Shown here piece by piece: positions 1 to 64,000 of a stretch of 64,000 bases of DNA. The stretch is from assembly GCA_035544215.1 (NCBI GenBank), contig DATKHY010000007.1:1054001-1118000 (forward strand), in the 5' to 3' direction. This stretch comes from Candidatus Binatia bacterium (GTDB lineage: Bacteria; Vulcanimicrobiota; Vulcanimicrobiia; Vulcanimicrobiales; Vulcanimicrobiaceae). The position numbers were made by a program, and so were the translations under genes. Under the pieces are notes generated by a model. That model saw only the letters and a list, made by a program, of their open reading frames with translations. It was not told the origin of the DNA and did no database searches. How positions within the stretch are numbered: the first letter of the stretch is position 1; the number at the start of each line of letters is the position of its first letter.

Positions 1-1
1 T

Positions 2-1036
<1,035 letters not shown>

Positions 1037-1040
1037 GGAC

Positions 1041-2297
1041 ATGAGCCAAACGATCGAGGTGCGCGTTCCCGACATCGGCGACTTCAAGGACGTGCCGGTG
1101 ATCGAGGTGTTGGTCAAGAGCGGCGATCGCGTCAAGAAGAACGACTCGCTGATCACGCTCGAGAGCGAGAAGGCCTCGATGGAGGTACCGGCCGAGGCCG
1201 AGGGCGTCGTACAAGATATCAAGGTGAAGGTCGGCGACAAGGTCTCCGAGGGCGTGGCGATCCTGACGCTCAGTTCGGAGGACGCCGCCGTGGCGCCGCA
1301 GCCTGCCCCTGCGCAGCAACAGCCCACGCCGGCTTCGCAACTCGCGCCTGCTCCGCAACTCGCGCCTGCTCCGCAGGCGACGCCCGCACCCGACGGCCCG
1401 GTGCACGCGGGACCCGCGATTCGGCGCTTCGCACGCGAGCTCGGCGTCGATCTCGCGAACATCAGCGGCAGCGGCCCGAACGGACGCATCACGCGTGAGG
1501 ACGTGCAGGGCTTCGTGAAGGGCGCACTGGAGCGCGGCGGCGCTGCCGCCGCACCGGCATTCGGCGGATTGCCGGCGTGGCCGAAGGTAGACTTCGCGCA
1601 GTACGGCCCGGTCGAGCGCCGCCCACTCTCGCGCATCAAGAAGTTCTCGGGACCGAACCTGCATCGCAACTGGCTGCAAATCCCGCACATCACCAACTAC
1701 GACGAGGCCGACGTCACGTCGCTCGAGGCGTTCCGTAACGAGGTCAACGCCGAGCGCACGAGTGAGCCGCGGCCGAAGCTCACGATGCTGGCGTTTCTCG
1801 TCAAGGCCTCGGTCGCGGCGCTGCAGCGCTACCCCGAATTCAACGCGTCGCTGGACGGCGCTGAGCTCGTGCTCAAGCGCTACTACAACATCGGCTTCGC
1901 GGCCGACACGCCGGACGGCCTCGTCGTGCCGGTGGTCAAGAACGCGGACGGCAAGGGGCTGTTCGAGATCGCGGCCGAGAGCGCGGCGCTCGCGGCGAAG
2001 GCACGCGAGGGCAAGCTGCCGCTCTCCGAGATGCAGGGCGGCACGTTCACGATCTCGTCGATCGGCGGGATCGGCGGCACGGCGTTCACGCAGATCGTCA
2101 ACGCGCCCGAGGTCGCAATTCTCGGCGCCACGCGCACGACGATGAAGCCAATCTGGGACGGCGAGACGTTCGTTCCGCGGCTGATGCTGCCGGTCAGCGT
2201 GAGCTACGATCACCGCGTCGTCGACGGCGCGGGAGCCGCGCGCTTCCTGGCCTACGTCGCCGCGTTGCTCGCCGACTTCCGCCGCGTCATGCTGTAA
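1041..2297 (+). CDS. aceF: Dihydrolipoyllysine-residue acetyltransferase (PDH E2)
   Basis: E2 core of pyruvate dehydrogenase, 418 residues, transferring the acetyl group from lipoyl-lysine to CoA. Order of domains: one lipoyl domain (about 1-76) with the lipoylated lysine K44 in ESEKAS; an Ala/Pro/Gln-rich flexible linker (about 82-120); a peripheral subunit-binding domain (about 124-160, PAIRRFARELGV then GPNGRITREDV); and a catalytic domain ending with the acetyltransferase signature HRVVDGAGAARF near the C-terminus. The ATG at 1041 lies 4 nt after the aceE stop and directly starts the lipoyl domain; an in-frame extension upstream runs through aceE and is not credible. E. coli AceF carries three lipoyl domains, so this is a compact version. 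No E3 gene is visible downstream. Confidence 0.95.
   Translation: MSQTIEVRVPDIGDFKDVPVIEVLVKSGDRVKKNDSLITLESEKASMEVPAEAEGVVQDIKVKVGDKVSEGVAILTLSSEDAAVAPQPAPAQQQPTPASQLAPAPQLAPAPQATPAPDGPVHAGPAIRRFARELGVDLANISGSGPNGRITREDVQGFVKGALERGGAAAAPAFGGLPAWPKVDFAQYGPVERRPLSRIKKFSGPNLHRNWLQIPHITNYDEADVTSLEAFRNEVNAERTSEPRPKLTMLAFLVKASVAALQRYPEFNASLDGAELVLKRYYNIGFAADTPDGLVVPVVKNADGKGLFEIAAESAALAAKAREGKLPLSEMQGGTFTISSIGGIGGTAFTQIVNAPEVAILGATRTTMKPIWDGETFVPRLMLPVSVSYDHRVVDGAGAARFLAYVAALLADFRRVML
1336..1371 (+). repeat. Perfect 18-bp tandem duplication in the aceF linker
   Basis: The unit CGCAACTCGCGCCTGCTC occurs twice head to tail (1336-1353 and 1354-1371), encoding two copies of the six-residue period QLAPAP within the interdomain linker of AceF. 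The exact nucleotide identity suggests a recent slippage duplication, which a disordered linker tolerates. Confidence 0.9.
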
Positions 2298-2301
2298 GAG
2301 G

Positions 2302-3339
2302 CTACTTGATCGCGATCCCCCAGGCGCAACCGGCCTGCTGAACGTCGGCATTCGTATACAGCACCGATGGTTTGAGTTTTGCGCCGAACTTCTTCCGGCT
2401 CAGAGGCCACACGTCGATACCGGCGGAGCTGGCGTTCCCACAGTTAGCGGCATAGAGATCGCCCGTGCTCGTAAACGCAAAGGCCGCTTCGTACGACGAC
2501 GCCGGAATGCCGGTCGGATCTACGATGCTCGGCTTGTCGCCGCTCTTCAGATGGTTGCTGTTGTAGCGAACGACCGCAGGCGTCGATCCGTTTGCGGACG
2601 CGTAAAGATTGCCGTGCCTGTCAAAGACGAGACCGCCGGGGTTAGGGGCGCCCCGCAAGAAATACGGGTTGCCGGTATAAGGCGGCTTGAGAACGCCGAT
2701 CGAATTCGAGCCGGTGCTCTTGGAATTCGAAGCATACAGCTTGCCGGACTTGTCGAAGGCCAAGCTGTAGATGGAGTATCCGCTAGGCACGCCGACCGTC
2801 AGGGCAGGATTGAGCGTCCCGCTCTTCTTGAAGGGACCTTTATATTCCAAGACGCTTGAGTTCCCCGGCGAGCTCACCCAAAGGTTTCCCGACGGATCGA
2901 ACGCCAACGCGTCTGCTGCGTTTGAACCAGAGAGGACAAACGTGTACAGCTGAACCGACGTCGCTTTGAGCGGAAGCTTGAATACCGCAACCTCGGACGG
3001 CGTGCCGCCGGACTTGCTGAAGCTGAGAACCCACAGCCGCCCCGAGGAATCGACGCGCAGACCGGAAGTATAGTGGAGTCCATTTCCCTTGCTGCAGTAA
3101 TAGCTGGTGTCTTTGGAGGTGGCCTTCATCGGCACGCGAGCAAACTGGACCTGCGGATAGCTGCAGCTCGCAAAGAGCGTCCAATAGACGAAGTGGGGGC
3201 TGTTGGCGAACTCCAGCGCCGGCTGCCCGAGCGCGGCGCTTGCGCCGGCACCGGCGGGCAGGGTGGGCGCGAGCGCGGCGCTCGAGCACGCCGCAAGCAG
3301 CGCTGCCGAAAAGCAAAGCGAGACGGTCCTCAAGGTCAT
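2302..3339 (-). CDS. Beta-propeller (NHL/SMP-30-like) lipoprotein
   Basis: A 345-residue exported lipoprotein of unknown function. The N-terminus has a signal sequence with lipobox LLAAC (mature Cys about residue 18), so it should be membrane anchored in the periplasm or outer membrane. The rest is a series of roughly 45-residue beta-rich repeats of the form DSSGRLWV, DPSGNLWVSSPGNSSVLEY, DKSGKLYASNSKS, DRHGNLYASANG, typical of NHL or SMP-30-type propellers. The ATG start is supported by a strong AGGAGG ribosome site 6 nt upstream. It converges on aceF with a 4-nt gap. Similar lipoproteins occur at 19851 and 55460. No catalytic residues are recognisable; a binding or scaffold role is only a guess. 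Confidence 0.8.
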   Translation of the reverse strand: MTLRTVSLCFSAALLAACSSAALAPTLPAGAGASAALGQPALEFANSPHFVYWTLFASCSYPQVQFARVPMKATSKDTSYYCSKGNGLHYTSGLRVDSSGRLWVLSFSKSGGTPSEVAVFKLPLKATSVQLYTFVLSGSNAADALAFDPSGNLWVSSPGNSSVLEYKGPFKKSGTLNPALTVGVPSGYSIYSLAFDKSGKLYASNSKSTGSNSIGVLKPPYTGNPYFLRGAPNPGGLVFDRHGNLYASANGSTPAVVRYNSNHLKSGDKPSIVDPTGIPASSYEAAFAFTSTGDLYAANCGNASSAGIDVWPLSRKKFGAKLKPSVLYTNADVQQAGCAWGIAIK

Positions 3340-3443
3340 CGGTGATCCTCCTGCCGGTCATCGTAGCCACGGGCGCCTGCCGCCCCTATGTCGGAAACCC
3401 GCACTCGCGAAACAGCGACCTGCCGAGCATAGTAGCTAGGGGC

Positions 3444-3866
3444 ATGATCGCCGCGCGCCGCGGTCCCGAGCTCTCGCTGTTCCGCCTCTATCTGCTCCGG
3501 GCCCTCTACCTCCTCATCGGCTTGGCGCAGGGCGTTCAGACGTGGCCGGCCATCCTGCACCACACGCGACCCTGGGACTTCTGGCACGGCGTCGGAATGA
3601 GTTTCCTCGGAGCACTCACGGCGCTGGCGCTCGTGGGAGTCCGCTATCCGGTCCGGATGCTGCCGCTGCTGATCTTCGAGTTCGCGTGGAAGCTCCTATG
3701 GGTGCTGGCGATCTGGCTGCCGCAGTGGCTGGGGCACCGCGTCGACCCCGATGTGGCCGACAACGCGTTCTCGATCTTCTTCGGCGTGGTCGTCGTGCCG
3801 CTCGTCCTTCCCTGGGGCTACATCTGGAAGAACTACGTGACGGCGCCGGCCGACCGCTGGAAGTAA
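3444..3866 (+). CDS. Small four-helix membrane protein, unknown function
   Basis: A 140-residue integral membrane protein with about four hydrophobic segments (around residues 13-33, 47-67, 72-95 and 108-130) and a basic N-terminus MIAARRGPELSLFRLY. I do not recognise a named family. The ATG at 3444 begins just before the first helix; an in-frame extension further upstream would run antisense through the preceding lipoprotein and is unlikely. It ends 1 nt before the stop of the convergent TMEM175-like gene. The 104-bp gap upstream is shared with the divergent lipoprotein and should hold promoters for both. Confidence 0.65.
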   Translation: MIAARRGPELSLFRLYLLRALYLLIGLAQGVQTWPAILHHTRPWDFWHGVGMSFLGALTALALVGVRYPVRMLPLLIFEFAWKLLWVLAIWLPQWLGHRVDPDVADNAFSIFFGVVVVPLVLPWGYIWKNYVTAPADRWK

Positions 3867-3867
3867 G

Positions 3868-4479
3868 CTACCAGCGGCGCGCGCTCAGCGAGACGTCCGA
3901 ATCCGCGCCGCGCGGGATCAAAAAGTAGATCACGACGAACAGATACAGCGCGAAGCTCAAGACCGGCAGCACGAGCGCGACCAGCGTCGCGCCGACATAT
4001 ACCATCCAGCCCGTTCGATAGCCGCGAACCGTGTGCGCGATCGTCGCGTCGTCGACCTCCGGCGCGAACGCCTTGGTGCGGACGAGATGCTGCAGCATGA
4101 CGTTGTAGAACGTGGCGCAGGCCGAAAGTACGACGCCGTAGAGAAACGTCGACGCCGAATACGTCGGATACGAGCCGAGCGTCGTCGTGGCGAACGGGAT
4201 CAACACGGTCGCCGCCAGCAACAGGAGGTTCCAGAACACCGTCTTGCGGTCGACGGTGTGCACGAGACGGAAGAGTGCGTGGTGATTCTGCCACATCAGG
4301 CCGATCACGGAGAAGCTCAGAGCATACGCGATCAGGTCCGGCCAAAGACCCAGCAGCGCCGAGGCGAGCTCGCGATTGGACGGCCCGTGCAGTTTGGGCA
4401 GGACGAAGCCCAGCGCGAGGAGCGTAATCGCAAAGGCGAAGACGCCGTCCGAAAACGCCTCGAATCGCGCCTTGTTCAT
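3868..4479 (-). CDS. TMEM175-family (DUF1211) membrane protein, putative potassium channel subunit
   Basis: A 203-residue polytopic membrane protein. The N-terminus MNKARFEAFSDGVFAFAIT carries the R-FSDG-FA-AITLL signature of the TMEM175/DUF1211 family, whose first helix lines the potassium pore in characterised members. About six hydrophobic helices follow, and the WQNHHALFR segment after helix 3 is also typical. Bacterial members with one such repeat are known to assemble as tetramers. The gene is divergent from the VOC gene at 4536, and the palindromic site at 4498-4512 sits only 18 bp upstream of its ATG, so it may be controlled by the same regulator. Identity is confident from the signature; ion selectivity is inferred from the family only. 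Confidence 0.85.
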   Translation of the reverse strand: MNKARFEAFSDGVFAFAITLLALGFVLPKLHGPSNRELASALLGLWPDLIAYALSFSVIGLMWQNHHALFRLVHTVDRKTVFWNLLLLAATVLIPFATTTLGSYPTYSASTFLYGVVLSACATFYNVMLQHLVRTKAFAPEVDDATIAHTVRGYRTGWMVYVGATLVALVLPVLSFALYLFVVIYFLIPRGADSDVSLSARRW

Positions 4480-4497
4480 GGCGTCGAATTCGATATA

Positions 4498-4512
4498 TGA
4501 CAGCGGATGTCA
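4498..4512. promoter_or_regulatory. Palindromic operator TGACA-N5-TGTCA (site 1)
   Basis: TGACAgcggaTGTCA lies in the 56-bp gap between the divergent TMEM175-like gene and the first VOC gene. The flanking bases A4497 and T4513 extend the dyad. The same half-sites, the same 5-nt spacer length and the same 23-bp distance to the ATG recur at 6297-6311 before the second VOC gene, next to a WYL-domain regulator gene. The shared site is seen directly; binding by that regulator is inferred. Confidence 0.7.
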
Positions 4513-4535
4513 TGTATAACGCGTACCCTAGTCGC

Positions 4536-4889
4536 ATGAACATCACCGGAATCGATCTCACGGCGTACCTCGTACGCGATCCCAACAAGGCCATCGCTTT
4601 CTATCGCGACGTGATGGGAATGACGCCCACCGCCGTCGACGATGGAGGACGCGGGGCCGAGTTCACGCTCCCGGACGGCTCGACGTTCGGCGTGTGGAAG
4701 CCCGACGACGATGCGACCGGCGGCGCGATCATGTTCGCGGTCGAAGACGCGCGTGCGGCCGTCGAGCACTATCGCAAGCGCGGGCTGCAGCTCAGCGACG
4801 TGATGGAGTCGCCCGTGTGCCTGATGGCGTTCGGCGCAGATCCCGAGGGCAACTCGATCATCATCCACCAGCGCAAGGCCAAAGACTAG
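4536..4889 (+). CDS. VOC-family (glyoxalase/dioxygenase superfamily) protein 1
   Basis: A 117-residue single-unit vicinal oxygen chelate protein. It shows the typical pattern: beta strand ending in DLTAYLVRDPNKAIAFYRDVMGM, an acidic strand AEFTLPDGSTFGVW, the GGAIMFAVEDARAAVEHYRKRG helix, and the closing DPEGNSIIIHQ strand with the metal-site glutamate. Substrate cannot be read from the sequence. The ATG at 4536 directly precedes the VOC fold; an in-frame ATG at 4497 lies inside the operator and is rejected as a start. It is a clear paralogue of the gene at 6335, with a matching promoter region, which suggests that a gene plus its operator was duplicated. Confidence 0.85.
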   Translation: MNITGIDLTAYLVRDPNKAIAFYRDVMGMTPTAVDDGGRGAEFTLPDGSTFGVWKPDDDATGGAIMFAVEDARAAVEHYRKRGLQLSDVMESPVCLMAFGADPEGNSIIIHQRKAKD

Positions 4890-4892
4890 CGC

Positions 4893-5336
4893 CTACTGCT
4901 GCTGCTGCCCTAGCGGGCGAGTCGTAAACGGCGCCCGCCATTCGCGATCGCCGACTCGCAAGACCCACACGAAGGAGCGATCGGGGCCGAGCGGCATCGG
5001 CGAGATCATCATCGCGAACGGCGCGTTGATGGACGAACCGGGCTTGGTGCCGGGCGGGCGCCCGACCTCGATCTCCTGCTCCATGCGGATCGCGGTCGCG
5101 CTCTCCGGTCCGGTTTGCAGCACGACTGGCTTGCCGTCGGCGTCGAACAGGTCGAGCGTCCACGTGATCTTGCGATTGGTCTCGCCCCACGGCACGTGCA
5201 GGATGAACGCAACCGCGGAGGGCGCCGTCACGGGGCTCGCCGTGTTCGTCCAACCGATCCCGAGCGCGTGCAGCTTGCCATCCGGCGTGACCTGCGCCGC
5301 GTCGCACAGTAAGAGCGTCGCGTCAATCATGGGCAT
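4893..5336 (-). CDS. DUF6941-family protein
   Basis: A 147-residue cytoplasmic protein of the DUF6941 type, recognised by the N-terminus MPMIDATLLLCDAAQ followed by a beta-rich segment and the late stretch PFAMMISPMPLGPDR. Function is unknown in the family. The start at 5336 overlaps the end of the WYL regulator gene by 14 nt; a second ATG at 5330 is also possible, and either implies translational coupling. The regulator-DUF6941 pair therefore forms a two-gene operon, with the product possibly modulating or being co-expressed with the regulator. It ends with a QQQQ tail and converges on VOC gene 1 with a 3-nt gap. Confidence 0.7.
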   Translation of the reverse strand: MPMIDATLLLCDAAQVTPDGKLHALGIGWTNTASPVTAPSAVAFILHVPWGETNRKITWTLDLFDADGKPVVLQTGPESATAIRMEQEIEVGRPPGTKPGSSINAPFAMMISPMPLGPDRSFVWVLRVGDREWRAPFTTRPLGQQQQ

Positions 5337-6273
5337 ATCGATCGAGCGTTCTTCGCGCCCGCGCGACGAGCGCCTCGCGCAGCTCCTCAGGCTCGACGAG
5401 CGTCGCCACCTCCGACCAGGCGACCAGTTGAAACAGCGCAATCTCCGCGCCCGGAAAGGTTACGCGGAGGAGCGCGCCGGTCTTGTCTTGCGACACGACT
5501 TCCGCCGGCCAGTACAGGGACAGTCGTTCGAGCGCGTCGCTCGGCGCCCGCAGCAGCACGACGCAGTCTGCGCTGCGCGAGGCCTCGTTGAAGCGCGCCG
5601 ACGACTCGCGCCAGTAGCGTTCGAGGTCAAAGCTCTCCGGGCGCTCGAAGCGCTGCGTCAGTTCTTGCACGCCGCGAATGCGATCGACTCGGAAGCTGCG
5701 CAGCTCCTCGCCGCAGCGAGCGACGAGGTACCAGACCCCTGCCTTCGAGACGAGCCCGAGCGGATCGACGGTGCGCGTCGACGACGATCGCTTGCGGTCC
5801 TCGTAGCGCACGCGCACGCGGCGATCGTCCCACACCGCGCGCCGCAGCGCCGTGAGGATCGCTCGCGGCGGCTCGGGCTGATTCCAGCGCCGCTGATCGA
5901 GGTGGATCCGCGAGCGGGATTTCTCCGCCGCGCGCCGCTGAACGTCCGCCAGGCCGCCGTGCAGTTTTTCGAGCGCGCGATCCAGTCCGCGCTCCAGCCC
6001 CAAGTCCGCAAGCGGACTCGCGCCCGAGACGAACAGCGAGCGGATTTCGTCTTCCGTGAACTGTGTCAGCGCGCGGCGATAACCGTCGGCGAGCACGATG
6101 CCGCCGGCAGACCCGCGCTCGGCGTACACCGGCACGCCCGCCGCTCCGAGCGCCTCGACGTCGCGGTAGATCGTCCGCTCGGAGACCTCGAGCCGTTCCG
6201 CCAGAATCCGCGCCGAACACTGCCGTCGCGACTGCAGCAGCAACAGGAGCGAGATGAGCCGATCGGCCTTCAC
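5323..6273 (-). CDS. YafY/PafC-type transcriptional regulator (HTH_11 plus WYL domain)
   Basis: About 316 residues. The N-terminal helix-turn-helix of HTH_11 type (MKADRLISLLLLLQSRRQCS then LAERLEVSERTIYRDVEAL) is followed by the hallmark AGVPVYAERGSAGGI wing. The middle part holds a WYL ligand-binding domain (VWYLVARCGEELRSFRVDRI) and a C-terminal WCX-like extension (LLRVTFPGAEIALFQLVAWS). WYL regulators sense small ligands or nucleic acid and often control VOC or detoxification genes. I place the start at the GTG at 6273, directly before the HTH; a longer frame to 6312 would overlap the operator at 6297-6311. The gene is divergent from VOC gene 2 and coupled to a DUF6941 gene. Autoregulation through the operator is inferred. 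Confidence 0.85.
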   Translation of the reverse strand: MKADRLISLLLLLQSRRQCSARILAERLEVSERTIYRDVEALGAAGVPVYAERGSAGGIVLADGYRRALTQFTEDEIRSLFVSGASPLADLGLERGLDRALEKLHGGLADVQRRAAEKSRSRIHLDQRRWNQPEPPRAILTALRRAVWDDRRVRVRYEDRKRSSSTRTVDPLGLVSKAGVWYLVARCGEELRSFRVDRIRGVQELTQRFERPESFDLERYWRESSARFNEASRSADCVVLLRAPSDALERLSLYWPAEVVSQDKTGALLRVTFPGAEIALFQLVAWSEVATLVEPEELREALVARARRTLDRYAHD

Positions 6274-6296
6274 GACTCCATCAAACTCACCAAATA

Positions 6297-6311
6297 TGAC
6301 AGCTAATGTCA
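6297..6311. promoter_or_regulatory. Palindromic operator TGACA-N5-TGTCA (site 2)
   Basis: TGACAgctaaTGTCA lies between the divergent WYL regulator (GTG at 6273) and VOC gene 2 (ATG at 6335). It matches site 1 at 4498-4512 in both half-sites and in the first two spacer bases, with a conserved ATA before and a GTAT motif shortly after, and it lies exactly 23 bp before the VOC start in both cases. It is probably the binding site of the adjacent regulator. Confidence 0.75.
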
Positions 6312-6334
6312 AGTATGCGGGTTACGATGACCGC

Positions 6335-6697
6335 ATGACGACCGGCGCCACCGGAATCGACGCGCATCACTATCTCGCGAAGGACCTCGACCGGGCGAGA
6401 GCGTTCTATCGTGACCTGATCGGCTTGCGTGCCAGCCCCGATGCGACGTGGGAACACGGAACCGAGTTCGAGCTCGGCGACGGCAGCATCTTCGGCATCT
6501 TCAAGATGCCCGACGACAGCTGGTATCCGTGCGGCGGTGTGATCTTCGCGGTCACCGATATCGATGCCGCGGCCCAACGCCTACGCGATGCCGGCGTTCA
6601 CTTCTTCACCAACGGCATTCTCGAGACACCGGTCTGCCGCATCGCCTGGTGTCAGGACCCCGAAGGCAACAACTTCGCGATCCACCAGAAAAAGTAA
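6335..6697 (+). CDS. VOC-family (glyoxalase/dioxygenase superfamily) protein 2
   Basis: A 120-residue VOC protein, paralogous to the one at 4536. Shared signatures are the ATGID-HHYLAKDLDRARAFY opening, TEFELGDGSIFGIF, the GGVIFAVTDIDAAAQRL helix and the ETPVCRIAWCQDPEGNNFAI ending. Candidate metal ligands are the histidine in HHY and the glutamate in DPEGN. The ATG at 6335 is used because it begins at the VOC fold and has the same 23-bp distance from the operator as VOC gene 1. The enzyme activity is unknown. It is divergent from the WYL regulator, so induction by the regulator's ligand is likely. Confidence 0.85.
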   Translation: MTTGATGIDAHHYLAKDLDRARAFYRDLIGLRASPDATWEHGTEFELGDGSIFGIFKMPDDSWYPCGGVIFAVTDIDAAAQRLRDAGVHFFTNGILETPVCRIAWCQDPEGNNFAIHQKK

Positions 6698-6720
6698 AGT
6701 TACCTCCGCGACTGTGAGGA

Positions 6721-9418
<2,698 letters not shown>

Positions 9419-9438
<20 letters not shown>

Positions 9439-10609
9439 CGGATAATCGTACTTTCGGATCGCCCTGTTCGTAGCCTTCGATCTTCAGCGCCGCCGTGCCC
9501 GAACAAAGACGCCAAAGCGGTTCGGCAACCAAGGCGAGACGCCACGGCTGCAGCGCGAGCACGTGCTCGAACGCGGCGCGATCGCGCGGGATCTCGCGCG
9601 CGAGGCGCTCCAGCGCCGCGCGGGGCACGAGCAGGCTCGCGGGCAGCTCCGCGGCGCGCGCGATCTCGCCGACCGCCGCGCCTAAGAACCCGACGAGTGC
9701 GTCACGCGCCGGAGCTGCGGGCCGCGCCGGCCGCTGCGGCAGGTCGGCGTCATCGAGCGCCAGGCCGCGCGCGACCGCGTCGAGGATCGCGGCGCCGAGC
9801 TGGCGCTTCATCGCGCCGTCGAGACGCCGCAACTGCGAGAGATCCTCGAGCTTCGTGGGCTTCAACACCGCGAGCCCCGCAACGACGTCGTCGGGCAACA
9901 CGTAGCGCACGGGCAGGTCGCGCGCCCGCGCCATCGCGTCGCGCAATTTCACCAACTCGTTGAGAACTCCGAGCTCGCGCCGGCTCATGCGCATCGCGCC
10001 GGGAATGCGCAGATACGCGCGCCGCTCGTCGATGCGGTAGCGCTCGATGTCGCCGAGCTCGGCGCATTCCTCGTAGACCCACTCGTAGCGGCCCTTCTGC
10101 TCGAGCCGTGCGCGCAGCGCGTCGTAGGCCGGTAACAAGTAGGCGACGTCGCCGACGAGATACTCGATCTGCCGCACCGACAGCGGCCGCGCCGACCAAT
10201 CGCTCACCGTCTGCGACTTCGCGAGCTTCACGCCGCAGACGCTGCGCACGAGATCGGCCAGAGAGACCTGCATGCCGTAGCCGAGGAACGCCGCGGCGAC
10301 CTGCGTGTCGAAGACGCGCGGCGGCACGAGCTCGAAACGATCTGCGAAGATCTTCAGGTCGGCGGAGAGTGCGTGACCGACGACCGTCGTGTGCGTCAGC
10401 GCGAGCGCGAGGTTGTGCAGGTCCGGCAGCGCCAGCGCGTCGACGATCGCCGCACCGTCGTCGAACGCAATTTGCACGACCATCAGCCGCGGCGAGTACG
10501 TTCGCTCCGCGTGGAACTCCGTGTCGAGCGCGACGCGTCCTGCGTCGGCGACGCGCGCACACAGAGCCTCGAGCGCCGTACGATCCGCGACGATCAGGGG
10601 TTCGGTCAC
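9419..10609 (-). CDS. rnd: Ribonuclease D (DEDD 3'-5' exonuclease with HRDC domain)
   Basis: A 396-residue exonuclease that trims tRNA and other structured RNA 3' ends. The DEDDy catalytic motifs are visible: ALDTEFHAE (exo I), [13 protein letters not shown] (exo II) and [16 protein letters not shown] (exo III with tyrosine). An HRDC domain ([30 protein letters not shown]) follows, and a second helical region ends the protein. The GTG start at 10609 forms a GTGA overlap with the stop of the VTT gene, so the two are translationally coupled. A longer in-frame extension to 10804 reads through the VTT gene and is rejected. It overlaps acnA by 20 nt downstream. Confidence 0.9.
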
Positions 10610-11259
10610 GAGGGCGTGGGCGAGGGCGGCTCGCGCCGCCGGAAGTGGAAGTGCGGACAGCGATGCGTCTCGCAGTAGTGCCGCGCATAGTGCCGTGCTC
10701 GCGCCTCGTAGCCGTGCACCGCTACGGTCAGCCGGTCGCCGAAGATCGTGAGCAGCGAGCAGATCGGGATGGCGATGGCGCACATCGTCCAGACGTGAAC
10801 CCACACGGGCACCCGAAACGTCGCCGCGGTCGCGGTGGCTACCGTGCCGCCGAAGCCCGGGATGACGCGCACGGCGAGCAAGAAGGCCGGCGAGCCGACC
10901 GGGAACCGCTTGACCCAGGCCGGCAGCCGGTGCAGGTATTCGTGCAGGTTGAAGACGCGCGAGGCGTGGAGGTTGATCCAGTAGCCCAGCAGGGCGGCCA
11001 GCACCAGCCCGACCGCGTCGATGATCGTGCCGTTGATCGGGCCGAAGATCGCGCCGTTCATAATCGCGAGGGCGTCGGTCACCGAAAACGGCGCCGACGC
11101 AACCAGGGCGAACACGGCCACCGCGAGCGGATAGGCGAACGGGCCGATCGATCGGATTTCATGTTCCACGCGCGGCTGGTGACGAATCACCCAAAACGCG
11201 AGCAGGAAGGACAGGGCCAGCATCGCGAGAGCCGCGCCCTTGCGCAGGGAAGGATTCAA
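10606..11259 (-). CDS. VTT-domain (DedA/TVP38/TMEM64-like) membrane protein
   Basis: A 217-residue inner-membrane protein with about five to six helices. The central part, SVTDALAIMNGAIFGPINGT through the AFLLAVRVIPGFGGTVATAT segment, has the re-entrant-loop pattern of VTT proteins, which act as lipid scramblases or flippases in studied members. The C-terminus is rich in His and Arg (RHYARHYCETHRCPHFHFRR). The first start is a TTG at 11259, only 3 nt from the divergent VKOR-like ATG; an ATG at 11223 (MLALSFLLAFWVIR) is a credible alternative. It is coupled to rnd by a GTGA overlap. Substrate is unknown. Confidence 0.75.
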   Translation of the reverse strand: MNPSLRKGAALAMLALSFLLAFWVIRHQPRVEHEIRSIGPFAYPLAVAVFALVASAPFSVTDALAIMNGAIFGPINGTIIDAVGLVLAALLGYWINLHASRVFNLHEYLHRLPAWVKRFPVGSPAFLLAVRVIPGFGGTVATATAATFRVPVWVHVWTMCAIAIPICSLLTIFGDRLTVAVHGYEARARHYARHYCETHRCPHFHFRRREPPSPTPS

Positions 11260-11262
11260 CCG

Positions 11263-11652
11263 ATGGTCGTGCGCGGGTTAATCACGTTGCTATGCGGTGT
11301 TGGGCTCTATGCGTCACTTTTCATGCTGGCCAAGAGTCGTAGGGCCGCGCGCGGTGAGGTCGCGGGACCGAGCGTCGTCACGACGCCCCGGGCCCACCTC
11401 TACGGCGTTCAGAACGCGCTCCTCGGGGCGATTTACTACCCGGCGCTGGCGGCCGCCATCTGGCTGGCGCGTCCAGGCGCCGCGATGCTGGCCGTCCTGG
11501 CGGCGGTCCTCTTCGCCGCCCTCACGTCGGCGTTTCTGGCCTATTCGCTGCTCTTCGTCACGCGTCGCGAGTGCTCGTATTGCTGGACCGCCCACGTCGT
11601 GAACTGGGCGCTCCTGATACTTTCCGGCTGGTTATTCGCGCGGCCATCTTGA
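11263..11652 (+). CDS. Vitamin K epoxide reductase (VKOR)-like membrane protein
   Basis: A 129-residue protein with four predicted helices. The GVQNALLGAIYYP segment and the CxxC in RRECSYCWTAHVVNWALL, placed at the start of the last helix, match the quinone-reducing VKOR family that reoxidises DsbA-like partners. The two loop cysteines that relay electrons in typical VKORs are not seen: the loop between helices 1 and 2 (SRRAARGEVAGPSVVTT) has none. The only other cysteine lies in helix 1 (LLCGVG). A partner protein may supply them, or the activity may differ. The ATG at 11263 begins the first helix. Its last bases overlap the -35 region of the downstream candidate RNA promoter. Confidence 0.7.
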   Translation: MVVRGLITLLCGVGLYASLFMLAKSRRAARGEVAGPSVVTTPRAHLYGVQNALLGAIYYPALAAAIWLARPGAAMLAVLAAVLFAALTSAFLAYSLLFVTRRECSYCWTAHVVNWALLILSGWLFARPS

Positions 11653-11678
11653 GTCCGGGTATCTGATTTTGGTAGAAT
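11649..11678 (+). promoter_or_regulatory. Sigma70-type promoter for a candidate small RNA
   Basis: TTGAGT (11649-11654) and TAGAAT (11673-11678) are separated by 18 bp, giving 4/6 and 5/6 matches to the consensus. Transcription would begin near 11685. The only downstream features on this strand are the structured intergenic stretch and the terminator at 11781-11814, since rpiB lies in the opposite direction. Confidence 0.55.
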
Positions 11679-11684
11679 CGGCCT

Positions 11685-11814
11685 CTCTGGTGGACGGCAC
11701 GAACGGGCGCCGAAACCGCCGGAAGAGAGGGCCGGCCGCGTAGCGTTAGTTCTACGAACCGGCGAACGGCAGTTCAATAGGGGGTTGCGCGAGTGCGCAA
11801 CCCCTCTGCTTTTA
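11685..11814 (+). ncRNA. Candidate structured small RNA, about 130 nt
   Basis: This intergenic stretch holds no credible reading frame but has nested base pairing. GGTGG (11689-11693) can pair with CCGCC (11716-11720) and CGGC (11695-11698) with GCCG (11709-11712), extended outward by CTCT (11685-11688) with AGAG. A further small hairpin pairs GAAC (11756-11759) with GTTC (11772-11775). A promoter-like pair lies directly upstream and a stem-loop terminator ends it. I compared it by eye with SRP RNA, 6S RNA, tmRNA, RNase P RNA and common riboswitches and found no convincing match. If it is not an independent RNA, it could be the 3' untranslated region of the VKOR-like gene. Confidence 0.45.
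11781..11814 (+). terminator. Rho-independent terminator
   Basis: A perfect 10-bp GC-rich stem, GGGGTTGCGC (11781-11790) with GCGCAACCCC (11795-11804), closes a GAGT loop and is followed by the T-rich tail TCTGCTTTTA. The opposite strand lacks a T run after the hairpin, so it mainly serves plus-strand transcription. Its tail overlaps the rpiB stop codon. Confidence 0.85.
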
Positions 11815-12240
11815 CTCTACGTCGGCGATCATTTGGCGGTAGCTCGGCTCCTCGGTGGGGCGGGAGGCGAACCAGGCCTCGAGCATCTCTTCGGCCAGCG
11901 CGGGACTCGTCGCGCGCAAGCTGAGGCAGAGGACGTTCGCATCGTTCCACTCGCGCGCGCCCGCGGCGGTTGCGGCGTCGCCGCACAGCGCGGCGCGGAC
12001 GCCGGCGACCTTGTTCGCGGCGATGCTGACGCCGGTCCCCGTCCAGCAGCAGAGCACGCCGTATTGCGCGTCGCCGCGCGCCACGGCATGCCCGACCTCG
12101 TGCCCGACGGTCGGCCACGCCTCGGTTCCGCCTGGCGCGAGCGCGCCATACCGCCGTACGTCGTGACCGTGCCCGCGCAGCCACCGGTCGATCGCCTCGG
12201 GAAGCTCGTCCGCCATGTCGCTGCCCAGTGCAATCCGCAT
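11812..12240 (-). CDS. rpiB: RpiB/LacA/LacB-family sugar-phosphate isomerase
   Basis: A 142-residue isomerase interconverting ribose 5-phosphate and ribulose 5-phosphate. The family core GVLCCWTGTGVSIAANKVAG contains the catalytic cysteine region and the phosphate and enediolate-binding loop; the substrate-binding opening MRIALGSDMADELPEAID and the late stretch ALCGDAATAAGAREWNDANV also fit. Typical RpiB has GILICGTG; here the segment is GVLCCWTG, with tryptophan in place of glycine after the cysteine pair, so substrate preference may be shifted. The ATG at 12240 fits family length. It is divergent from the Nudix gene with a gap of about 40 bp. Confidence 0.85.
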   Translation of the reverse strand: MRIALGSDMADELPEAIDRWLRGHGHDVRRYGALAPGGTEAWPTVGHEVGHAVARGDAQYGVLCCWTGTGVSIAANKVAGVRAALCGDAATAAGAREWNDANVLCLSLRATSPALAEEMLEAWFASRPTEEPSYRQMIADVE

Positions 12241-12278
12241 CGAGAGGTTTTCTCCGCGCCTCCGCAGACTCCCAACGC

Positions 12279-13079
12279 GTGAGCCGGGTGCGTCTCGCCG
12301 CGACGGTCATCCTCGCGCGGCCAAGCTTCGAGGTCTATCTGGCGCGACGCAGCACCACCAGCGCCTTCGCGCCCAACGCGTTCGTCTTTCCAGGCGGAAC
12401 GATCGAGCCCGCAGACGCGTCGCCGGCCGCGCAGCAGAGGACGCTCGGGCTCGAACCGGAGCGCGTCGCGCGCGAGTTCCGCGCCGAAATCGCATCCGAT
12501 CTGCATTCTTCGGAGCCGCCGGTCGCACCCGACGCGGCGCGCGCGCTGCTCGTAGCGGCGCTGCGCGAGCTCTTCGAGGAGGCGGGCGTCTTGCTCGCCC
12601 GCACAGCCGCAATGCAGCCGATCGCCGTCGACGCGACCGAATGGGAGCGCATCGGCGCCGAGCGCGTGCGTGTGCGCGGCGGCGAGCTCGCGTTTGCCGA
12701 CTTGCTCGGCGCACACGATTGGTACGCCGACGCGCGCGAGCTGACGCTCTTTTCGCATTGGATCACGCCGCGAAGCGAGCCGCGTCGTTACAACACTCAC
12801 TTCTTCTTCGCCGCCGCTCCGCCGGAGCAGGCCGCGCTGGCCGACGCATTCGAGATGCACGACGGCATCTGGATCGCTCCCCGCGACGCGCTCGCGCGCC
12901 ATCGGCGCGGCGAGATGCATTTGGTCTATCCGACGATAAAACATCTCGAACGACTGAGCGCGTTCGACTCGCTCGAGGCGGCGCTGCGTTTCGCTCGCAG
13001 CAAGCCGATCGTCACGATCATGCCGAACGAGGCGGCAGACGATTTCGCGATTCCGCCGCGGCTCGAGGGCGCGTGGTAA
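12279..13079 (+). CDS. Nudix hydrolase with interrupted Nudix box
   Basis: A 266-residue pyrophosphohydrolase. The fold begins RVRLAATVILAR, followed by the FPGG element (FVFPGGTIEPADA) and, about 45 residues later, the helix part of the Nudix box, ALRELFEEAGVLLA. This long insertion inside the box resembles the NUDT7/NUDT19 group, which cleaves CoA and acyl-CoA; that suggests but does not prove a CoA-type substrate. The GTG at 12279 starts the fold; a GTG four codons on is also possible. Its end overlaps the next gene by 7 nt, so translation is coupled with the MBL-fold hydrolase. Confidence 0.8.
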   Translation: MSRVRLAATVILARPSFEVYLARRSTTSAFAPNAFVFPGGTIEPADASPAAQQRTLGLEPERVAREFRAEIASDLHSSEPPVAPDAARALLVAALRELFEEAGVLLARTAAMQPIAVDATEWERIGAERVRVRGGELAFADLLGAHDWYADARELTLFSHWITPRSEPRRYNTHFFFAAAPPEQAALADAFEMHDGIWIAPRDALARHRRGEMHLVYPTIKHLERLSAFDSLEAALRFARSKPIVTIMPNEAADDFAIPPRLEGAW

Positions 13080-13990
13080 CGCTCGTTCGAGCGCCCAACC
13101 CGTCGGCGATGACGCTGACGGGCACGAACTCCTATGTAGTGGACTGCGGCGACGGCGACGCGCTCGTGATCGACCCGGGCCCGGCGATCCACGCGCACGT
13201 CGAGGCGCTCCTTGCGACGGCCGCGTCGCAGGGGCTAACGATTCGCGCGATCGCGCTTTCGCACGGCCATCCCGACCACGTCGGCGCCGCGCCCGAGCTC
13301 GCCGCCGCGACCGGGGCGCCGGTCTACGCGCATCCGGCGACCCGCGTGCCGCACACGCGCGACATCCCGCTGGAAGGCGAGCTGCGCGTGGGAACGATCG
13401 CGCTGCGCGCGATCGACGCGCCGGGCCACACGTTCGATCACGTCGTCCTCTACCTGCGCGAAGAGCGCAGCCTCTTCACCGGCGACACGATCCTCGGCCA
13501 AGGCACGTCGGTGATCGCGCCGCCGGGGGGCGCGATGCGCCCGTATCAGCGCACGCTCAATCGTCTGGCCGACGAGTTCGGCGACGCGCGCACGATCTAC
13601 GGTGGCCACGGCCCGATCGTGCATGACGCGCAGGCCAAGATCGAGGAATACGCCGAGCACCGGCGCATGCGCGAGGCGCAGATCGTCGACGCGCTGCGCG
13701 CCGGACCCGCGACGATTCCGGACATCGTCCGGCGCGTCTACGGGCCCGAGCGCAGCGTGCTCTGGCCCGCGATGGCGCGGCAGATTCTCGCGCACCTAAT
13801 CGCGCTCGAAGAGGAGGGCAGCGTGCGTGCCGCGCCCGTCGAACGCGCGATGACGCCCGACGAGGCGGCGATGCTCAACCCGCGCATCGAGGACCTGGTC
13901 GGACCGGAAGAAGCGGCGGTCATCGTCGCCGAACTGGGCACCGAGATGCGACTACAGACGCTGCTCGCGTACCGCCTCACGGGGGACTAA
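13073..13990 (+). CDS. Metallo-beta-lactamase-fold hydrolase (LACTB2-like)
   Basis: A 305-residue MBL-fold enzyme. The metal-binding motif is SHGHPDHVGAAPEL (HxHxDH), with later ligands in APGHTFDHVV, LFTGDTILGQGTS and IYGGHGPIV. A C-terminal winged-helix-like extension (EEYAEHRRMREAQIVDAL onward) is typical of LACTB2-type proteins, which hydrolyse single-stranded RNA or thioesters. The GTG start at 13073 overlaps the Nudix gene, indicating one operon. The pairing with a CoA-type Nudix could point to acyl-CoA or thioester clearance, but this is inference. Confidence 0.85.
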   Translation: MVTLVRAPNPSAMTLTGTNSYVVDCGDGDALVIDPGPAIHAHVEALLATAASQGLTIRAIALSHGHPDHVGAAPELAAATGAPVYAHPATRVPHTRDIPLEGELRVGTIALRAIDAPGHTFDHVVLYLREERSLFTGDTILGQGTSVIAPPGGAMRPYQRTLNRLADEFGDARTIYGGHGPIVHDAQAKIEEYAEHRRMREAQIVDALRAGPATIPDIVRRVYGPERSVLWPAMARQILAHLIALEEEGSVRAAPVERAMTPDEAAMLNPRIEDLVGPEEAAVIVAELGTEMRLQTLLAYRLTGD

Positions 13991-13993
13991 ACG

Positions 13994-14596
13994 ATGCGTC
14001 GCCTGATCCTCGCCGTCTCGATCGTCTCGCTAGCGTCCTGCACGCAGTCCGCGGGGCCGGGCCTGCCGCCGTCCGGCACGCCCGCGTTCCAAGGCTGCTA
14101 CCGCATCAAGCAAGCTCCGACGACGGTTAAGGCGACGATCACGTTTTACGGCTGGCCCGACAACTCGCCGCCCGGCAACGGCATCGCGCACGGCGTCATC
14201 CACAAGCACGCCGGCGGCGACGGCACGTACTGCAATCCGACGACGTTCGCGACCGAACACACTAACAACAAACAGATCCCCTACGGCATCAAGATCTACG
14301 TGCCGTTTCTCAAACAGTACTTCATCCGCGAGGATTTGTGCGCCGCATCCGGGCCGCCGACCGGCAGCGGCCAGAACGGTTGCTACAAGCTGTGGTTCGA
14401 TCTCTGGGTCGGCGGCACGGCGAAATCCAAGGCGCACGAAGTCGTGCGCTGCGAGCGGCTACTCACGCCGAGTCAAAAGGTCGACGTGATACTCTATCCG
14501 CGCGAGGGAATGCCGGTCGAACATCCAGGTCCGATCTACCGCAACAGCCCGCCGCCCAACGGCTCGTGTTACGGTAAGAAGCTACTCGACCCTTAA
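13994..14596 (+). CDS. Lipoprotein with possible double-psi beta-barrel (3D/RlpA-like) domain
   Basis: A 200-residue exported lipoprotein: signal MRRLILAVSIVSLASC with lipobox LASC. The mature part begins with a Cys-containing stretch (QGCYRIKQAP) and then has ITFYGWPDNSPPG, IPYGIKIYVPFLKQYFIRED and LWFDLWVGG. The pattern of G-x-x-I-Y-V-P followed by a D-x-W-V-G strand recalls 3D or RlpA-type double-psi barrels of cell-wall enzymes, but the catalytic aspartates are not clearly conserved. Several cysteines (in TYCNPTT, EDLCAAS, QNGCYKL, VVRCERL, GSCYGKK) may form disulfides. It starts 3 nt after the MBL gene stop and overlaps the convergent dehydrogenase by 15 nt. Confidence 0.65.
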   Translation: MRRLILAVSIVSLASCTQSAGPGLPPSGTPAFQGCYRIKQAPTTVKATITFYGWPDNSPPGNGIAHGVIHKHAGGDGTYCNPTTFATEHTNNKQIPYGIKIYVPFLKQYFIREDLCAASGPPTGSGQNGCYKLWFDLWVGGTAKSKAHEVVRCERLLTPSQKVDVILYPREGMPVEHPGPIYRNSPPPNGSCYGKKLLDP

Positions 14597-15595
14597 AACG
14601 ACCTTCCCGAACTGATTCGCCGCCGCCAGGTGCTCGAAGGCTGCGACGACATCGTCCAGGCCGAAGACGCGATCGATAACCGGGCGCAGTCCGTCGCCGA
14701 AGAGTTCGAGCATGCCGGCGAAGTCTTGCGGGCTGCCCATCGACGTGCCCAGCACGCTGACGTGCTTCCAAAACAGCGGAAAGAGCCGGATCGTCGCCTC
14801 GCCGGTCGTGCCGCCATAGATCACGACGCGGCCGCCGGGCCGAATCAGGTCGAGCGCCTTGCGCAGCGTGTCGCCGCCGGACGAATCGACAACGAAGTCG
14901 ATCGCTTCCGAACGCAGCGATTTGTGCCAGTCGGGCGTTGTTTTATAGTTGATGGTGACGTCGGCGCCGAGCGACTTCGCGCGCTCGAGCTTCTCGTCGC
15001 TGCTCGACGTGACGATAACGCGCGCGCCGAGGCGCTTGGCGAACAGCAGCACGAACGTCTGCACGCCGCCGCCCACGCCGGTGATCAGCACCGTCTCGCC
15101 CGGCCGCAGCGCGCCGCGCGTCACGACCGCGCGATATGCGGAGAGTCCGGCGAGCGGAATCGCCGCGGCCTCCTCCGGCGCGAGATGCTGCGGCTTGGGA
15201 TAGACGTTTTCGGCCGGCACGGCGACGTACTGCGCGAACGTGCCCTCGCGCGGCATGCCGAGGATGCTCGAGTGCGCGGCGTCCCACACGCGCGGATCGT
15301 CGCCCCAGTCGATCATCGGATCGATGACGACCTCGTCGCCGACCTCGAGGCCGGCGAAGACGGAGCCGAGCGCGGCGATCTCGCCGGCGCCGTCCGACCC
15401 GAGCGTCACCGGCAGCCGAATCTTCGGATACAGGCCCTGCGTGATGAAAACGTCGCGGCGGTTGAGCGCCGCGGCGCGCACGCGCACGAGCACCTCGCTC
15501 TCGCGCGGCGCCGCGACCTCGATTTCGTCGACCCGCAGATTCTCCGGCCCACCGATGGTGTGCAGCCGGACCGCCCGCATCGTCGCAGCGGTCAT
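14582..15595 (-). CDS. Quinone oxidoreductase-like zinc-type alcohol dehydrogenase (MDR family)
   Basis: A 337-residue medium-chain dehydrogenase/reductase. The N-terminal GroES-like part includes RVRAAALNRRDVFITQGLYP and GSDGAGEIAALGS; the Rossmann part has GETVLITGVGGGVQTFVLLFAKRLGARVIVTS, binding NADPH. The cysteine ligands of the structural zinc in classical ADHs are absent, so it is closer to quinone or enoyl reductases. The ATG at 15595 forms an ATGA overlap with the stop of the TonB receptor, indicating co-translation with it. That coupling is unusual, and the real substrate is unknown. Confidence 0.85.
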   Translation of the reverse strand: MTAATMRAVRLHTIGGPENLRVDEIEVAAPRESEVLVRVRAAALNRRDVFITQGLYPKIRLPVTLGSDGAGEIAALGSVFAGLEVGDEVVIDPMIDWGDDPRVWDAAHSSILGMPREGTFAQYVAVPAENVYPKPQHLAPEEAAAIPLAGLSAYRAVVTRGALRPGETVLITGVGGGVQTFVLLFAKRLGARVIVTSSSDEKLERAKSLGADVTINYKTTPDWHKSLRSEAIDFVVDSSGGDTLRKALDLIRPGGRVVIYGGTTGEATIRLFPLFWKHVSVLGTSMGSPQDFAGMLELFGDGLRPVIDRVFGLDDVVAAFEHLAAANQFGKVVLRVE

Positions 15596-18027
15596 TCGTG
15601 CACGGTGAAGATGAACTTTACCGCTGCCGGCTGGACGAACAGGGCGTCGGTCGGGATGTCGGCCAGATACTGGGTGTTGTTCGTCCCGGCGTAGAGGCCG
15701 CGATACGGGACGCCGGCGTCGTACAGCGTGAACGGGCCGGAGACCGCGTTGAAGATGTTCGTCGCGGCCAGAGTGAAGTCGAGATGTCCGAAGTTCCTCC
15801 CGATCGCCGCGTCGACCAGCGTGTACGACGGCTGGTGCAGCGTGTTGTTCTTGCCGGCGAAGGTAAACGCACTCGACGCGTGCCAGCCGTTGCGCGCCCA
15901 TATGAAAGAGGCGGCCCCCTGCTGCTGAGGGACGCCGAGGAACTGTTGATCGGCGATCAGCGTGCCGCCGGAGGTCGGGTTCGAGACGAACGGCCCCAGC
16001 GCGTACGGGTACGCGACGTTGAGACCGTAGGAAAACGTCGCGGTCAGGTTCAGCCGCGGAAAGAGCTGCTTGTAGCGCGCCTCGGCGCCCTCGTACACCG
16101 CGTTGCCGATGTTGACCGGGATCACGTACGCGAAGCCGAGCGGCGTGTTGCAGAAGCTCTTCGCGCCGCCATCGGGATAATAGTTCTCAATCGTGTCGCG
16201 CAGGTTCGAGCGATAGAAGGAAACGTCGAGGTTCGACGTGCTCGAGAACAGGTGCGAGAAGCCGAGCTCGTACTCGGTCGCGTGCTCCGGCCGCTCCGCC
16301 GGATTGCCATTGGGAACCACGCAGTTGGAGTCTTCCGGCCCGGCGTTGGGATTGGGCGCGAGCTTTCCGTTGACGAGCACCGGCGGGAAGAAATAGCGCT
16401 CGATCAGCAGCGGCGCGCGGAACCCCGTCCCGGCCGAGGCGTGGACGACGCTCGACGAGCCCAGATCCTGGCTGAGGCCGAGGCGCCAGTTCAGCGTGTT
16501 GCCGAACGTCGAATAGTTCGCGTCGTACAGGCCGCCCGAGATGCGCAGGCTCTTGCCGATCTGCTGCGCGCCGCGGAAGAAATACGAAGTGATGCTCTGC
16601 GAGAGGGTGTTCGGGATGCCGAGCCCGGCGAGCGACTCTTGGCGGCTGTAGCCGCCGAAAGCGAACTCGCTTTCGTCGAACGTCCGGCCCCACGACAGGC
16701 CCTCGTTGTAGCGCGTGTCGGAATGGGAGACGTCGTACGGTGATGCCGTGCCGCCCTCGAAGTCGATGTTGTCGCTGTCGGCGTAGAAGTCGGCGAGCAG
16801 CGTCCCCGAGCCGAGCGGCGCGCGCCCGTACGCATCGTATGCGCGGATCGACTGCGCGAACGCCGCGCTCCCCTGACCCACGTGATCGCCGAAGACGGGG
16901 TTAGCGACGCCGTTGGGCGAGCTCGGCGACGGCGAGAACGCGCACGCCGAGCCAGGGCCGCTAAAGACGCACGTCGGATTCCCGGCGATTCCGTTGAGGG
17001 CCGCCGACTCGTCGCGATTATCGCCGAGCGAGAACACGCGAAACCCGAGGTCGGAGCGCTGCGAGAAATTGTAGTCGAGGTTGACGAGCCCGAGCAGCGC
17101 GGAGATCGTGGAGCCGAGGTGCGTGTAGACCGGGCAGTTCGGCGTCTTGGTCGGCGTGGCGGGCCCGCAGTAGATCGGCAGGTTGTTCGCGGGAACTACC
17201 GAGGAATACTGATCGACCTGTCCCGACTGATGAAAGTCATCGCCCGCGACCGCGTAACCCAGCTTGCCGATCGTGCCGGTCGCGTTGAGCCAGCTCTGCG
17301 TCGTGCCATAGGAGCCGACCGAGCCGGAGAAGTTGAGATGATCGTCCAGCGTCGGGCGCAGCGACTCGAAGTTGACCGCGCCGCCGAACGTATTGCTTCC
17401 CTCCGCGTCGGTCGGGCCGAGGCCCTCGCTCACGCTGACCGCATTGAACGCAGGAACGGCGAACTGCGACAGATCGATGTCGCCGGTGTTGCCGTCGTTG
17501 AGTTGCTGACCGTCGAGTGTCACCATCGCCTCGGACGGATCGGGACCGCGCAGCGACACGACGGCGGGCGCCGTCTCCGCGCCCGAATCGGGATGCTGAA
17601 TGACGACCGAGGGAACCTGCTGCAGCGCTTCGAGCACCTGCGTGTAGCCGAGCGCGTCCATCTGAGCGCGCGAAACGTCCATCGTCGGTATCACGTTGCG
17701 GTCGAGCGTGAAGCCGCCGTTGACCGTCACCTGACCGATCGTGCGCAACTTCGGCGTGTCGGCCGGCTCGAGCACGACGTCGACGCGCGAGCCGTCGTGA
17801 AGCGCCCCCGTGTTCACGGTGACCGTGACGTAACCCGGCGCCGATACCGTGAGGTCGTAGCGGCCCGCGGGCAGCTGCACCGAGAAGTTCCCCTTCGCGT
17901 CGGTAGCCAGCGTCGCGCTCGCCGGCCCACGCAGCGTCACGCGCGCGTGCGCGACCGGCGCGCCGGTCGGCGTGTGAACGTTTCCGCCCACCAGACAGCA
18001 CACGGCGGCGGCAAGCATGGGCAGCAT
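15592..18027 (-). CDS. TonB-dependent receptor with carboxypeptidase-regulatory-like domain (receptor 1)
   Basis: An 811-residue outer-membrane receptor. After a short hydrophobic leader comes a carboxypeptidase-regulatory-like beta-sandwich (about 12-85, GGNVHTPTGAPVAHARVTLR then GRYDLTVSAPGYVTVTV), then a plug domain (about 105-225, with LEALQQVPSV, VSLRGPDPSEAMVTLDGQQL) and a C-terminal beta-barrel ending in KFIFTVHE. It should import a bulky ligand in a TonB-driven way. The leader lacks a basic n-region, and an in-frame stop lies just upstream of the ATG, so the start cannot be extended. It is coupled to an MDR dehydrogenase downstream. No TonB/ExbBD gene is in the window. Confidence 0.9.
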   Translation of the reverse strand: MLPMLAAAVCCLVGGNVHTPTGAPVAHARVTLRGPASATLATDAKGNFSVQLPAGRYDLTVSAPGYVTVTVNTGALHDGSRVDVVLEPADTPKLRTIGQVTVNGGFTLDRNVIPTMDVSRAQMDALGYTQVLEALQQVPSVVIQHPDSGAETAPAVVSLRGPDPSEAMVTLDGQQLNDGNTGDIDLSQFAVPAFNAVSVSEGLGPTDAEGSNTFGGAVNFESLRPTLDDHLNFSGSVGSYGTTQSWLNATGTIGKLGYAVAGDDFHQSGQVDQYSSVVPANNLPIYCGPATPTKTPNCPVYTHLGSTISALLGLVNLDYNFSQRSDLGFRVFSLGDNRDESAALNGIAGNPTCVFSGPGSACAFSPSPSSPNGVANPVFGDHVGQGSAAFAQSIRAYDAYGRAPLGSGTLLADFYADSDNIDFEGGTASPYDVSHSDTRYNEGLSWGRTFDESEFAFGGYSRQESLAGLGIPNTLSQSITSYFFRGAQQIGKSLRISGGLYDANYSTFGNTLNWRLGLSQDLGSSSVVHASAGTGFRAPLLIERYFFPPVLVNGKLAPNPNAGPEDSNCVVPNGNPAERPEHATEYELGFSHLFSSTSNLDVSFYRSNLRDTIENYYPDGGAKSFCNTPLGFAYVIPVNIGNAVYEGAEARYKQLFPRLNLTATFSYGLNVAYPYALGPFVSNPTSGGTLIADQQFLGVPQQQGAASFIWARNGWHASSAFTFAGKNNTLHQPSYTLVDAAIGRNFGHLDFTLAATNIFNAVSGPFTLYDAGVPYRGLYAGTNNTQYLADIPTDALFVQPAAVKFIFTVHE

Positions 18028-18095
18028 TCCGCATCAGCTTCGCGTATCGCGCCCGACCAGGCCTTCCAACGCAACCCGACGTAGAACGCCTTGTC

Positions 18096-18350
18096 ATGAA
18101 CAACCGAGCGAGGACTCTCCGCGCACTCTTTCGCGGCATCGCCCGCGTGCAGCAGACGTTTTCGATCGAGATCGGACCCTTGCGCGCGAGCGGCGTGCCG
18201 GCGATCCTGCTGGGCGTGACGGGCATCATCCTCGCAAGCGGCGTTACCGTCGCGCTATCCAAGGGAGCAACGCGCCTTCCGGAGACGCTGGGCGAGGCGC
18301 GCGGCCTGGCCGACGCGCTGAACGCGGGCTCGCCGCGACTAAAGTCGTGA
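18096..18350 (+). CDS. Small single-pass membrane protein upstream of bolA
   Basis: An 84-residue protein with a basic N-terminus (MNNRARTLRALFRGIARVQQ) and one strong hydrophobic helix (about 32-54, GVPAILLGVTGIILASGVTV). No family is recognised. The stop overlaps the GTG start of bolA in a GTGA arrangement, so it is the first gene of the BolA/glutaredoxin/sulfurtransferase operon. Its first bases lie 68 bp from the divergent TonB receptor. A membrane-anchoring or sensing role is speculation. Confidence 0.6.
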   Translation: MNNRARTLRALFRGIARVQQTFSIEIGPLRASGVPAILLGVTGIILASGVTVALSKGATRLPETLGEARGLADALNAGSPRLKS

Positions 18351-18583
18351 TCGACAACGACGCCTTGGAGCGGCTGATTCGCGCCCAGCTGCCCGACGCC
18401 GAGGTCGGCATCTTCGACCGCACCGGGACGATGGATCACTTCAACCTGACCGTGCGCTCGCATGCGTTCAAGGGAAAGACGCTGATCGAACAGCATCAGC
18501 TCGTCTACGGCGCGCTGAAACCCGCGCTCAAAGACGGGCGCGTTCATGCCGTCGAACTCAAAACGATCGTCGCAGAGCAATAA
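18347..18583 (+). CDS. bolA: BolA-family protein
   Basis: A 78-residue protein. The BolA fold is recognised by LERLIRAQLPDAEVGIFDRT, the MDHFNLTVRSHAFKGKT segment and the closing LIEQHQLVYGALKP. BolA proteins bind [2Fe-2S] clusters together with monothiol glutaredoxins via a conserved histidine in the RSHAF/EQHQ region, and they influence morphology and stress response. The GTG at 18347 is set by coupling with the upstream small gene. The next gene is a monothiol glutaredoxin, exactly the expected partner, which strengthens both calls. Confidence 0.9.
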   Translation: MIDNDALERLIRAQLPDAEVGIFDRTGTMDHFNLTVRSHAFKGKTLIEQHQLVYGALKPALKDGRVHAVELKTIVAEQ

Positions 18584-18593
18584 AGGAGCAAGA

Positions 18594-18950
18594 ATGTCGA
18601 ACGAATTGAAGGACGAGATCGCCCAGGAGATCGCAGCGAATGCGATCCTCGTCTACGGTAAGGGCACGAAGACCGCGCCGCGCTGCGGCTTCACTCTCGA
18701 GACGATCGAGTTCTTCGACCGGTTCGGCTATCCGTTCGAGGTCATCGACGTGCTCGAGAACGTGCGCAAGCGCGAGGCCCTCGCGGAGATGACGAACTGG
18801 CCGACGCTGCCGAAGGTCTTCATCGCCGGCACGTTTTACGGCGACACCGACATCCTCGGACCGATGGCAGAGAGTGGCGAGCTGCAGACCAAACTCGCGG
18901 AAGCCTTCGGCACTACGGCGCCGGCGAAGCAAACCATCAACTTGCGCTAG
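18594..18950 (+). CDS. grxD: Monothiol glutaredoxin (Grx4 type)
   Basis: A 118-residue glutaredoxin that carries or delivers [2Fe-2S] clusters. The family core KGTKTAPRCGFTLETIEFF contains the active-site motif CGFT in place of the common CGFS; WPTLPKVFIAGTFYGDTDI is the conserved glutathione-binding region. A clear AAAGGAG ribosome site precedes the ATG at 18594. It follows bolA by 10 nt and overlaps the sulfurtransferase start by 1 nt. The Ser to Thr change in the motif is conservative but uncommon. It is likely in the cytosol, handling clusters together with BolA. Confidence 0.92.
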   Translation: MSNELKDEIAQEIAANAILVYGKGTKTAPRCGFTLETIEFFDRFGYPFEVIDVLENVRKREALAEMTNWPTLPKVFIAGTFYGDTDILGPMAESGELQTKLAEAFGTTAPAKQTINLR

Positions 18951-19795
18951 TGCCGTTCACGACGATCGTCTCGCCCGAGGAGGTGCACGCGCGTCTGCAC
19001 GACTCGGGCGTCGTAATTTTCGACTGCCGCCACTCGCTGGCGGACTTCGCCCTGGGGCGGCGACTGTACGACGAAGCGCACGTTCCGGGCGCGTTCTTCG
19101 CGTCGGTCGAGGACGACTTGGCGGGCTCCAAGACCGGGAGGAACGGCCGCCATCCGCTGCCCGACCCGGATACGTTCGCGCGCTTCCTCCGCGGCGTGGG
19201 CGCGGACGACGACACGCAAATCGTCGCCTACGATGCCGGCGCTGATATGTTTGCGGCGCGCCTGTGGTTCCTCTGCCGCTGGATCGGACACGACGCGACG
19301 GCGGTCCTCGACGGCGGCTTCGCCGCTTGGACGGCACGCGGATATCCCGTGACGGCCGCGCCGTCGGAGCCGCAGCATGAGGGCTCGCTGACCGTGCACC
19401 TGCGCCCGGAGCTGGTCGTCGACGCCGCGTTCGTGCGCGAACACCTCGGCGATCCGTCGATGCAGCTGCTCGACGCGCGCGCGATGGAGCGCTTCAGCGG
19501 CGAAACCGAACCGATCGATCCGGTCGGCGGACACATCCCCGGCGCGCGGCACCGTTGGTTCAAAGACAACTTCGCCCCGGACGGCGCGCTCAAGTCGCGC
19601 GAGCAGCTGCGCGAGGAGTTCGCGAGCGCCGGCCTCGACGCGGCGCACACGGTACATCAGTGCGGTTCCGGCGTCTCGTCCGCGGTAACGCTGCTCGCGA
19701 TGGCGCACGCCGGTCTCGACGGCTCGCGCATATATAACGGATCGTGGAGCGAGTGGGTCGCCGATCCCACGCGGCCAATCGCCAAGGGGCCCTAA
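18950..19795 (+). CDS. sseA: Thiosulfate/3-mercaptopyruvate sulfurtransferase
   Basis: A 281-residue tandem rhodanese. The inactive N-terminal rhodanese domain (about 1-130, VVIFDCRHSLADFALGRRLY) is followed by an active domain (about 150-280) with the persulfide cysteine in HQCGSGVSS. The CGSGV loop is closer to the mercaptopyruvate type than to the CRKGV thiosulfate type. It transfers sulfane sulfur. The GTG at 18950 shares one base with the grxD stop codon, so it is translationally linked. Its place next to BolA and Grx suggests supply of sulfur for iron-sulfur clusters; that is inference. Confidence 0.9.
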   Translation: MPFTTIVSPEEVHARLHDSGVVIFDCRHSLADFALGRRLYDEAHVPGAFFASVEDDLAGSKTGRNGRHPLPDPDTFARFLRGVGADDDTQIVAYDAGADMFAARLWFLCRWIGHDATAVLDGGFAAWTARGYPVTAAPSEPQHEGSLTVHLRPELVVDAAFVREHLGDPSMQLLDARAMERFSGETEPIDPVGGHIPGARHRWFKDNFAPDGALKSREQLREEFASAGLDAAHTVHQCGSGVSSAVTLLAMAHAGLDGSRIYNGSWSEWVADPTRPIAKGP

Positions 19796-19850
19796 CCGAG
19801 CACCACCTTTCGTTTACCGTAAGTTAATCCGCGAGCGGTAGAGTCGGCTC

Positions 19851-20873
19851 ATGAAGCTGCAAGCTACAATTTTCATCGCGCTCGCCGGCTGCTCGGCAGC
19901 CACGGTACCCGTTGCGCTCGAGCCGGCGGGGAACGGCGCCGGCCCGACAGTCGCCGCGCCGCGGCGCTTCGACGTCGACGTCTTCGTGCGGGGAACGAGC
20001 AAGCGGTACAATCCCGATCCGATCGTAGCGGTCGATAAGTTTATCTTCGTCGCCTATCAGAACGCGACAGGACCCACCGGAACCGGCGGCGACAGCACGA
20101 TCGTTCAATATAAGAAGGACGGGTCGCTCGTTCGATCGATTCGCGTTCCCGGACGGTGCGACGGGATGCGTTGGAACCCGTACACGAAACTGATGTGGAT
20201 CACGGTGAACGAGGACGCGAACAGCTCGATGTTCACCTGGGATCCGTCGTCGAACAAGGTGACACACTACTCCTTCTCCTCGGCGAAGCACGGCGGCGGT
20301 TACGACGACCTTGCGTTCAGCGGGGGGCAGGCGTTCATCGCGGCCTCGAATCCCAAGCTCTCGAAGACCGGCGTCAATAAGGGACCAGCCGTCGTCAGCG
20401 TGGCCTTGAGCGGCAGCACCGCCCAGGTGACGCCGGTCCTCATGGGCGATGCCAAAGCCAAGGACATCCCAAGCGGCAAGACGGTGACGCTCAATCTCAC
20501 GGATCCCGACTCGATGACCGTCGCGCCGAACGGCGACGTGGCGCTGATCTCCCAGGCGGACGGCGAGATCGTCTGGCTGCACGGCGCCGGAAAGAAGTCT
20601 CAGTCCGCTTCGCGGCTGCTCGCAGCGGCGCTGCTCGACGACACGGTTTACTCCGCAAAGGGAACCGGCACGCTCTACGTCGTCGACCAGAAAAAAAATG
20701 CCGTCTATACGGTCCAGGGGCGCTACCTCGCGGACCTCTACACCGAAGTGCCGGGAAACACGGGCGTGTACGGCTTCGTCGGAATTGTCAATCAGTCGAC
20801 CGGGAGCATCAAGCCGGTGCTTACCGGATTCGGGAACCCGACCGGACTCGTTTTCGTGCCCAGCCGCAAATAG
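19851..20873 (+). CDS. Beta-propeller lipoprotein
   Basis: A 340-residue lipoprotein with signal MKLQATIFIALAGC (lipobox IALAGC region). The mature part has repeated four-strand units such as RCDGMRWNPYTKLMWITVNE, PDSMTVAPNGDVALISQAD and a closing GFGNPTGLVFVPSR, consistent with a six- or seven-bladed propeller. It is distantly similar in layout to the lipoproteins at 2302 and 55460. The ATG at 19851 fits the signal peptide. The downstream gene converges with a 5-nt gap. No catalytic site is recognised. Confidence 0.75.
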   Translation: MKLQATIFIALAGCSAATVPVALEPAGNGAGPTVAAPRRFDVDVFVRGTSKRYNPDPIVAVDKFIFVAYQNATGPTGTGGDSTIVQYKKDGSLVRSIRVPGRCDGMRWNPYTKLMWITVNEDANSSMFTWDPSSNKVTHYSFSSAKHGGGYDDLAFSGGQAFIAASNPKLSKTGVNKGPAVVSVALSGSTAQVTPVLMGDAKAKDIPSGKTVTLNLTDPDSMTVAPNGDVALISQADGEIVWLHGAGKKSQSASRLLAAALLDDTVYSAKGTGTLYVVDQKKNAVYTVQGRYLADLYTEVPGNTGVYGFVGIVNQSTGSIKPVLTGFGNPTGLVFVPSRK

Positions 20874-20878
20874 AGCCG

Positions 20879-21361
20879 CTAGCGCTTCGCGGGAGGCGGC
20901 ACCGCGAACGGCTTTGCGACGGCGCCGGCGGGAGAGGCCTCCAGACGCGCTAGCTCCTCGTCCGTCGGCGCCTGCGAAAAGTCGCGGCACGTGTCCACGA
21001 AGCAGTAGAAACCGAACGGCGTCGCGCCGCGATTGACGAACTGGTGCAGTTCGAGCGGGCCGACATAGATCACGTCGTTGGGCGCGATCTCGGTGACGGT
21101 GTCGCCGATGACGGCGTAGCCGATCCCGGTGCGAACGATGACGTAGTGCTCGTGCTCGTGCTTCTCGAGCCGCGACGCGGCACCGGGCTGCACCTCGAAG
21201 TAACGCAGCTCCATCTGCGGGCCGGACTCGCTCGGATCGCCCTTGCGGCTTCCCACGAGCGTGTGGCGCGCCACTCCCGTGCCGGGGGCGTCCGGAGTGT
21301 AGCCCGTAGGATCGACGCCCTCCCAGCCGTGCTCGGCCGCCCGAATGACCCGCTTCTGCAT
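20879..21361 (-). CDS. Cupin-domain protein
   Basis: A 160-residue single-domain cupin. Motif 1 is visible in LEKHEHEHYVIVRTGIGYAVIG (metal ligands His in HEHEHY) and motif 2 in PLELHQFVNRGATPFGFYCF, with histidine H in ELHQF. It is probably a small metal-dependent enzyme or sugar or signal binder; the substrate cannot be inferred. N-terminal segment RVIRAAEHGWEGVDPTGY precedes the barrel. It is convergent with the preceding propeller gene and divergent from the EVE protein (41-bp gap). Confidence 0.8.
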   Translation of the reverse strand: MQKRVIRAAEHGWEGVDPTGYTPDAPGTGVARHTLVGSRKGDPSESGPQMELRYFEVQPGAASRLEKHEHEHYVIVRTGIGYAVIGDTVTEIAPNDVIYVGPLELHQFVNRGATPFGFYCFVDTCRDFSQAPTDEELARLEASPAGAVAKPFAVPPPAKR

Positions 21362-21402
21362 CGGCTAGAAGCCTGCGACCCCGGCGGCGAAGAGTCCTAC
21401 AC

Positions 21403-21861
21403 ATGCCGCGGTACTGGCTCATGAAGACCGAACCGAGCGCGTATTCCTTCGAGCAGCTGCGCAAGGACGGCACGACGCCGTGGACCGGCGTGCGCAGCTT
21501 CCAGGCGCGCAACAACATGATGGAGATGCGCCTCGGCGACCTCGGCCTCTTCTACCACTCGAGCATCGCCGAACCGGCCGCGGTCGGCACGTGCAAGGTG
21601 GTAAGGGAGGCCTATCCCGACTTCACGCAGTTCGATCGCGCGAGCGAGTACTTCGACGGCCGCGCGAAACCGGACAAGCCGATCTGGTTCATGGTCGACG
21701 TCAAGTACGTCGAGGCATTTCCGCACCCGGTAACGCTCGCGCAAATGCGCGCCGAGCCGCGGCTCGTCGGCATGGCGCTGCTGCGCCGCGGCCAGCGCCT
21801 CTCGGTGCAGCCGGTGATGCCGCACGAGTGGAAGATCGTACTGGAGCTATCGCGCGGTTAA
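21403..21861 (+). CDS. EVE-domain protein
   Basis: A 152-residue protein of the EVE/PUA-like family (thymocyte nuclear protein 1 type), which binds modified bases in DNA or RNA. Diagnostic segments are MPRYWLMKTEPSAYSFEQL, GVRSFQARNNMMEMRLGDLG, LFYHSS and PIWFMVDVKYVEAF. The aromatic residues W (in YWLMKTEP) and the Y in LFYHSS line the nucleobase pocket in known structures. It overlaps the convergent TonB receptor by 15 nt. It has no restriction-modification neighbour here, so a housekeeping or RNA role is possible. Confidence 0.9.
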   Translation: MPRYWLMKTEPSAYSFEQLRKDGTTPWTGVRSFQARNNMMEMRLGDLGLFYHSSIAEPAAVGTCKVVREAYPDFTQFDRASEYFDGRAKPDKPIWFMVDVKYVEAFPHPVTLAQMRAEPRLVGMALLRRGQRLSVQPVMPHEWKIVLELSRG

Positions 21862-24678
21862 GAGGAACGTCCAGTTGGCCGGGCCCAGCACGTTGCCCAG
21901 CGTGGCGGCCGTGCCGCCGTTGGCCAGCGGGATGGCGATCCCGCCACCGTAGATCGGAACGACGCCCGGCCACGCGTTCCAGATGTTGTTGCCCGAGATC
22001 TGCAGCGCCAGCCCCGGCGAGAATGGATAGCGGACGGTGAAGTAGCCGTAGCCGAAGGGCGGCTCGTTGAGCGAGTTGTTGTTTCCGTAGTACGTGGTGC
22101 CGAGCATCACGAACGCGCCGTTGCGGAACGAGTAGGATAGGGCTGCGTTGCCCTGCGCGTAGGGGATGCGCGTGTTGAGCGCGCCGATCGTGCTGCCGAA
22201 GCCGAAGTACGGCGAGAAGGAGACCGAGCCGACGCCCTCGCCGTTGAGATTCTCGTTCGCGAGGATGTTGAGGTTCTGATTGTACTGGCAGTGCGGACCG
22301 GGCGTGCTGCAATAGAAGTACTGCGGCAGGTTGTAGACGTAACCTTTGAGCAGCGCGCCCGAGAGGGTGAAGCCCCAGCCCAGCGGCGGGCGCCGCTGCA
22401 GTTGCAGCTCGATTCCCTCGAAGCGGAAGTTGCTGATGTTGGTGTTCAGCGCGTAGTAGATCGGCGTATCGGACGGCGCCTTCTTACCACCCGAGTCCAG
22501 GCACGGATAGGAGACTTGACCGCACGTCAGCCCGCTGTAGAGCGTCTCCCCGAAATAGTGGTTGAAGAGATCGTTCTCGTAGATGTCGCCGGAAAGCACG
22601 GTCCAGCCGTCGTGCCACCGGTAGTCGGCGCCGAGGTCGTAACCGAACGCGGTCTCGGGACGCAGTTGGCCGCTGTTCTTCGTCTGGGTTGCAATCCCGG
22701 TCTGCGTGTCCCACAGCGCGCTGGGCGCGGTGACCTGACCGAGCAGGTCGAGGTATGGCGGCGCGATCGCGCTGCCGCCGGCGAAACGAACGGCCAGGCT
22801 CGAGCGCGGCTGCCACACGAAGCCGAAGCGCGGGTCGTTGTGCGATGTCGTCGTCGTCGCGAACGTCACGTTGCTGCCGTCGATCGCGCAGTTCGAGAAG
22901 CCAAATGAGAAGGGGCAGTTGGTCGCGTACGTGCTGCGATAGACGTTGGCGTAGTCCGCCAGCATCGCCGTGAGCGTCGGCGTCAGCTGGAGATTGGCGT
23001 GGGCCTGCAGCGTCGTGAAGAGCTGCGACGAGCCCTGCGGGATGAAGACGTTGGTGAAGGTCGACACCTCGTAGGCCTGCGCCTGCGTCGTGTTCTGGTC
23101 GACGCCGAAGGTCAGCGTGTTCTGCCCGAACGGATGCTGATACTGAAACGACCATCCGCCGAGCTTGTCGAGCTCGCTCTCGTTGAAGTAATCTTGGAAG
23201 TCGATCGGCGCGGTCCGGCCGTTGAATGGTTTCGAGAAGCCGCTCGACGAGCCGTAGAGCGTGAGGGGATACGTGTCGGGGATACCCGGGCCGGTTCCCT
23301 GCTGCGTCTCGCGATAGAGCGACGCGTGGTAGTAGCGCGCGAGGATCGTGTCGTTGCCCAGCGCCGAGCTCACCTCCGCCTGGAAAATAGGCTCGTTGTC
23401 GACCTCGTTGTTGGGCGCGCCGGGAAAGAGATACATCACCTGCTGGGCGCCGGGGTGCAACGCCCCCGAGTAGCCGCTTCCCGGCAGAAACTGCGCATTG
23501 GTAATGTTTCCGGTGTTGCCGTTTTGATCGGCGAAGGTTTGGCCGTCGAGATAGCTCACCGTCGCGGCGATCGACGGCGTGATCTGATAGCGAAGCTTCA
23601 GCAGTTCGGATGTGTTGTTGAAGTTGCTCGTCAAGGTATAGCAACAGGCCAGTAGCGAGTAACCCGTTTGGATGTTGCTCTCGGTCGTCCCGACGTTCGA
23701 GTAGCTCGGGGAGCCGGAGAGCGATTTTCCGTTCGGGCCGCCGAGAACGCCATTCGTCGGGTCGATCAGCACGCGCTTGCCGTTGAGCGCCGACGGATCG
23801 TCGACCACCGACACGTCGAAGACGTAGCCCAGGCGACCATCGGGCGTGCTCGCCTGGAGGCCCACGTTGGCGTACTGGCCGCCGTTGGTCGTGAAGCCGA
23901 CGCTGTACGCCGGAACGGGCGTCGCGGTCGGGTCGAGGGTGCGAAAGTTGACGGTGCCATTGATCGCGTTGTTGACCTCGAGCGCGTCGGAGCCGGGGCC
24001 CTTGACGACCTCGACGCTGCCGAACATGAAGCTGCTGAGGTAGCTCGTGATGTAGTCGCCGAAGGTGGCCACGGCCAGCGGGTGACCGTCGATCAGCGAG
24101 GCCGTCTCGTAGGACGCGGCACCGCGAATCGTCGGTACGGTCACGGAGCCGGGCGCCGCGCCGTTGGTCGACCCGCCGGGCAGCGAGATCTGGACGCCGG
24201 GAATCTGGTTGAGCACCTGCGTCACCTGCGTCTGCGCCTGATCGGTGAAGTTACGCTGCGTGACGACGGCGACGGATGCCGTGGTAGCGTTGAAGTGGGG
24301 GCCGCCCCCCGCGCTCTTGACCGACGCGATCGTCTGCAGCGTTGCCAGCGGCAGCGTCAGCGAAACGGTGAGCACGATGCCGGCGGAGAGCACGAGCCCG
24401 CTCTGCGTCACGGCCTGATACCCTGGCTTCGACGCGCGCAAGGCGTACGTTCCGGGCACCGCGTTTTGTACGGAGAAGCCGCCGGCGCTGTCGCTGGTCG
24501 TGGTGTAAGCCTGCGGCCCGCGCAGCTCGAGCCGCGCTCCCGCGACCGGCCGGCCCGACGCGTCGGCGAGCTTCCCCGTTACGCCCGCCGTCGCGGGCGC
24601 CTGCGCGCATGCCGGTAACGGACCGCAGAGCGCCGTGCAGACCCAAGCCAACAGCACGAGCGCGCAGCGCACCGCCAT
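21847..24678 (-). CDS. TonB-dependent receptor with carboxypeptidase-regulatory-like domain (receptor 2)
   Basis: A 943-residue outer-membrane receptor. It has a signal peptide (MAVRCALVLLAWVCTALCG...ACA), a carboxypeptidase-regulatory-like domain (about 32-110, VTGKLADASGRPVAGARLEL through YALRASKPGYQAVTQSGL), a plug with VLNQIPGVQISLPGGS and a long barrel ending NWTFLLTAR. The barrel contains long extracellular-loop stretches such as NCPFSFGFSNCAIDG and SGLTCGQVSYPCLDSG with cysteine pairs, possibly disulfides. It resembles receptor 1 in design but not in detail. It lies downstream of ppk1 on the same strand with a 47-bp gap. The ligand is unknown. Confidence 0.9.
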   Translation of the reverse strand: MAVRCALVLLAWVCTALCGPLPACAQAPATAGVTGKLADASGRPVAGARLELRGPQAYTTTSDSAGGFSVQNAVPGTYALRASKPGYQAVTQSGLVLSAGIVLTVSLTLPLATLQTIASVKSAGGGPHFNATTASVAVVTQRNFTDQAQTQVTQVLNQIPGVQISLPGGSTNGAAPGSVTVPTIRGAASYETASLIDGHPLAVATFGDYITSYLSSFMFGSVEVVKGPGSDALEVNNAINGTVNFRTLDPTATPVPAYSVGFTTNGGQYANVGLQASTPDGRLGYVFDVSVVDDPSALNGKRVLIDPTNGVLGGPNGKSLSGSPSYSNVGTTESNIQTGYSLLACCYTLTSNFNNTSELLKLRYQITPSIAATVSYLDGQTFADQNGNTGNITNAQFLPGSGYSGALHPGAQQVMYLFPGAPNNEVDNEPIFQAEVSSALGNDTILARYYHASLYRETQQGTGPGIPDTYPLTLYGSSSGFSKPFNGRTAPIDFQDYFNESELDKLGGWSFQYQHPFGQNTLTFGVDQNTTQAQAYEVSTFTNVFIPQGSSQLFTTLQAHANLQLTPTLTAMLADYANVYRSTYATNCPFSFGFSNCAIDGSNVTFATTTTSHNDPRFGFVWQPRSSLAVRFAGGSAIAPPYLDLLGQVTAPSALWDTQTGIATQTKNSGQLRPETAFGYDLGADYRWHDGWTVLSGDIYENDLFNHYFGETLYSGLTCGQVSYPCLDSGGKKAPSDTPIYYALNTNISNFRFEGIELQLQRRPPLGWGFTLSGALLKGYVYNLPQYFYCSTPGPHCQYNQNLNILANENLNGEGVGSVSFSPYFGFGSTIGALNTRIPYAQGNAALSYSFRNGAFVMLGTTYYGNNNSLNEPPFGYGYFTVRYPFSPGLALQISGNNIWNAWPGVVPIYGGGIAIPLANGGTAATLGNVLGPANWTFLLTAR

Positions 24679-24725
24679 ACTGCCTAGGCTAAGAGGTCGA
24701 GCCTTAAGGCGTCTTTACGAGAAAA

Positions 24726-26837
24726 TTAACCCAGAGCTTGCGCTTGCGTTAGGAAGACCCGCTGCGCGTCGACGGGCATCTCGCCCGGACCCGGCGAGAG
24801 GCGCCGGTAGGAGCCGTCCGTCTGCAGCTCGCGGCTCTTCACGTTGTCCGACAGAAGAATCGTCAGGATGTGCGACGTCAGCGTCTCGGACATCACCGGG
24901 TCGAGAACGGGAACGGCGAGTTCGACGCGGCGATCGAGGTTGCGGCCCATCCAGTCGGCGCTGGCGATGTGCGTCTCGAGGTTGCCGCCGTTCTCGAAGA
25001 CGTACATGCGCGAGTGCTCGAGGAAGCGCCCGACGATGCTGCGCACGCGGATGTTTTCGCTCACGCCCGGCACGCCGGGCCGCAGCACGCACATGCCGCG
25101 CACGAGAAGGTCGATCGGGACGCCCGCCTGCGAGGCGCGGTAGAGCGCCCGCACGACCTCTATCTCCGTCAGCGCGTTGATCTTCGCGCGGATCCCGGCC
25201 CGCCGGCCGGCGCGCGCGTGCTCCGTCTCCCGGTCGATGCGCGAGATCAGCTCGCGGTGCAGCGTCACCGGAGCGACCCACAGCACCTCGTAGTCGGTGA
25301 CCTTCGAGAAGCCGGTGAGCGCGTTGAAGAGCTGCGCGTCGTCGGTGCCCAGCTCCGGACGACACGTGAAGAGGCTGAGGTCGGTGTAGAGCCGCGCCGT
25401 CTTCTCGTTGTAGTTGCCGGTGCCGAAGTGCATGTAGCGCCGCAGGCCGTCGTCGTCCTCGCGGACGACGAGCGTGCTTTTCGCGTGCACCTTCTGGTTC
25501 GCGAATCCGTAGACGACGTGGGCGCCCGCGCGCTCCAGCCGCCGCGCCCATTCGATGTTGTTTTCTTCGTCGAAGCGCGCCTTGAGCTCGATGACGACCG
25601 CGACTTGTTTCTCGTTTTCCGCCGCCGTTAGCAGGGCCCGGACGATTGGCGAGTTCTTTCCCGAGGTCCGGTACAGCGTCGCCTTGATCGCGAGCACCTT
25701 CTCGTCTTCGGCCGCTTGCTGCAAGAACTGGATGACCGGATCGAACGATTCGTACGGGTGGTGCAGCAGGATGTCGCCCTCGCGAATCTGCGCGAAGACG
25801 TCGGTGGCACCGATGAGGCGCTTCGGAATGGCGGGAAGGAACGGCTTGTCGCGGAGCTGTTCGTAGCCGGACAGGTTCGCGATCTGCCACAGGTCGCTCA
25901 GCGCCATCAACCCCTCGATCTCGTAGCAGTCGACGGGCTCGAGGTCGAGTGAGTTACACAAAAATTCGCGCATGTACTCCGGCATGCCGCGTTCGACCTC
26001 GAGGCGCACCGGCTCGCCGAATCGCCGGCGCCGCAGCTCCGACTCGATCGCACGCAGCAGATCGTCGGCCTCGTCCTCCTGCAGGTCGAGGTCGGCGTCG
26101 CGCGTGACGCGGAAGAGGTACGAGTCGCGCACGTGCAGCCCCGGGAAGAGAACGTCGAGGTGGTGCGCGATCAGGTCCTCGAGTAAAACGAAGCGCCGCT
26201 CGCCGGCCGGTCCGCCTTCGACCGGGACGAAGCGGGGCAGCGTCGGCGGGATCTTCACGCGCGCGAAGTGCAGCTCGACGCCCTCGCGCGTAGTCTCCTC
26301 GAGCTCGACCGCCAACGAGAGCGAGAGGTTCGAGATGTACGGAAACGGATGCCCGCTGTCGACGGCGAGCGGCGTCAGCACCGGAAAGACGGTCTCGTCG
26401 AATGTGGCCGCGAGCGCGGCCTGCGTCTCCTCGTCGAGCTCGCTCACGCGTAGCAACCGGATGCCTTCACGTTCAAACGCCGGCAGCAGATCCTCGTTGA
26501 GCACGCGCATCTGCTGCGGCAGCGACGCGCGCAGTTTCTGCGAGATCGCCTCGAGATGTTCGGGGGGCGTGCGGCCGTCTTCCGAGCGCCGCACGACCTG
26601 CGCCTCGATCTGCTGCTTGATCGCCGCGACCCGAATCATGAAGAACTCGTCGAGGTTCGTCCCGTAGATCGCCACGAACTTCAGGCGCTCGAGAAGCGGA
26701 TTGCGCGCGTCGAGGGCCTCCTCGAGCACGCGATCGTTGAACTCCAGCCACGACAATTCGCGGCTGATGTAGTACGACGGGTCGTCCAGCGAGACGGCGG
26801 GAATCGTTGCCTGCGCCGGTTTGGGTTCGGTAATCAT
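24726..26837 (-). CDS. ppk1: Polyphosphate kinase 1
   Basis: A 703-residue enzyme making polyphosphate from ATP. It opens with YISRELSWLEFNDRVLEEA, the PPK1 N-domain signature, and the two phospholipase-D-like catalytic parts are visible: MHFGTGNYNEKTARLYTDL holds the autophosphorylated histidine, and EHSRMYVFENGG carries the second conserved histidine. The ATG (at about 26837, MITEPKPAQ) begins about 26 residues before the N-domain; a longer frame reaching 27230 runs antisense through the divergent permease gene and is rejected. The gene is divergent from the osmoprotectant ABC operon. Confidence 0.96.
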   Translation of the reverse strand: MITEPKPAQATIPAVSLDDPSYYISRELSWLEFNDRVLEEALDARNPLLERLKFVAIYGTNLDEFFMIRVAAIKQQIEAQVVRRSEDGRTPPEHLEAISQKLRASLPQQMRVLNEDLLPAFEREGIRLLRVSELDEETQAALAATFDETVFPVLTPLAVDSGHPFPYISNLSLSLAVELEETTREGVELHFARVKIPPTLPRFVPVEGGPAGERRFVLLEDLIAHHLDVLFPGLHVRDSYLFRVTRDADLDLQEDEADDLLRAIESELRRRRFGEPVRLEVERGMPEYMREFLCNSLDLEPVDCYEIEGLMALSDLWQIANLSGYEQLRDKPFLPAIPKRLIGATDVFAQIREGDILLHHPYESFDPVIQFLQQAAEDEKVLAIKATLYRTSGKNSPIVRALLTAAENEKQVAVVIELKARFDEENNIEWARRLERAGAHVVYGFANQKVHAKSTLVVREDDDGLRRYMHFGTGNYNEKTARLYTDLSLFTCRPELGTDDAQLFNALTGFSKVTDYEVLWVAPVTLHRELISRIDRETEHARAGRRAGIRAKINALTEIEVVRALYRASQAGVPIDLLVRGMCVLRPGVPGVSENIRVRSIVGRFLEHSRMYVFENGGNLETHIASADWMGRNLDRRVELAVPVLDPVMSETLTSHILTILLSDNVKSRELQTDGSYRRLSPGPGEMPVDAQRVFLTQAQALG

Positions 26838-26904
26838 CGAGTGAGTATGCTGCTTTGGCGTTCGCGACCGGGTTTCGCCTCCCGAGCGGCAAAAAACTTG
26901 CGGC

Positions 26905-27501
26905 ATGCCCCAGCTGTGGGCGCACGTCGCCCAGCATCTGTCGCTCTCGAGCGCTGCGCTCGCCCTCGCGCTTTTCGCCGGGCTACCGCTGGGCGTCCTC
27001 GCGGCCGAGTCGGCGGGGTTGCGCGGTGGCGTGCTGGCGCTGGCCGGCGTCGGTCGCACGCTCCCCAGCCTCGCCGTGCTGATGCTACTGCTTCCGTGGC
27101 TCGGCGTCGGCGTGGCTCCGGCCGTGGTCGCGCTCGCGCTGCTTGCGATTCCGCCTATCGTCATCAGCGTCGACGTCGCCATTCGCGGCGTACCGGCGGC
27201 CGCGCTCGATGCCGCCGCCGGCATGGGCATGACGCCGCTTCAGCGCTTCGCGCGCGTCGTCGTGCCCCTCGCGCTGCCGGTCTCCCTTGCCGGCCTGCGT
27301 ACCGCCGCGACCGAGACGATTGCGAGCGCGACGCTCGCGACCTTCATCGGGGCCGGCGGACTCGGCGACGACATCGTTCGCGGATTGCAGACCGACGACG
27401 CCCCGCTGCTCTTCACCGCCGCCGCGGTCGTCGCGGCGCTCGCGCTGGGTGCGGACCTCGCGCTGAGCGCGGCGGGCCGCCTCGCGGTGCCGCGGACGTG
27501 A
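26905..27501 (+). CDS. Osmoprotectant-type ABC transporter permease 1
   Basis: A 198-residue inner-membrane permease with about five helices. The inner-membrane component signature is visible in ALDAAAGMGMTPLQRFARVV, the EAA-like loop contacting the ATPase. The sequence SLAVLMLLLPWLGVGVAPAV and the ATLATFIGAGGLGDDIV segment match OpuCB/OpuCD or YehW/YehY-type glycine betaine/choline permeases. Its stop overlaps the GTG start of the substrate-binding gene. A second, related permease closes the operon at 29161, so the transporter is a heterodimeric-permease type. Confidence 0.88.
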   Translation: MPQLWAHVAQHLSLSSAALALALFAGLPLGVLAAESAGLRGGVLALAGVGRTLPSLAVLMLLLPWLGVGVAPAVVALALLAIPPIVISVDVAIRGVPAAALDAAAGMGMTPLQRFARVVVPLALPVSLAGLRTAATETIASATLATFIGAGGLGDDIVRGLQTDDAPLLFTAAAVVAALALGADLALSAAGRLAVPRT

Positions 27502-28376
27502 ACCGCCGGCGTGCCGTCGCGCTGCTCGGGTCGCCGCTGCTCGCGCGCTGCGCGTTCGACCCCAACGCGGTCCGCGTCGGATCGAAGAACTTCACGGAGT
27601 CGTTCGTCATCGCGGAAATTTACGCGCAGGCGCTCGAGCGCGCGGGGACGCGCGTCGAGCGGCTATTCAACCTGGGCTCGACCCAAATCGCCATCGCCGC
27701 CATGGAACGCGGCAACATCGACTGCTATCCCGAGTACACCGGCACCGCGCTCATCGACGTGCTGCACTTGCCGCCGATCGCCGATTCGCGCAGGGCGTAC
27801 GCCGTCGTCGCGCGCGAGTTCGAGCGACGCTACGGCATCGTCTGGCTCGATCCGTCGCCGATGAACGACTCCCAGGCGCTCGCGACGACGCGCGCGATCT
27901 CCCAGGCGAAGCGCCTGGCGACGCTCTCCGACGCGTCGCGCGCCGCGCCGCAACTGCGCCTCGCGACGATTCAGGAGTTCCTCGCGCGACCGGACGGGCT
28001 GCCCGGACTGCAGCGCTTCTACGGAGGCTTTCGATTCGCGCAGGTGCGCACGTACGACATCGCGCTGAAGTACCAGGCGCTGCTCGAAGGCAGGGCGGAC
28101 GTCGCGAGCGCCTTCAGCACGGACGGCGAGATCGCGACCGGCGCGCTCGTCGTGCTGCGCGACGACCGGCACTTCTGGTCGGCCTATAACGTCGCGCCCG
28201 TGGTCCGACGCGCGGCCCTCGCCGCGCGGCCGCAGATCGCGCGCATCCTCAACGCCGTCTCGCCGGCGATCACCGATACCGCCGCGCAGACGATGAACGC
28301 CGCGGTCGAAAAATCGCAGCAGGATCCCGCCGACGTTGCGGCAGCCTTTCTTCGCTCCATCGAGGCCAGGCGATGA
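27498..28376 (+). CDS. Osmoprotectant-type ABC transporter substrate-binding protein
   Basis: A 292-residue OpuAC-family binding protein for quaternary amines such as glycine betaine or choline. Diagnostic: VGSKNFTESFVIAEIYAQAL, FNLGSTQIAIAAMERGNIDC and YPEYTGTALIDVL. The N-terminus VNRRRAVALLGSPLLARCAF looks like a lipoprotein signal, with C18 after L-A-R; arginine at -1 is not typical of a lipobox, so lipidation is uncertain. The GTG at 27498 is fixed by the GTGA overlap with permease 1, and the end overlaps the ATPase gene in ATGA form. Substrate within the family is not determined. Confidence 0.9.
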   Translation: MNRRRAVALLGSPLLARCAFDPNAVRVGSKNFTESFVIAEIYAQALERAGTRVERLFNLGSTQIAIAAMERGNIDCYPEYTGTALIDVLHLPPIADSRRAYAVVAREFERRYGIVWLDPSPMNDSQALATTRAISQAKRLATLSDASRAAPQLRLATIQEFLARPDGLPGLQRFYGGFRFAQVRTYDIALKYQALLEGRADVASAFSTDGEIATGALVVLRDDRHFWSAYNVAPVVRRAALAARPQIARILNAVSPAITDTAAQTMNAAVEKSQQDPADVAAAFLRSIEARR

Positions 28377-29164
28377 GTGCGATACGATTCGATGAAGTGA
28401 CGGTGCGCTACCCCGGCGCGGCGCGCCACGCCGTCGAGAACGTCTCCTTCGAGTGCGGCAACGGCGAGCTCGTCGTGCTGCTCGGGCCGTCGGGCTGCGG
28501 CAAGTCCACGCTGCTGCGCACGGTGAACCGGCTCGTGCCGCTCGAATCCGGACGCGTCACGATCGACGGCGCCGACGTGAACGAGCTCGACCCCGTCGAG
28601 CTGCGGCGCGACATCGGCTACGTCATCCAAGCCGTCGGCCTGTTCGCGCACATGACCGTCGCGCAGAACGTCGCCATCGTTCCGTCGCTGCGCGGTTGGC
28701 CCCGCGACGAGATTGCGCGGCGCATCGACGAGCTGCTGCGCATGGTCGGGCTCGATCCCGCCGCGTACCGCGATCGCCGTCCGAGCCGCTTATCCGGCGG
28801 CGAGGCACAGCGCGTCGGAGTCGCTCGGGCGCTCGCCGCGCGGCCGCGCGCGTTGCTGATGGACGAGCCTTTCGGCGCGGTGGACGCGCTGGTCCGGACC
28901 GCGCTGCAACGCGAGCTGGTGCGCATCGTCGCGGAGCTGCAAACTACGACGCTCTTCGTCACGCACGACGTGGACGAGGCCTTCCGGCTGGCAGACCGCA
29001 TCGTCGTGATGAGCGCGGGACACGTCGAGCAGGTCGCGCGTCCGCACGAACTGTTCGAGCGTCCCGCGACGGCGTACGTGCGTGATCTCGTTCACGCCGG
29101 CGACGACGTCTACCGGCGCTACTTTATGCGCGGACGCGAGCTGCTGCGAGGCCTGACGCAGTGA
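28373..29164 (+). CDS. Osmoprotectant-type ABC transporter ATP-binding protein
   Basis: A 263-residue cytoplasmic ATPase. Walker A is GPSGCGKST, the signature is LSGGEAQRVGVARAL, Walker B is ALLMDEPFGAVD, and the switch histidine lies in FVTHDVDEAFRLADRI. Its closest style is the OpuCA/ProV group, but it is short and lacks the tandem CBS domains that sense ionic strength in OpuCA, so osmotic gating of that kind is not expected. It begins in an ATGA overlap with the binding-protein gene and ends in a GTGA overlap with permease 2. Confidence 0.92.
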   Translation: MSAIRFDEVTVRYPGAARHAVENVSFECGNGELVVLLGPSGCGKSTLLRTVNRLVPLESGRVTIDGADVNELDPVELRRDIGYVIQAVGLFAHMTVAQNVAIVPSLRGWPRDEIARRIDELLRMVGLDPAAYRDRRPSRLSGGEAQRVGVARALAARPRALLMDEPFGAVDALVRTALQRELVRIVAELQTTTLFVTHDVDEAFRLADRIVVMSAGHVEQVARPHELFERPATAYVRDLVHAGDDVYRRYFMRGRELLRGLTQ

Positions 29165-29775
29165 GCTATCTCGCGAGCCATCCGCTGCGCGTCGCCACGC
29201 TGCTGGCCGGCCACGTCGAGCTGGTCCTGGTGGGGCTCGCGGTCGCGTTCGTCATCGCGCTGCCGCTCGGACTCTTCGCGGCGCGCAACGCGCGCGTCGC
29301 CCCGTGGCTGCTTGGCACGCTCGGGGCGATCTACACGATTCCAAGCCTCGCGCTGCTCGCGGTGCTCGTGCGCGCGTTCGGCCTCGGCTTCACTCCGATC
29401 TTCGTCGCGCTCGTCGTGTACGCGCAGTTCATGCTGGCGCGCAACGTCGTGGCGGGCATCGCCGCGGTCGATCCGGCGCAGGTCGACGCCGCGCGCGGGC
29501 TCGGCATGTCGCCGCTGCAGGTGCTGCTCAAGGTGGAGTTCCCGCAGGCGCTGCCGGTCGTCATCGGCGGCGTGCGGATCGCCGCAATCGCGATGATCGC
29601 GATCGCGACGCTAGGTGGCTACGTCGGCGGCGTCGGCCTCGGCGTGCTGATCTTCAACGGTCTTACGCTGCACCAGCCGCAGATGATCGTGGCGGGAAGT
29701 GTGACCGCGTCGGCGCTGGCCATCGCGGTGGACGCGCTGCTGCGTCTGGTCGAGCGCGGCTTCGCTACTGTTTGA
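29161..29775 (+). CDS. Osmoprotectant-type ABC transporter permease 2
   Basis: A 204-residue permease with about five helices. DAARGLGMSPLQVLLKVEFP is the EAA-like ATPase-contacting loop, and ATLGGYVGGVGLGVLIFNGL matches the end of OpuCD/YehY-type permeases. The GTG at 29161 is set by overlap with the ATPase gene. Its end overlaps the convergent egtD gene by 11 nt. With permease 1 it would make the membrane channel. Confidence 0.88.
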   Translation: MSYLASHPLRVATLLAGHVELVLVGLAVAFVIALPLGLFAARNARVAPWLLGTLGAIYTIPSLALLAVLVRAFGLGFTPIFVALVVYAQFMLARNVVAGIAAVDPAQVDAARGLGMSPLQVLLKVEFPQALPVVIGGVRIAAIAMIAIATLGGYVGGVGLGVLIFNGLTLHQPQMIVAGSVTASALAIAVDALLRLVERGFATV

Positions 29776-30763
29776 CGAGCAGCTGAACGCTGAAGCGCTT
29801 GGCCCCGTCGTGCCAGACGGCGTGCTTCCGAAATCCCGCGGCGCGACCGAGCGCCGCGATTTCGTCGTCGGTGAACTTGTACGACGACTCCGTGTGAATG
29901 CGCTCGCCCGCGTTGAAGGGCACGCGCAGACCGAGCGATCGAATCGGCACGCTCATGCGCTCGCGCGCCTCTAGGAATGAGTCGACCGATCCGCGCGCCG
30001 CGTCGTAATGCACGACGTGCGCGAACTTGCCGAGGTCGAATCCGGCGTCGAGCTCGCGGTTGATGCGCGCGAGCAAATTGCGGTTGAACGCCGCGGTGAC
30101 GCCCGTCGGGTCGTTGTACGCGAGCTCGAGCGCCGCGGCGTCCTTCTTGAGGTCGGCGCCGAGAAGCAGCCCGTCGCCGGGGCGCAGCGCCCCGCCGAGC
30201 AGCGCGAGCAACTGCTTCGCCTCGCCGGGCTCGTAGTTGCCGATATTCGAGCCCATGAACATGGCGAGCATCTTGCGCTCCGAGACGAGCAAATGTGCGG
30301 CGAGAACGTCGAAGTAGTCGCCGGCATAGGCGCGCACCGATAGCGCCGGATAGCTCTCGACGAGCGCCATCGACGATGCGCGGACCGCCTCCGTCGAAAT
30401 GTCGATCGGGCTGTAGCGCAGCTGCGGCTGAACGCGCAGCGCCTCGCCGATCAATAGGCGCGTCTTGATCGCGCTCCCGCTGCCGAGCTCGACGAAGTCG
30501 AGCGGCGCCTCGAGCACGCGGACGATCTGCCATCCCCACTGCGAGAGAATTTCGGTTTCGGCCTTGGTGAGATAGTATTCCGGGAGGCGCGTGATCGCGT
30601 CGAACAGCGCCGAGCCGACGTCGTCGTAGAAGTACTTCGACGACAGGCACTTCGGCTCGGAGCGCAGACCCTGGGCGACGTCCTGCGCAAACGACGGAAC
30701 GCCGCGCGAGCGCGGAACGGTGATGAGTTCGAATCGGTCCGAGACCGCGGTATGGATCGTCAC
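29765..30763 (-). CDS. egtD: L-histidine N-alpha-methyltransferase (EgtD family)
   Basis: A 332-residue SAM-dependent enzyme that trimethylates histidine to hercynine in ergothioneine synthesis. Hallmarks are SSKYFYDDVGSALFDAITRL and PEYYLTKAETEIL at the N-terminus, the VELGSGSAIKTRLLI SAM-binding loop, and FMGSNIGNYEPGEAKQLLA. I take the GTG at 30763, since an AGGG ribosome-like site lies about 9 nt upstream and length then fits known EgtD of about 320 residues; an ATG at 30811 would add 16 residues. EgtB, which adds sulfur, is not adjacent, so the pathway's other gene must be elsewhere or the product is hercynine. Confidence 0.9.
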   Translation of the reverse strand: MTIHTAVSDRFELITVPRSRGVPSFAQDVAQGLRSEPKCLSSKYFYDDVGSALFDAITRLPEYYLTKAETEILSQWGWQIVRVLEAPLDFVELGSGSAIKTRLLIGEALRVQPQLRYSPIDISTEAVRASSMALVESYPALSVRAYAGDYFDVLAAHLLVSERKMLAMFMGSNIGNYEPGEAKQLLALLGGALRPGDGLLLGADLKKDAAALELAYNDPTGVTAAFNRNLLARINRELDAGFDLGKFAHVVHYDAARGSVDSFLEARERMSVPIRSLGLRVPFNAGERIHTESSYKFTDDEIAALGRAAGFRKHAVWHDGAKRFSVQLLVKQ

Positions 30764-30826
30764 TTGCCCGCCCTCATGCCCACGTGAGTATACACATAAA
30801 CCCAAGGGCACGCAAAGGTTGCGATT

Positions 30827-32245
30827 TCAGGGTTCGATGAGGTGGATTCTCAAACGTGAATTCCAGAAGCCGTACAGCGCGTAGACGACGAGCCCGACCA
30901 GGAACCAAATCCCATAGCGAATCCAGGTCGCGACCTGAAGCCCGGTCACGAGGTAGAGGCACGCGGCGGCCCCACCGATTGAGAAGAGCGGCAGCAGCGG
31001 CGCGCGAAACGGCCGCGCCGCACCCGGATTGACGACGCGCAGCACCAGTACGCCCGCGCAGACGATCGCGAACGCCGCGAGCGTACCGATGTTCACGAGG
31101 GTCAGCAGCTCCGTCAGCGGCAGGACCGCCGCGAAGATCGCCACGATGAAACCAGTTATCATCGTCATGCGGGCGGGCGTGCGAAAGACGTGGTGGATGC
31201 GCGCGACGCCCGGGGGCAGCATGCGGTCGCGCGCCATGACGTAGAAGATGCGTACCTGGCCAAGGAGCGACGTCAGCATCACCGTCGCGTTGCCGGCGAG
31301 CCCGCCGAACGCCACGATCCAGTACAGCGCGTGGCTCTTCGTCACGGAACCGAGCGCGTCGAGCATCGCGGCGCCGTCGGAGAGCCGGTCGAAGCGCAGC
31401 ACACCTACGGTGCAGAGCGTCAGCGCGACGTATAGAATTCCCCCGAGCGTCAGCGCGAGGATGATGCCGATCGGGACGTTGCGCTCGGGATTCTTCGCCT
31501 CTTCCGAGGCGACGGTCACTGTGTCGAAGCCGATGTACGCGAAGAATACGAGCGCGGTGCTGGCGAGCACGCCGTGATAGCCGAAAGGTGTAAACGGGCG
31601 CAGGTTCGACGGGTGCACGGCATGCGCGACCGTGGCGATAAAGACCAGCATCGCAACGATCTGCAGCACGACGAGCGCGCCATTGACGCTCGCCGATTCG
31701 CGGATGCCGGCGGCGACGAGCAGCGTGACGGCGAGGGTGACGACGCACGCGAAGACATCGACCTGCGGATGCGCTGCGTGCACGTTCGCCGTCTGCGCCC
31801 ACGCCGGAAAGGCGATGCCGACGTTGCCGAGCATGTGCTGGAAGTAGTCCGAGAGCGACGACGCGGTCGGGGCGAGTGATAGCCCGTATTCCAGGATGAG
31901 GTCCCAACCGATGATCCAGGCGACGAGCTCGCCCAGCGTCGCGTACGCGTACGTGTAAGCGCTCCCAGCGACCGGCACCATCGACGCGAACTCCGCGTAG
32001 CACAGCGCGACGCACAGGCTCACGACGCCCGAGAGCACGTAGGCGGCGATCACCGCGGGGCCCGCGGCGTGCGCGCCGGCGCCGATCGTCGGGAAGATGC
32101 CGCCCAGCATCGTGCCGAGACCGATCGCGGTGAGCGCGGGCCAGCCGAGGACACGCCGCAGCGTCGGCCCTGACGACGCGGGCGCCGTCCACGTGAGCGG
32201 CTGGCGCGCGAAGAGCTGTCTTAGGGGACCCTTGAGCCGCGGCAA
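30827..32245 (-). CDS. APC-family amino acid permease
   Basis: A 472-residue inner-membrane permease with 12 predicted helices. The first helix contains LTAIGLGTMLGGIFPTIGAG, the unwound substrate-binding glycine motif of APC transporters, and helix 6 has FFAYIGFDTVTVASEEAKNP. It belongs to the cationic amino acid transporter-like group (YfnA/CAT type). The start is uncertain: a TTG at 32245 gives MPRLKGPLRQLFARQPL, which fits the short basic N-terminus typical of the family and lies 4 nt after the upstream lipoprotein stop. Substrate is not determined. Confidence 0.8.
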   Translation of the reverse strand: MPRLKGPLRQLFARQPLTWTAPASSGPTLRRVLGWPALTAIGLGTMLGGIFPTIGAGAHAAGPAVIAAYVLSGVVSLCVALCYAEFASMVPVAGSAYTYAYATLGELVAWIIGWDLILEYGLSLAPTASSLSDYFQHMLGNVGIAFPAWAQTANVHAAHPQVDVFACVVTLAVTLLVAAGIRESASVNGALVVLQIVAMLVFIATVAHAVHPSNLRPFTPFGYHGVLASTALVFFAYIGFDTVTVASEEAKNPERNVPIGIILALTLGGILYVALTLCTVGVLRFDRLSDGAAMLDALGSVTKSHALYWIVAFGGLAGNATVMLTSLLGQVRIFYVMARDRMLPPGVARIHHVFRTPARMTMITGFIVAIFAAVLPLTELLTLVNIGTLAAFAIVCAGVLVLRVVNPGAARPFRAPLLPLFSIGGAAACLYLVTGLQVATWIRYGIWFLVGLVVYALYGFWNSRLRIHLIEP

Positions 32246-32249
32246 ACGA

Positions 32250-32729
32250 TCAGGGTTTCGGGCAGAGTTCTCGCAATGCGGCTTGCGCCGCGAAATTCGG
32301 CGTCGCCCCGATCGGACGCGTGTACAGCGCAAAGTAGCTCGCGCCATGGATGGTCGTGAACACCATCTCCACGTCCTCGTCGCCGCGCTTGGGCGACGTA
32401 CCCCGGCCGCGAACGTAGGCCGCCGGCTGGTTGCCGCAGATCTGGATCGGGTGGCGCTGCTCAATCTGCATGTCCTTGAGCGTGTCCTTCATCTGATCGT
32501 TGGAGAAGACGTCGTTGGCCGTCAGCTGCGTGGGCGACTTGAAGAGGATCAGCGCTTCGCGATCGTCCGGCGTGTGCCAGAACTGCATGAACCCCATGAT
32601 GCCCGGCGACGATTGCCAGCCCGAGGGCGGCTGGAACCGCAATCCCTGGGCTGGACTCGCGTTGAACGCGCAGGCCGCGAGCGCTAGCGAGCATCCCACG
32701 GCCACCGCAGCGATTCTCAAAAGCCTCAT
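32250..32729 (-). CDS. Lipoprotein of unknown function
   Basis: A 159-residue lipoprotein: MRLLRIAAVAVGCSLALAAC with a good lipobox. The mature part, with FQPPSGWQSSPGIMGFMQFW and an overall alpha/beta character, resembles small exported proteins that carry a PsbP/Mog1-like fold (GW-motif start), but I cannot assign it. It precedes the amino acid permease on the same strand by 4 nt and so is likely co-transcribed. A repeat fragment lies just upstream at 32750-32770. Confidence 0.65.
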   Translation of the reverse strand: MRLLRIAAVAVGCSLALAACAFNASPAQGLRFQPPSGWQSSPGIMGFMQFWHTPDDREALILFKSPTQLTANDVFSNDQMKDTLKDMQIEQRHPIQICGNQPAAYVRGRGTSPKRGDEDVEMVFTTIHGASYFALYTRPIGATPNFAAQAALRELCPKP

Positions 32730-32749
32730 CGTGCGGTTTTCCTCTCGGT

Positions 32750-32770
32750 GTCATGCTGAGCCTGTCGAAG
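32750..32770. repeat. Dispersed repeat fragment
   Basis: A 21-bp stretch with one mismatch to the first 21 bases of the repeat at 35155-35177 (G instead of C at its sixth base), including TGAGCCTGTCGAAG. It lies between the divergent-side lipoprotein start and the transglycosylase end. It appears to be a solo end of the palindromic element described at 35154-35401. Confidence 0.75.
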
Positions 32771-32783
32771 CAAGATCGTGCAA

Positions 32784-33467
32784 TTAGCGCTCATACGACA
32801 CGATGCGCGCCCAGCGGTCGTAGATCAGCGCGATGTACTCGCGCGTCTCGGCGTAGGGCGGCACGCCGTGAAACGCCGCGACGGCCAGCGGTCCGGCGTT
32901 GTACGCGGCGAGCGCGGCGACGTACGGATCCGCATATCGCCCCCGATAGTCGGTGACGTATCCGCCGAGCAGCGCGGCGGAACCGGCGATCGCGTCGAAC
33001 GGATCGTACGGATCGACGCCCGCGGCGGCCGCGGTCTCCGGCATGAACTGCGCGATCCCGATCGCGCCCGCCGACGAGATCGCCGTGGGATCGTACGCGG
33101 ACTCTTGCAAGAGCGTGGCGGCGAGAAACTCGGGCGGCAGCGCTTGCGCGCGCGCCGCGTCGGCGGTCGTACCGGCGAAGAGCAGCGCGTACGACGCGAC
33201 GATGCGCGGATTCGTGCGCAATATGGCGCGCGCGATGGCGAGCTCGGGCTGCGCGAGCGGGCCGCCGTCGCGTACGAGAACGGCACCGGCCAGCGCGTCG
33301 ACCTTCGCGGGCGAGGGCCAGCTTAACACGATATTAAGGGCGCGATGGAGGCGAACTCGTGTTACAACGTGCGCGCGGTTATGGTATATGCTAGGAGCGG
33401 CGCAGCCGCACAACGATATGGCGATCAGGGAGATCCAAATGCTTTTCGTCGTCGCCTTCACCATCAC
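32784..33467 (-). CDS. Lytic transglycosylase (SLT domain)
   Basis: Up to 227 residues. The SLT catalytic core is clear: FLAATLLQESAYDPTAISS with the catalytic glutamate, AGAIGIAQFMPETAAAAG, and AALAAYNAGPLAVAAF near the end; it cleaves peptidoglycan glycan strands. Two starts are possible. The ATG at 33467 gives a lipoprotein-like leader (KSIWISLIAISLCGC) but overlaps the divergent hydroxylase-like gene by 29 nt; a GTG at 33329 would avoid the overlap but leave no export signal. Because export is required, I list the longer form; the start is uncertain. The segment between looks less like coding sequence in codon use. Confidence 0.8.
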   Translation of the reverse strand: MMVKATTKSIWISLIAISLCGCAAPSIYHNRAHVVTRVRLHRALNIVLSWPSPAKVDALAGAVLVRDGGPLAQPELAIARAILRTNPRIVASYALLFAGTTADAARAQALPPEFLAATLLQESAYDPTAISSAGAIGIAQFMPETAAAAGVDPYDPFDAIAGSAALLGGYVTDYRGRYADPYVAALAAYNAGPLAVAAFHGVPPYAETREYIALIYDRWARIVSYER

Positions 33468-33966
33468 GCTCGTCGTCGGCGATTTCGCTTCAACCTTCCT
33501 CTACCACGTCCCGCAGCATCTCTGGTTCACGCTGCATTTGCGCACGCACCACGATAGGCGCCGATCGTACTTCGACCACGCCGTGATCTCGAAGGACCCG
33601 GCCGTATTGCTCGACGGTTTTCTCGGGGCGCTTCCATACCTGGCCGTCGCCGCGCTCACCGCGCGCCTCTCGCTGCCCGGCGCGCTCGCAGGCCTCGCGT
33701 TCGGTCAGCTTCACGTCTGGTGGCGTCACACGACCGACCTGGGGTGGCACACCCCAGAGGGGGTACGGCGGGCCCTCCGTCCCCTGGGGGTCGTGCTTCC
33801 CGAGGACCACGACGGCCATCACCGAAACCCGGACATCGAGTTTGGCGATATTTTTCGCTTTTATGACGCCCCGGCTCGGGCGCTGTTGGCCAGACTCGGC
33901 CCGACGAGCCGACGGGCCCGCAATGCCGGCCGGCGCTGCCCGAAGGAGGCGCCGGCGAGAGCTTAA
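33439..33966 (+). CDS. Fatty acid hydroxylase/sterol desaturase-like membrane protein
   Basis: A 175-residue protein with two to three hydrophobic segments and histidine clusters of the di-iron hydroxylase type: HLRTHHDRR, HVWWRHTTDLGWH and HDGHHRNPDIEFGD. The last matches the HxxHH box of the sterol desaturase/fatty acid hydroxylase family, although the protein is shorter than usual and the first box is atypical. The ATG at 33439 has a strong AGGGAG site 7 nt upstream. It ends 12 nt before an MGDG-synthase-like glycosyltransferase, so lipid modification is a reasonable joint theme; the reaction is unknown. Confidence 0.65.
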   Translation: MLFVVAFTITLVVGDFASTFLYHVPQHLWFTLHLRTHHDRRRSYFDHAVISKDPAVLLDGFLGALPYLAVAALTARLSLPGALAGLAFGQLHVWWRHTTDLGWHTPEGVRRALRPLGVVLPEDHDGHHRNPDIEFGDIFRFYDAPARALLARLGPTSRRARNAGRRCPKEAPARA

Positions 33967-33978
33967 TCGGGAGAGCGA

Positions 33979-35145
33979 ATGACCAAACGGGCGCTGTTGT
34001 TGATTTCGGACACGGGCGGCGGACACCGCAGCGCCGCCAACGCCATCGCGGCTGCGCTGGACGAGATCTCCTCGCCGAATTCTTTCGAGCACCGCATCGA
34101 AGACGTCGCCGCCCACTGCGCCTTCCCGCTGACGCAGCTCGGGCTCGGCTACAGCATGGCGCTGCGCTATGCCCCGCCGGTCTACGGGGCGCTCTACTAC
34201 GCGACCAACGGCCGCCGGCGTTATCGCGCGCTCGTGCGGTTTTGTGAGCCGCTATATCGCGAGCGGCTGCGCGATCTCTTCATCGGGTATCGGCCCGACG
34301 TCATCGTCTCGGTGCATCCGCTGCTCAATCACGCGGCGCTGCGTGCGCGCGACGACGCGCGCATGCATCACGTGCCGATCGTCACCGTGATCACAGATCT
34401 CGGGAAGGTCCACGAGTCGTGGCTCGTCTCGGATGCGGACGCTGTCGTCGTCCCGGCGCGCGAGGTCTACCAGCGCGCGTTATCGCGCGGCCTTCCGCCG
34501 CAGCGACTGCACCTGCTGGGCCATCCCATCTCCCCGAAGTTCGACGACGTCACCGGCAGTAAGGCCGACCTTCGCGCCGCGCTCAAACTGTCACCGGACG
34601 CCTTCATCGTCATGCTGATGGCCGGCGGCGAGGGCGGCGGCAAGCTCCTGTCGACGGCGCTCGCGCTCGCGCGCGCCCGTTTGCCGGTCGAGCTCGTCGT
34701 CGTGTGCGGGCGCAACGAGCCACTCGAGCAGAAGCTGCGAGAGCTCTCGGCGTCGCTGCCGACGCCGATGCACGTGCTCGGGTTTACCAACAAGATTCCC
34801 GAGTATTTCCGCGCCGTCGACCTGCTAGTCACCAAGGCCGGACCCGGAACGCTTGCGGAAGCCGACGCCGCGCAGCTGCCGGTCGTCGTCTACGACTACG
34901 TCCCCGGACAAGAACGCGGCAACGTCAATTTCGTGCGCGACAATGGACTCGGGCTGATCGCGCTGCGCAGCGCCACGTCCGTCATCACCGCCGTCCGCAC
35001 GCTGATCCGGACGCCGGAGCGCCTCGCGACGATTCGCCACAACCAGGAGATCGTTGCCCCGCGCCACAGCTCGCGCCGCATCGCCGCGCTCATCGCGCAG
35101 CTAGCGGAAACGGGAAAACTCCAGGCCACCGCCACCGCCGTGTAA
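33979..35145 (+). CDS. MGDG-synthase-like glycosyltransferase (GT28 type)
   Basis: A 388-residue membrane-associated glycosyltransferase. N-terminal LLISDTGGGHRSAANAI is the acceptor-side signature of the monogalactosyldiacylglycerol synthase/UgtP group; the C-terminal nucleotide-sugar part has LLVTKAGPGTLAEADAAQLP and PGQERGNVNFV. It likely transfers a hexose from UDP-sugar to diacylglycerol. The ATG at 33979 has a GGGAGAG site just upstream and follows the hydroxylase-like gene closely, implying one operon. It is followed by a stretch of repeats at 35154-35470. Confidence 0.88.
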   Translation: MTKRALLLISDTGGGHRSAANAIAAALDEISSPNSFEHRIEDVAAHCAFPLTQLGLGYSMALRYAPPVYGALYYATNGRRRYRALVRFCEPLYRERLRDLFIGYRPDVIVSVHPLLNHAALRARDDARMHHVPIVTVITDLGKVHESWLVSDADAVVVPAREVYQRALSRGLPPQRLHLLGHPISPKFDDVTGSKADLRAALKLSPDAFIVMLMAGGEGGGKLLSTALALARARLPVELVVVCGRNEPLEQKLRELSASLPTPMHVLGFTNKIPEYFRAVDLLVTKAGPGTLAEADAAQLPVVVYDYVPGQERGNVNFVRDNGLGLIALRSATSVITAVRTLIRTPERLATIRHNQEIVAPRHSSRRIAALIAQLAETGKLQATATAV

Positions 35146-35153
35146 CTCCCCCG

Positions 35154-35401
35154 TGTCATCCTGAGCCTGTCGAAGGACGACGCAGCGACGACGTAACGCG
35201 CGGAGCAACTCGCAGCCTCGCAGCGAGGCGTGCGACTTTTCCGCAAAAGACACGATGTCGTATTCCTTTGGTGTTGCGGAAAAGCGCGCGAGCAGGAGCC
35301 CACACGGACGTGGGCGACGAGCGTCCGAGTCGCGGGGCTGCGAGTTGCTTCGCGCGTGTTCGGTTGCTGCTGAGTCATCCTTCGACAGGCTCAGGATGAC
35401 A
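35154..35401. repeat. 248-bp nested palindromic element with 24-bp terminal inverted repeats (MITE-like)
   Basis: The ends 35154-35177 and 35378-35401 are perfect 24-bp inverted copies, the left one containing CCTGAGCCTGTCGAAGGA. Inside lies a second pair, 35197-35221 and 35332-35356, matching as inverted repeats at 23 of 25 positions, and further in CTTTTCCGCAA near 35236 pairs with TTGCGGAAAAG near 35274. The whole element could fold into one long imperfect hairpin. No transposase or credible reading frame is inside. It fills most of the 334-bp gap between two convergent genes and has the features of a non-autonomous mobile repeat; no target-site duplication is obvious. Confidence 0.75.
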
Positions 35402-35413
35402 TCGGCACCCGCG

Positions 35414-35470
35414 TCCTTCGACGGAGCCTGTCCTGAGCGAGCGCAGCGAGTCGAAGGGCTCAGGATGACA
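35414..35470. repeat. Second, interrupted copy of the terminal repeat
   Basis: The stretch begins TCCTTCGAC and ends GCTCAGGATGACA, as in the right end of the element at 35378-35401, but about 34 bases are inserted between these parts, containing the partly palindromic core GAGCGAGCGCAGCGAG followed by TCGAAGG. It lies 12 bp from the first element. Together they explain the whole intergenic region. Confidence 0.7.
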
Positions 35471-35479
35471 AGAGAGGCG

Positions 35480-36862
35480 CTACTGCGCGTTGGCGCCGTT
35501 CCACACGGTGCCGCCTGGGAGTAGCTCCGGAGCGCGGGGTTTTTGCGTGAAGTCGAAATCCTTGCGCAGATCGCCGAGGATCGGCACGTTCTCGCGGACG
35601 GTCGGGCGGCGGTCGGGGCGGCCATCGGTTGTGGGATCGACGCGCTCGCCGGCGAGGAAGTCGTCCTCGATGAACTTGACGTAGGCGTCGTGGCTGAGGA
35701 CTTGATGGTCGATGAAGCCGCGGCGCGCGTACGGGCTGATCACGACGCCGGGAACGCGCAGGCCGTAGCCGTTTACGTCGACGCGCGGCGGCACGACGTG
35801 ATCGTAGAAGCCGCCCCAGTCGTCCCAGCTCAAGAAGATCGCCGTGCTGTTCCAGTCGGGGCTTCGCATGATCGCGTTGATCAGCCCCGTGACGTAGGCC
35901 TGGCCCACGCTGACCAGCGCCGGTGGATGCTCGCTGTACTCTCCCGACGGCGCGATCCACACGACGCTCGGCAGGGTGCCGTTCTTGGCCGCCGTGTAGA
36001 AGTCGCGCAGGTCGCGCACGTTGCCGAGCTCGCCGTCGCGCTTCACGGTGTCGAAGTAGGGCAGGATGTTCCATATGCCGGGCGTGTGCGCGTTCTGCGG
36101 AACGGCCGCGCAGTCGTCGAGGTTGGTGGCGCAGTCCGGCTCGGTGCCGGCCATCACGTAGTACGCCCAGCTCACCTGATGCGCGTGCAGCAGATACGTG
36201 AGATCCGTCCACGCATAATCCGGCCGGCCCGGCCCATGGCGCGCCGCGTTGCGAGGATCGAAGTCCTTCGGAAAGTCGGGAAACTCTAGCTCGTTGACGC
36301 ACGACATCGGCTCGCCGAGCCGCTCGCAGTGTGCCGACCACTCCGAGACCATGAAGAGATGCTGCGGCAAGCTCCACGACGCGTTCGGCTCGAACAACCG
36401 GTCCTGCAGCACGAAGTCGCGCGCGTATTTCCAGTAGTTGGGCAGCTCGCGCTCGTCGTGATAGCCCATCACCTCGGCCGTACCGGCGCAGTTCGGCGCG
36501 TTGGGATTGCGGCACGCGCGGCGCGCGCGCTCCGCTGCGGCGATGAATCCGTCCATCCTGCCGCCGGCGATGGCCTCGACCGCGGCGCGCGCGTTGTGCG
36601 GTCCACCGCGGTTGCGATCCTGCGGGTCGTGGTACGGCTGCACGCATGTCCCTGTCCGCGGATCCGGTACGCACGCGACGGGCACGCCGTCGCGCATCGG
36701 AATGCCGTCCGCCCCGGGAAACGTGCCGAAATAGGAATCGAACGAGCGATTCTCTTGCATGATGATGACGATGTGCCGGATCTTGCGAATCGGATCGCCC
36801 GTCGGATGCGGCGGCGCGGCGGCCGCCAGCACGATAGCGAGCAGCGCCGTCCTAAACCGCAA
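35480..36862 (-). CDS. Phospholipase C/acid phosphatase-like phosphoesterase
   Basis: A 460-residue exported phosphoesterase. A short signal ([19 protein letters not shown]) is followed by the family start [20 protein letters not shown], where E, N and the downstream residues bind metal and phosphate. Other landmarks are [19 protein letters not shown] and [18 protein letters not shown], which are diagnostic of the PF04185 phosphoesterase group that includes phospholipase C and AcpA. The substrate could be phospholipids or phosphomonoesters. The start overlaps the ROK gene by 11 nt. It ends about 10 bp from the repeat cluster. Confidence 0.88.
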
Positions 36863-37814
36863 CCGCGCTTCCCGCCGTCAAGCCGCCGCGCATCGCCATC
36901 GTCGCGGCGCCGACCTGTCCGGCGTCGTTGCCCAGCGCCGCGACGACGATCTGCGTCGTCCCGCGCGGCACCATCGTCGTCAAGTCGTCGGCGAGCGGCC
37001 GCACGGCATCGAGCATGAAGTCAGCGGCCGTCGAGACGCCGCCGCCCAGCGCGATCTTCTCCGGGTTCACGAACGCGATGATGTTAGCCAGCCCGATCGC
37101 GAGGTCCGCGATGAAGTTCTTCCACGCCGCGAGGCCGTGGCCGTCGCCGGCCTGCGCCGCACGCCGAATCTTCTTCGAGCTGAGCTTGTCGCGCGGCACG
37201 TCCAGCAGCGAGCTGCGCGGGAACGAGCTCGCGACGGCAAAGGCGTGTCGGATCAATCCCGTGCCTGAAGCCTGCGCCTCGAAGCATCCGATCTTGCCGC
37301 AGTTGCATACGAAACCGTCGCGGGGGCGGATCTGGTGGTGACCGATCTCGCCGGCGCCCCAGCGGTTTCCCAATAGGAGCTCGCCGCCCGCCACGATGCC
37401 TCCGCCGATTCCGGTGCCCAGCGTTAGCAGCACGAAGTCCTTGGTAAGCCTACCGGTACCGAACGCATGCTCGCCGAGCGTCGCGCAACGCGCGTCGTTG
37501 GCGACGTACACCGGCACGGGAAACTTGGCGCGCAGCGTCTCGCCGAGCGGCGCATTCGTCCAGCCGAAGTTCGGGCTGTAGAGAACGGCGCCGCTGGCGG
37601 CGTCGATGTTTCCGGGCGAGCCGATGCCGATCCCTACGACGCTTCCCGCATCTTTGAGCGCCGCGCCGATCACCGTCTCCAGCGCCGCGATGACAGCCTC
37701 GAATCTGAGGTCGTCCAAGTCCTCCTCGTGCTGATGCCGGATCGCCCCGTCCTCGGATACCACCGATGCGGTGACGTGTGAGCCGCCCAGATCGACGCCG
37801 ATAGCCGTTTGCAT
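36852..37814 (-). CDS. ROK-family sugar kinase (glucokinase-like)
   Basis: A 320-residue kinase. The ATP-binding [16 protein letters not shown] opens it; the glucose-binding region includes [16 protein letters not shown] and [15 protein letters not shown]; the zinc motif [20 protein letters not shown] is intact with its three cysteines and histidine. ROK kinases phosphorylate glucose or related sugars; the exact sugar is not clear. There is no N-terminal winged helix, so it is an enzyme, not a ROK repressor. The downstream phosphoesterase gene overlaps it by 11 nt. Divergent from the cysteine-cluster gene. Confidence 0.88.
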
Positions 37815-37877
37815 GGCCGCTATCTTTGGCGCTTCCCGAAGGCGGTACCCGCAAGGCGCGGGAATCGAAGAGTCGTT

Positions 37878-38570
37878 ATGGAGACGATAGACCTCATCAA
37901 TCTAAGAGACTACACGCGCGAGACCGGACAAGCGACGCATCCGGAACTGCTGGACACGCGTCCGATGGAACACGTCACCAAGATCGAGATCGACGAAGAA
38001 CACATCACGATCGAGTCCGACGAAAAGACCACGCGCTATTACAACCTCAACGAGATCACCCATCGAGAATGGGTCTACAAGTATAACGACGATCCTGAGT
38101 TCGTCGCCGCGGTCGGACGGGTCATCGAACTCGCGCGGCGGCACCTCAAGGACCTGCCCGACAACGTCGCGTGCCCGCCCGGCTGCGCGGAATGCTGCAG
38201 CGGCTACGAGCCGTTCGTGAGCAAGGCCGACGTGCAGCGCATCGCGGATCACCTCGGCATGACCTACACGCAAGTGATGCGCGAATACGTTGTCGAGCGG
38301 CCATCGGCCGACGGCTACAGCGTCGGCTGGCTGCGCAAGGTCAGCGACGACGTCGCCGACCGCTGCGTCTTCTTGATGGGTCCGCGCAGCGGCCGCCACT
38401 ACTGCGGCATCTATCCGGCGCGCCCGGGCGACTGTCGTGAGTTCAGCCCGATCGGCTGCGAGGACGTCGACGCGTCGCTGCCGCGCCGCTCCACGTTCAA
38501 GATCGGTGCGGCGTTCCAACCCAAGCGACGCAACCGAGCGCGCAACGGGCGCAACGGACGGCGCGCGTGA
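37878..38570 (+). CDS. YkgJ-type cysteine-cluster protein
   Basis: A 230-residue cytoplasmic protein. The central part has the CxxGCxxCC cluster (ACPPGCAECCSGYEPFV) and later cysteines in DRCVFLMG, RHYCGIYPARPGDCREFS, typical of the YkgJ/Fe-S-oxidoreductase-annotated zinc or iron binding family. Function remains unclear in the family. The N-terminal 90 residues (METIDLINLRDYTRETGQ onward) are acidic and of unknown role, and the C-terminus is strongly basic (KRRNRARNGRNGRRA). The ATG at 37878 is preferred because the upstream extension lacks support and would overlap the ROK start. Confidence 0.8.
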   Translation: METIDLINLRDYTRETGQATHPELLDTRPMEHVTKIEIDEEHITIESDEKTTRYYNLNEITHREWVYKYNDDPEFVAAVGRVIELARRHLKDLPDNVACPPGCAECCSGYEPFVSKADVQRIADHLGMTYTQVMREYVVERPSADGYSVGWLRKVSDDVADRCVFLMGPRSGRHYCGIYPARPGDCREFSPIGCEDVDASLPRRSTFKIGAAFQPKRRNRARNGRNGRRA

Positions 38571-38628
38571 CGGCGAAACGCAAATAGCGTGCAAGACCCG
38601 GGCGGCAGCGGCGCGCTACGCTGCCGCC

Positions 38629-39360
38629 ATGCAACGCAAACAACTCCTCTTGGGCTCGCTTGTGCTCGCCGGCATGGCGGGACTCAGCGCCTCGCGCGCG
38701 GCGGGCCGCGCTCCGCTCGACGAGGCGACCGCGCCGGACCTCGGTAAGCCGCTACACGCGCCCGCGAAAGGTTACGTGAAGGTCGCCTTCATCATCGGCC
38801 CGCAGCTCGTCGCCATCGATCTGATCGGCCCGTTCACCGTGTTCGGATCGGCCGACGGCGTCGTGCCGAGCGGCCAGGGCTTCGACGTCTACTCGGTAGC
38901 GGAGACTCGTAATCGGTACGACCTCGGCGACCTCTTCATCCAGTCGCGCTACACTTTCGACGACGCGCCGACGCCGAACGTGATCGTCGTTCCGCAGCAA
39001 GCGCATAGTCCCGCGACAATCGACTACATCCGCAGGTCCGCATCCGGCGCCGACGTGACGATGTCGATCTGCACGGGCGCGTTTCTCGTCGCCGAGGCCG
39101 GGTTGTTGGATGGCGGCCGAGCGACGACGCATCACGGCGCCTACGATCGATTCGCGCGGACGTTCCCCAATGTCACGCTGATTCGCGGCCCGCGCTACGT
39201 CGAGGATCCGAACGTTTCGTCGTCGGGCGGCGAGTCGAGCGGCATCGATCTCTCGCTGCGCGTCGTGGAGCGGTATTATGGTGGGGCCGTGGCCGACTCC
39301 GTAGCGTACGGCATGGAGTATCGCCGGACGCCGCGCCCGGTAAGCGTGAAGGATGTCTGA
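38629..39360 (+). CDS. Exported DJ-1/PfpI-family protein
   Basis: A 243-residue protein. The DJ-1/PfpI (glutamine amidotransferase-like) fold is shown by VKVAFIIGPQLVAIDLIGPF, the nucleophile elbow SICTGAFLVAEAGLLDG with a catalytic cysteine, and RATTHHGAYDRFARTF. An N-terminal stretch (MQRKQLLLGSLVLAGMAGLS) looks like a Sec signal, which is unusual since this family is mostly cytosolic. Similar domains form the N-terminus of AraC-type regulators, and here an AraC-type regulator gene follows, overlapping by 8 nt. So the two might be a sensor pair. Enzymatic role is not known. Confidence 0.8.
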   Translation: MQRKQLLLGSLVLAGMAGLSASRAAGRAPLDEATAPDLGKPLHAPAKGYVKVAFIIGPQLVAIDLIGPFTVFGSADGVVPSGQGFDVYSVAETRNRYDLGDLFIQSRYTFDDAPTPNVIVVPQQAHSPATIDYIRRSASGADVTMSICTGAFLVAEAGLLDGGRATTHHGAYDRFARTFPNVTLIRGPRYVEDPNVSSSGGESSGIDLSLRVVERYYGGAVADSVAYGMEYRRTPRPVSVKDV

Positions 39361-40183
39361 CGAAGCGGTCTTTCCAGCCGGCTACTTCACCGGCGCGACG
39401 ACCTCGTGGTCGTCCGGCGGTGCAATGCTTGCCGAGGTTCGGCACAGCGTCGGAAAGTCTGTGCCGCCGCATCGCCACGAGGCCGCGTATTTCAGCCTGC
39501 TGCTGGAAGGGACGTACTCGGAGCGCGGCGCGGACTTCGATCTCGTCTACGAGCCGTACACGCTCGTGTTCCACGCCGCCGGTACGCGCCACGAAGATCG
39601 CATCGGCGACACGGGCTGCCGCTTCTTCGCGGTCGCACTGCAGGGCGGGTGGGACGCCGTGATCGCCGAGCTCGGCGGCGCCCGCGCGCACGTGTTCGAG
39701 CTCGAGGGCGGCGACCCGGTCTGGGCGGTGCTGCGCCTCTATCGCGAGTACTGCGCGCGCGACGCGCACGCCGAGTCGGCCGTCGAGGACCTGCTCTATC
39801 AGCTCTGCGCGCTCGTCGCGCGGCGCCCGGACGAGGGGAGCGACGAGCCGGACTGGCTGCACGCGATCGACGCGACCGTTCGCGAGCGCTTCCGCGATCC
39901 GATCGACCTGCGCGCCATCGCCGGCGGCGCGGGCGTGCACCCGGCTCATCTCTGCCGCGCCTTCCGTCGCTTCCGCGGAAGGACGATCTCCGACGCGATG
40001 CTCGGGATGCGCATCCAGCACGTGTGCCGGCGGCTGCTCGACGGCGACGACTCGCTCAGCGCGATCGCCTTGGAGAGCGGATTCGCCGACCAGAGCCACA
40101 TGACGCGCGTCTTCACGCGTGTGACCGGCCGCGCTCCGGGCGCCCACCGCCGCGAAGAACGCGCAAATCTGATCAAATCCTGA
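39353..40183 (+). CDS. AraC-family transcriptional regulator
   Basis: A 276-residue regulator. The N-terminus is a cupin-like sensing domain (HRHEAAYFSLLLEGTYSERG) and the C-terminal AraC/XylS helix-turn-helix pair is visible in IAGGAGVHPAHLCRAFRRFR and ESGFADQSHMTRVFTRVTGR. The start overlaps the DJ-1-like gene, so they are co-expressed. The inducer is unknown. It converges with the toxin gene over a 5-nt gap. Confidence 0.9.
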   Translation: MSDEAVFPAGYFTGATTSWSSGGAMLAEVRHSVGKSVPPHRHEAAYFSLLLEGTYSERGADFDLVYEPYTLVFHAAGTRHEDRIGDTGCRFFAVALQGGWDAVIAELGGARAHVFELEGGDPVWAVLRLYREYCARDAHAESAVEDLLYQLCALVARRPDEGSDEPDWLHAIDATVRERFRDPIDLRAIAGGAGVHPAHLCRAFRRFRGRTISDAMLGMRIQHVCRRLLDGDDSLSAIALESGFADQSHMTRVFTRVTGRAPGAHRREERANLIKS

Positions 40184-40188
40184 CTAGG

Positions 40189-40599
40189 TCAACAGGCGAT
40201 GCAGCGGAGATGCCCGGTCGACTTTGCATAGGCCCGAATCTCCCTGTCGCGGGTTACGAACCTGGCGCCGTATGCTGCAGCGGTTGCGATGAGAATGCGA
40301 TCCGCGGGATCCGCGCGGAACGTCTCAGGTAGAGCCGTCGCTGCGACAGCGATGTGCGGTGTCAGAGCCGCGACAACGACGCCAGGCTGTCCGAAGAGCG
40401 CCCGTACGTAATCGTCGACGGTCGAGGAGACCGTCAACCGCTTTTTCCTGACGAGCAAGCCTATCTCCCAAGCCGTGATCGGCGACAGCAGTAATTCGTC
40501 GCGTTCCGCCGCGCCCTCGATGAGCGCGACTACCTCTTCCTTCAACCGTCCGTCCGCGGCCCAAACCGCCGCGTGCGTGTCAAGTAAAATTGGACTCAT
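40189..40599 (-). CDS. vapC: PIN-domain toxin (VapC-type)
   Basis: A 136-residue PIN-domain RNase toxin. Acidic metal ligands are visible: D in ILLDTHAAVWA, E in ITAWEIGLLV, D in ADPADRILIATA and D in FVTRDREI. The start at 40599 (MSPILLD) is preferred to 40617, and it overlaps the antitoxin's end by 20 nt, the usual antitoxin-first order with translational coupling. The toxin should cleave RNA, perhaps tRNA as in other VapCs. Confidence 0.88.
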   Translation of the reverse strand: MSPILLDTHAAVWAADGRLKEEVVALIEGAAERDELLLSPITAWEIGLLVRKKRLTVSSTVDDYVRALFGQPGVVVAALTPHIAVAATALPETFRADPADRILIATAAAYGARFVTRDREIRAYAKSTGHLRCIAC

Positions 40600-40882
40600 C
40601 CGCGGTCCACGGAACATCTATGGGACGGATAATATCCTTCTCACCGGTTACCATCCCAGCAAGCGATCCGCAGAAGCGATGCGATGATGTTCGCGCCGGC
40701 ACCAGTCGAGCGACGGGCCGTCGATGCTTCGTAATGACGATCTCCGTTCCAAGACGCTCGACCTCGCTCATGAGCTCGAGGCAGCGGGCTTTGAACTCCG
40801 CCGCACCGACCTCTCGCGGCTTGAGCATAAGCAGTGAAACGTGAGACCCCTTGTTTTGCGAGGAACGCTTTTTTCTGGTCAT
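40580..40882 (-). CDS. Phd/YefM-type antitoxin
   Basis: A 100-residue antitoxin. VGAAEFKARCLELMSEVERL and EIVITKHRRPVARLVPA are the Phd/YefM DNA-binding domain; the C-terminal part (RPIDVPWTADESNF) would wrap the toxin active site. The first ATG at 40882 gives a basic extension (MTRKKRSSQNKGS); an internal ATG 18 codons later would start at MLKPREVG. It precedes vapC in the same direction. A promoter and direct repeats upstream fit autoregulation by the toxin-antitoxin complex. Confidence 0.85.
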   Translation of the reverse strand: MTRKKRSSQNKGSHVSLLMLKPREVGAAEFKARCLELMSEVERLGTEIVITKHRRPVARLVPARTSSHRFCGSLAGMVTGEKDIIRPIDVPWTADESNFT

Positions 40883-40893
40883 ATTCTGTGTCC

Positions 40894-40927
40894 ATATTAC
40901 CGCAAGTGGCCTCCCCTCACAAGTGGC
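40894..40927 (-). promoter_or_regulatory. Candidate promoter with operator-like direct repeats for the toxin-antitoxin operon
   Basis: Reading leftward, TTGTGA (40922-40917) and TAATAT (40899-40894) are 17 bp apart, matching a sigma70 promoter at 4/6 and about 4/6 positions. The octamer CAAGTGGC occurs twice on the plus strand (40903-40910 and 40920-40927) with a 17-bp period, one in the spacer and one overlapping the -35 box, as expected for binding sites of the repressor complex. Confidence 0.5.
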
Positions 40928-40963
40928 GGGGATAACGCGAAAACTCCGTCGTAACCGAAGCGC

Positions 40964-43906
40964 ATGCAACGCCGCTTTACTCTCGCGCTGATCGTCGCCG
41001 CTTTGACATGGGTTGCGCCTCCCGCCTCCGCGCAGACGCAGACCGTTTCGCCTTCGCTGTATCAGTCGCTGCGCTGGCGGTTCATCGGACCATTGCGCGG
41101 CGGCCGCACGGTGGCGCTCGACGGCGTCGCGAACGAGCCGAACGTCTTCTACATCGGCGCCGTCAATGGCGGAATTTGGAAGACTCAGGACGCGGGCCGC
41201 ACGTGGACCCCGATCTTCGATCGCGAGCCGACGGGCTCGATCGGCGCGATCGCCGTCGCGCCCAGCGATCCGCGGGTCGTGTACGCGGGCAGCGGCGAGG
41301 GCCTGCAGCGCCCCGACCTCGCCGTCGGCGACGGTATCTATAAGTCGCTCGACGGCGGCTCGACGTGGACGCATCTCGGGCTGCGCGACGGCCGGCAGAT
41401 CGCCTCGATGGCGGTCGATCCAACCGACGCGAATCGCCTCTTCGTCGCCGTACTCGGACACCCGTACGGTCCGAACGAAGAACGCGGCGTGTACCGTTCG
41501 CTGGACGGTGGCGCGACGTTCCAGCGCGTGCTCTTCGAGAACGAGAACGTCGGCGCGTTCGACGTCGTCCTCGATCCGCGCGATCCGAAAATCGTCTACG
41601 CGACGCTCTGGGCGGCGCGTCAGGCCTCGTGGGAGATCGGCGCGTCGTTCGAGATGCCCGGCAGCGGCATCTTCAAATCCACAGACGGCGGCACAACGTG
41701 GGCGCAGCTGCGCGACGGGCTGCCGGCGCGCATCGGACGCGCCGAGGTCGCCGTCTCGCGGAGCAATCCGCAGGTCGTCTATGCCTACGCGGACGTCAAG
41801 TCCAAGGACTCGGAGTCCGGCGCCCTGTATCGCAGCGCCGACGCCGGAACGAACTTCGTGCGCGTCAACGACGCCGACGAGATCGCGCAGCGCGGCGACG
41901 ACCTGGTCTCGCTAGCGGTCGATCCGGTCGACTCGAACGTCGTCTATCTGACAAACACGTCGACCTATCGCTCGACCGACGGCGGCAAGACGATGGTCGC
42001 GATCAAAGGCGCGCCGGGCGGCGACGACTACCACACCGTGTGGATCAATCCACAGAACCCGCGGATCGTCGCGCTCGCAAGCGACCAGGGTGCGACGATC
42101 TCGGTCGACGGCGGCGCGACGTGGAGCTCGTGGTATAACCAGCCCACGGCCCAGATGTATCACGTCAACGCGGACAATCGCTTTCCGTATTGGGTGTGCG
42201 GCGGCCAGCAGGAGAGCGGCTCCGCGTGCGTCGCGAGCCGCGGCAGCTGGGGCGCGGTGACCGAGCGCGACTGGCACACCGCGGCGGCGCAAGAATACGG
42301 CTACGTCGTGCCCGACCCGCTGCATTGCGGAATCTTCTTCGGCGGAAAGGTCCAGAAATTCGACGAGGTCACCGGGCAGGTGCAAGAGGTCTCGCCCATC
42401 GCGCTCCCGACGAAGCGCTATCGCGTCGTACGCACGGAACCGATCGTGTTCGATCACTTCGACAAGCACAGGCTCTATTTCGGATCGAACGTCGTGTGGG
42501 CGACGTCGAACGGTGGCAGGAGCTGGCGCGCGATTAGCCCGGATCTCACGCGGGCGCATCCGGCCGTGCCCGCGGTCGTCGCGCCGTTCGAGAGCGACGA
42601 TCCGCAGCACGGCGCGCATCGCGGCGTCGTCTACGCCCTGGCGCCGTCGTACGTACGCGCCGGAACGATCTGGGCCGGCACGGACGACGGCCTCGTGTGG
42701 ATCACTCGCGATTCCGGGCGGCATTGGAGGAACGTCACGCCACCGGCATTGACGCCGTGGAGCAAGATCGCGCAGATCGACGCGTCGCGCTTCGACGACA
42801 ACACGGCGATCGCGGCAGTGAACCGGTTTCGCCTGGACGACCTGCGCCCGTACGTCTACGTGACGCGCGATAGCGGAGCCACCTGGAAGCTCGTCGTCGA
42901 CGGCTTACCGGATCAACCCGTCAACGCGGCGCGCCAAGATCCCGTCGAGCCGCGTCTGCTCTACGCCGCCACGGAGAACGGCGTGGCCGTCTCGTTCGAC
43001 GGCGGCGCGCGATGGCAGTCGCTGCAGCTCGATCTCCCGCACACCTCCGTGCGGGATCTCATCGTCCACGGCAACGACGTCGTCGTCGCCACGCACGGCC
43101 GCGGCTTCTGGATCCTCGACGACGTCGAACCGCTGCGCGAGCTTGCGCGCGCGTCGCTTGTAGAAACGCATCTCTTTTCGCCGGCGCTCGCATATCGCGT
43201 GCGGCGCAGCACGAACACGGATACGCCGCTTCCGCCGGAGGAGCCGATGGGCACAAACCCGCCGGACGGCGCGATGATCGATTACGCGCTCGGGGCGCCG
43301 GCCCGGCGCGTCGTCATCTCGATCCTCGACGGCTCGGGAAATCTCGTGCGGCGCTACGGTAGCGACGATCGTCCGCCGCCGCCGATCGAGCATCTCGACA
43401 AGCCCACATACTGGGAGCGTCCGTTCACGGCTCCGTCGACCGGCGCCGGAATGCAGCGGTTCGTGTGGGATTTGCGCGAGGCGCCGCCGCGCTCGTTACA
43501 GCCGGATCTTCCGATCTCGGCGGTTCCGCACGATACGCCGCGCGTTCCCGAGGGGGTGCTCGTCGTGCCGGGACGCTACACTGTGCGCCTCGACGTCGAC
43601 GGTCGTATCATCGAGCGTCCGCTCGTGATCGCAATGGATCCGCGCGTCGCGATCTCGCGCGGCGCACTCGAACGGCAGTATGCGCTAGGGCGCGAGATCG
43701 CCGCGATCGTGAACCGCAGCTACGACGAGAACGCCGCGGCGAAACGGGCCGAGCACGCGAGCGCGGCGGAGGCCTTCGCCACGCTCAACGCCGACGCGCA
43801 GTCGCTCCTGGACACGGTCGAGGGCGCGGACGCGCCGCCGACGCTCCAGGCCGCCGAGGCGGCTCGGTTGCTCGAAGGTCGCCTTGCTGCGACCCAGAAT
43901 CGGTGA
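40964..43906 (+). CDS. Exported BNR/VPS10 (sortilin-like) repeat protein
   Basis: A 980-residue protein with a signal peptide (MQRRFTLALIVAALTWVAPP then SAQ). It contains many BNR-type Asp-box repeats: SxDxGxTW as in KTQDAGRTW, KSLDGGSTW, RSLDGGATF, KSTDGGTTW, SVDGGATW, TSNGGRSW and TRDSGATW, arranged as a large beta-propeller of the VPS10/sortilin or GH74-like type, and a C-terminal beta-sandwich region (about 760-900) before an alpha-helical tail. It is often annotated glycosyl hydrolase, but sialidase or GH74 catalytic residues are not evident. It is followed by a small exported CHRD-like gene and a membrane gene on the same strand. Role unknown; perhaps binding of extracellular ligand. 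Confidence 0.8.
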   Translation: MQRRFTLALIVAALTWVAPPASAQTQTVSPSLYQSLRWRFIGPLRGGRTVALDGVANEPNVFYIGAVNGGIWKTQDAGRTWTPIFDREPTGSIGAIAVAPSDPRVVYAGSGEGLQRPDLAVGDGIYKSLDGGSTWTHLGLRDGRQIASMAVDPTDANRLFVAVLGHPYGPNEERGVYRSLDGGATFQRVLFENENVGAFDVVLDPRDPKIVYATLWAARQASWEIGASFEMPGSGIFKSTDGGTTWAQLRDGLPARIGRAEVAVSRSNPQVVYAYADVKSKDSESGALYRSADAGTNFVRVNDADEIAQRGDDLVSLAVDPVDSNVVYLTNTSTYRSTDGGKTMVAIKGAPGGDDYHTVWINPQNPRIVALASDQGATISVDGGATWSSWYNQPTAQMYHVNADNRFPYWVCGGQQESGSACVASRGSWGAVTERDWHTAAAQEYGYVVPDPLHCGIFFGGKVQKFDEVTGQVQEVSPIALPTKRYRVVRTEPIVFDHFDKHRLYFGSNVVWATSNGGRSWRAISPDLTRAHPAVPAVVAPFESDDPQHGAHRGVVYALAPSYVRAGTIWAGTDDGLVWITRDSGRHWRNVTPPALTPWSKIAQIDASRFDDNTAIAAVNRFRLDDLRPYVYVTRDSGATWKLVVDGLPDQPVNAARQDPVEPRLLYAATENGVAVSFDGGARWQSLQLDLPHTSVRDLIVHGNDVVVATHGRGFWILDDVEPLRELARASLVETHLFSPALAYRVRRSTNTDTPLPPEEPMGTNPPDGAMIDYALGAPARRVVISILDGSGNLVRRYGSDDRPPPPIEHLDKPTYWERPFTAPSTGAGMQRFVWDLREAPPRSLQPDLPISAVPHDTPRVPEGVLVVPGRYTVRLDVDGRIIERPLVIAMDPRVAISRGALERQYALGREIAAIVNRSYDENAAAKRAEHASAAEAFATLNADAQSLLDTVEGADAPPTLQAAEAARLLEGRLAATQNR

Positions 43907-43926
43907 GGCCTCGAAAGGAGTTCAGT

Positions 43927-44340
43927 ATGAAACGTATCCTGTTGCTCGCATCGTTGAGTCTTCTTTGCCTGGCAGTAATTCAGCCGGCTTCCGCCGCCGC
44001 GCCGAGCACGCTGCAGGTCAACCTCCAGCAGCAAAACGGCTCCGGCGAAAGCGGAAGCGCGACGCTGACGCAAACCGGCAGCGACTTGCAGGTGGTCGTC
44101 GCGTTGGACGGAGCGCCCGCGACCGCGCAGCCCATGCACATCCACACCGGCACGTGCAGCAATCTCGGCGGCGTCGTTTATCCGCTAACGTCGGTCACGG
44201 GCGGGAAGTCGACGACGACCGTCAAGGGAGTGACGATCGCCCAGCTGCTCGCGAAACCCTTCGCGATCAACGTTCACCAGAGCGCGGCCGAATTGCAAAA
44301 GTACGTCGCCTGCGGAAACATCACGGCGCCGTCGATGTAA
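43927..44340 (+). CDS. Small exported CHRD-like protein
   Basis: A 137-residue secreted protein with signal MKRILLLASLSLLCLAVIQP and ASA cleavage. The mature domain contains GSGESGSATLTQTG and the PMHIHTGTCSNLGGVVYPL segment with HIH, similar to CHRD-like or Cu/Zn-SOD-like small beta-sandwich proteins. Metal-binding by the HIH pair is plausible but unproven. The ATG has an AAAGGAG ribosome site. It lies 20 nt after the BNR gene and 7 nt before the next gene. Confidence 0.75.
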   Translation: MKRILLLASLSLLCLAVIQPASAAAPSTLQVNLQQQNGSGESGSATLTQTGSDLQVVVALDGAPATAQPMHIHTGTCSNLGGVVYPLTSVTGGKSTTTVKGVTIAQLLAKPFAINVHQSAAELQKYVACGNITAPSM

Positions 44341-44347
44341 CGGCTCG

Positions 44348-45028
44348 ATGCTGTTCGGCGCGAGGAGTCGCGCAGGCCGGGGCGACGTCGGCCACCCTAT
44401 CGCAATCGTGCGCGACGTCGTGGAGGTCGTGGCGATCGTAGCCGCCGGCGTCTGGGCTTTCTACGTTTTCGCTTATGAGAACCGCATCAAGCCCTCCTTA
44501 GCCGGTCCCGACGTAAACGTAGCCGCATCGATGCAGCGACTGGGCGAACGTCACGGCCTCATTGCCGTGGGCATCCGCCTGCAACTGCATAACATCGGCA
44601 CGGTCAGGGCGCACTTCCTAGGCATGGCCGTCAACGTCTACGGTCAGCGCGTCGTCGTGGGCCGGCCGCAATTCTCTTCGGGTAGAGGTTTGCTGCAATA
44701 CAATTTCAGCGGCTACGCTCAAACGGGTTCGCGCGTGCCGGTCTATAGCTACGCCTACATCACGCACCTGGGCGACCCCTCGACCGGTCAGGATACCGCG
44801 CTCGAGCCCGGCAGCACGCTCGAAAACGATCGTACGTTCTATGTGCCGCAGGGGCGGTTTGATCTCCTCACCTTAGCCTTCGACGCACCGTACACCAAGT
44901 TCGACGACGCGACAATTCCCGCGCATCTCGAGATAACGCCGCAAGGGGCGGCGCGCGTGGTGACGACGCTGTCCTCGAGAATCGAGCAATTCAATATCAG
45001 CCCGGTGACGTCGCTGGACGTCAGGTAG
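44348..45028 (+). CDS. Membrane-anchored protein of unknown function
   Basis: A 226-residue protein with one transmembrane helix near the N-terminus (about 20-44, AIVRDVVEVVAIVAAGVWAF) and a beta-rich extracytoplasmic domain containing LIAVGIRLQLHNIGTVRAHF. No family is recognised. It lies 7 nt after the CHRD-like gene, so it probably belongs to the same operon as the BNR protein. It ends by an 8-nt overlap with the convergent dehydratase-like gene. Confidence 0.6.
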   Translation: MLFGARSRAGRGDVGHPIAIVRDVVEVVAIVAAGVWAFYVFAYENRIKPSLAGPDVNVAASMQRLGERHGLIAVGIRLQLHNIGTVRAHFLGMAVNVYGQRVVVGRPQFSSGRGLLQYNFSGYAQTGSRVPVYSYAYITHLGDPSTGQDTALEPGSTLENDRTFYVPQGRFDLLTLAFDAPYTKFDDATIPAHLEITPQGAARVVTTLSSRIEQFNISPVTSLDVR

Positions 45029-45998
45029 GCGAACCGGCGATCAGCTCCGCGTAGCGCGCAGGGTCGATGTTGCCGCCGCTGACGATCGCACCGATGCGTT
45101 TGCCGGCCAGATCCGGGATGCGCTTATAGAGTAGCGCTGCGAGCGCGGCGGCGCCGCTCGGTTCGATCACGAGCTTCATGCGCTCGAAGGCGAAACGCAT
45201 CGCGCCGCGCAGCTCCTCGTCGCTCACGGTTACGACGGCGCGCACGTGCTCGCGAGCGATCGCAAAGGTGAGCTCGCCCGGGGCCGTGGTCTGCAACCCG
45301 TCGGCGATCGTACTCGGCACTCCGATCGTGACGCGCTCGCCGCGCGCGAGCGACTGAGCGAAGTCGTCGCCGGCCTGCGGCTCGACCCCGTAGATCGCAA
45401 TCGACGGATTTCGCCCGTGCGCCGCGATCGCGGTCCCGCTCATCAGGCCGCCGCCGCCGAGGGGCACCACGATCGCGTCCAGATCGGGCGCGTCCTCTAA
45501 GAGTTCGAGCGCCGCCGTGCCGGCGCCCGCGACGATGCGCGCGTCGTCGAACGGCGGCACGAGCGTCGCCGCGCGCTCCGCGGCCACGGCCCGGGCGATC
45601 TCCTCACGGTGCGAGCGTTCGCGCTCGTAGTGGACGACCTCCGCGCCATATCCCCGCGTCGCCGCGAGCTTGACGGCGGGGGCGTCGGTGGGCATGACGA
45701 TCGTCGCCGGCACCCCGAGCAGCCGTGCGGCCAGAGCGACGCCCTGTGCGTGGTTGCCGCTCGAGAACGCGACGACGCCGCGGCCGCGCTCCTGCGGCGA
45801 AAGCGACGCGAGGAAATTATACGCCCCGCGAAACTTGAACGCGCCCATGCGCTGCAGGTTCTCACACTTCACGAACACGCGCGCTCCGGACTGGTCGTCC
45901 AGCGTGCGCGAGACCACGACCGGCGTGCGGTGCGCAACGCCGGCCAGCCGCGCCGCCGCGGCGCGGACGTCGTCGAGCGTGACGGAGTTCGCGGGCAA
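45021..45998 (-). CDS. Threonine ammonia-lyase-like PLP enzyme
   Basis: A 325-residue fold-type II PLP enzyme. The PLP lysine lies in ENLQRMGAFKFRGAYNFL (KFRGA), the phosphate loop in VVPLGGGGLMSGTAIAAHG, and SSGNHAQGVALAARLLGV is the substrate loop. It lacks the C-terminal ACT regulatory domain of biosynthetic IlvA, so it is a short catabolic type (TdcB, serine/threonine racemase or dehydratase). The exact substrate is open. The TTG start at 45998 is 6 nt after the upstream stop; no ATG fits, and the initiation is therefore somewhat uncertain. Last gene of the six-gene operon. Confidence 0.85.
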   Translation of the reverse strand: MPANSVTLDDVRAAAARLAGVAHRTPVVVSRTLDDQSGARVFVKCENLQRMGAFKFRGAYNFLASLSPQERGRGVVAFSSGNHAQGVALAARLLGVPATIVMPTDAPAVKLAATRGYGAEVVHYERERSHREEIARAVAAERAATLVPPFDDARIVAGAGTAALELLEDAPDLDAIVVPLGGGGLMSGTAIAAHGRNPSIAIYGVEPQAGDDFAQSLARGERVTIGVPSTIADGLQTTAPGELTFAIAREHVRAVVTVSDEELRGAMRFAFERMKLVIEPSGAAALAALLYKRIPDLAGKRIGAIVSGGNIDPARYAELIAGSPT

Positions 45999-46004
45999 CT
46001 CTAG

Positions 46005-46373
46005 TTAAGTCGGGGCCGGCGCCATGTGGAAGTCCCAGTCCACGACCTTGCCGTTTTCGTCGAAGCGCATCCGCTCGACGTAGTCGTGCTTCTGAAACTT
46101 GACGTTGAAGCAGTGCCAGCCGGGATCGCAGGCCCCGGCCGTCTCCTTGACCGAGAGCAGCTTACCCTGCGCGCTGAGCTCATCCGACCATTGGGCGACC
46201 TTGACGCGCGTGATCGTGATGCCCTTGGCGATGTCGTTCTGCACCGGCCGCAGATCGTTGTCGATCACCGCCCGCGTGATCCGATCGGCCTCGCGCTCGT
46301 TGCGGTTTTCGAACGAGCAGGCGGCGAGCGCCGCTAGGGCGGCTGCTGCGAGCAACACGCGCGCGAGCGTCAC
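46005..46373 (-). CDS. Small lipoprotein, unknown function
   Basis: A 122-residue protein starting at a GTG with a signal sequence VTLARVLLAAAALAALAAC and a clear lipobox LAAC. The mature part (EREADRITRAVIDNDLRPVQ then an amphipathic region with DPGWHCFNVKFQKHDYVERM) is not a known family; a beta-sheet with a mixed helix is likely. The GTG overlaps the prfC stop in GTGA form, so it is translated from the same message; the following dehydratase gene begins 6 nt later. Confidence 0.7.
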   Translation of the reverse strand: MTLARVLLAAAALAALAACSFENRNEREADRITRAVIDNDLRPVQNDIAKGITITRVKVAQWSDELSAQGKLLSVKETAGACDPGWHCFNVKFQKHDYVERMRFDENGKVVDWDFHMAPAPT

Positions 46374-47965
46374 GATGCGAGCGCCTCCGCGTCGGTCTGA
46401 GCCGGGAATGCCGCGAACTCGAGGCTCGGGTTCCACTCCTGCGCGAGCCGGAGACTCCACTCGCTCTCGAAGAGCGCCGCGGGACGCCCGTCCCAATCCT
46501 CGACGAGTTTGGCGTTCGAGGGCCAGTGCGCGCGATCGATCGCGTCGCTTTCTCCGTGCACGTGGCGCGCGAGCGTCAAGGGCAGCGTCGCGAGGACGGT
46601 CTTCACGTTGTACTCCGACTCGAGACGATACTTGGCCACCTCGAATTGCAGCTCGCCGACGGCCCCGAGGATCGGTTCCGTCCTCGGCACACCCCACGGA
46701 TAGAAGACCTGCACCGCGCCCTCCTCACGCAACTGCGCGATTCCTTTCCCGAAAGATTTGTAGCTCGCTACGTCCGTACTCCGGATCGTCGCGAAATGTT
46801 CCGGTGCGAAGGCGGGGATCGGCGGGAACGCGACGCGTTTCCCCTCGTAGAGCGTGTCGCCGATCGCGAAGGCGCCGGGGTTGGCGAGCCCGACGACGTC
46901 GCCGGCGTACGCCACGTCCAGCGAGACGCGATCGTCGGCGAAGAGCTTCATCGCCCGCGAAAGCCGCACGGGCGCGCCGGTGCGTCCGTTGCGCACCGTC
47001 ATGTCACGCGCGAACTCGCCCGAGCAGATGCGCACGAACGCGACGCGATCGCGATGGCGGGGATCCATGTTGGCCTGAATCTTGAACACGAAGCCGGTGA
47101 AATCAGGCGCGGCGGGATCGACGCCGGCCCGCGCCGTGGGCGCCGGAGCCATCTCCACGAAATCGTCGAGAAAAAGCTGCACTCCGAAGTTCGTCACCGC
47201 GCTGCCGAAGAACACCGGCGTGATTTCACCGCGCAGCATGGCGGCGCGGTCGAAGCGTTCGCCCGCGCCGTCGAGCAGCTCGATGCCCTCGCGGAACTGT
47301 CCGTAGACATACTCGCTCACCATCTCACGCAGCGCGGGGTCGGTGATGTCGGTGACGGAGAACGCAGCGCGCGTCGTTCCGTGGGTGGAGCGCTCGAACC
47401 GGTGCACCGACTTCGTGCGGCGGTCGTAGACGCCACGGAACTCGTCGCCGCTGCCGAGTGGCCAGTTCATCGGGAACGCGCCGATGCCGAGCACGTTCTC
47501 GAGCTCGTCGAGCAGCTCGAGCGAATCGCGGCTCGGCCGGTCGAGTTTGTTTATGAAAGTGAACAGCGGAATGCGGCGCTCGCGGCAGATCGCGAAGAGC
47601 TTTTTGGTCTGCGGCTCGACCCCTTTGGCCGCGTCGATGAGCATCACCGCGCTGTCGGCCGCCAGCAACGTGCGGTACGTGTCCTCGCCGAAGTCCTGGT
47701 GACCCGGCGTGTCGAGCAAGTTGATCGTGTGCTCGCGGTACGGAAACTGGAGCACCGTCGACGTGATCGAGATGCCGCGCTCGCGCTCCAGCGCCATCCA
47801 GTCGCTAGTCGCCTGCCGCTGGCGCTTGCGCGCAGATACCTGCCCGGCGACATGTATCGCCCCGCCGTAAAGCAGCAGCTTTTCGGTGAGCGTCGTCTTC
47901 CCGGCATCCGGATGCGAGATGATTGCAAAGGTGCGACGCTGGCGTACCTCGTCTCGTATGGTCAC
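46370..47965 (-). CDS. prfC: Peptide chain release factor 3
   Basis: A 531-residue GTPase that recycles RF1/RF2 from the ribosome. G1 motif SHPDAGKTTLTEKLL, the GISITSTVLQFPY switch region, G3 DTPGHQDFGEDTY, and G4 NKLDRPSRDSLELL are all typical of RF3, and the C-terminal domain with GAVGELQFEVAKYRLESEYN is RF3-specific. The start at 47965 is a GTG. It lies 9 nt after the preceding gene. Its presence in an operon with lipoproteins and GH130 is unusual. Confidence 0.95.
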   Translation of the reverse strand: MTIRDEVRQRRTFAIISHPDAGKTTLTEKLLLYGGAIHVAGQVSARKRQRQATSDWMALERERGISITSTVLQFPYREHTINLLDTPGHQDFGEDTYRTLLAADSAVMLIDAAKGVEPQTKKLFAICRERRIPLFTFINKLDRPSRDSLELLDELENVLGIGAFPMNWPLGSGDEFRGVYDRRTKSVHRFERSTHGTTRAAFSVTDITDPALREMVSEYVYGQFREGIELLDGAGERFDRAAMLRGEITPVFFGSAVTNFGVQLFLDDFVEMAPAPTARAGVDPAAPDFTGFVFKIQANMDPRHRDRVAFVRICSGEFARDMTVRNGRTGAPVRLSRAMKLFADDRVSLDVAYAGDVVGLANPGAFAIGDTLYEGKRVAFPPIPAFAPEHFATIRSTDVASYKSFGKGIAQLREEGAVQVFYPWGVPRTEPILGAVGELQFEVAKYRLESEYNVKTVLATLPLTLARHVHGESDAIDRAHWPSNAKLVEDWDGRPAALFESEWSLRLAQEWNPSLEFAAFPAQTDAEALAS

Positions 47966-47974
47966 GTTACCTCG

Positions 47975-48457
47975 TTAACGTTGCACCGGTTCGTAAACCC
48001 GCAGCTGCGCTCCGTGCGAATCCTCGCGCATTAGCGCGAGCAGCCCGGAGCCGCGATAAAACTGCACGCTGGGAGGAATGTGCAGCCGATCGGCTCCCCG
48101 CCGCACGTCGGCTTGGTCACCGGCGATGGTGATGGTGCAATCACCATACACCAACGTGGCCGGCGGCACAATCGGCGCCGCACCGCGCGGCAGCCGCCCG
48201 CGCACGTAGCTCGCGGGGCCTGACGACTCGGAAACCTGCGTCAGACACTCGGGTAGGGCCGAGAGCGCCCACGGCGCGTCGCCGCGCAGCGCCGCGCTCG
48301 GCAGCTGGGGCGGAGCGCCGGCGCCGCCCGGCTTCGCCCGCACGTCTGCGTAAGCGCTGCCGATCTTGATGCGTATCAGATCGCGATTCGCCCACGCGGT
48401 GGCCAGCACCGCGACGCTCAAGATGATGACAGTCGAGAGAATCAGGTATTTAACCAC
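47975..48457 (-). CDS. Membrane-anchored protein of unknown function
   Basis: A 160-residue protein with an N-terminal helix (VKYLILSTVIILSVAVLATA) and a soluble, largely beta domain. It contains two cysteines (PECLTQ and GDCTITIAG) that may form a disulfide in the periplasm. No family is recognised. The GTG start overlaps the end of the GH130 gene by 16 nt, so the products are co-translated. Confidence 0.6.
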   Translation of the reverse strand: MVKYLILSTVIILSVAVLATAWANRDLIRIKIGSAYADVRAKPGGAGAPPQLPSAALRGDAPWALSALPECLTQVSESSGPASYVRGRLPRGAAPIVPPATLVYGDCTITIAGDQADVRRGADRLHIPPSVQFYRGSGLLALMREDSHGAQLRVYEPVQR

Positions 48458-49539
48458 ACCCGTGCGGCGCCCACCGAGGAGTCGCCCATGCCGTAGTAGA
48501 CGTCGAACGCGCGCTCGCCGAGGTCCGGCCGCGGATCGATGCCGGTTGGGAACACGACGTTGTCGACGACGCCGTGGCGCTCGCGCCGCGACTCCGGTAC
48601 CATGATCGGCTCCGGCGATCGGTACAGAACGCGGTCCGGGCGCTCGAGATCTTGAATCACGATGCCCGCGCTGTAGCGCAGGAACGGCTTGCGCGCTCCG
48701 TGGTTAATTACGTCGACGCCGTGGAACATGGCCATCCACACGCCGCGGCCGTTCAACGTAACTCGCACGGGCGGCGTGCCGGCTCCGATCTTGATCGATC
48801 CCCATTGCGCGTCCGGCGAGAGCACCTGTATGCTCTCGTTGACGTTGCAAAGCTTGCTGCGGTCCTTGAGAACGGGGGCTAGTGGAACGTACGCGATGCG
48901 AATGGACTCGCGGTCTTCGAACGGCATGCGCTCGATCATCGGCACGGCGGCGCGGCCGTCGACGCTCGACAGATGCAGCATCGGACGGTGGTAGAAGGCC
49001 AGACAGCGACGTCCTTTCGGCGACAGGACCGGTTCCGGGAAAAAGGCCGCGTCTTTATCGTCGCCCGAATGTGTTGCCGTTCCGGCGAAATTTACGAGGC
49101 CGAGGCGTTCCCAATTATACGCGTCTCGAGAGATCGCGACTGCGATACGAGGGCCGTCGGGTCCGACCGCGGTGTACGCCATCACGTACGCTTCGAGCGC
49201 CGCAACGTACGTAACGCGCGGATCCTCGCAGCCGTATCCGGGGCGCGGCCGCAGCTCGTACGGGGCCTCGGGCTGCAACGCGAACGCGACGCGCTCGACC
49301 TGGAAGCAGCGATTCTCGATCCGGGTGCGCACGATTCCGATGCGCGAGATGTTGCCCTCGGCGACGCAACGCGGGTAGAGCAACAGCTCGCCTCCGGGCG
49401 CCCGCGCCGCGCCCGGATTCAGGACGCCGCCGGCCTCGGTCGGATCGCCGTCGGGCTCGAGCACGACGCCCAAGCGCTGCACGCGGACGTCGAGGTCGAT
49501 CGGCTCGACGGACGGGGCCGCCTTGCGTGGAGAGATCAT
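48442..49539 (-). CDS. GH130-family glycoside phosphorylase
   Basis: A 365-residue five-bladed beta-propeller enzyme. It shows the GH130 hallmarks: NPGAARAPGGELLLYPRC, the conserved GCEDPRVTYVAALEAYVMAY with the catalytic aspartate region, RIAVAISRDAYNW and FMVP-like closing segments. GH130 members phosphorolyse beta-mannosides. No signal peptide is seen, so it acts in the cytosol. ATG at 49539 overlaps the stop of the lipoprotein gene upstream (ATGA). No mannan transporter or mannosidase is nearby, so its natural substrate is unclear. Confidence 0.85.
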   Translation of the reverse strand: MISPRKAAPSVEPIDLDVRVQRLGVVLEPDGDPTEAGGVLNPGAARAPGGELLLYPRCVAEGNISRIGIVRTRIENRCFQVERVAFALQPEAPYELRPRPGYGCEDPRVTYVAALEAYVMAYTAVGPDGPRIAVAISRDAYNWERLGLVNFAGTATHSGDDKDAAFFPEPVLSPKGRRCLAFYHRPMLHLSSVDGRAAVPMIERMPFEDRESIRIAYVPLAPVLKDRSKLCNVNESIQVLSPDAQWGSIKIGAGTPPVRVTLNGRGVWMAMFHGVDVINHGARKPFLRYSAGIVIQDLERPDRVLYRSPEPIMVPESRRERHGVVDNVVFPTGIDPRPDLGERAFDVYYGMGDSSVGAARVWLNT

Positions 49540-49979
49540 GGCAGATAGGTGGCCGTGATTGGCTCGTTGCTCGGCGTAACGACCTCGACGCGCACGCCGC
49601 GCCGATAGACGCTATTGGGAACGATCCAGAGCGTAAACGAGCGATAAGCCCCGGTAGGCTCGCCGCCGTCGGCCGGCGCCTGTTCAAACGCGACGACCCG
49701 CACGCGATCCGGCGTCGCGCGGATGGATTCGACGATCTGTTTGTAGCCGGTGCGGTCGTGCGGACCCATCAGCAATACAACGCCGAACTCGCTCTTGAAG
49801 TGCACGGGCGCGTGAATTTCCAGCTTGCCCAGGTCTTCGGCATCGCGTACTATAAGGATTTGGTTCCCTCCAAGAACGGTGGTCGTGCCAACTGCCAGGG
49901 TCTTCACGCGAACTTCGCGACATCCGACCAGCAAGATGAGCCCTATGGCTAGACCTGCCAGGGCCGACCAGCGCTTCAC
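49536..49979 (-). CDS. Lipoprotein, unknown function (first gene of the GH130/prfC operon)
   Basis: A 147-residue lipoprotein: signal VKRWSALAGLAIGLILLVGC with lipobox LVGC. The mature part is beta-rich with GVVLLMGPHDRTGYKQIVES and VVAFEQAPADGGEPTGAYRS, not of a known family. The GTG start at 49979 fits the signal sequence, and the stop overlaps GH130. It begins the six-gene minus operon. Confidence 0.65.
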   Translation of the reverse strand: MKRWSALAGLAIGLILLVGCREVRVKTLAVGTTTVLGGNQILIVRDAEDLGKLEIHAPVHFKSEFGVVLLMGPHDRTGYKQIVESIRATPDRVRVVAFEQAPADGGEPTGAYRSFTLWIVPNSVYRRGVRVEVVTPSNEPITATYLP

Positions 49980-50082
49980 GGCCGTCCGCTTCGCCTGGAC
50001 CGACCGGCGGCCTCCCGTGCGCAGGAAAATTTTATCCTCAAATGTCGTTGCCCAGGCGGCCGCAGCGACGGTACGCTAAGGG

Positions 50083-51006
50083 GTGATGAAAAAGCTCCTC
50101 CGCTTCGCATTGGCTGCCGACCTCGCGGCGCTGATGACCGTGGTATTGGGGAGCTGGACGCGCATCAACGGCGCCGGGCTCACGTGTCCCGACTGGCCGC
50201 TCTGCCGCGGTCGCCTCGTTCCTTCGATGACCGACGGCACGCTGTGGGAGTGGACACATCGCCTGCTTGCGTTTGCGGTGGCGCCGCTCGTCGTGGCGCT
50301 CGTGGTCGCCGCGTGGCGCAAGCGCGATCGGCCGTTCATCGGTCCCACGCTCGCGGTCATCGTCGCGCTGTTTTTCGTGCAGGTCTTCCTCGGCGCGGAA
50401 ACCGTGCGCCTCGGCAATACGCCGATCTCGGTCGTGCTGCACTGGGCGACCGCGATGGCCTTAATTGCCGGGTTGTCGGCGATGGCCGTGTTCGCCGCCG
50501 CCTCGGACGATACGCAACCGCAGCGCGCGCGCGCTCTTTCCGCCGACGCCGCCATCGTCGGCGCTACGGCGATCGTTTCGTTCGCGACGATGTGCGTCGG
50601 CGCATACGTGAGCTCCAGCGGCGCGGGGTTGGCCTGTCTTTCGATTCCGGACTGCGCGGGCAACGTCGTGGTCCATACGCCGGGTCAGTTCGTGCAGATG
50701 CTGCATCGCGTCGCAGCTGCTGCCACGCTGATCTGCGCGACTGGCGCGCTCGCGCTCGTGTGGGCGCACTCCGCTTCTCTTCGACTGCGCGCGACGGTCG
50801 CGCTCGGTGTCGGACTCGTCGCGATTCAAGTGTTGCTGGGACTGCTCAACGTCGCGCTGCGGCTGCCAACCGAGCTCCGGGAGGCACACGCCATCAACGC
50901 TGCGCTCGTCTTCCTGGCGTTCTTCGTCGCGACGATCTTCGCGGTGCTCGACTCCGCGCCGGCCGGAGCCGCGCGGCGGCTGCCCGAAAGCGTCGCACAG
51001 CGATGA
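50083..51006 (+). CDS. ctaA: Heme A synthase (COX15/CtaA)
   Basis: A 307-residue membrane protein with eight predicted helices that oxidises the heme O methyl group to heme A for cytochrome oxidase. The heme-ligand histidines fall in EWTHRLLAFAVAP, VLHWATAMALIAG, MLHRVAAAATLI and EAHAINAALVFL. Two loop cysteine pairs occur: TCPDWPLCRG in the first half and ACLSIPDCAGN in the second, matching the disulfide-bearing extracellular loops of other bacterial CtaA. An AAGGGG site precedes the ATG at 50083. The gene overlaps cyoE in ATGA form. Confidence 0.95.
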   Translation: MMKKLLRFALAADLAALMTVVLGSWTRINGAGLTCPDWPLCRGRLVPSMTDGTLWEWTHRLLAFAVAPLVVALVVAAWRKRDRPFIGPTLAVIVALFFVQVFLGAETVRLGNTPISVVLHWATAMALIAGLSAMAVFAAASDDTQPQRARALSADAAIVGATAIVSFATMCVGAYVSSSGAGLACLSIPDCAGNVVVHTPGQFVQMLHRVAAAATLICATGALALVWAHSASLRLRATVALGVGLVAIQVLLGLLNVALRLPTELREAHAINAALVFLAFFVATIFAVLDSAPAGAARRLPESVAQR

Positions 51007-51875
51007 CTGCGCTCGCGCGGCTCGGGGATTACTACGAGCTCTCTAAGCCGCGCATCATCGCGCTGCTGCTCGTCACGACCGCGGCAGCGATGGCGATGGC
51101 CGCGCGCGGCGTCCCGAGCGTCGGATTGCTCTTCTGGACGCTGCTCGCCGGCGCGCTCGCCGCCGCATCGGCCGGCGCCTTGAACTGCGTGTGGGACGCC
51201 GACATCGACCGCGTCATGAAGCGCACGCAGTCGCGCCCGATACCCGCCGGGCGGATCTCGCGCCGCGACGCGACGATCTACGCGCTGCTTGCGGGCGGCA
51301 CGTCGTTCGCGATCTTCTACCTGCTCGTCGATCCGCTCGCGGCGTGGCTCTCGCTGGCCGGTAACGCTTACTACGTCGGCGTGTACACGATGTGGCTCAA
51401 GCGCGTTACGCCGCTCAACATCGTCGTCGGAGGCGCGGCCGGCGCGGTACCCCCGCTCGTCGGCTGGGCCGCGGTGACGCACACGCTCGGCGGTCCGGCG
51501 CTCGGCCTGTTCGCGTTGATCTTTCTCTGGACGCCGCCGCACTTCTGGTCGCTCGCGCTCATGACCGAGACCGAGTACGGCAAAGCGAATATCCCGATGT
51601 TTCCGAACGTCTACGGCACCGAACGCACTAAGCGCGAGATCGTCTATTACAGCATCGTGTTGGTCGCGGCGTCGCTCGCGCTCTACCCGCTGCGCATCAT
51701 GGGCGCGTTTTACTTCGCGGGCGCTGCCGTGCTGGGCGGTCTCTTCGTGCTCGACGCGTTGCGCACGTGGCGCGAACGAAGCGGTACGCTGCAGGCGCGC
51801 AGGCTGTTCCGCTACTCGCTCCTCTACCTCGCGCTGATGTGCGCCGTCATGGTGATCGACCGCATCGTGTCGTGA
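51003..51875 (+). CDS. ctaB: Protoheme IX farnesyltransferase
   Basis: A 290-residue UbiA-family prenyltransferase making heme O. The first Asp-rich motif is NCVWDADIDRVMKRTQSRP, and the second loop is MTETEYGKANIPMFPNVYG; the LSKPRIIALLLVTTAA opening is CtaB-specific. About nine helices are present. The ATG at 51003 overlaps ctaA, and its stop overlaps the MFS gene, giving a coupled ctaA-ctaB-MFS row. It supplies heme O to CtaA for the oxidase encoded at 57451. Confidence 0.96.
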   Translation: MTALARLGDYYELSKPRIIALLLVTTAAAMAMAARGVPSVGLLFWTLLAGALAAASAGALNCVWDADIDRVMKRTQSRPIPAGRISRRDATIYALLAGGTSFAIFYLLVDPLAAWLSLAGNAYYVGVYTMWLKRVTPLNIVVGGAAGAVPPLVGWAAVTHTLGGPALGLFALIFLWTPPHFWSLALMTETEYGKANIPMFPNVYGTERTKREIVYYSIVLVAASLALYPLRIMGAFYFAGAAVLGGLFVLDALRTWRERSGTLQARRLFRYSLLYLALMCAVMVIDRIVS

Positions 51876-53212
51876 ACCGTCTGCTCTGGACGCTCGGGCT
51901 CGGCGTCTTCGCCGGAGCGCTCGACCTCAGCGTGCTCTCGCCGGCGCTGCCCGCGCTCGGCCGCGACTTTTCGGTGCAAACCAGCGACCTCGCGTGGGTC
52001 TTCACGCTCTACCTGCTGGTCACCGTGGTTTCCATCGCGATCGCGAGCACGCTCGCCGACCGTTACGGGCGGCGTCCGGTCTACGTCGCCTGCGTCGCCG
52101 TGTTCGCCGCCGGCAGCATCCTCGCGATCGCGGCTCCGAGCTACGCCGTCTTCTTAGCCGCGCGTGCGATCCAGGCGCTGGGTGCGGGCGGGATCTTTCC
52201 GGTCGCGACCGCCACGATCGGCGACGTCGTTCCGGCGGGCCGGCGCGGCGCGGCGCTCGGGATGGTCGCGGCCACGTGGGGCCTGGCCGCAGTCGTCGGC
52301 CCGAGCCTCGGCGGCCTGATCACGCACTACGTCTCGTGGCGCTGGATCTTCGCAGCAAACGTTCCGCTCGCCGTCGCCGTTATCGCGCTCGCGCTGCGCG
52401 ACATCCCGCGCGACGCGCCGCGACTGCGCGGCCGCCTCGACGCCGTCGGCCTGGCACTGCTCTGCGTCGGGTTGCTCGCGGTGATGGACGGATTGATCGG
52501 AGCACACCTCGTGATCGGACTGCTCGGCGGGGCGATCCTCTCCGGGTTCGTCGTCTGGGAAACGCTGACGCCGTCGCCCATCGTGCCGCTCGAGCTGCTG
52601 AGCCGTCCGCAGCTCCTCAAAACGTACGCGCTCGAGCTGCTTATCGGCATCCTGGAAGGGTCGCTGTTCTTCATTCCAACCGTCCTCGTCGGCACGCAGG
52701 GTCTCTCGTACGCGGCCGCCGGCTTCGTGGCCACGCTCGGCGCGCTGGCGTTCGTCGTCGTCATCCCGATGTCGGGGCGCGCGCTCGATCGCATCGGCAG
52801 CCGCGACGTCTTGCTGTTCGGCACGGTGCTCACCGAGCTGGGATTGGCGATCTTCGCACTCGGCTTCTCGTCGCTCGCGCTATCGCTGCTCGCGATGATC
52901 GTCGCGGGCGCGGGATTCGGCGCGCTGCTCGGTGCGCCTACGCGCTACATCGTGACCAACGAAACGCCTGAGGGGGCGCGCGCGACCGCGGTTGGACTCT
53001 TGAGCCAAGCGTTGATCGTCGGACAGATCCTGGGAAGCGCGATGGCCGGCAGCTTCTTCGCCACGGCGCATAGCGAGGTGGCCGGCTATCGCCACGCGTA
53101 CCTAGCGTTCTGCGGGGTCGCGTTCGTGGCGCTGATTCTTGCGGCGACGCTCAAACCGCAGCGCGAGGAGCGCGGGCGGCCGATCGAAGAGGCAGCCGCC
53201 GGGGCGCTCTAG
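51872..53212 (+). CDS. MFS transporter (drug:H+ antiporter-like)
   Basis: A 446-residue permease with about 12 to 14 helices. Motif A-like LADRYGRRPVYVACV and motif C-like GPSLGGLITHYVSWRWIFAA place it near the multidrug DHA2/DHA1 transporters. The helices are closely spaced, with a longer central loop near 205-215. The GTG start at 51872 overlaps the ctaB stop. It is coupled to heme genes by position only; the substrate is unknown. Confidence 0.85.
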   Translation: MNRLLWTLGLGVFAGALDLSVLSPALPALGRDFSVQTSDLAWVFTLYLLVTVVSIAIASTLADRYGRRPVYVACVAVFAAGSILAIAAPSYAVFLAARAIQALGAGGIFPVATATIGDVVPAGRRGAALGMVAATWGLAAVVGPSLGGLITHYVSWRWIFAANVPLAVAVIALALRDIPRDAPRLRGRLDAVGLALLCVGLLAVMDGLIGAHLVIGLLGGAILSGFVVWETLTPSPIVPLELLSRPQLLKTYALELLIGILEGSLFFIPTVLVGTQGLSYAAAGFVATLGALAFVVVIPMSGRALDRIGSRDVLLFGTVLTELGLAIFALGFSSLALSLLAMIVAGAGFGALLGAPTRYIVTNETPEGARATAVGLLSQALIVGQILGSAMAGSFFATAHSEVAGYRHAYLAFCGVAFVALILAATLKPQREERGRPIEEAAAGAL

Positions 53213-53227
53213 CGCGAAGCACTCCCC

Positions 53228-54859
53228 ATGGCGACGCACGTCGTGGAGAATCAGCCTCCGACATTCGAGAACTACAACGTCTTTACGTCGGATCGTGCGC
53301 TCAACGACGCGATCGCGCATCTTTCGCCCGAAGCCTCGACAGGCGAGATCGCCGAGCTGGGCGGGCTGGCGGGACGGCCGGACGTCATTGCGCTCGGCTT
53401 CGAGGCCAACGAGCATCCACCCGAGCTGCGGACGCACGATCGCTTCGGCAATCGCATCGACGAAGTGCGCTTCCATCCGGCGTGGCACGCCCTGCTGCGC
53501 CACGCTACGAGCGCCGGATTGCACGGAACGCCGTGGCAGGACGCTCAACCGTTCGCGCATCTGCGGCGCGCCGTGAAATTCTACGTGTGGGGCCAGGTCG
53601 AGTCGGGTCACGGGTGCCCGATCTCGATGACGTACGCCGCGGTTCCGGTACTGCGGGAGCAACCGGAGCTGGCAGAGTGGTTTGCGCCGCTCACGCGGCC
53701 CGAGTACGATCCGCGCCAGATTCCGATCGCGCAGAAATCCTCGGCGCTGTGCGGGATGGGCATGACGGAGAAGCAAGGCGGCTCCGACGTTCGTGCCAAC
53801 ACGACGCGAGCGGAGCCCGCGGGAGGGCGCGGTCCAGGGCGCGAGTATCGGCTCACGGGTCACAAGTGGTTCTGCAGCGCGCCGATGAACGACGCGTTCC
53901 TCGTGCTGGCGCAGACCTCGGGGGGATTGTCGTGCTTCTTAGTGCCGCGCGTGCTCCCCGACGGGACGCGCAACGCGTTCGCTATCGCGCGCCTCAAAGA
54001 CAAGCTCGGCAATCGCAGCAACGCGTCGGCCGAAGTCGAGTTCGACGCGACGGCGGGCCGGCTGATCGGCGACGAGGGCGAGGGGCTCCAACGCATCGTC
54101 GAGATGGTCAACTACACGCGGCTGGACTGCACCATCGGTTCGGCGGGCCTGATGCGCGCCGCGCTGGCCGCGGCGATCCACCACGCGACGTATCGGCGCG
54201 CCTTCGGCAAGACGCTGATCGAACAACCGCTGATGCAGAACGTGCTGGCCGACCTCGCCCTCGAATCCGAGGCGGCGACGGTGCTCTTCGTGCGCGTCGC
54301 GCGTGCGATCGACGACTCCGCGCGCGACGAGCGTGCGGCCGCGCTGAAGCGCATCGGCACCGCGCTCGCCAAGTACTACGTGTGCAAGCGAGCGCCGGTC
54401 GTCGTCGGCGAGGCGCTGGAGTGCCTAGGTGGAAACGGGTACGTCGAGGAGTCGGTCATGCCGCGGCTCTACCGCGAGGCCCCGCTCAACTCCATCTGGG
54501 AAGGTTCGGGTAACATCAACGCCTTGGACGTCCTGCGCATCCTTCGCAAACAACCCGAAGCGCTCGCCGCATGGCGCGACGAGCTCGCGCCGGCGCTGGG
54601 TGAGCCGCGCGTCGCCGCGCAGGCGAAGCGCCTCGAGAACGAGCTGCGCGAGGCCGACCTCGGCGAGGCACAGGCGCGCGCGGTCGCGGAGCGGATGGCG
54701 CAGCTCTGGCAGGCTGCGTTGCTGCTGTCGTACGCACCCGCGGAGATCGGCGACGCGTTCGTCACCAGCAGAATCGGCGGCGAGTGGGGCCGCACGCTCG
54801 GGACGCTGCCGCGCGGCGCCGCGCTGCGCGCGATCGTAGAGCGCGCTACGGCGGGATGA
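53228..54859 (+). CDS. AidB-like acyl-CoA dehydrogenase
   Basis: A 543-residue flavoprotein of the AidB branch. It opens with ENQPPTFENYNVFTSDRALN, the AidB-specific N-terminal segment, and has SALCGMGMTEKQGGSDVRAN (flavin and catalytic region), TRLDCTIGSAGLMRAALAAA, and VVGEALECLGGNGYVEESVM near the end. AidB of E. coli is a DNA-binding flavoprotein of the alkylation response with weak isovaleryl-CoA dehydrogenase activity; many bacterial relatives have unknown substrates. It begins 15 nt after the MFS gene, and its stop overlaps the next gene (ATGA). Confidence 0.88.
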   Translation: MATHVVENQPPTFENYNVFTSDRALNDAIAHLSPEASTGEIAELGGLAGRPDVIALGFEANEHPPELRTHDRFGNRIDEVRFHPAWHALLRHATSAGLHGTPWQDAQPFAHLRRAVKFYVWGQVESGHGCPISMTYAAVPVLREQPELAEWFAPLTRPEYDPRQIPIAQKSSALCGMGMTEKQGGSDVRANTTRAEPAGGRGPGREYRLTGHKWFCSAPMNDAFLVLAQTSGGLSCFLVPRVLPDGTRNAFAIARLKDKLGNRSNASAEVEFDATAGRLIGDEGEGLQRIVEMVNYTRLDCTIGSAGLMRAALAAAIHHATYRRAFGKTLIEQPLMQNVLADLALESEAATVLFVRVARAIDDSARDERAAALKRIGTALAKYYVCKRAPVVVGEALECLGGNGYVEESVMPRLYREAPLNSIWEGSGNINALDVLRILRKQPEALAAWRDELAPALGEPRVAAQAKRLENELREADLGEAQARAVAERMAQLWQAALLLSYAPAEIGDAFVTSRIGGEWGRTLGTLPRGAALRAIVERATAG

Positions 54860-55440
54860 AGAACCATCAGCCGCCTGCGTTGGCGCGACGTGCGTGGACG
54901 AAAAAGGAGCGCGCGGTCGTGTGGCGTGGGCTCACCGGGCGCTTCTCGCTCGCCATCGAGCCGCTGCTCGGAACGCTCTTCATGGCCATGCTCACCTGGG
55001 GCATCGTCTACCGCGCGCAACACGTGCCGTCCGACGCCACGCTGATCAAGATCGCCTGGATCTTCGCCGTCGGCGCAATCGCGTTCGGAGGCTACTTCAT
55101 CGCCGTGTTGGTCGCGCCGATCGTCGCGTACCTGCAAACGTTTCGGCCGATCTTCATCCTCGACGGCTACGTGCGGTATCGCGAGCCCGACGATCGTTCG
55201 CAGCCCGGCGCGTGCGGTTACGCCGCCGTGCTCTTCCCCGACCGCACCGTAGCGGGCGAATGGGAGTGGCTCGGGAGGAAGCTGTTGCCGAACACGACGA
55301 TCCCGGCGCTGGTCGAGTTCTCCGACTATGCGGGCATTCACAAGATCGATGGTAGACCGACCGGATTGCTGCCGGACGAAGAGATTCCGCTGCTGGCGAT
55401 CGGCATCGCGACGCGCCACGGCCGCCGAGCCGACCTGTAA
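54856..55440 (+). CDS. Two-helix membrane protein, unknown function
   Basis: A 194-residue protein with a basic N-terminus (ALARRAWTKKERAVVWRGL) and two hydrophobic segments (about 38-56 and 70-96). The remaining C-terminal half is soluble and contains YREPDDRSQPGACGYAAVLF and a GEWEWLGRKLLP stretch. No family is recognised. It is coupled to the AidB-like gene by an ATGA overlap and precedes the propeller lipoprotein by 19 nt. Confidence 0.65.
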   Translation: MKNHQPPALARRAWTKKERAVVWRGLTGRFSLAIEPLLGTLFMAMLTWGIVYRAQHVPSDATLIKIAWIFAVGAIAFGGYFIAVLVAPIVAYLQTFRPIFILDGYVRYREPDDRSQPGACGYAAVLFPDRTVAGEWEWLGRKLLPNTTIPALVEFSDYAGIHKIDGRPTGLLPDEEIPLLAIGIATRHGRRADL

Positions 55441-55459
55441 ACTCTCGGAGGTAAAAAAG

Positions 55460-56410
55460 ATGAAAAACTTATCATTCGTTCTGCTCGCTGCCGGAATGGC
55501 CGCGTGCGGCGGGGGCTCTGCAACAACCTCGACTATCCCGGCACAGCCCATCGCCGGTCAATCCGAGGGCGCCGCGCGGGACACACGGCTCGTCGACGTC
55601 TCCGACCACGCGGAAGAACGGCTCATCTACGTCTCCGACCACGCCAATAACCTGATCGACGTTTTCGGCCGAGGAAAGTTGCGCACGATTACCAGCGGCG
55701 TGAGCAAGCCGGTCGGACTCTTCGTCGATGCATTGCATAACTTGTGGGTAGCCAATCCGGGCGCAAACGACGTGCTGGTCTTTCGGCGCGGTTCGAAGAC
55801 GCCGAGCGAGACGCTGGAAGATTCCAATCAACCCAACGACGTCGCCGTGTGCCACGACGGGACCGCTTTCGTCGCGGACTCGCTGAACTTGGGCGGCGTC
55901 GCGGTCTATCCACCCGGTCACACGGCCCCGACGCGCCGCCTCGAAGCGCAGCGGAGCGGTCAGGGTGGCATCGAGTTCTACGTGGCCTGCGACAACGCGG
56001 GTAACGTCTTCGCGACGGGGATGATCGGGGCGTCACCCTTTGCGGCGACTGTCGGGTGGCGTCACGCGCGCGAGTCGGGATATTATCTTCTGAAGCCTGC
56101 CGCGTCGTCCGAGGGCGGCATCAAGGCGACCGCAGACCGAAGGCTGTTGATTCCCATGAACACCGGCCCCTCGCAGGGCGCCATCGTGGAATTCACCGAA
56201 GGCGGCAAGCCGACGGGGAGAGCAATTCGCACCGGTTCGGACCTGTGGGGTGACATCGCGCTAAATGGGAACCAGAGCGACATTTACGGCGTCGTTACGG
56301 CGAAGGACGTCGTCGCAGTCCGAAAATTTCCGGGAGGCGGCTTTGTTCGCGAGTTCACCAGCGGCAATCTGGCGCAGCCCGAAGGCATCGCGGTCGACCC
56401 CGGCGACTGA
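55460..56410 (+). CDS. NHL-like beta-propeller lipoprotein
   Basis: A 316-residue lipoprotein with signal MKNLSFVLLAAGMAAC (lipobox MAAC). The mature part has NHL-like repeats: RLIYVSDHANNLIDVFGRGK, PVGLFVDALHNLWVANPGAN, PNDVAVCHDGTAFVADSLNL and the closing QPEGIAVDPGD. A strong GGAGG ribosome site precedes the ATG at 55460. It has the same general design as the lipoproteins at 2302 and 19851. It converges on the oxidase operon with a gap of about 9 bp. Confidence 0.78.
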   Translation: MKNLSFVLLAAGMAACGGGSATTSTIPAQPIAGQSEGAARDTRLVDVSDHAEERLIYVSDHANNLIDVFGRGKLRTITSGVSKPVGLFVDALHNLWVANPGANDVLVFRRGSKTPSETLEDSNQPNDVAVCHDGTAFVADSLNLGGVAVYPPGHTAPTRRLEAQRSGQGGIEFYVACDNAGNVFATGMIGASPFAATVGWRHARESGYYLLKPAASSEGGIKATADRRLLIPMNTGPSQGAIVEFTEGGKPTGRAIRTGSDLWGDIALNGNQSDIYGVVTAKDVVAVRKFPGGGFVREFTSGNLAQPEGIAVDPGD

Positions 56411-56419
56411 CTCTCGGGC

Positions 56420-56611
56420 TTACTTTAGGGGGACGCGGAGTGTCGTGTTCGACGGCCAGTGGTGGCCGTAGCCGGAGAGCAGCACGACGGACCCGCCGAT
56501 TGCGAAGATGACCAGCAAGCCGACCACGACGACGCGGTACAGCGCCGTGGGCACGCCGCGGCTCTCGGGGACCTTGCTAAAGTCGAGATATTCGTCGTCG
56601 CGAACGATCAT
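56420..56611 (-). CDS. Small single-pass membrane protein at the end of the oxidase operon
   Basis: A 63-residue protein: a hydrophilic start (MIVRDDEYLDFSKVPESRG), one helix (about 25-46, YRVVVVGLLVIFAIGGSVVLL) and a short tail with GHHWP. It is encoded 6 nt after the preceding tiny gene of the cytochrome oxidase cluster, in the same direction. Such minute proteins often act as oxidase assembly or accessory subunits (the CtaF position), but I see no known signature. Real coding is supported by order and spacing. Confidence 0.55.
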   Translation of the reverse strand: MIVRDDEYLDFSKVPESRGVPTALYRVVVVGLLVIFAIGGSVVLLSGYGHHWPSNTTLRVPLK

Positions 56612-56617
56612 TGTGAG

Positions 56618-56827
56618 CTATGCCCCCTTCGGCGCGAAGCCGACAACGTTGAGCCCGGCCAGCAGGGCGAGAATCGCGCCGATGCCGAGCAAGAACAGCA
56701 TCAGCTTGAAGACCTGGTTCTCGACGCCGGTGGCGCGCCAGTCCTTGTAGAGCGCATAAAACGCAACCACCGCGACGACGATCCCCGCGATCACCGCGCC
56801 CAGCCGTTCGATCAACGCTGCATTCAC
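56618..56827 (-). CDS. Small two-helix membrane protein in the oxidase operon
   Basis: A 69-residue protein with two hydrophobic helices (about 8-30 and 40-62) separated by a polar turn containing DWRATGVENQVF. The GTG start at 56827 has an AAGGA site about 7 nt upstream, just after the ctaE stop. It may be a subunit IV-like accessory protein of the aa3 oxidase. The family is not recognised. Confidence 0.6.
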   Translation of the reverse strand: MNAALIERLGAVIAGIVVAVVAFYALYKDWRATGVENQVFKLMLFLLGIGAILALLAGLNVVGFAPKGA

Positions 56828-56836
56828 GTTCGTTCC

Positions 56837-57451
56837 TTATATCAAATAGAAGATCGAGAAGAGCACGACCCAGATCACGTCGACGAAGTGCCAGTAGAGC
56901 GTGCCGGCGGTGATCCCGAAGAACTTGCCACGCGTGTAGACGCCCGCAGCGGATTGCAGCACCAGCACCGTGAGGTAGCAGACGCCGATGAACACGTGCA
57001 GCCCATGCATGCCGGTCAGCGTGAAGAACGATGCGCCGAAGATGCCGCTGCCCCACCATGTCACGTGCTCGCCAAAGATCAAGTGCGTGTACTCGTAGGC
57101 CTGCCCGCCGAGGAAGCCCGCGCCCAGCACGATCGTCGCGAGCAGGAACCAGATGTAGCGCATGAAGTTCCCGTGCTTGAAGTTTTCCAGCGCGTAGTGC
57201 ATCGTCGCACCCGAGCCGAACAGCACGACCGAGTTCCAGGCCGCAAAGGCCACGTCGAGACGCTGTATTCCCGGCGGCGGCCAGCCCTGCCCGCTGTTGC
57301 GCATGTAGAGATACGCGAAGATGAACGACGCGAACAGCACGCAGTCGCTGACGAGGAAGAGCAGGAAGCCCTGTAGCCGCAGCTCGCGCGTTTCGATGTA
57401 GAGCTGATCGACGTCGCCGTGCGAGTCGAGCGGCAGCGATGCGGCCGTCAT
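56837..57451 (-). CDS. ctaE: Cytochrome c oxidase subunit III
   Basis: A 204-residue membrane subunit of the proton-pumping oxidase, with five helices, which is the short form lacking the first two helices of longer subunit III. Diagnostic: LFLVSDCVLFASFIFAYLYM, SGIFGASFFTLTGMHGLHVF with the conserved THGxHV-like motif, and the terminal YWHFVDVIWVVLFSIFYLI. Its ATG shares one base with the ctaD stop codon (TGATG). Subunit III stabilises the proton-loading activity of subunit I. Confidence 0.93.
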   Translation of the reverse strand: MTAASLPLDSHGDVDQLYIETRELRLQGFLLFLVSDCVLFASFIFAYLYMRNSGQGWPPPGIQRLDVAFAAWNSVVLFGSGATMHYALENFKHGNFMRYIWFLLATIVLGAGFLGGQAYEYTHLIFGEHVTWWGSGIFGASFFTLTGMHGLHVFIGVCYLTVLVLQSAAGVYTRGKFFGITAGTLYWHFVDVIWVVLFSIFYLI

Positions 57452-59127
57452 CAGTGCGCTCCGGCGGCCACGTGCGGCGGCGAGTCGGTCAGCTCCTCGT
57501 CGAGCCCCTTATAGGGTAGCGGCTGGCTGAAGTCGTACGGCAGTCCGTACACCGTCGGGATGTGCTTGAAGTTGTAGTAGTGCGGCGGCGACGGAACCTG
57601 CCACTCGAGCGTGCGAGCGCCCCACGGATTGGCGCCGGCGCGCCTTCCGTTGCGTATGCTCCAGATCACGTTCACGAAGAAAATCAGGATCGCAAACGTC
57701 ATCAAATACGAAGAGAACGACGCGAAGCGGTTCCAGAACGCGAACTGCGGATCGTAGGTTGCGACCTCGCGTGGCATGCCCTCCATGCCGAGCCAGTGCA
57801 TCGGCAAAAACGTCAGGTTAAATCCGATGAAGAACAGCCAGAAGTGCCATTTGCCGAGCGTCTCGTTCAGCATTCGCCCGGACATCTTCGGGAACCAGTA
57901 ATACATGCCGGCGAACACTCCCATCAGGCTGCCGCCGACGAGAACATAGTGGAGGTGCGCGACGATGAAGTACGTCCCGTGGACGTGCAGATCGAACGGG
58001 ATCGCGGCCAAAAAGATGCCCGTGATGCCGCCGATCGTGAACAGGCCGACAAAGCCGATCGCGAAGAGCATCGCCGTAGTGTAATGGATCTTCCCGCGGA
58101 ACAGCGTCGCGGTCCACGAGAAGATCTTAATGCCCGTCGGCACGCCGATGACGTACGTGAGGATCATGAACGGCAGCTGCAAGAACGGCGCCAGGCCCGA
58201 CGTGAACATATGGTGAGCCCAGACCATGAATCCCAGCAGGGCGATCGCCGCCGACGAGAACGCGATCAGCTTATAGCCGAAGATCGGCTTGCGCGCAAAG
58301 GTCGGGAGCACCTCGGAGATGATGCCGAACGCCGGAATGATCATGATGTAGACGGCCGGATGCGAGTAGAACCAGAACATGTGCTGCCACATCACGGGGC
58401 TGCCGCCCTTGGCCGGGTCGAAGAACGGCACGCCGAACACTCGGTTGATGAAGAGCGCCGCCAGCGCGGCCGCGAGGGCCGTCGTCGCGATCATCAGGAG
58501 CGGCGCGGTCGCGAACTGTCCCCATACGAAAAGCGGCATGCGCGTGAAGGTCATGCCGGGCGCGCGCATCTTGAGGATCGTGACGAGGAAGTTCAGGCCG
58601 GTCATCGTCGAGCTCACGCCGACGAGGAAGATCGCCGCGGCCCACATCGACGTTCCGGCCGCACCTTGCAGCGAGACGGGCGGGTACTCCATCCAGCCCG
58701 CGGTCGGTGCGCCCAACAGAAACGACGAGAACAGCATCAGCCCAGAGACCGGAAAGATCCAGAAGCTCAGCATGTTGAGCCACGGGAAGGCGACGTCGCG
58801 CGCGCCGATCTGCACGGGAAAGATGAGGTTGCCAAAGCCGCCGGTCAGCATCGGGATGATCACGAGCCAAACCATCGTGCTGCCGTGAATGCTGTAGATC
58901 TCGTTGTAGGTGTCGGCGGCGACGAACCCGCCGTTGGGATTGAGCAGCTGCGTGCGGATGGCCTCGGCCAGCAAGCCGGCCAGCATGAAGAAGACGAACG
59001 CGGTGATGAGGTACTGGACGCCGATGATCTTGTGATCGAGCGAGAAGACGTATCGCCGGACGAATCCCTGGGGTTCCGGGTGAATGTGATCGGCGATCCC
59101 GCCGGCGTGTACCGCTGCTACTGCCAT
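57451..59127 (-). CDS. ctaD: Cytochrome c oxidase subunit I
   Basis: A 558-residue heme-copper oxidase core with 12 helices, holding heme a, heme a3 and CuB. Visible ligands and motifs are SHPAVYIMIIPAFGIISE (His-Tyr pair of CuB), GFMVWAHHMFTSGLAPF (two CuB histidines) and HVHGTYFIVAHLHYVLVGGS (heme histidines). The sequence is an A-family enzyme with the helix VI tyrosine. The ATG at 59127 follows ctaC by 16 nt. Clear identification. Confidence 0.97.
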   Translation of the reverse strand: MAVAAVHAGGIADHIHPEPQGFVRRYVFSLDHKIIGVQYLITAFVFFMLAGLLAEAIRTQLLNPNGGFVAADTYNEIYSIHGSTMVWLVIIPMLTGGFGNLIFPVQIGARDVAFPWLNMLSFWIFPVSGLMLFSSFLLGAPTAGWMEYPPVSLQGAAGTSMWAAAIFLVGVSSTMTGLNFLVTILKMRAPGMTFTRMPLFVWGQFATAPLLMIATTALAAALAALFINRVFGVPFFDPAKGGSPVMWQHMFWFYSHPAVYIMIIPAFGIISEVLPTFARKPIFGYKLIAFSSAAIALLGFMVWAHHMFTSGLAPFLQLPFMILTYVIGVPTGIKIFSWTATLFRGKIHYTTAMLFAIGFVGLFTIGGITGIFLAAIPFDLHVHGTYFIVAHLHYVLVGGSLMGVFAGMYYWFPKMSGRMLNETLGKWHFWLFFIGFNLTFLPMHWLGMEGMPREVATYDPQFAFWNRFASFSSYLMTFAILIFFVNVIWSIRNGRRAGANPWGARTLEWQVPSPPHYYNFKHIPTVYGLPYDFSQPLPYKGLDEELTDSPPHVAAGAH

Positions 59128-59143
59128 ATTTCTTTCGATTGTA

Positions 59144-60238
59144 TCATTTCAGTGAGGCGAGGAATGCGACCAAGTTGCCGATGTCCTGCGCCGTTAGGCC
59201 GTTCGCCGAAGCGTTGGGCATCGTGCCCATGCTCCCCGTGTAGCCGTTCTGCAGGATCGCGGCGACGTTCTCCGGCGTCGCGGGCTGCCCGTTGACCAGG
59301 TTGGGATGCGCGGGGTCGTGCAGCACGCTCTTGAGGCCGGGGCCGACGAGCGTCTGATCGAACGGCGCCAGCTTGTGACAGGCGGAGCATTTTTGCGCGA
59401 ATAGCTGCTGACCCGCGGACGCGTTCCCGCCCTGCAGCGAGATCGCCTGACCGCCTGCGGCGGGCAGCGCGTTGCTCGCGTGCGCGTTCTTTTGCTGCCA
59501 GCTCTTGTACCATTTGTCGAACGCCGGCTTCTCCTCGATCACCAGCACCTGTTTGTCCATCTCGCTGTGCAGCACGCCGCAGAACTGCGTGCAGATGATC
59601 GGATAGCGGCCGTCGAGCCGCGGCGTGAATCGAATCGTGGTAACGAGGCCGGGCACGGTGTCGTTCTTGAGACGCATCGCCGGGACCCAGAATCCATGAA
59701 TGACGTCGGCGGCCGTCAGGTTCAGCGTCACCGGCACGCCTCGGGGGAGGTGCATCTCGTCCGTCACCTCGCCGTTAATCTGCGGATAGCGGAACGAGAA
59801 GTAGAACTGATGACCGATCGCCTCGACCACTACCCCGTTTTCCGGCTCCAGCATGATCTCGTACCAGATGCGCACGCTCACGATCGAGAGCAGCACGACA
59901 AAGAGCGTGGGGATGAGCGTCCACCAGAACTCGAGCTTGTGGTTGTCGTGGATCTGGGCGCCGATTGCGTCGGGTGGATCCGTCGCCTTGGCGCGAAACG
60001 CGATGCTGAAATAGATCAAGTATCCGGCGATGAAGATGTAGAGCGCGCTGCCGGTCGCCGCCATGAAGCGGAAGAGCGTATCGACTTGGCGCGCGGTGAC
60101 GATCGCCGCGGGGAGATACTTCTCGAGCGGGAATTCGTACCAGAAGACCATCGCCGCGACGGCCAAGATGGCCAGGATCGCCGTGACCGTCCAAAAACCC
60201 CGACCGAGCCGGACGGGCTGCACCGTGTTATCAACCAA
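59144..60238 (-). CDS. ctaC: Cytochrome c oxidase subunit II fused to cytochrome c (caa3 type)
   Basis: A 364-residue subunit with two N-terminal helices (about 15-35 and 60-85 region), the CuA-binding domain with CTQFCGVLHSEM (two cysteines, histidine and methionine), and a C-terminal cytochrome c domain (about 270-364) with the heme motif CSACH and methionine in GTMPN. The fused cytochrome marks a caa3-type oxidase that takes electrons directly. The start is a TTG at 60238, with a GGGGAGAG site about 9 nt upstream; a GTG at 60223 is another possibility. First gene of the oxidase operon. Confidence 0.94.
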   Translation of the reverse strand: MVDNTVQPVRLGRGFWTVTAILAILAVAAMVFWYEFPLEKYLPAAIVTARQVDTLFRFMAATGSALYIFIAGYLIYFSIAFRAKATDPPDAIGAQIHDNHKLEFWWTLIPTLFVVLLSIVSVRIWYEIMLEPENGVVVEAIGHQFYFSFRYPQINGEVTDEMHLPRGVPVTLNLTAADVIHGFWVPAMRLKNDTVPGLVTTIRFTPRLDGRYPIICTQFCGVLHSEMDKQVLVIEEKPAFDKWYKSWQQKNAHASNALPAAGGQAISLQGGNASAGQQLFAQKCSACHKLAPFDQTLVGPGLKSVLHDPAHPNLVNGQPATPENVAAILQNGYTGSMGTMPNASANGLTAQDIGNLVAFLASLK

Positions 60239-60305
60239 AAGAAAGTTCTCTCCCCAGGTCTACTATAGACGGCCGGCGCGCGGCGTGCATCGACTAAACG
60301 GGCTG

Positions 60306-60980
60306 TTAAGAGACTCTGTCGGCGGACCCTGCAAACTCCCGAACCAGCCAATCGACGTTGGTTATCGCCGTACCGACCACGACGGCGCCGGCTCCCGCGT
60401 CGAGCGCGGCGCGAACCTCGTGCGGCGAACGGACCCCTCCCTCGCAGATCGTGAACCCCTGCGGAGTGAGCTCGCGAACGAGGTCGAGTGCGGGCAACGC
60501 TGTGCCCTTCGTCTCGGCGGTGTAGCCGCACAGCGTCGTGGCGACGGCGTCGGCGCCCGCGGCGCGCGCATCGGACGCGTCGCCGGACGTCGCGCAATCG
60601 GCGAGCGCGAGGCAGCCTGCCGCATGAATCGTCTCGACTACACGGCCGAGCTCGGCGCCGTCGGGCCGGGGGCGACGCGTCGCGTCGAACGCCACGATCT
60701 CGGCGCCGGTGCCAATAACCGCGCGCACGTCGTCGAGCGTCGGCGTTATGTACGGTTCGAAGCCGGGATACTCGCGCTTGACGAGGCCGATGACGGGCAG
60801 GGCCACGCGCGCGCGCACCGCCTGCAGGTCCCCTAACCCGGCGATGCGCACCGCGACCGCGCCGCCCTCTTGGGCGGCCTGCGCCATCGCTGCGATGACG
60901 TTGGGATCGTCGAGCGCCGAGCCGCGCCACGCCTGCACCGAGACGATCAGGCCGCCGCGCAGGGTTTGGAACAGGCTCAT
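60306..60980 (-). CDS. nanE: N-acetylmannosamine-6-phosphate 2-epimerase
   Basis: A 224-residue TIM-barrel epimerase that converts ManNAc-6-P into GlcNAc-6-P. NanE segments are GGLIVSVQAWRGSALDDP, GLVKREYPGFEPYITPT (active-site lysine), IVAFDATRRPRPDG and ICEGGVRSPHEVRAALDAGA. The ATG at 60980 forms an ATGA overlap with the kinase gene stop. It is the last gene of the amino-sugar operon and completes a ManNAc or GlcNAc salvage route. Confidence 0.93.
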   Translation of the reverse strand: MSLFQTLRGGLIVSVQAWRGSALDDPNVIAAMAQAAQEGGAVAVRIAGLGDLQAVRARVALPVIGLVKREYPGFEPYITPTLDDVRAVIGTGAEIVAFDATRRPRPDGAELGRVVETIHAAGCLALADCATSGDASDARAAGADAVATTLCGYTAETKGTALPALDLVRELTPQGFTICEGGVRSPHEVRAALDAGAGAVVVGTAITNVDWLVREFAGSADRVS

Positions 60981-61885
60981 TGCGTCAGCTCCGGTTCGAT
61001 CCCCAGCTCGCGGTACGCGATCAGCAACGCTCCCACGGCGGGGTCGTAGCGCGCCGCAAACACCTCGGCGCCCGCGACCCGCGCGCGAATTCCGTCGCCG
61101 ACGCTCGCGCGAAACGCTGAGTCGCGAAAGACTCCGCCGGCCAGCCCGACTCGCGCGACGCCGCCGGCGTCGATCGCGCGACATGCGAGCTCGGCCAACC
61201 GGTCCGCGCCCCGGTTCGCCAAAGCGCGAAACCGCTCGAAGGTGAGCGCGACCGGAGCGAATGCGGCGAGCCGCTCGCGCGATATTTCGCCGTGATAAAA
61301 GCGCCGAGCAACGTCGCGCAGCGACGGCGCGCCAAAGAAATCCAACACCGCGCGCGTTTCTTCGTCCGGCGACGCGTCGCCGTCGTCCTCGGCGCGCATC
61401 AGCTCGGCGAGCGCGTCGCACGCAATGCGAAACGCGCTGCCCTCGTCGCCGAACAGAAATCCCCAGCCACCGAAGATATGGCCCGCGCCGCTGCGATCGC
61501 GCGTGTATGCGACGGATCCGGTTCCGGCGATCACGATGACGCCGTCGCGTCCGGCCAACGCACCGGCGTGCGCGATCGGCGTGTCGTGCATCAGCACGAC
61601 GCGGCGCGCCGGCAGCTCCGGCGGCCGTCCGTAGACGCGCCCGTTGTAGCCGCTGATGCCCGCGACAATGGCGTCGCAGTGCGTGTCGCCCGGCAGCCCC
61701 GCGTGCGCGAGCGCGTTGCCCAGCGCCGACCGCAACGCGTCGCGCAGCCGCGTCGAATCGGGGCCGGCGCCGATCTCGTCGGACGGCCCGCTCGCTCCGC
61801 GGCCGAGGATGCGTCCGTGCTCGTCCCCGACGACCGCGACGGTCGAGCTCTGGCCCCCGTCGATTCCCGCGGCCAGCATCGTCAC
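60977..61885 (-). CDS. BadF/BcrA-type ATPase, N-acetylglucosamine kinase-like
   Basis: A 302-residue kinase of the ASKHA fold. ATP-binding phosphate motifs are LAAGIDGGQSSTVAVVGDEH and VIVIAGTGSVAYTRD; the sugar-side segment is GGWGFLFGDEGSAFRIACDA, which matches NAGK/BadF-type GlcNAc kinases. It should phosphorylate GlcNAc or ManNAc for the NanE gene with which it is coupled. The GTG start at 61885 overlaps the end of the small HExxH gene in GTGA form. Substrate is inferred from the operon. Confidence 0.82.
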   Translation of the reverse strand: MTMLAAGIDGGQSSTVAVVGDEHGRILGRGASGPSDEIGAGPDSTRLRDALRSALGNALAHAGLPGDTHCDAIVAGISGYNGRVYGRPPELPARRVVLMHDTPIAHAGALAGRDGVIVIAGTGSVAYTRDRSGAGHIFGGWGFLFGDEGSAFRIACDALAELMRAEDDGDASPDEETRAVLDFFGAPSLRDVARRFYHGEISRERLAAFAPVALTFERFRALANRGADRLAELACRAIDAGGVARVGLAGGVFRDSAFRASVGDGIRARVAGAEVFAARYDPAVGALLIAYRELGIEPELTQ

Positions 61886-62187
61886 CCCGGACTCTCGAGC
61901 AGCGCACGCGCGAACTCGTCCGCCGCCGATTCACGCTCGCTACGATCGCGCAACCGCGGCACGTCGTGGATCGCTTCGCGGTGATGGTAGAGCTCGTGCC
62001 CGACCGCGAGTGCGACGAACTCGCCGAGCTGCGCGGCCGGCAGCCGAGCAGCGACCGCGAGATTGAGCCGAATCTCCGGGACGGACGGATCGTACTCGGA
62101 GCGCAGCTCCGCGCCGCCCCAATCGCCGAGCTCCGCGAAACGCACGGCGACGCGGTAGGACCGCGCGAGTTCGAGCGCCGTCGTCAC
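61882..62187 (-). CDS. Small ImmA/IrrE-like HExxH protein
   Basis: A 101-residue protein with a zinc-metallopeptidase-like motif GHELYHHREAIHD (HExxH) and a later acidic helix ESAADEFARALLES, the pattern of ImmA/IrrE (COG2856) domains. Usual members are longer and joined to a DNA-binding or GAF domain, so this is a minimal domain. GTG at 62187 overlaps the oxidoreductase gene stop (GTGA), and its end overlaps the kinase gene. Its presence in an amino-sugar operon is unusual; a role in cleaving a repressor is one possibility. Confidence 0.6.
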   Translation of the reverse strand: MTTALELARSYRVAVRFAELGDWGGAELRSEYDPSVPEIRLNLAVAARLPAAQLGEFVALAVGHELYHHREAIHDVPRLRDRSERESAADEFARALLESPG

Positions 62188-63512
62188 AGCGGGACGCCGT
62201 CGTCGATCAGTTGCGCGCGCAGTTCGCTGCCGTCGACGTTTCCGACGAGCGTTGCGCGTTCGCACGCCAGCGCCGCTGCCGTTCCCGCGGCTTGGCCGAG
62301 CGTCATCACGGTCGGCGTGAGCCGCGTCGAGGCGAGGGCCTCGTGCGTCGTCGAGATGCAGCGGCCGGCCACGAGCAGCTGCTCGCGATTGACCGGGAGA
62401 AGGCAACGGTACGGAATCTCGTAGCTCTCCCCCGGCGCGAGGCGGTGCGTGGACGTTCCACTGCCGCTTGGATTGTGCAGATCGATCGGATACGCGCTGC
62501 GCGCGACGGCATCCTCGAACTTGCGTCCGTGCAGCACATCGTCGCGCGTCAGCGTGTAACGGCCGACGATGCGGCGCGACTCGCGGATGCCGATCTGCGT
62601 GCCGGTCGCCGCGATGCGCGCGTTTTGAAATCCCGGGACGCGGCTGCGAAAGAAGTCGAGCAGCTGCATCGCCTGGAGCCGCGACTCGACCTCCGCTCGC
62701 GTCAGATCGTCGGGATCGAGCGGGTCGACGTCAACGACGCGCGTCATGTTGACGGTGACCTCGTCGGGATACGGCGAGATGAAGAACGACACGAGCTCGC
62801 GCGGCACGTCCACGAGGCCGTCGTCGCGCGCGCGCTGCCACAGCGAGTAGAGCCCCGCGACGGCCGTGAGTGCCGGAGCCGTGATATGCTGCGCGTCGAG
62901 CGAGCTGCGAATCTCTTCGGGATGCTCGCGGAGATACGCGGCCAACTCGGTCATGTCGACGTGACTGACGCGAAAGATCAAGGTGGCGGGCTGCACTCGC
63001 CCGCGCTCGTCACCCTGCTGCGTCGGAACGCCGGCCGAGGCCGCGACGAGCGCGTCGGCCGTCGCGTCGATAACGACGGAGGCGCGATGCTCCCGCGGCC
63101 CGCCGATCGTCGCGAACGTCGCTCCCGTTACGCTCTCGCCCTCGACCGACGCCGACAGGAAGTACGCGTGGAGCAGCAGCGACACGCCGGCCTCGCGCAT
63201 CATCTCGAAGAGCAGCGCCTTGTGAACCTCCGGATCGAACGGCGTAATCGTCGCGACGTAGTCCGAGGAGTCGGGGAGATGCCCGGGAGAGGCGCCCTTG
63301 CGTATCAGACGGTCGACCATTTCCTGCGCTATGCCGCCGACGATGCGCTCGTTCCCGGAATGAAACGTCATCCACGGCCCAACCATGGCCGCCGTCGCGG
63401 TGCCGCCGAGAAAACCGTAGCGCTCGACGAGCAGCGTTCGCGCGCCGTGCCGCGCGGCCGCAAGCGCGGCGGCGCAACCGGCATTGCCGCCGCCGACGAC
63501 GAGCACGTCCAT
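62184..63512 (-). CDS. FAD-dependent oxidoreductase (PF12831 type)
   Basis: A 442-residue flavoprotein. The FAD-binding Rossmann motif is DVLVVGGGNAGCAAALAAAR, followed by LLVERYGFLGGTATAAMVGP, both typical of the FAD-dependent oxidoreductase group often found in sugar-catabolic operons. The late segment QAAGTAAALACERATLVGN also fits. The ATG at 63512 starts the Rossmann motif; a longer frame to 63623 is not supported. It is the first gene of the operon and is divergent from the DUF4870 gene (60-bp gap). The substrate is unknown. Confidence 0.85.
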   Translation of the reverse strand: MDVLVVGGGNAGCAAALAAARHGARTLLVERYGFLGGTATAAMVGPWMTFHSGNERIVGGIAQEMVDRLIRKGASPGHLPDSSDYVATITPFDPEVHKALLFEMMREAGVSLLLHAYFLSASVEGESVTGATFATIGGPREHRASVVIDATADALVAASAGVPTQQGDERGRVQPATLIFRVSHVDMTELAAYLREHPEEIRSSLDAQHITAPALTAVAGLYSLWQRARDDGLVDVPRELVSFFISPYPDEVTVNMTRVVDVDPLDPDDLTRAEVESRLQAMQLLDFFRSRVPGFQNARIAATGTQIGIRESRRIVGRYTLTRDDVLHGRKFEDAVARSAYPIDLHNPSGSGTSTHRLAPGESYEIPYRCLLPVNREQLLVAGRCISTTHEALASTRLTPTVMTLGQAAGTAAALACERATLVGNVDGSELRAQLIDDGVPL

Positions 63513-63572
63513 GCGCCGCGATTCGTCGCCGCGCAGAGCAGGCCATTTCCGCGCGCTCCACAATAACCGCAC

Positions 63573-64000
63573 ATGCAAGTTCCTATTGCTTCCCAGGAAC
63601 GCAATTGGGCGATGGCGGCGCACCTCAGCGCGCTCGCCGCTATAGCAGGCCTACCCTTCGGTCACGTGCTCGGTCCGCTCATCGTCTACCTGGTCAAGGG
63701 CCACGAGTCGGAGTTCGTCGGCGAGCATGCGAAGGCGTCGCTGAACTACCAGATCACGATCTCGATTCTCGGGCTCGTCGCGATCCTGGTCGCGATCGCA
63801 ATGAGCCTGAGCTTCCTGATAAGCTCGACGTCCGAAAGCTCGAATATGGGCCCGGCGATCGGCTTCGGCGTGCTCTGGATCGCGATCGGCATCGCGGCCG
63901 TGCTGTTGCTCCTGTTCTCACTCATCTTCATCATCCTGGGAACGATCGCGGCGAACGAAGGCCGCCCGTACACGTACCCCTTCGCCATCCGCTTCTTGCG
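63573..64000 (+). CDS. DUF4870 membrane protein (3' end outside the window)
   Basis: At least 142 residues of a DUF4870 protein, still open at the edge. Signatures are QERNWAMAAHLSALAAIAGL and GHESEFVGEHAKASLNYQIT, with three hydrophobic segments. Members have unknown function. The ATG at 63573 follows a 60-bp gap shared with the FAD oxidoreductase gene; the last seen residues are GRPYTYPFAIRFL, near the usual end of the family. Confidence 0.85.
   Translation, partial: MQVPIASQERNWAMAAHLSALAAIAGLPFGHVLGPLIVYLVKGHESEFVGEHAKASLNYQITISILGLVAILVAIAMSLSFLISSTSESSNMGPAIGFGVLWIAIGIAAVLLLLFSLIFIILGTIAANEGRPYTYPFAIRFL

Follow-up and report, generated by a model that had tools for sequence, protein, structure and literature searches.

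The described systems closest to the RNA gene reported here are the stand-alone intergenic small RNAs (sRNAs), 6S RNA (RF00013) and the CsrA sponges of the CsrB/RsmY type. With the stand-alone sRNAs it shares a promoter of its own, a predicted length of about 127 nt, three hairpins, an intrinsic terminator and the absence of a reading frame; it differs from them in having no Rfam match and no identified seed, and in lying in a genome in which neither Hfq nor ProQ was detected. 6S RNA, likewise a stand-alone noncoding RNA gene, forms one long rod, about 180 nt in length and interrupted by a central bubble, as against three short hairpins here, and its covariance model gave no match at the locus. 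Candidates for it lie elsewhere in the relatives, for example at G019:C77:5534-5719, with scores short of the Rfam cut-off, and the genome of the window yielded none (the window being the whole stretch of 64,000 nt that was analysed); the 6S RNA of this bacterial family is probably divergent and unannotated. The CsrA sponges are also multi-hairpin RNAs, and CsrA is present in 17 of the 18 genomes of the window's genus (g1). However, GGA motifs are not enriched in 27 homologues (66, compared with 66.4 in shuffles), only 13 of them are mostly unpaired and few lie in loops; this lack of enrichment makes a CsrA sponge unlikely, and we consider it the least probable of the alternatives that we weighed.

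No Rfam 15 family reached its gathering score in the window, at the locus or in the homologues. Covariance searches at gathering and permissive thresholds gave only weak, generic terminator-like matches below the cut-off, in agreement with the original prediction that no known RNA family explains this gap between genes. A literature search on Eremiobacterota, within the library searched, returned no small-RNA publications and nothing on this RNA. The comparisons strongly support what appears to be a new RNA family, found in one family of Candidatus Eremiobacterota and belonging to a kind already known.

The gene comes from an uncultured soil bacterium with a genome of 3.23 Mb in 9 contigs, and the relatives carrying the same VKOR gene are, where named, metagenome-assembled genomes of Candidatus Eremiobacterota. 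As originally located, it occupies the 159-bp gap between the VKOR-like gene (stop codon TGA at 11650-11652) and the convergent rpiB (stop codon at 11812-11814, minus strand), and both stop codons place the gap correctly. The VKOR gene is a synteny marker outside the RNA gene. Genera are labelled g1, g2 and so on, and the features are as follows, with positions in the window.

11263..11652, plus strand: upstream neighbour, a gene for a VKOR-family protein of 129 aa (PF07884, E 7.9e-14)
11649..11654, plus strand: -35 box TTGAGT, read from the sequence, overlapping the VKOR stop codon; almost every homologue has TTGnnn, spaced at 17-18 nt
11670..11678, plus strand: extended -10 element TGGTAGAAT, scored against shuffles and kept in homologues
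11684..11686, plus strand: predicted transcription start, 6-8 nt past the -10 box, placed from the promoter position
11685..11811, plus strand: predicted RNA, about 127 nt, from the promoter and terminator positions
11684..11728, plus strand: hairpin 1, UCUCU...AGAGA with inner GGUGG/CCGCC and CGGC/GCCG (genus fold; hairpin in g19)
11731..11763, plus strand: hairpin 2 (covariation; independent folds in g19 and g26/g29)
11731-11735 with 11759-11763, plus strand: lower stem of hairpin 2, GCCGG/CCGGC (covariation)
11739-11743 with 11752-11756, plus strand: upper stem of hairpin 2, CGUAG/CUACG, separated from the lower stem by an internal loop
11744-11751, plus strand: loop of hairpin 2, CGUUAGUU (sequence and fold)
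11764..11767, plus strand: linker GAAC, single-stranded (alignments A1 and A6)
11768..11813, plus strand: composite intrinsic terminator, conserved; both partners change in 10 of 11 inner pairs
11769-11772 with 11806-11809, plus strand: outer stem of the terminator, GCAG/CUGC
11773-11779, plus strand: 5' bulge of the terminator, 7 nt
11780-11805, plus strand: inner stem of the terminator, 10-11 bp with a GAGU loop; the perfect 10 bp are 11781-11790 with 11795-11804
11810-11813, plus strand: U tail of the terminator, overlapping the rpiB stop codon
11812..12240, minus strand: convergent downstream neighbour, rpiB (PF02502, E 7.6e-35)

The promoter had been predicted as TTGAGT and TAGAAT with an 18-nt spacer and is present in that form, with the -10 hexamer at 11673-11678 and a TG ahead of it. 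Such sites are rare by chance, one being found in the gap compared with 0.1 expected in shuffles. The pattern TTGnnn, 17-18 nt, TG-n-TAnnAT is conserved, and 33 of 38 homologues (87%) reach a promoter score of at least 9, compared with 4% of shuffled upstream sequences. Judged by these motifs, the predicted promoter is of the sigma70 type with an extended -10 element, and the start expected near 11685 and the length of ~130 nt both fit the positions of the promoter and terminator. A GTAGAA/TTCTAC pairing had also been pointed out. The match exists in the DNA, but is irrelevant to the RNA: its left arm falls outside the transcript, in a -10 box that varies freely in relatives (TATCAT, TAAAAT), and the two arms are not co-conserved. 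TTCTAC supplies the CTAC that pairs with GTAG (11740-11743) inside hairpin 2.

The fold of the gap beats 200 of 200 shuffles (z = -2.76), and the structure predicted from the genus alignment consists of hairpin 1, hairpin 2 and the composite terminator. Where about 100 nt of nested GC-rich stems had been described, the stems are real, but they form two successive hairpins and not one nested set. Hairpin 1 has few compensatory changes inside the genus, and in g19 a hairpin of different sequence stands in its place. The perfect 10-bp terminator stem with a T-rich tail is likewise present; by itself it is at chance level (one terminator found, 0.6 expected in shuffles), its tail being CTGCTTTT with a short U tract (UUUU), and it is convincing because it is conserved, not because of the shuffle count. 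In G042 (g26; locus L085) hairpin 2 is kept and the 3' hairpin is different and GC-rich.

When 98 relatives were searched at the DNA level, 17 of the 18 genomes of the genus, the window's included, proved to carry the element; the eighteenth, G006, is 65% complete, also has no VKOR match and gave weak matches elsewhere only. The RNA is more conserved than both flanking genes, for across the genus its mean identity to the window is 84.7%, whereas the coding sequence of VKOR reaches 75.4% and rpiB 77.8%. In the 3' core of the genus alignment, pairing holds in 95.6% of cells, and both partners have changed in 12 pairs; no shuffle reached this number, and the slid controls stay well below it. As the original prediction held, no reading frame explains the gap: none is shared among the homologues, whose lengths (136-140 nt) cover all three residue classes with single-base variation.

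The strong homologues all lie directly behind the VKOR gene or a remnant of it, and the terminator of g7 appears bidirectional, as might be expected if the element were the 3' end of the VKOR transcript with a terminator shared with convergent rpiB, the promoter and hairpins having arisen by chance. Such an origin is, however, at odds with the conserved promoter, with two further hairpins that covary or are independently predicted, and with other genera and families that keep VKOR without the RNA. It is also at odds with retention of the RNA beside a degraded or truncated VKOR gene. G050 has no more than a VKOR fragment and still carries the RNA, behind a clear promoter; in G044, whose VKOR gene is truncated before the CxxC region, the RNA likewise persists, behind a weaker promoter. 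This retention points to an independent gene and argues against simple read-through from VKOR, and we regard the 3'-end explanation as quite improbable. The candidate small RNA gene is supported by its conserved promoter, fold and terminator and by its survival independently of VKOR, and on these comparative grounds it is very probably an independent structured RNA gene. At the loci in which VKOR is reduced (L119, G050) or truncated (L066, G044), the neighbouring VTT-domain gene remains along with the RNA.

Regulation of convergent rpiB in cis, by transcription collision or antisense overlap, would be consistent with the U tail overlapping the rpiB stop codon in the window genome. However, in several relatives another gene follows the RNA or rpiB lies at a greater distance, and the structure of the RNA is conserved, which collision would not need; we consider this explanation very improbable. 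Within the genus, rpiB is farther downstream than in the window in several genomes (L003, L005, L008, L009), with extra sequence after the RNA.

A covariance model (R1) of 18 sequences, mostly from the genus together with g7 and g13, was searched over 99 genomes of the family. Although it carried no information on VKOR, its new matches, in g10, g34, g37, g19, g28, g2, g36 and g12, lie directly behind the VKOR gene or a remnant. All matches of at least 36.5 bits are at the VKOR locus, while below this score locus and chance matches mix; a match in G125 sits at a contig start, with VKOR outside the view and rpiB following. In the realigned set of 39 sequences (A6), pairing holds in 94.8% of cells, and both partners change in 21 of 25 core base pairs, counts that lean towards the model structure because the alignment was fitted to it. 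The covariation score of this alignment, counted over related and not independent sequences, is 0.457, compared with 0.189 in shuffles and at most 0.105 in slid controls. A check that still includes sequence relatedness ranked all 3,124 column pairs by corrected covariation: the top nine are without exception pairs of the predicted structure and belong to the terminator and the two stems of hairpin 2. In addition, g19 aligned alone without the model gives the same three hairpins, and independent folds of g26/g29 recover hairpin 2 and a terminator hairpin, their first hairpin being weaker.

When a second model (R2) was searched over 149 genomes of the phylum, 40 matches scored 50 bits or more; they come from 39 genomes and 11 genera, all belonging to a single Candidatus Eremiobacterota family, and no other match exceeded 38 bits. 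A clear gap separates locus matches from chance matches; as R2 was trained on those same sequences, its informative part is what it misses. Across the 11 genera the stems, promoter and terminator are kept with compensatory changes; the refuting result named with the original prediction, stems not conserved in relatives, thus did not arise. Divergent homologues were recognized by eye at the same place in three further genera (g26, g29 and g5). No such RNA was seen in about 24 of the 38 genera of the family, and in several genera VKOR is retained with no space behind it for the RNA. Inspection of the VKOR locus in two other families revealed none, and elsewhere outside the family scores were at chance level. 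In G035 two VKOR-plus-RNA copies lie on different contigs (L062, L063), reflecting duplication or a mixed assembly.

Hfq was not detected in the window genome (G000), in 17 of 18 g1 genomes or in any of the eight g19 genomes, and ProQ was detected in none of 41 genomes. Since the RNA persists where Hfq was not found, Hfq is probably not required. Loss of Hfq was considered as a partner of the RNA and rejected: there is no exclusive link, because the Hfq-less g25, g11 and g23 have no such RNA and the Hfq-bearing g10, g34 and g37 do. Hfq was also undetected in 10 of 10 g25 genomes and in g11, g12, g23, g28 and g33, most other genera having it, and has apparently been lost several times inside one family.

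The most constant feature across genera is hairpin 2, whose upper stem of about five positions, one of them mismatched in some genera, ends in AG:CU and stands over an internal loop. The consensus of its cap, read by eye, is C-N(2-3)A-G-N(1-3), from which g19 departs. We infer that hairpin 2 is a recognition element for a protein or another RNA. A classical trans-acting base-pairing sRNA would have its seed in this loop, or in the linker plus a GGCAG freed from the CUGC arm. In its favour, CAG and CUGC hardly vary and show no covariation, in contrast to the inner stem next to them, a sign that more than pairing constrains their sequence, and a promoter and terminator of its own are typical of such an RNA. 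Yet even among members of the genus two or three positions of the hairpin 2 loop differ, variation is also seen in the loop of hairpin 1 and in the terminator bulge, the g26 homologues have no GGCAG/CUGC, and the genus has no detected Hfq or ProQ, one Hfq excepted. Such variation in the loops speaks against a long conserved seed, so that recognition through hairpin 2 is preferred, whereas the GGCAG/CUGC pair without covariation leaves base pairing open; a classical base-pairing sRNA seems to us rather doubtful. As a tentative proposal, the RNA might be a scaffold or ligand of an RNA-binding protein, with hairpin 2 as a new protein-recognition element, and might represent an undescribed class of Hfq-independent regulator or housekeeping RNA.

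The reading that we prefer, at a probability of roughly 0.6, is an independent noncoding sRNA gene acting in trans without Hfq via hairpin 2. Transcription would start just past the VKOR stop codon from the sigma70-type extended -10 promoter; the folded RNA would consist of the two hairpins and the terminator hairpin, and transcription would halt at the end of rpiB. Comparison among genomes shows that the gene is conserved, together with its promoter, structure and terminator, that it is independent of VKOR and that it is present where Hfq was not found; the RNA itself is presumably expressed. We further infer that it acts in trans, most likely without Hfq, and that hairpin 2, with its AG:CU-closed loop, would be the working part that a protein or another RNA probably recognizes.

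This would add a well-supported RNA family in a candidate phylum of soil and peat. Since the RNA persists in lineages without detected Hfq, it offers a concrete case of how sRNAs work, or are replaced, without that protein. The covariance model and the named genomes are ready for Rfam-style annotation and checks against environmental transcriptomes.

In some genera hairpin 2 is also similar in shape to the iron-responsive element (IRE), with a lower stem, a 5' internal loop and an upper stem of about five pairs, whereas most genera have other loops, of 6-9 nt. An IRE proper was rejected, as the CAGWGH hexaloop with a bulged C five pairs below is not seen (the window loop is CGUUAGUU), and the Rfam scans gave no IRE match. 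The resemblance is taken as a lead only; g2 alone carries the loop CAGAGC, with a possible C-G cross pair.
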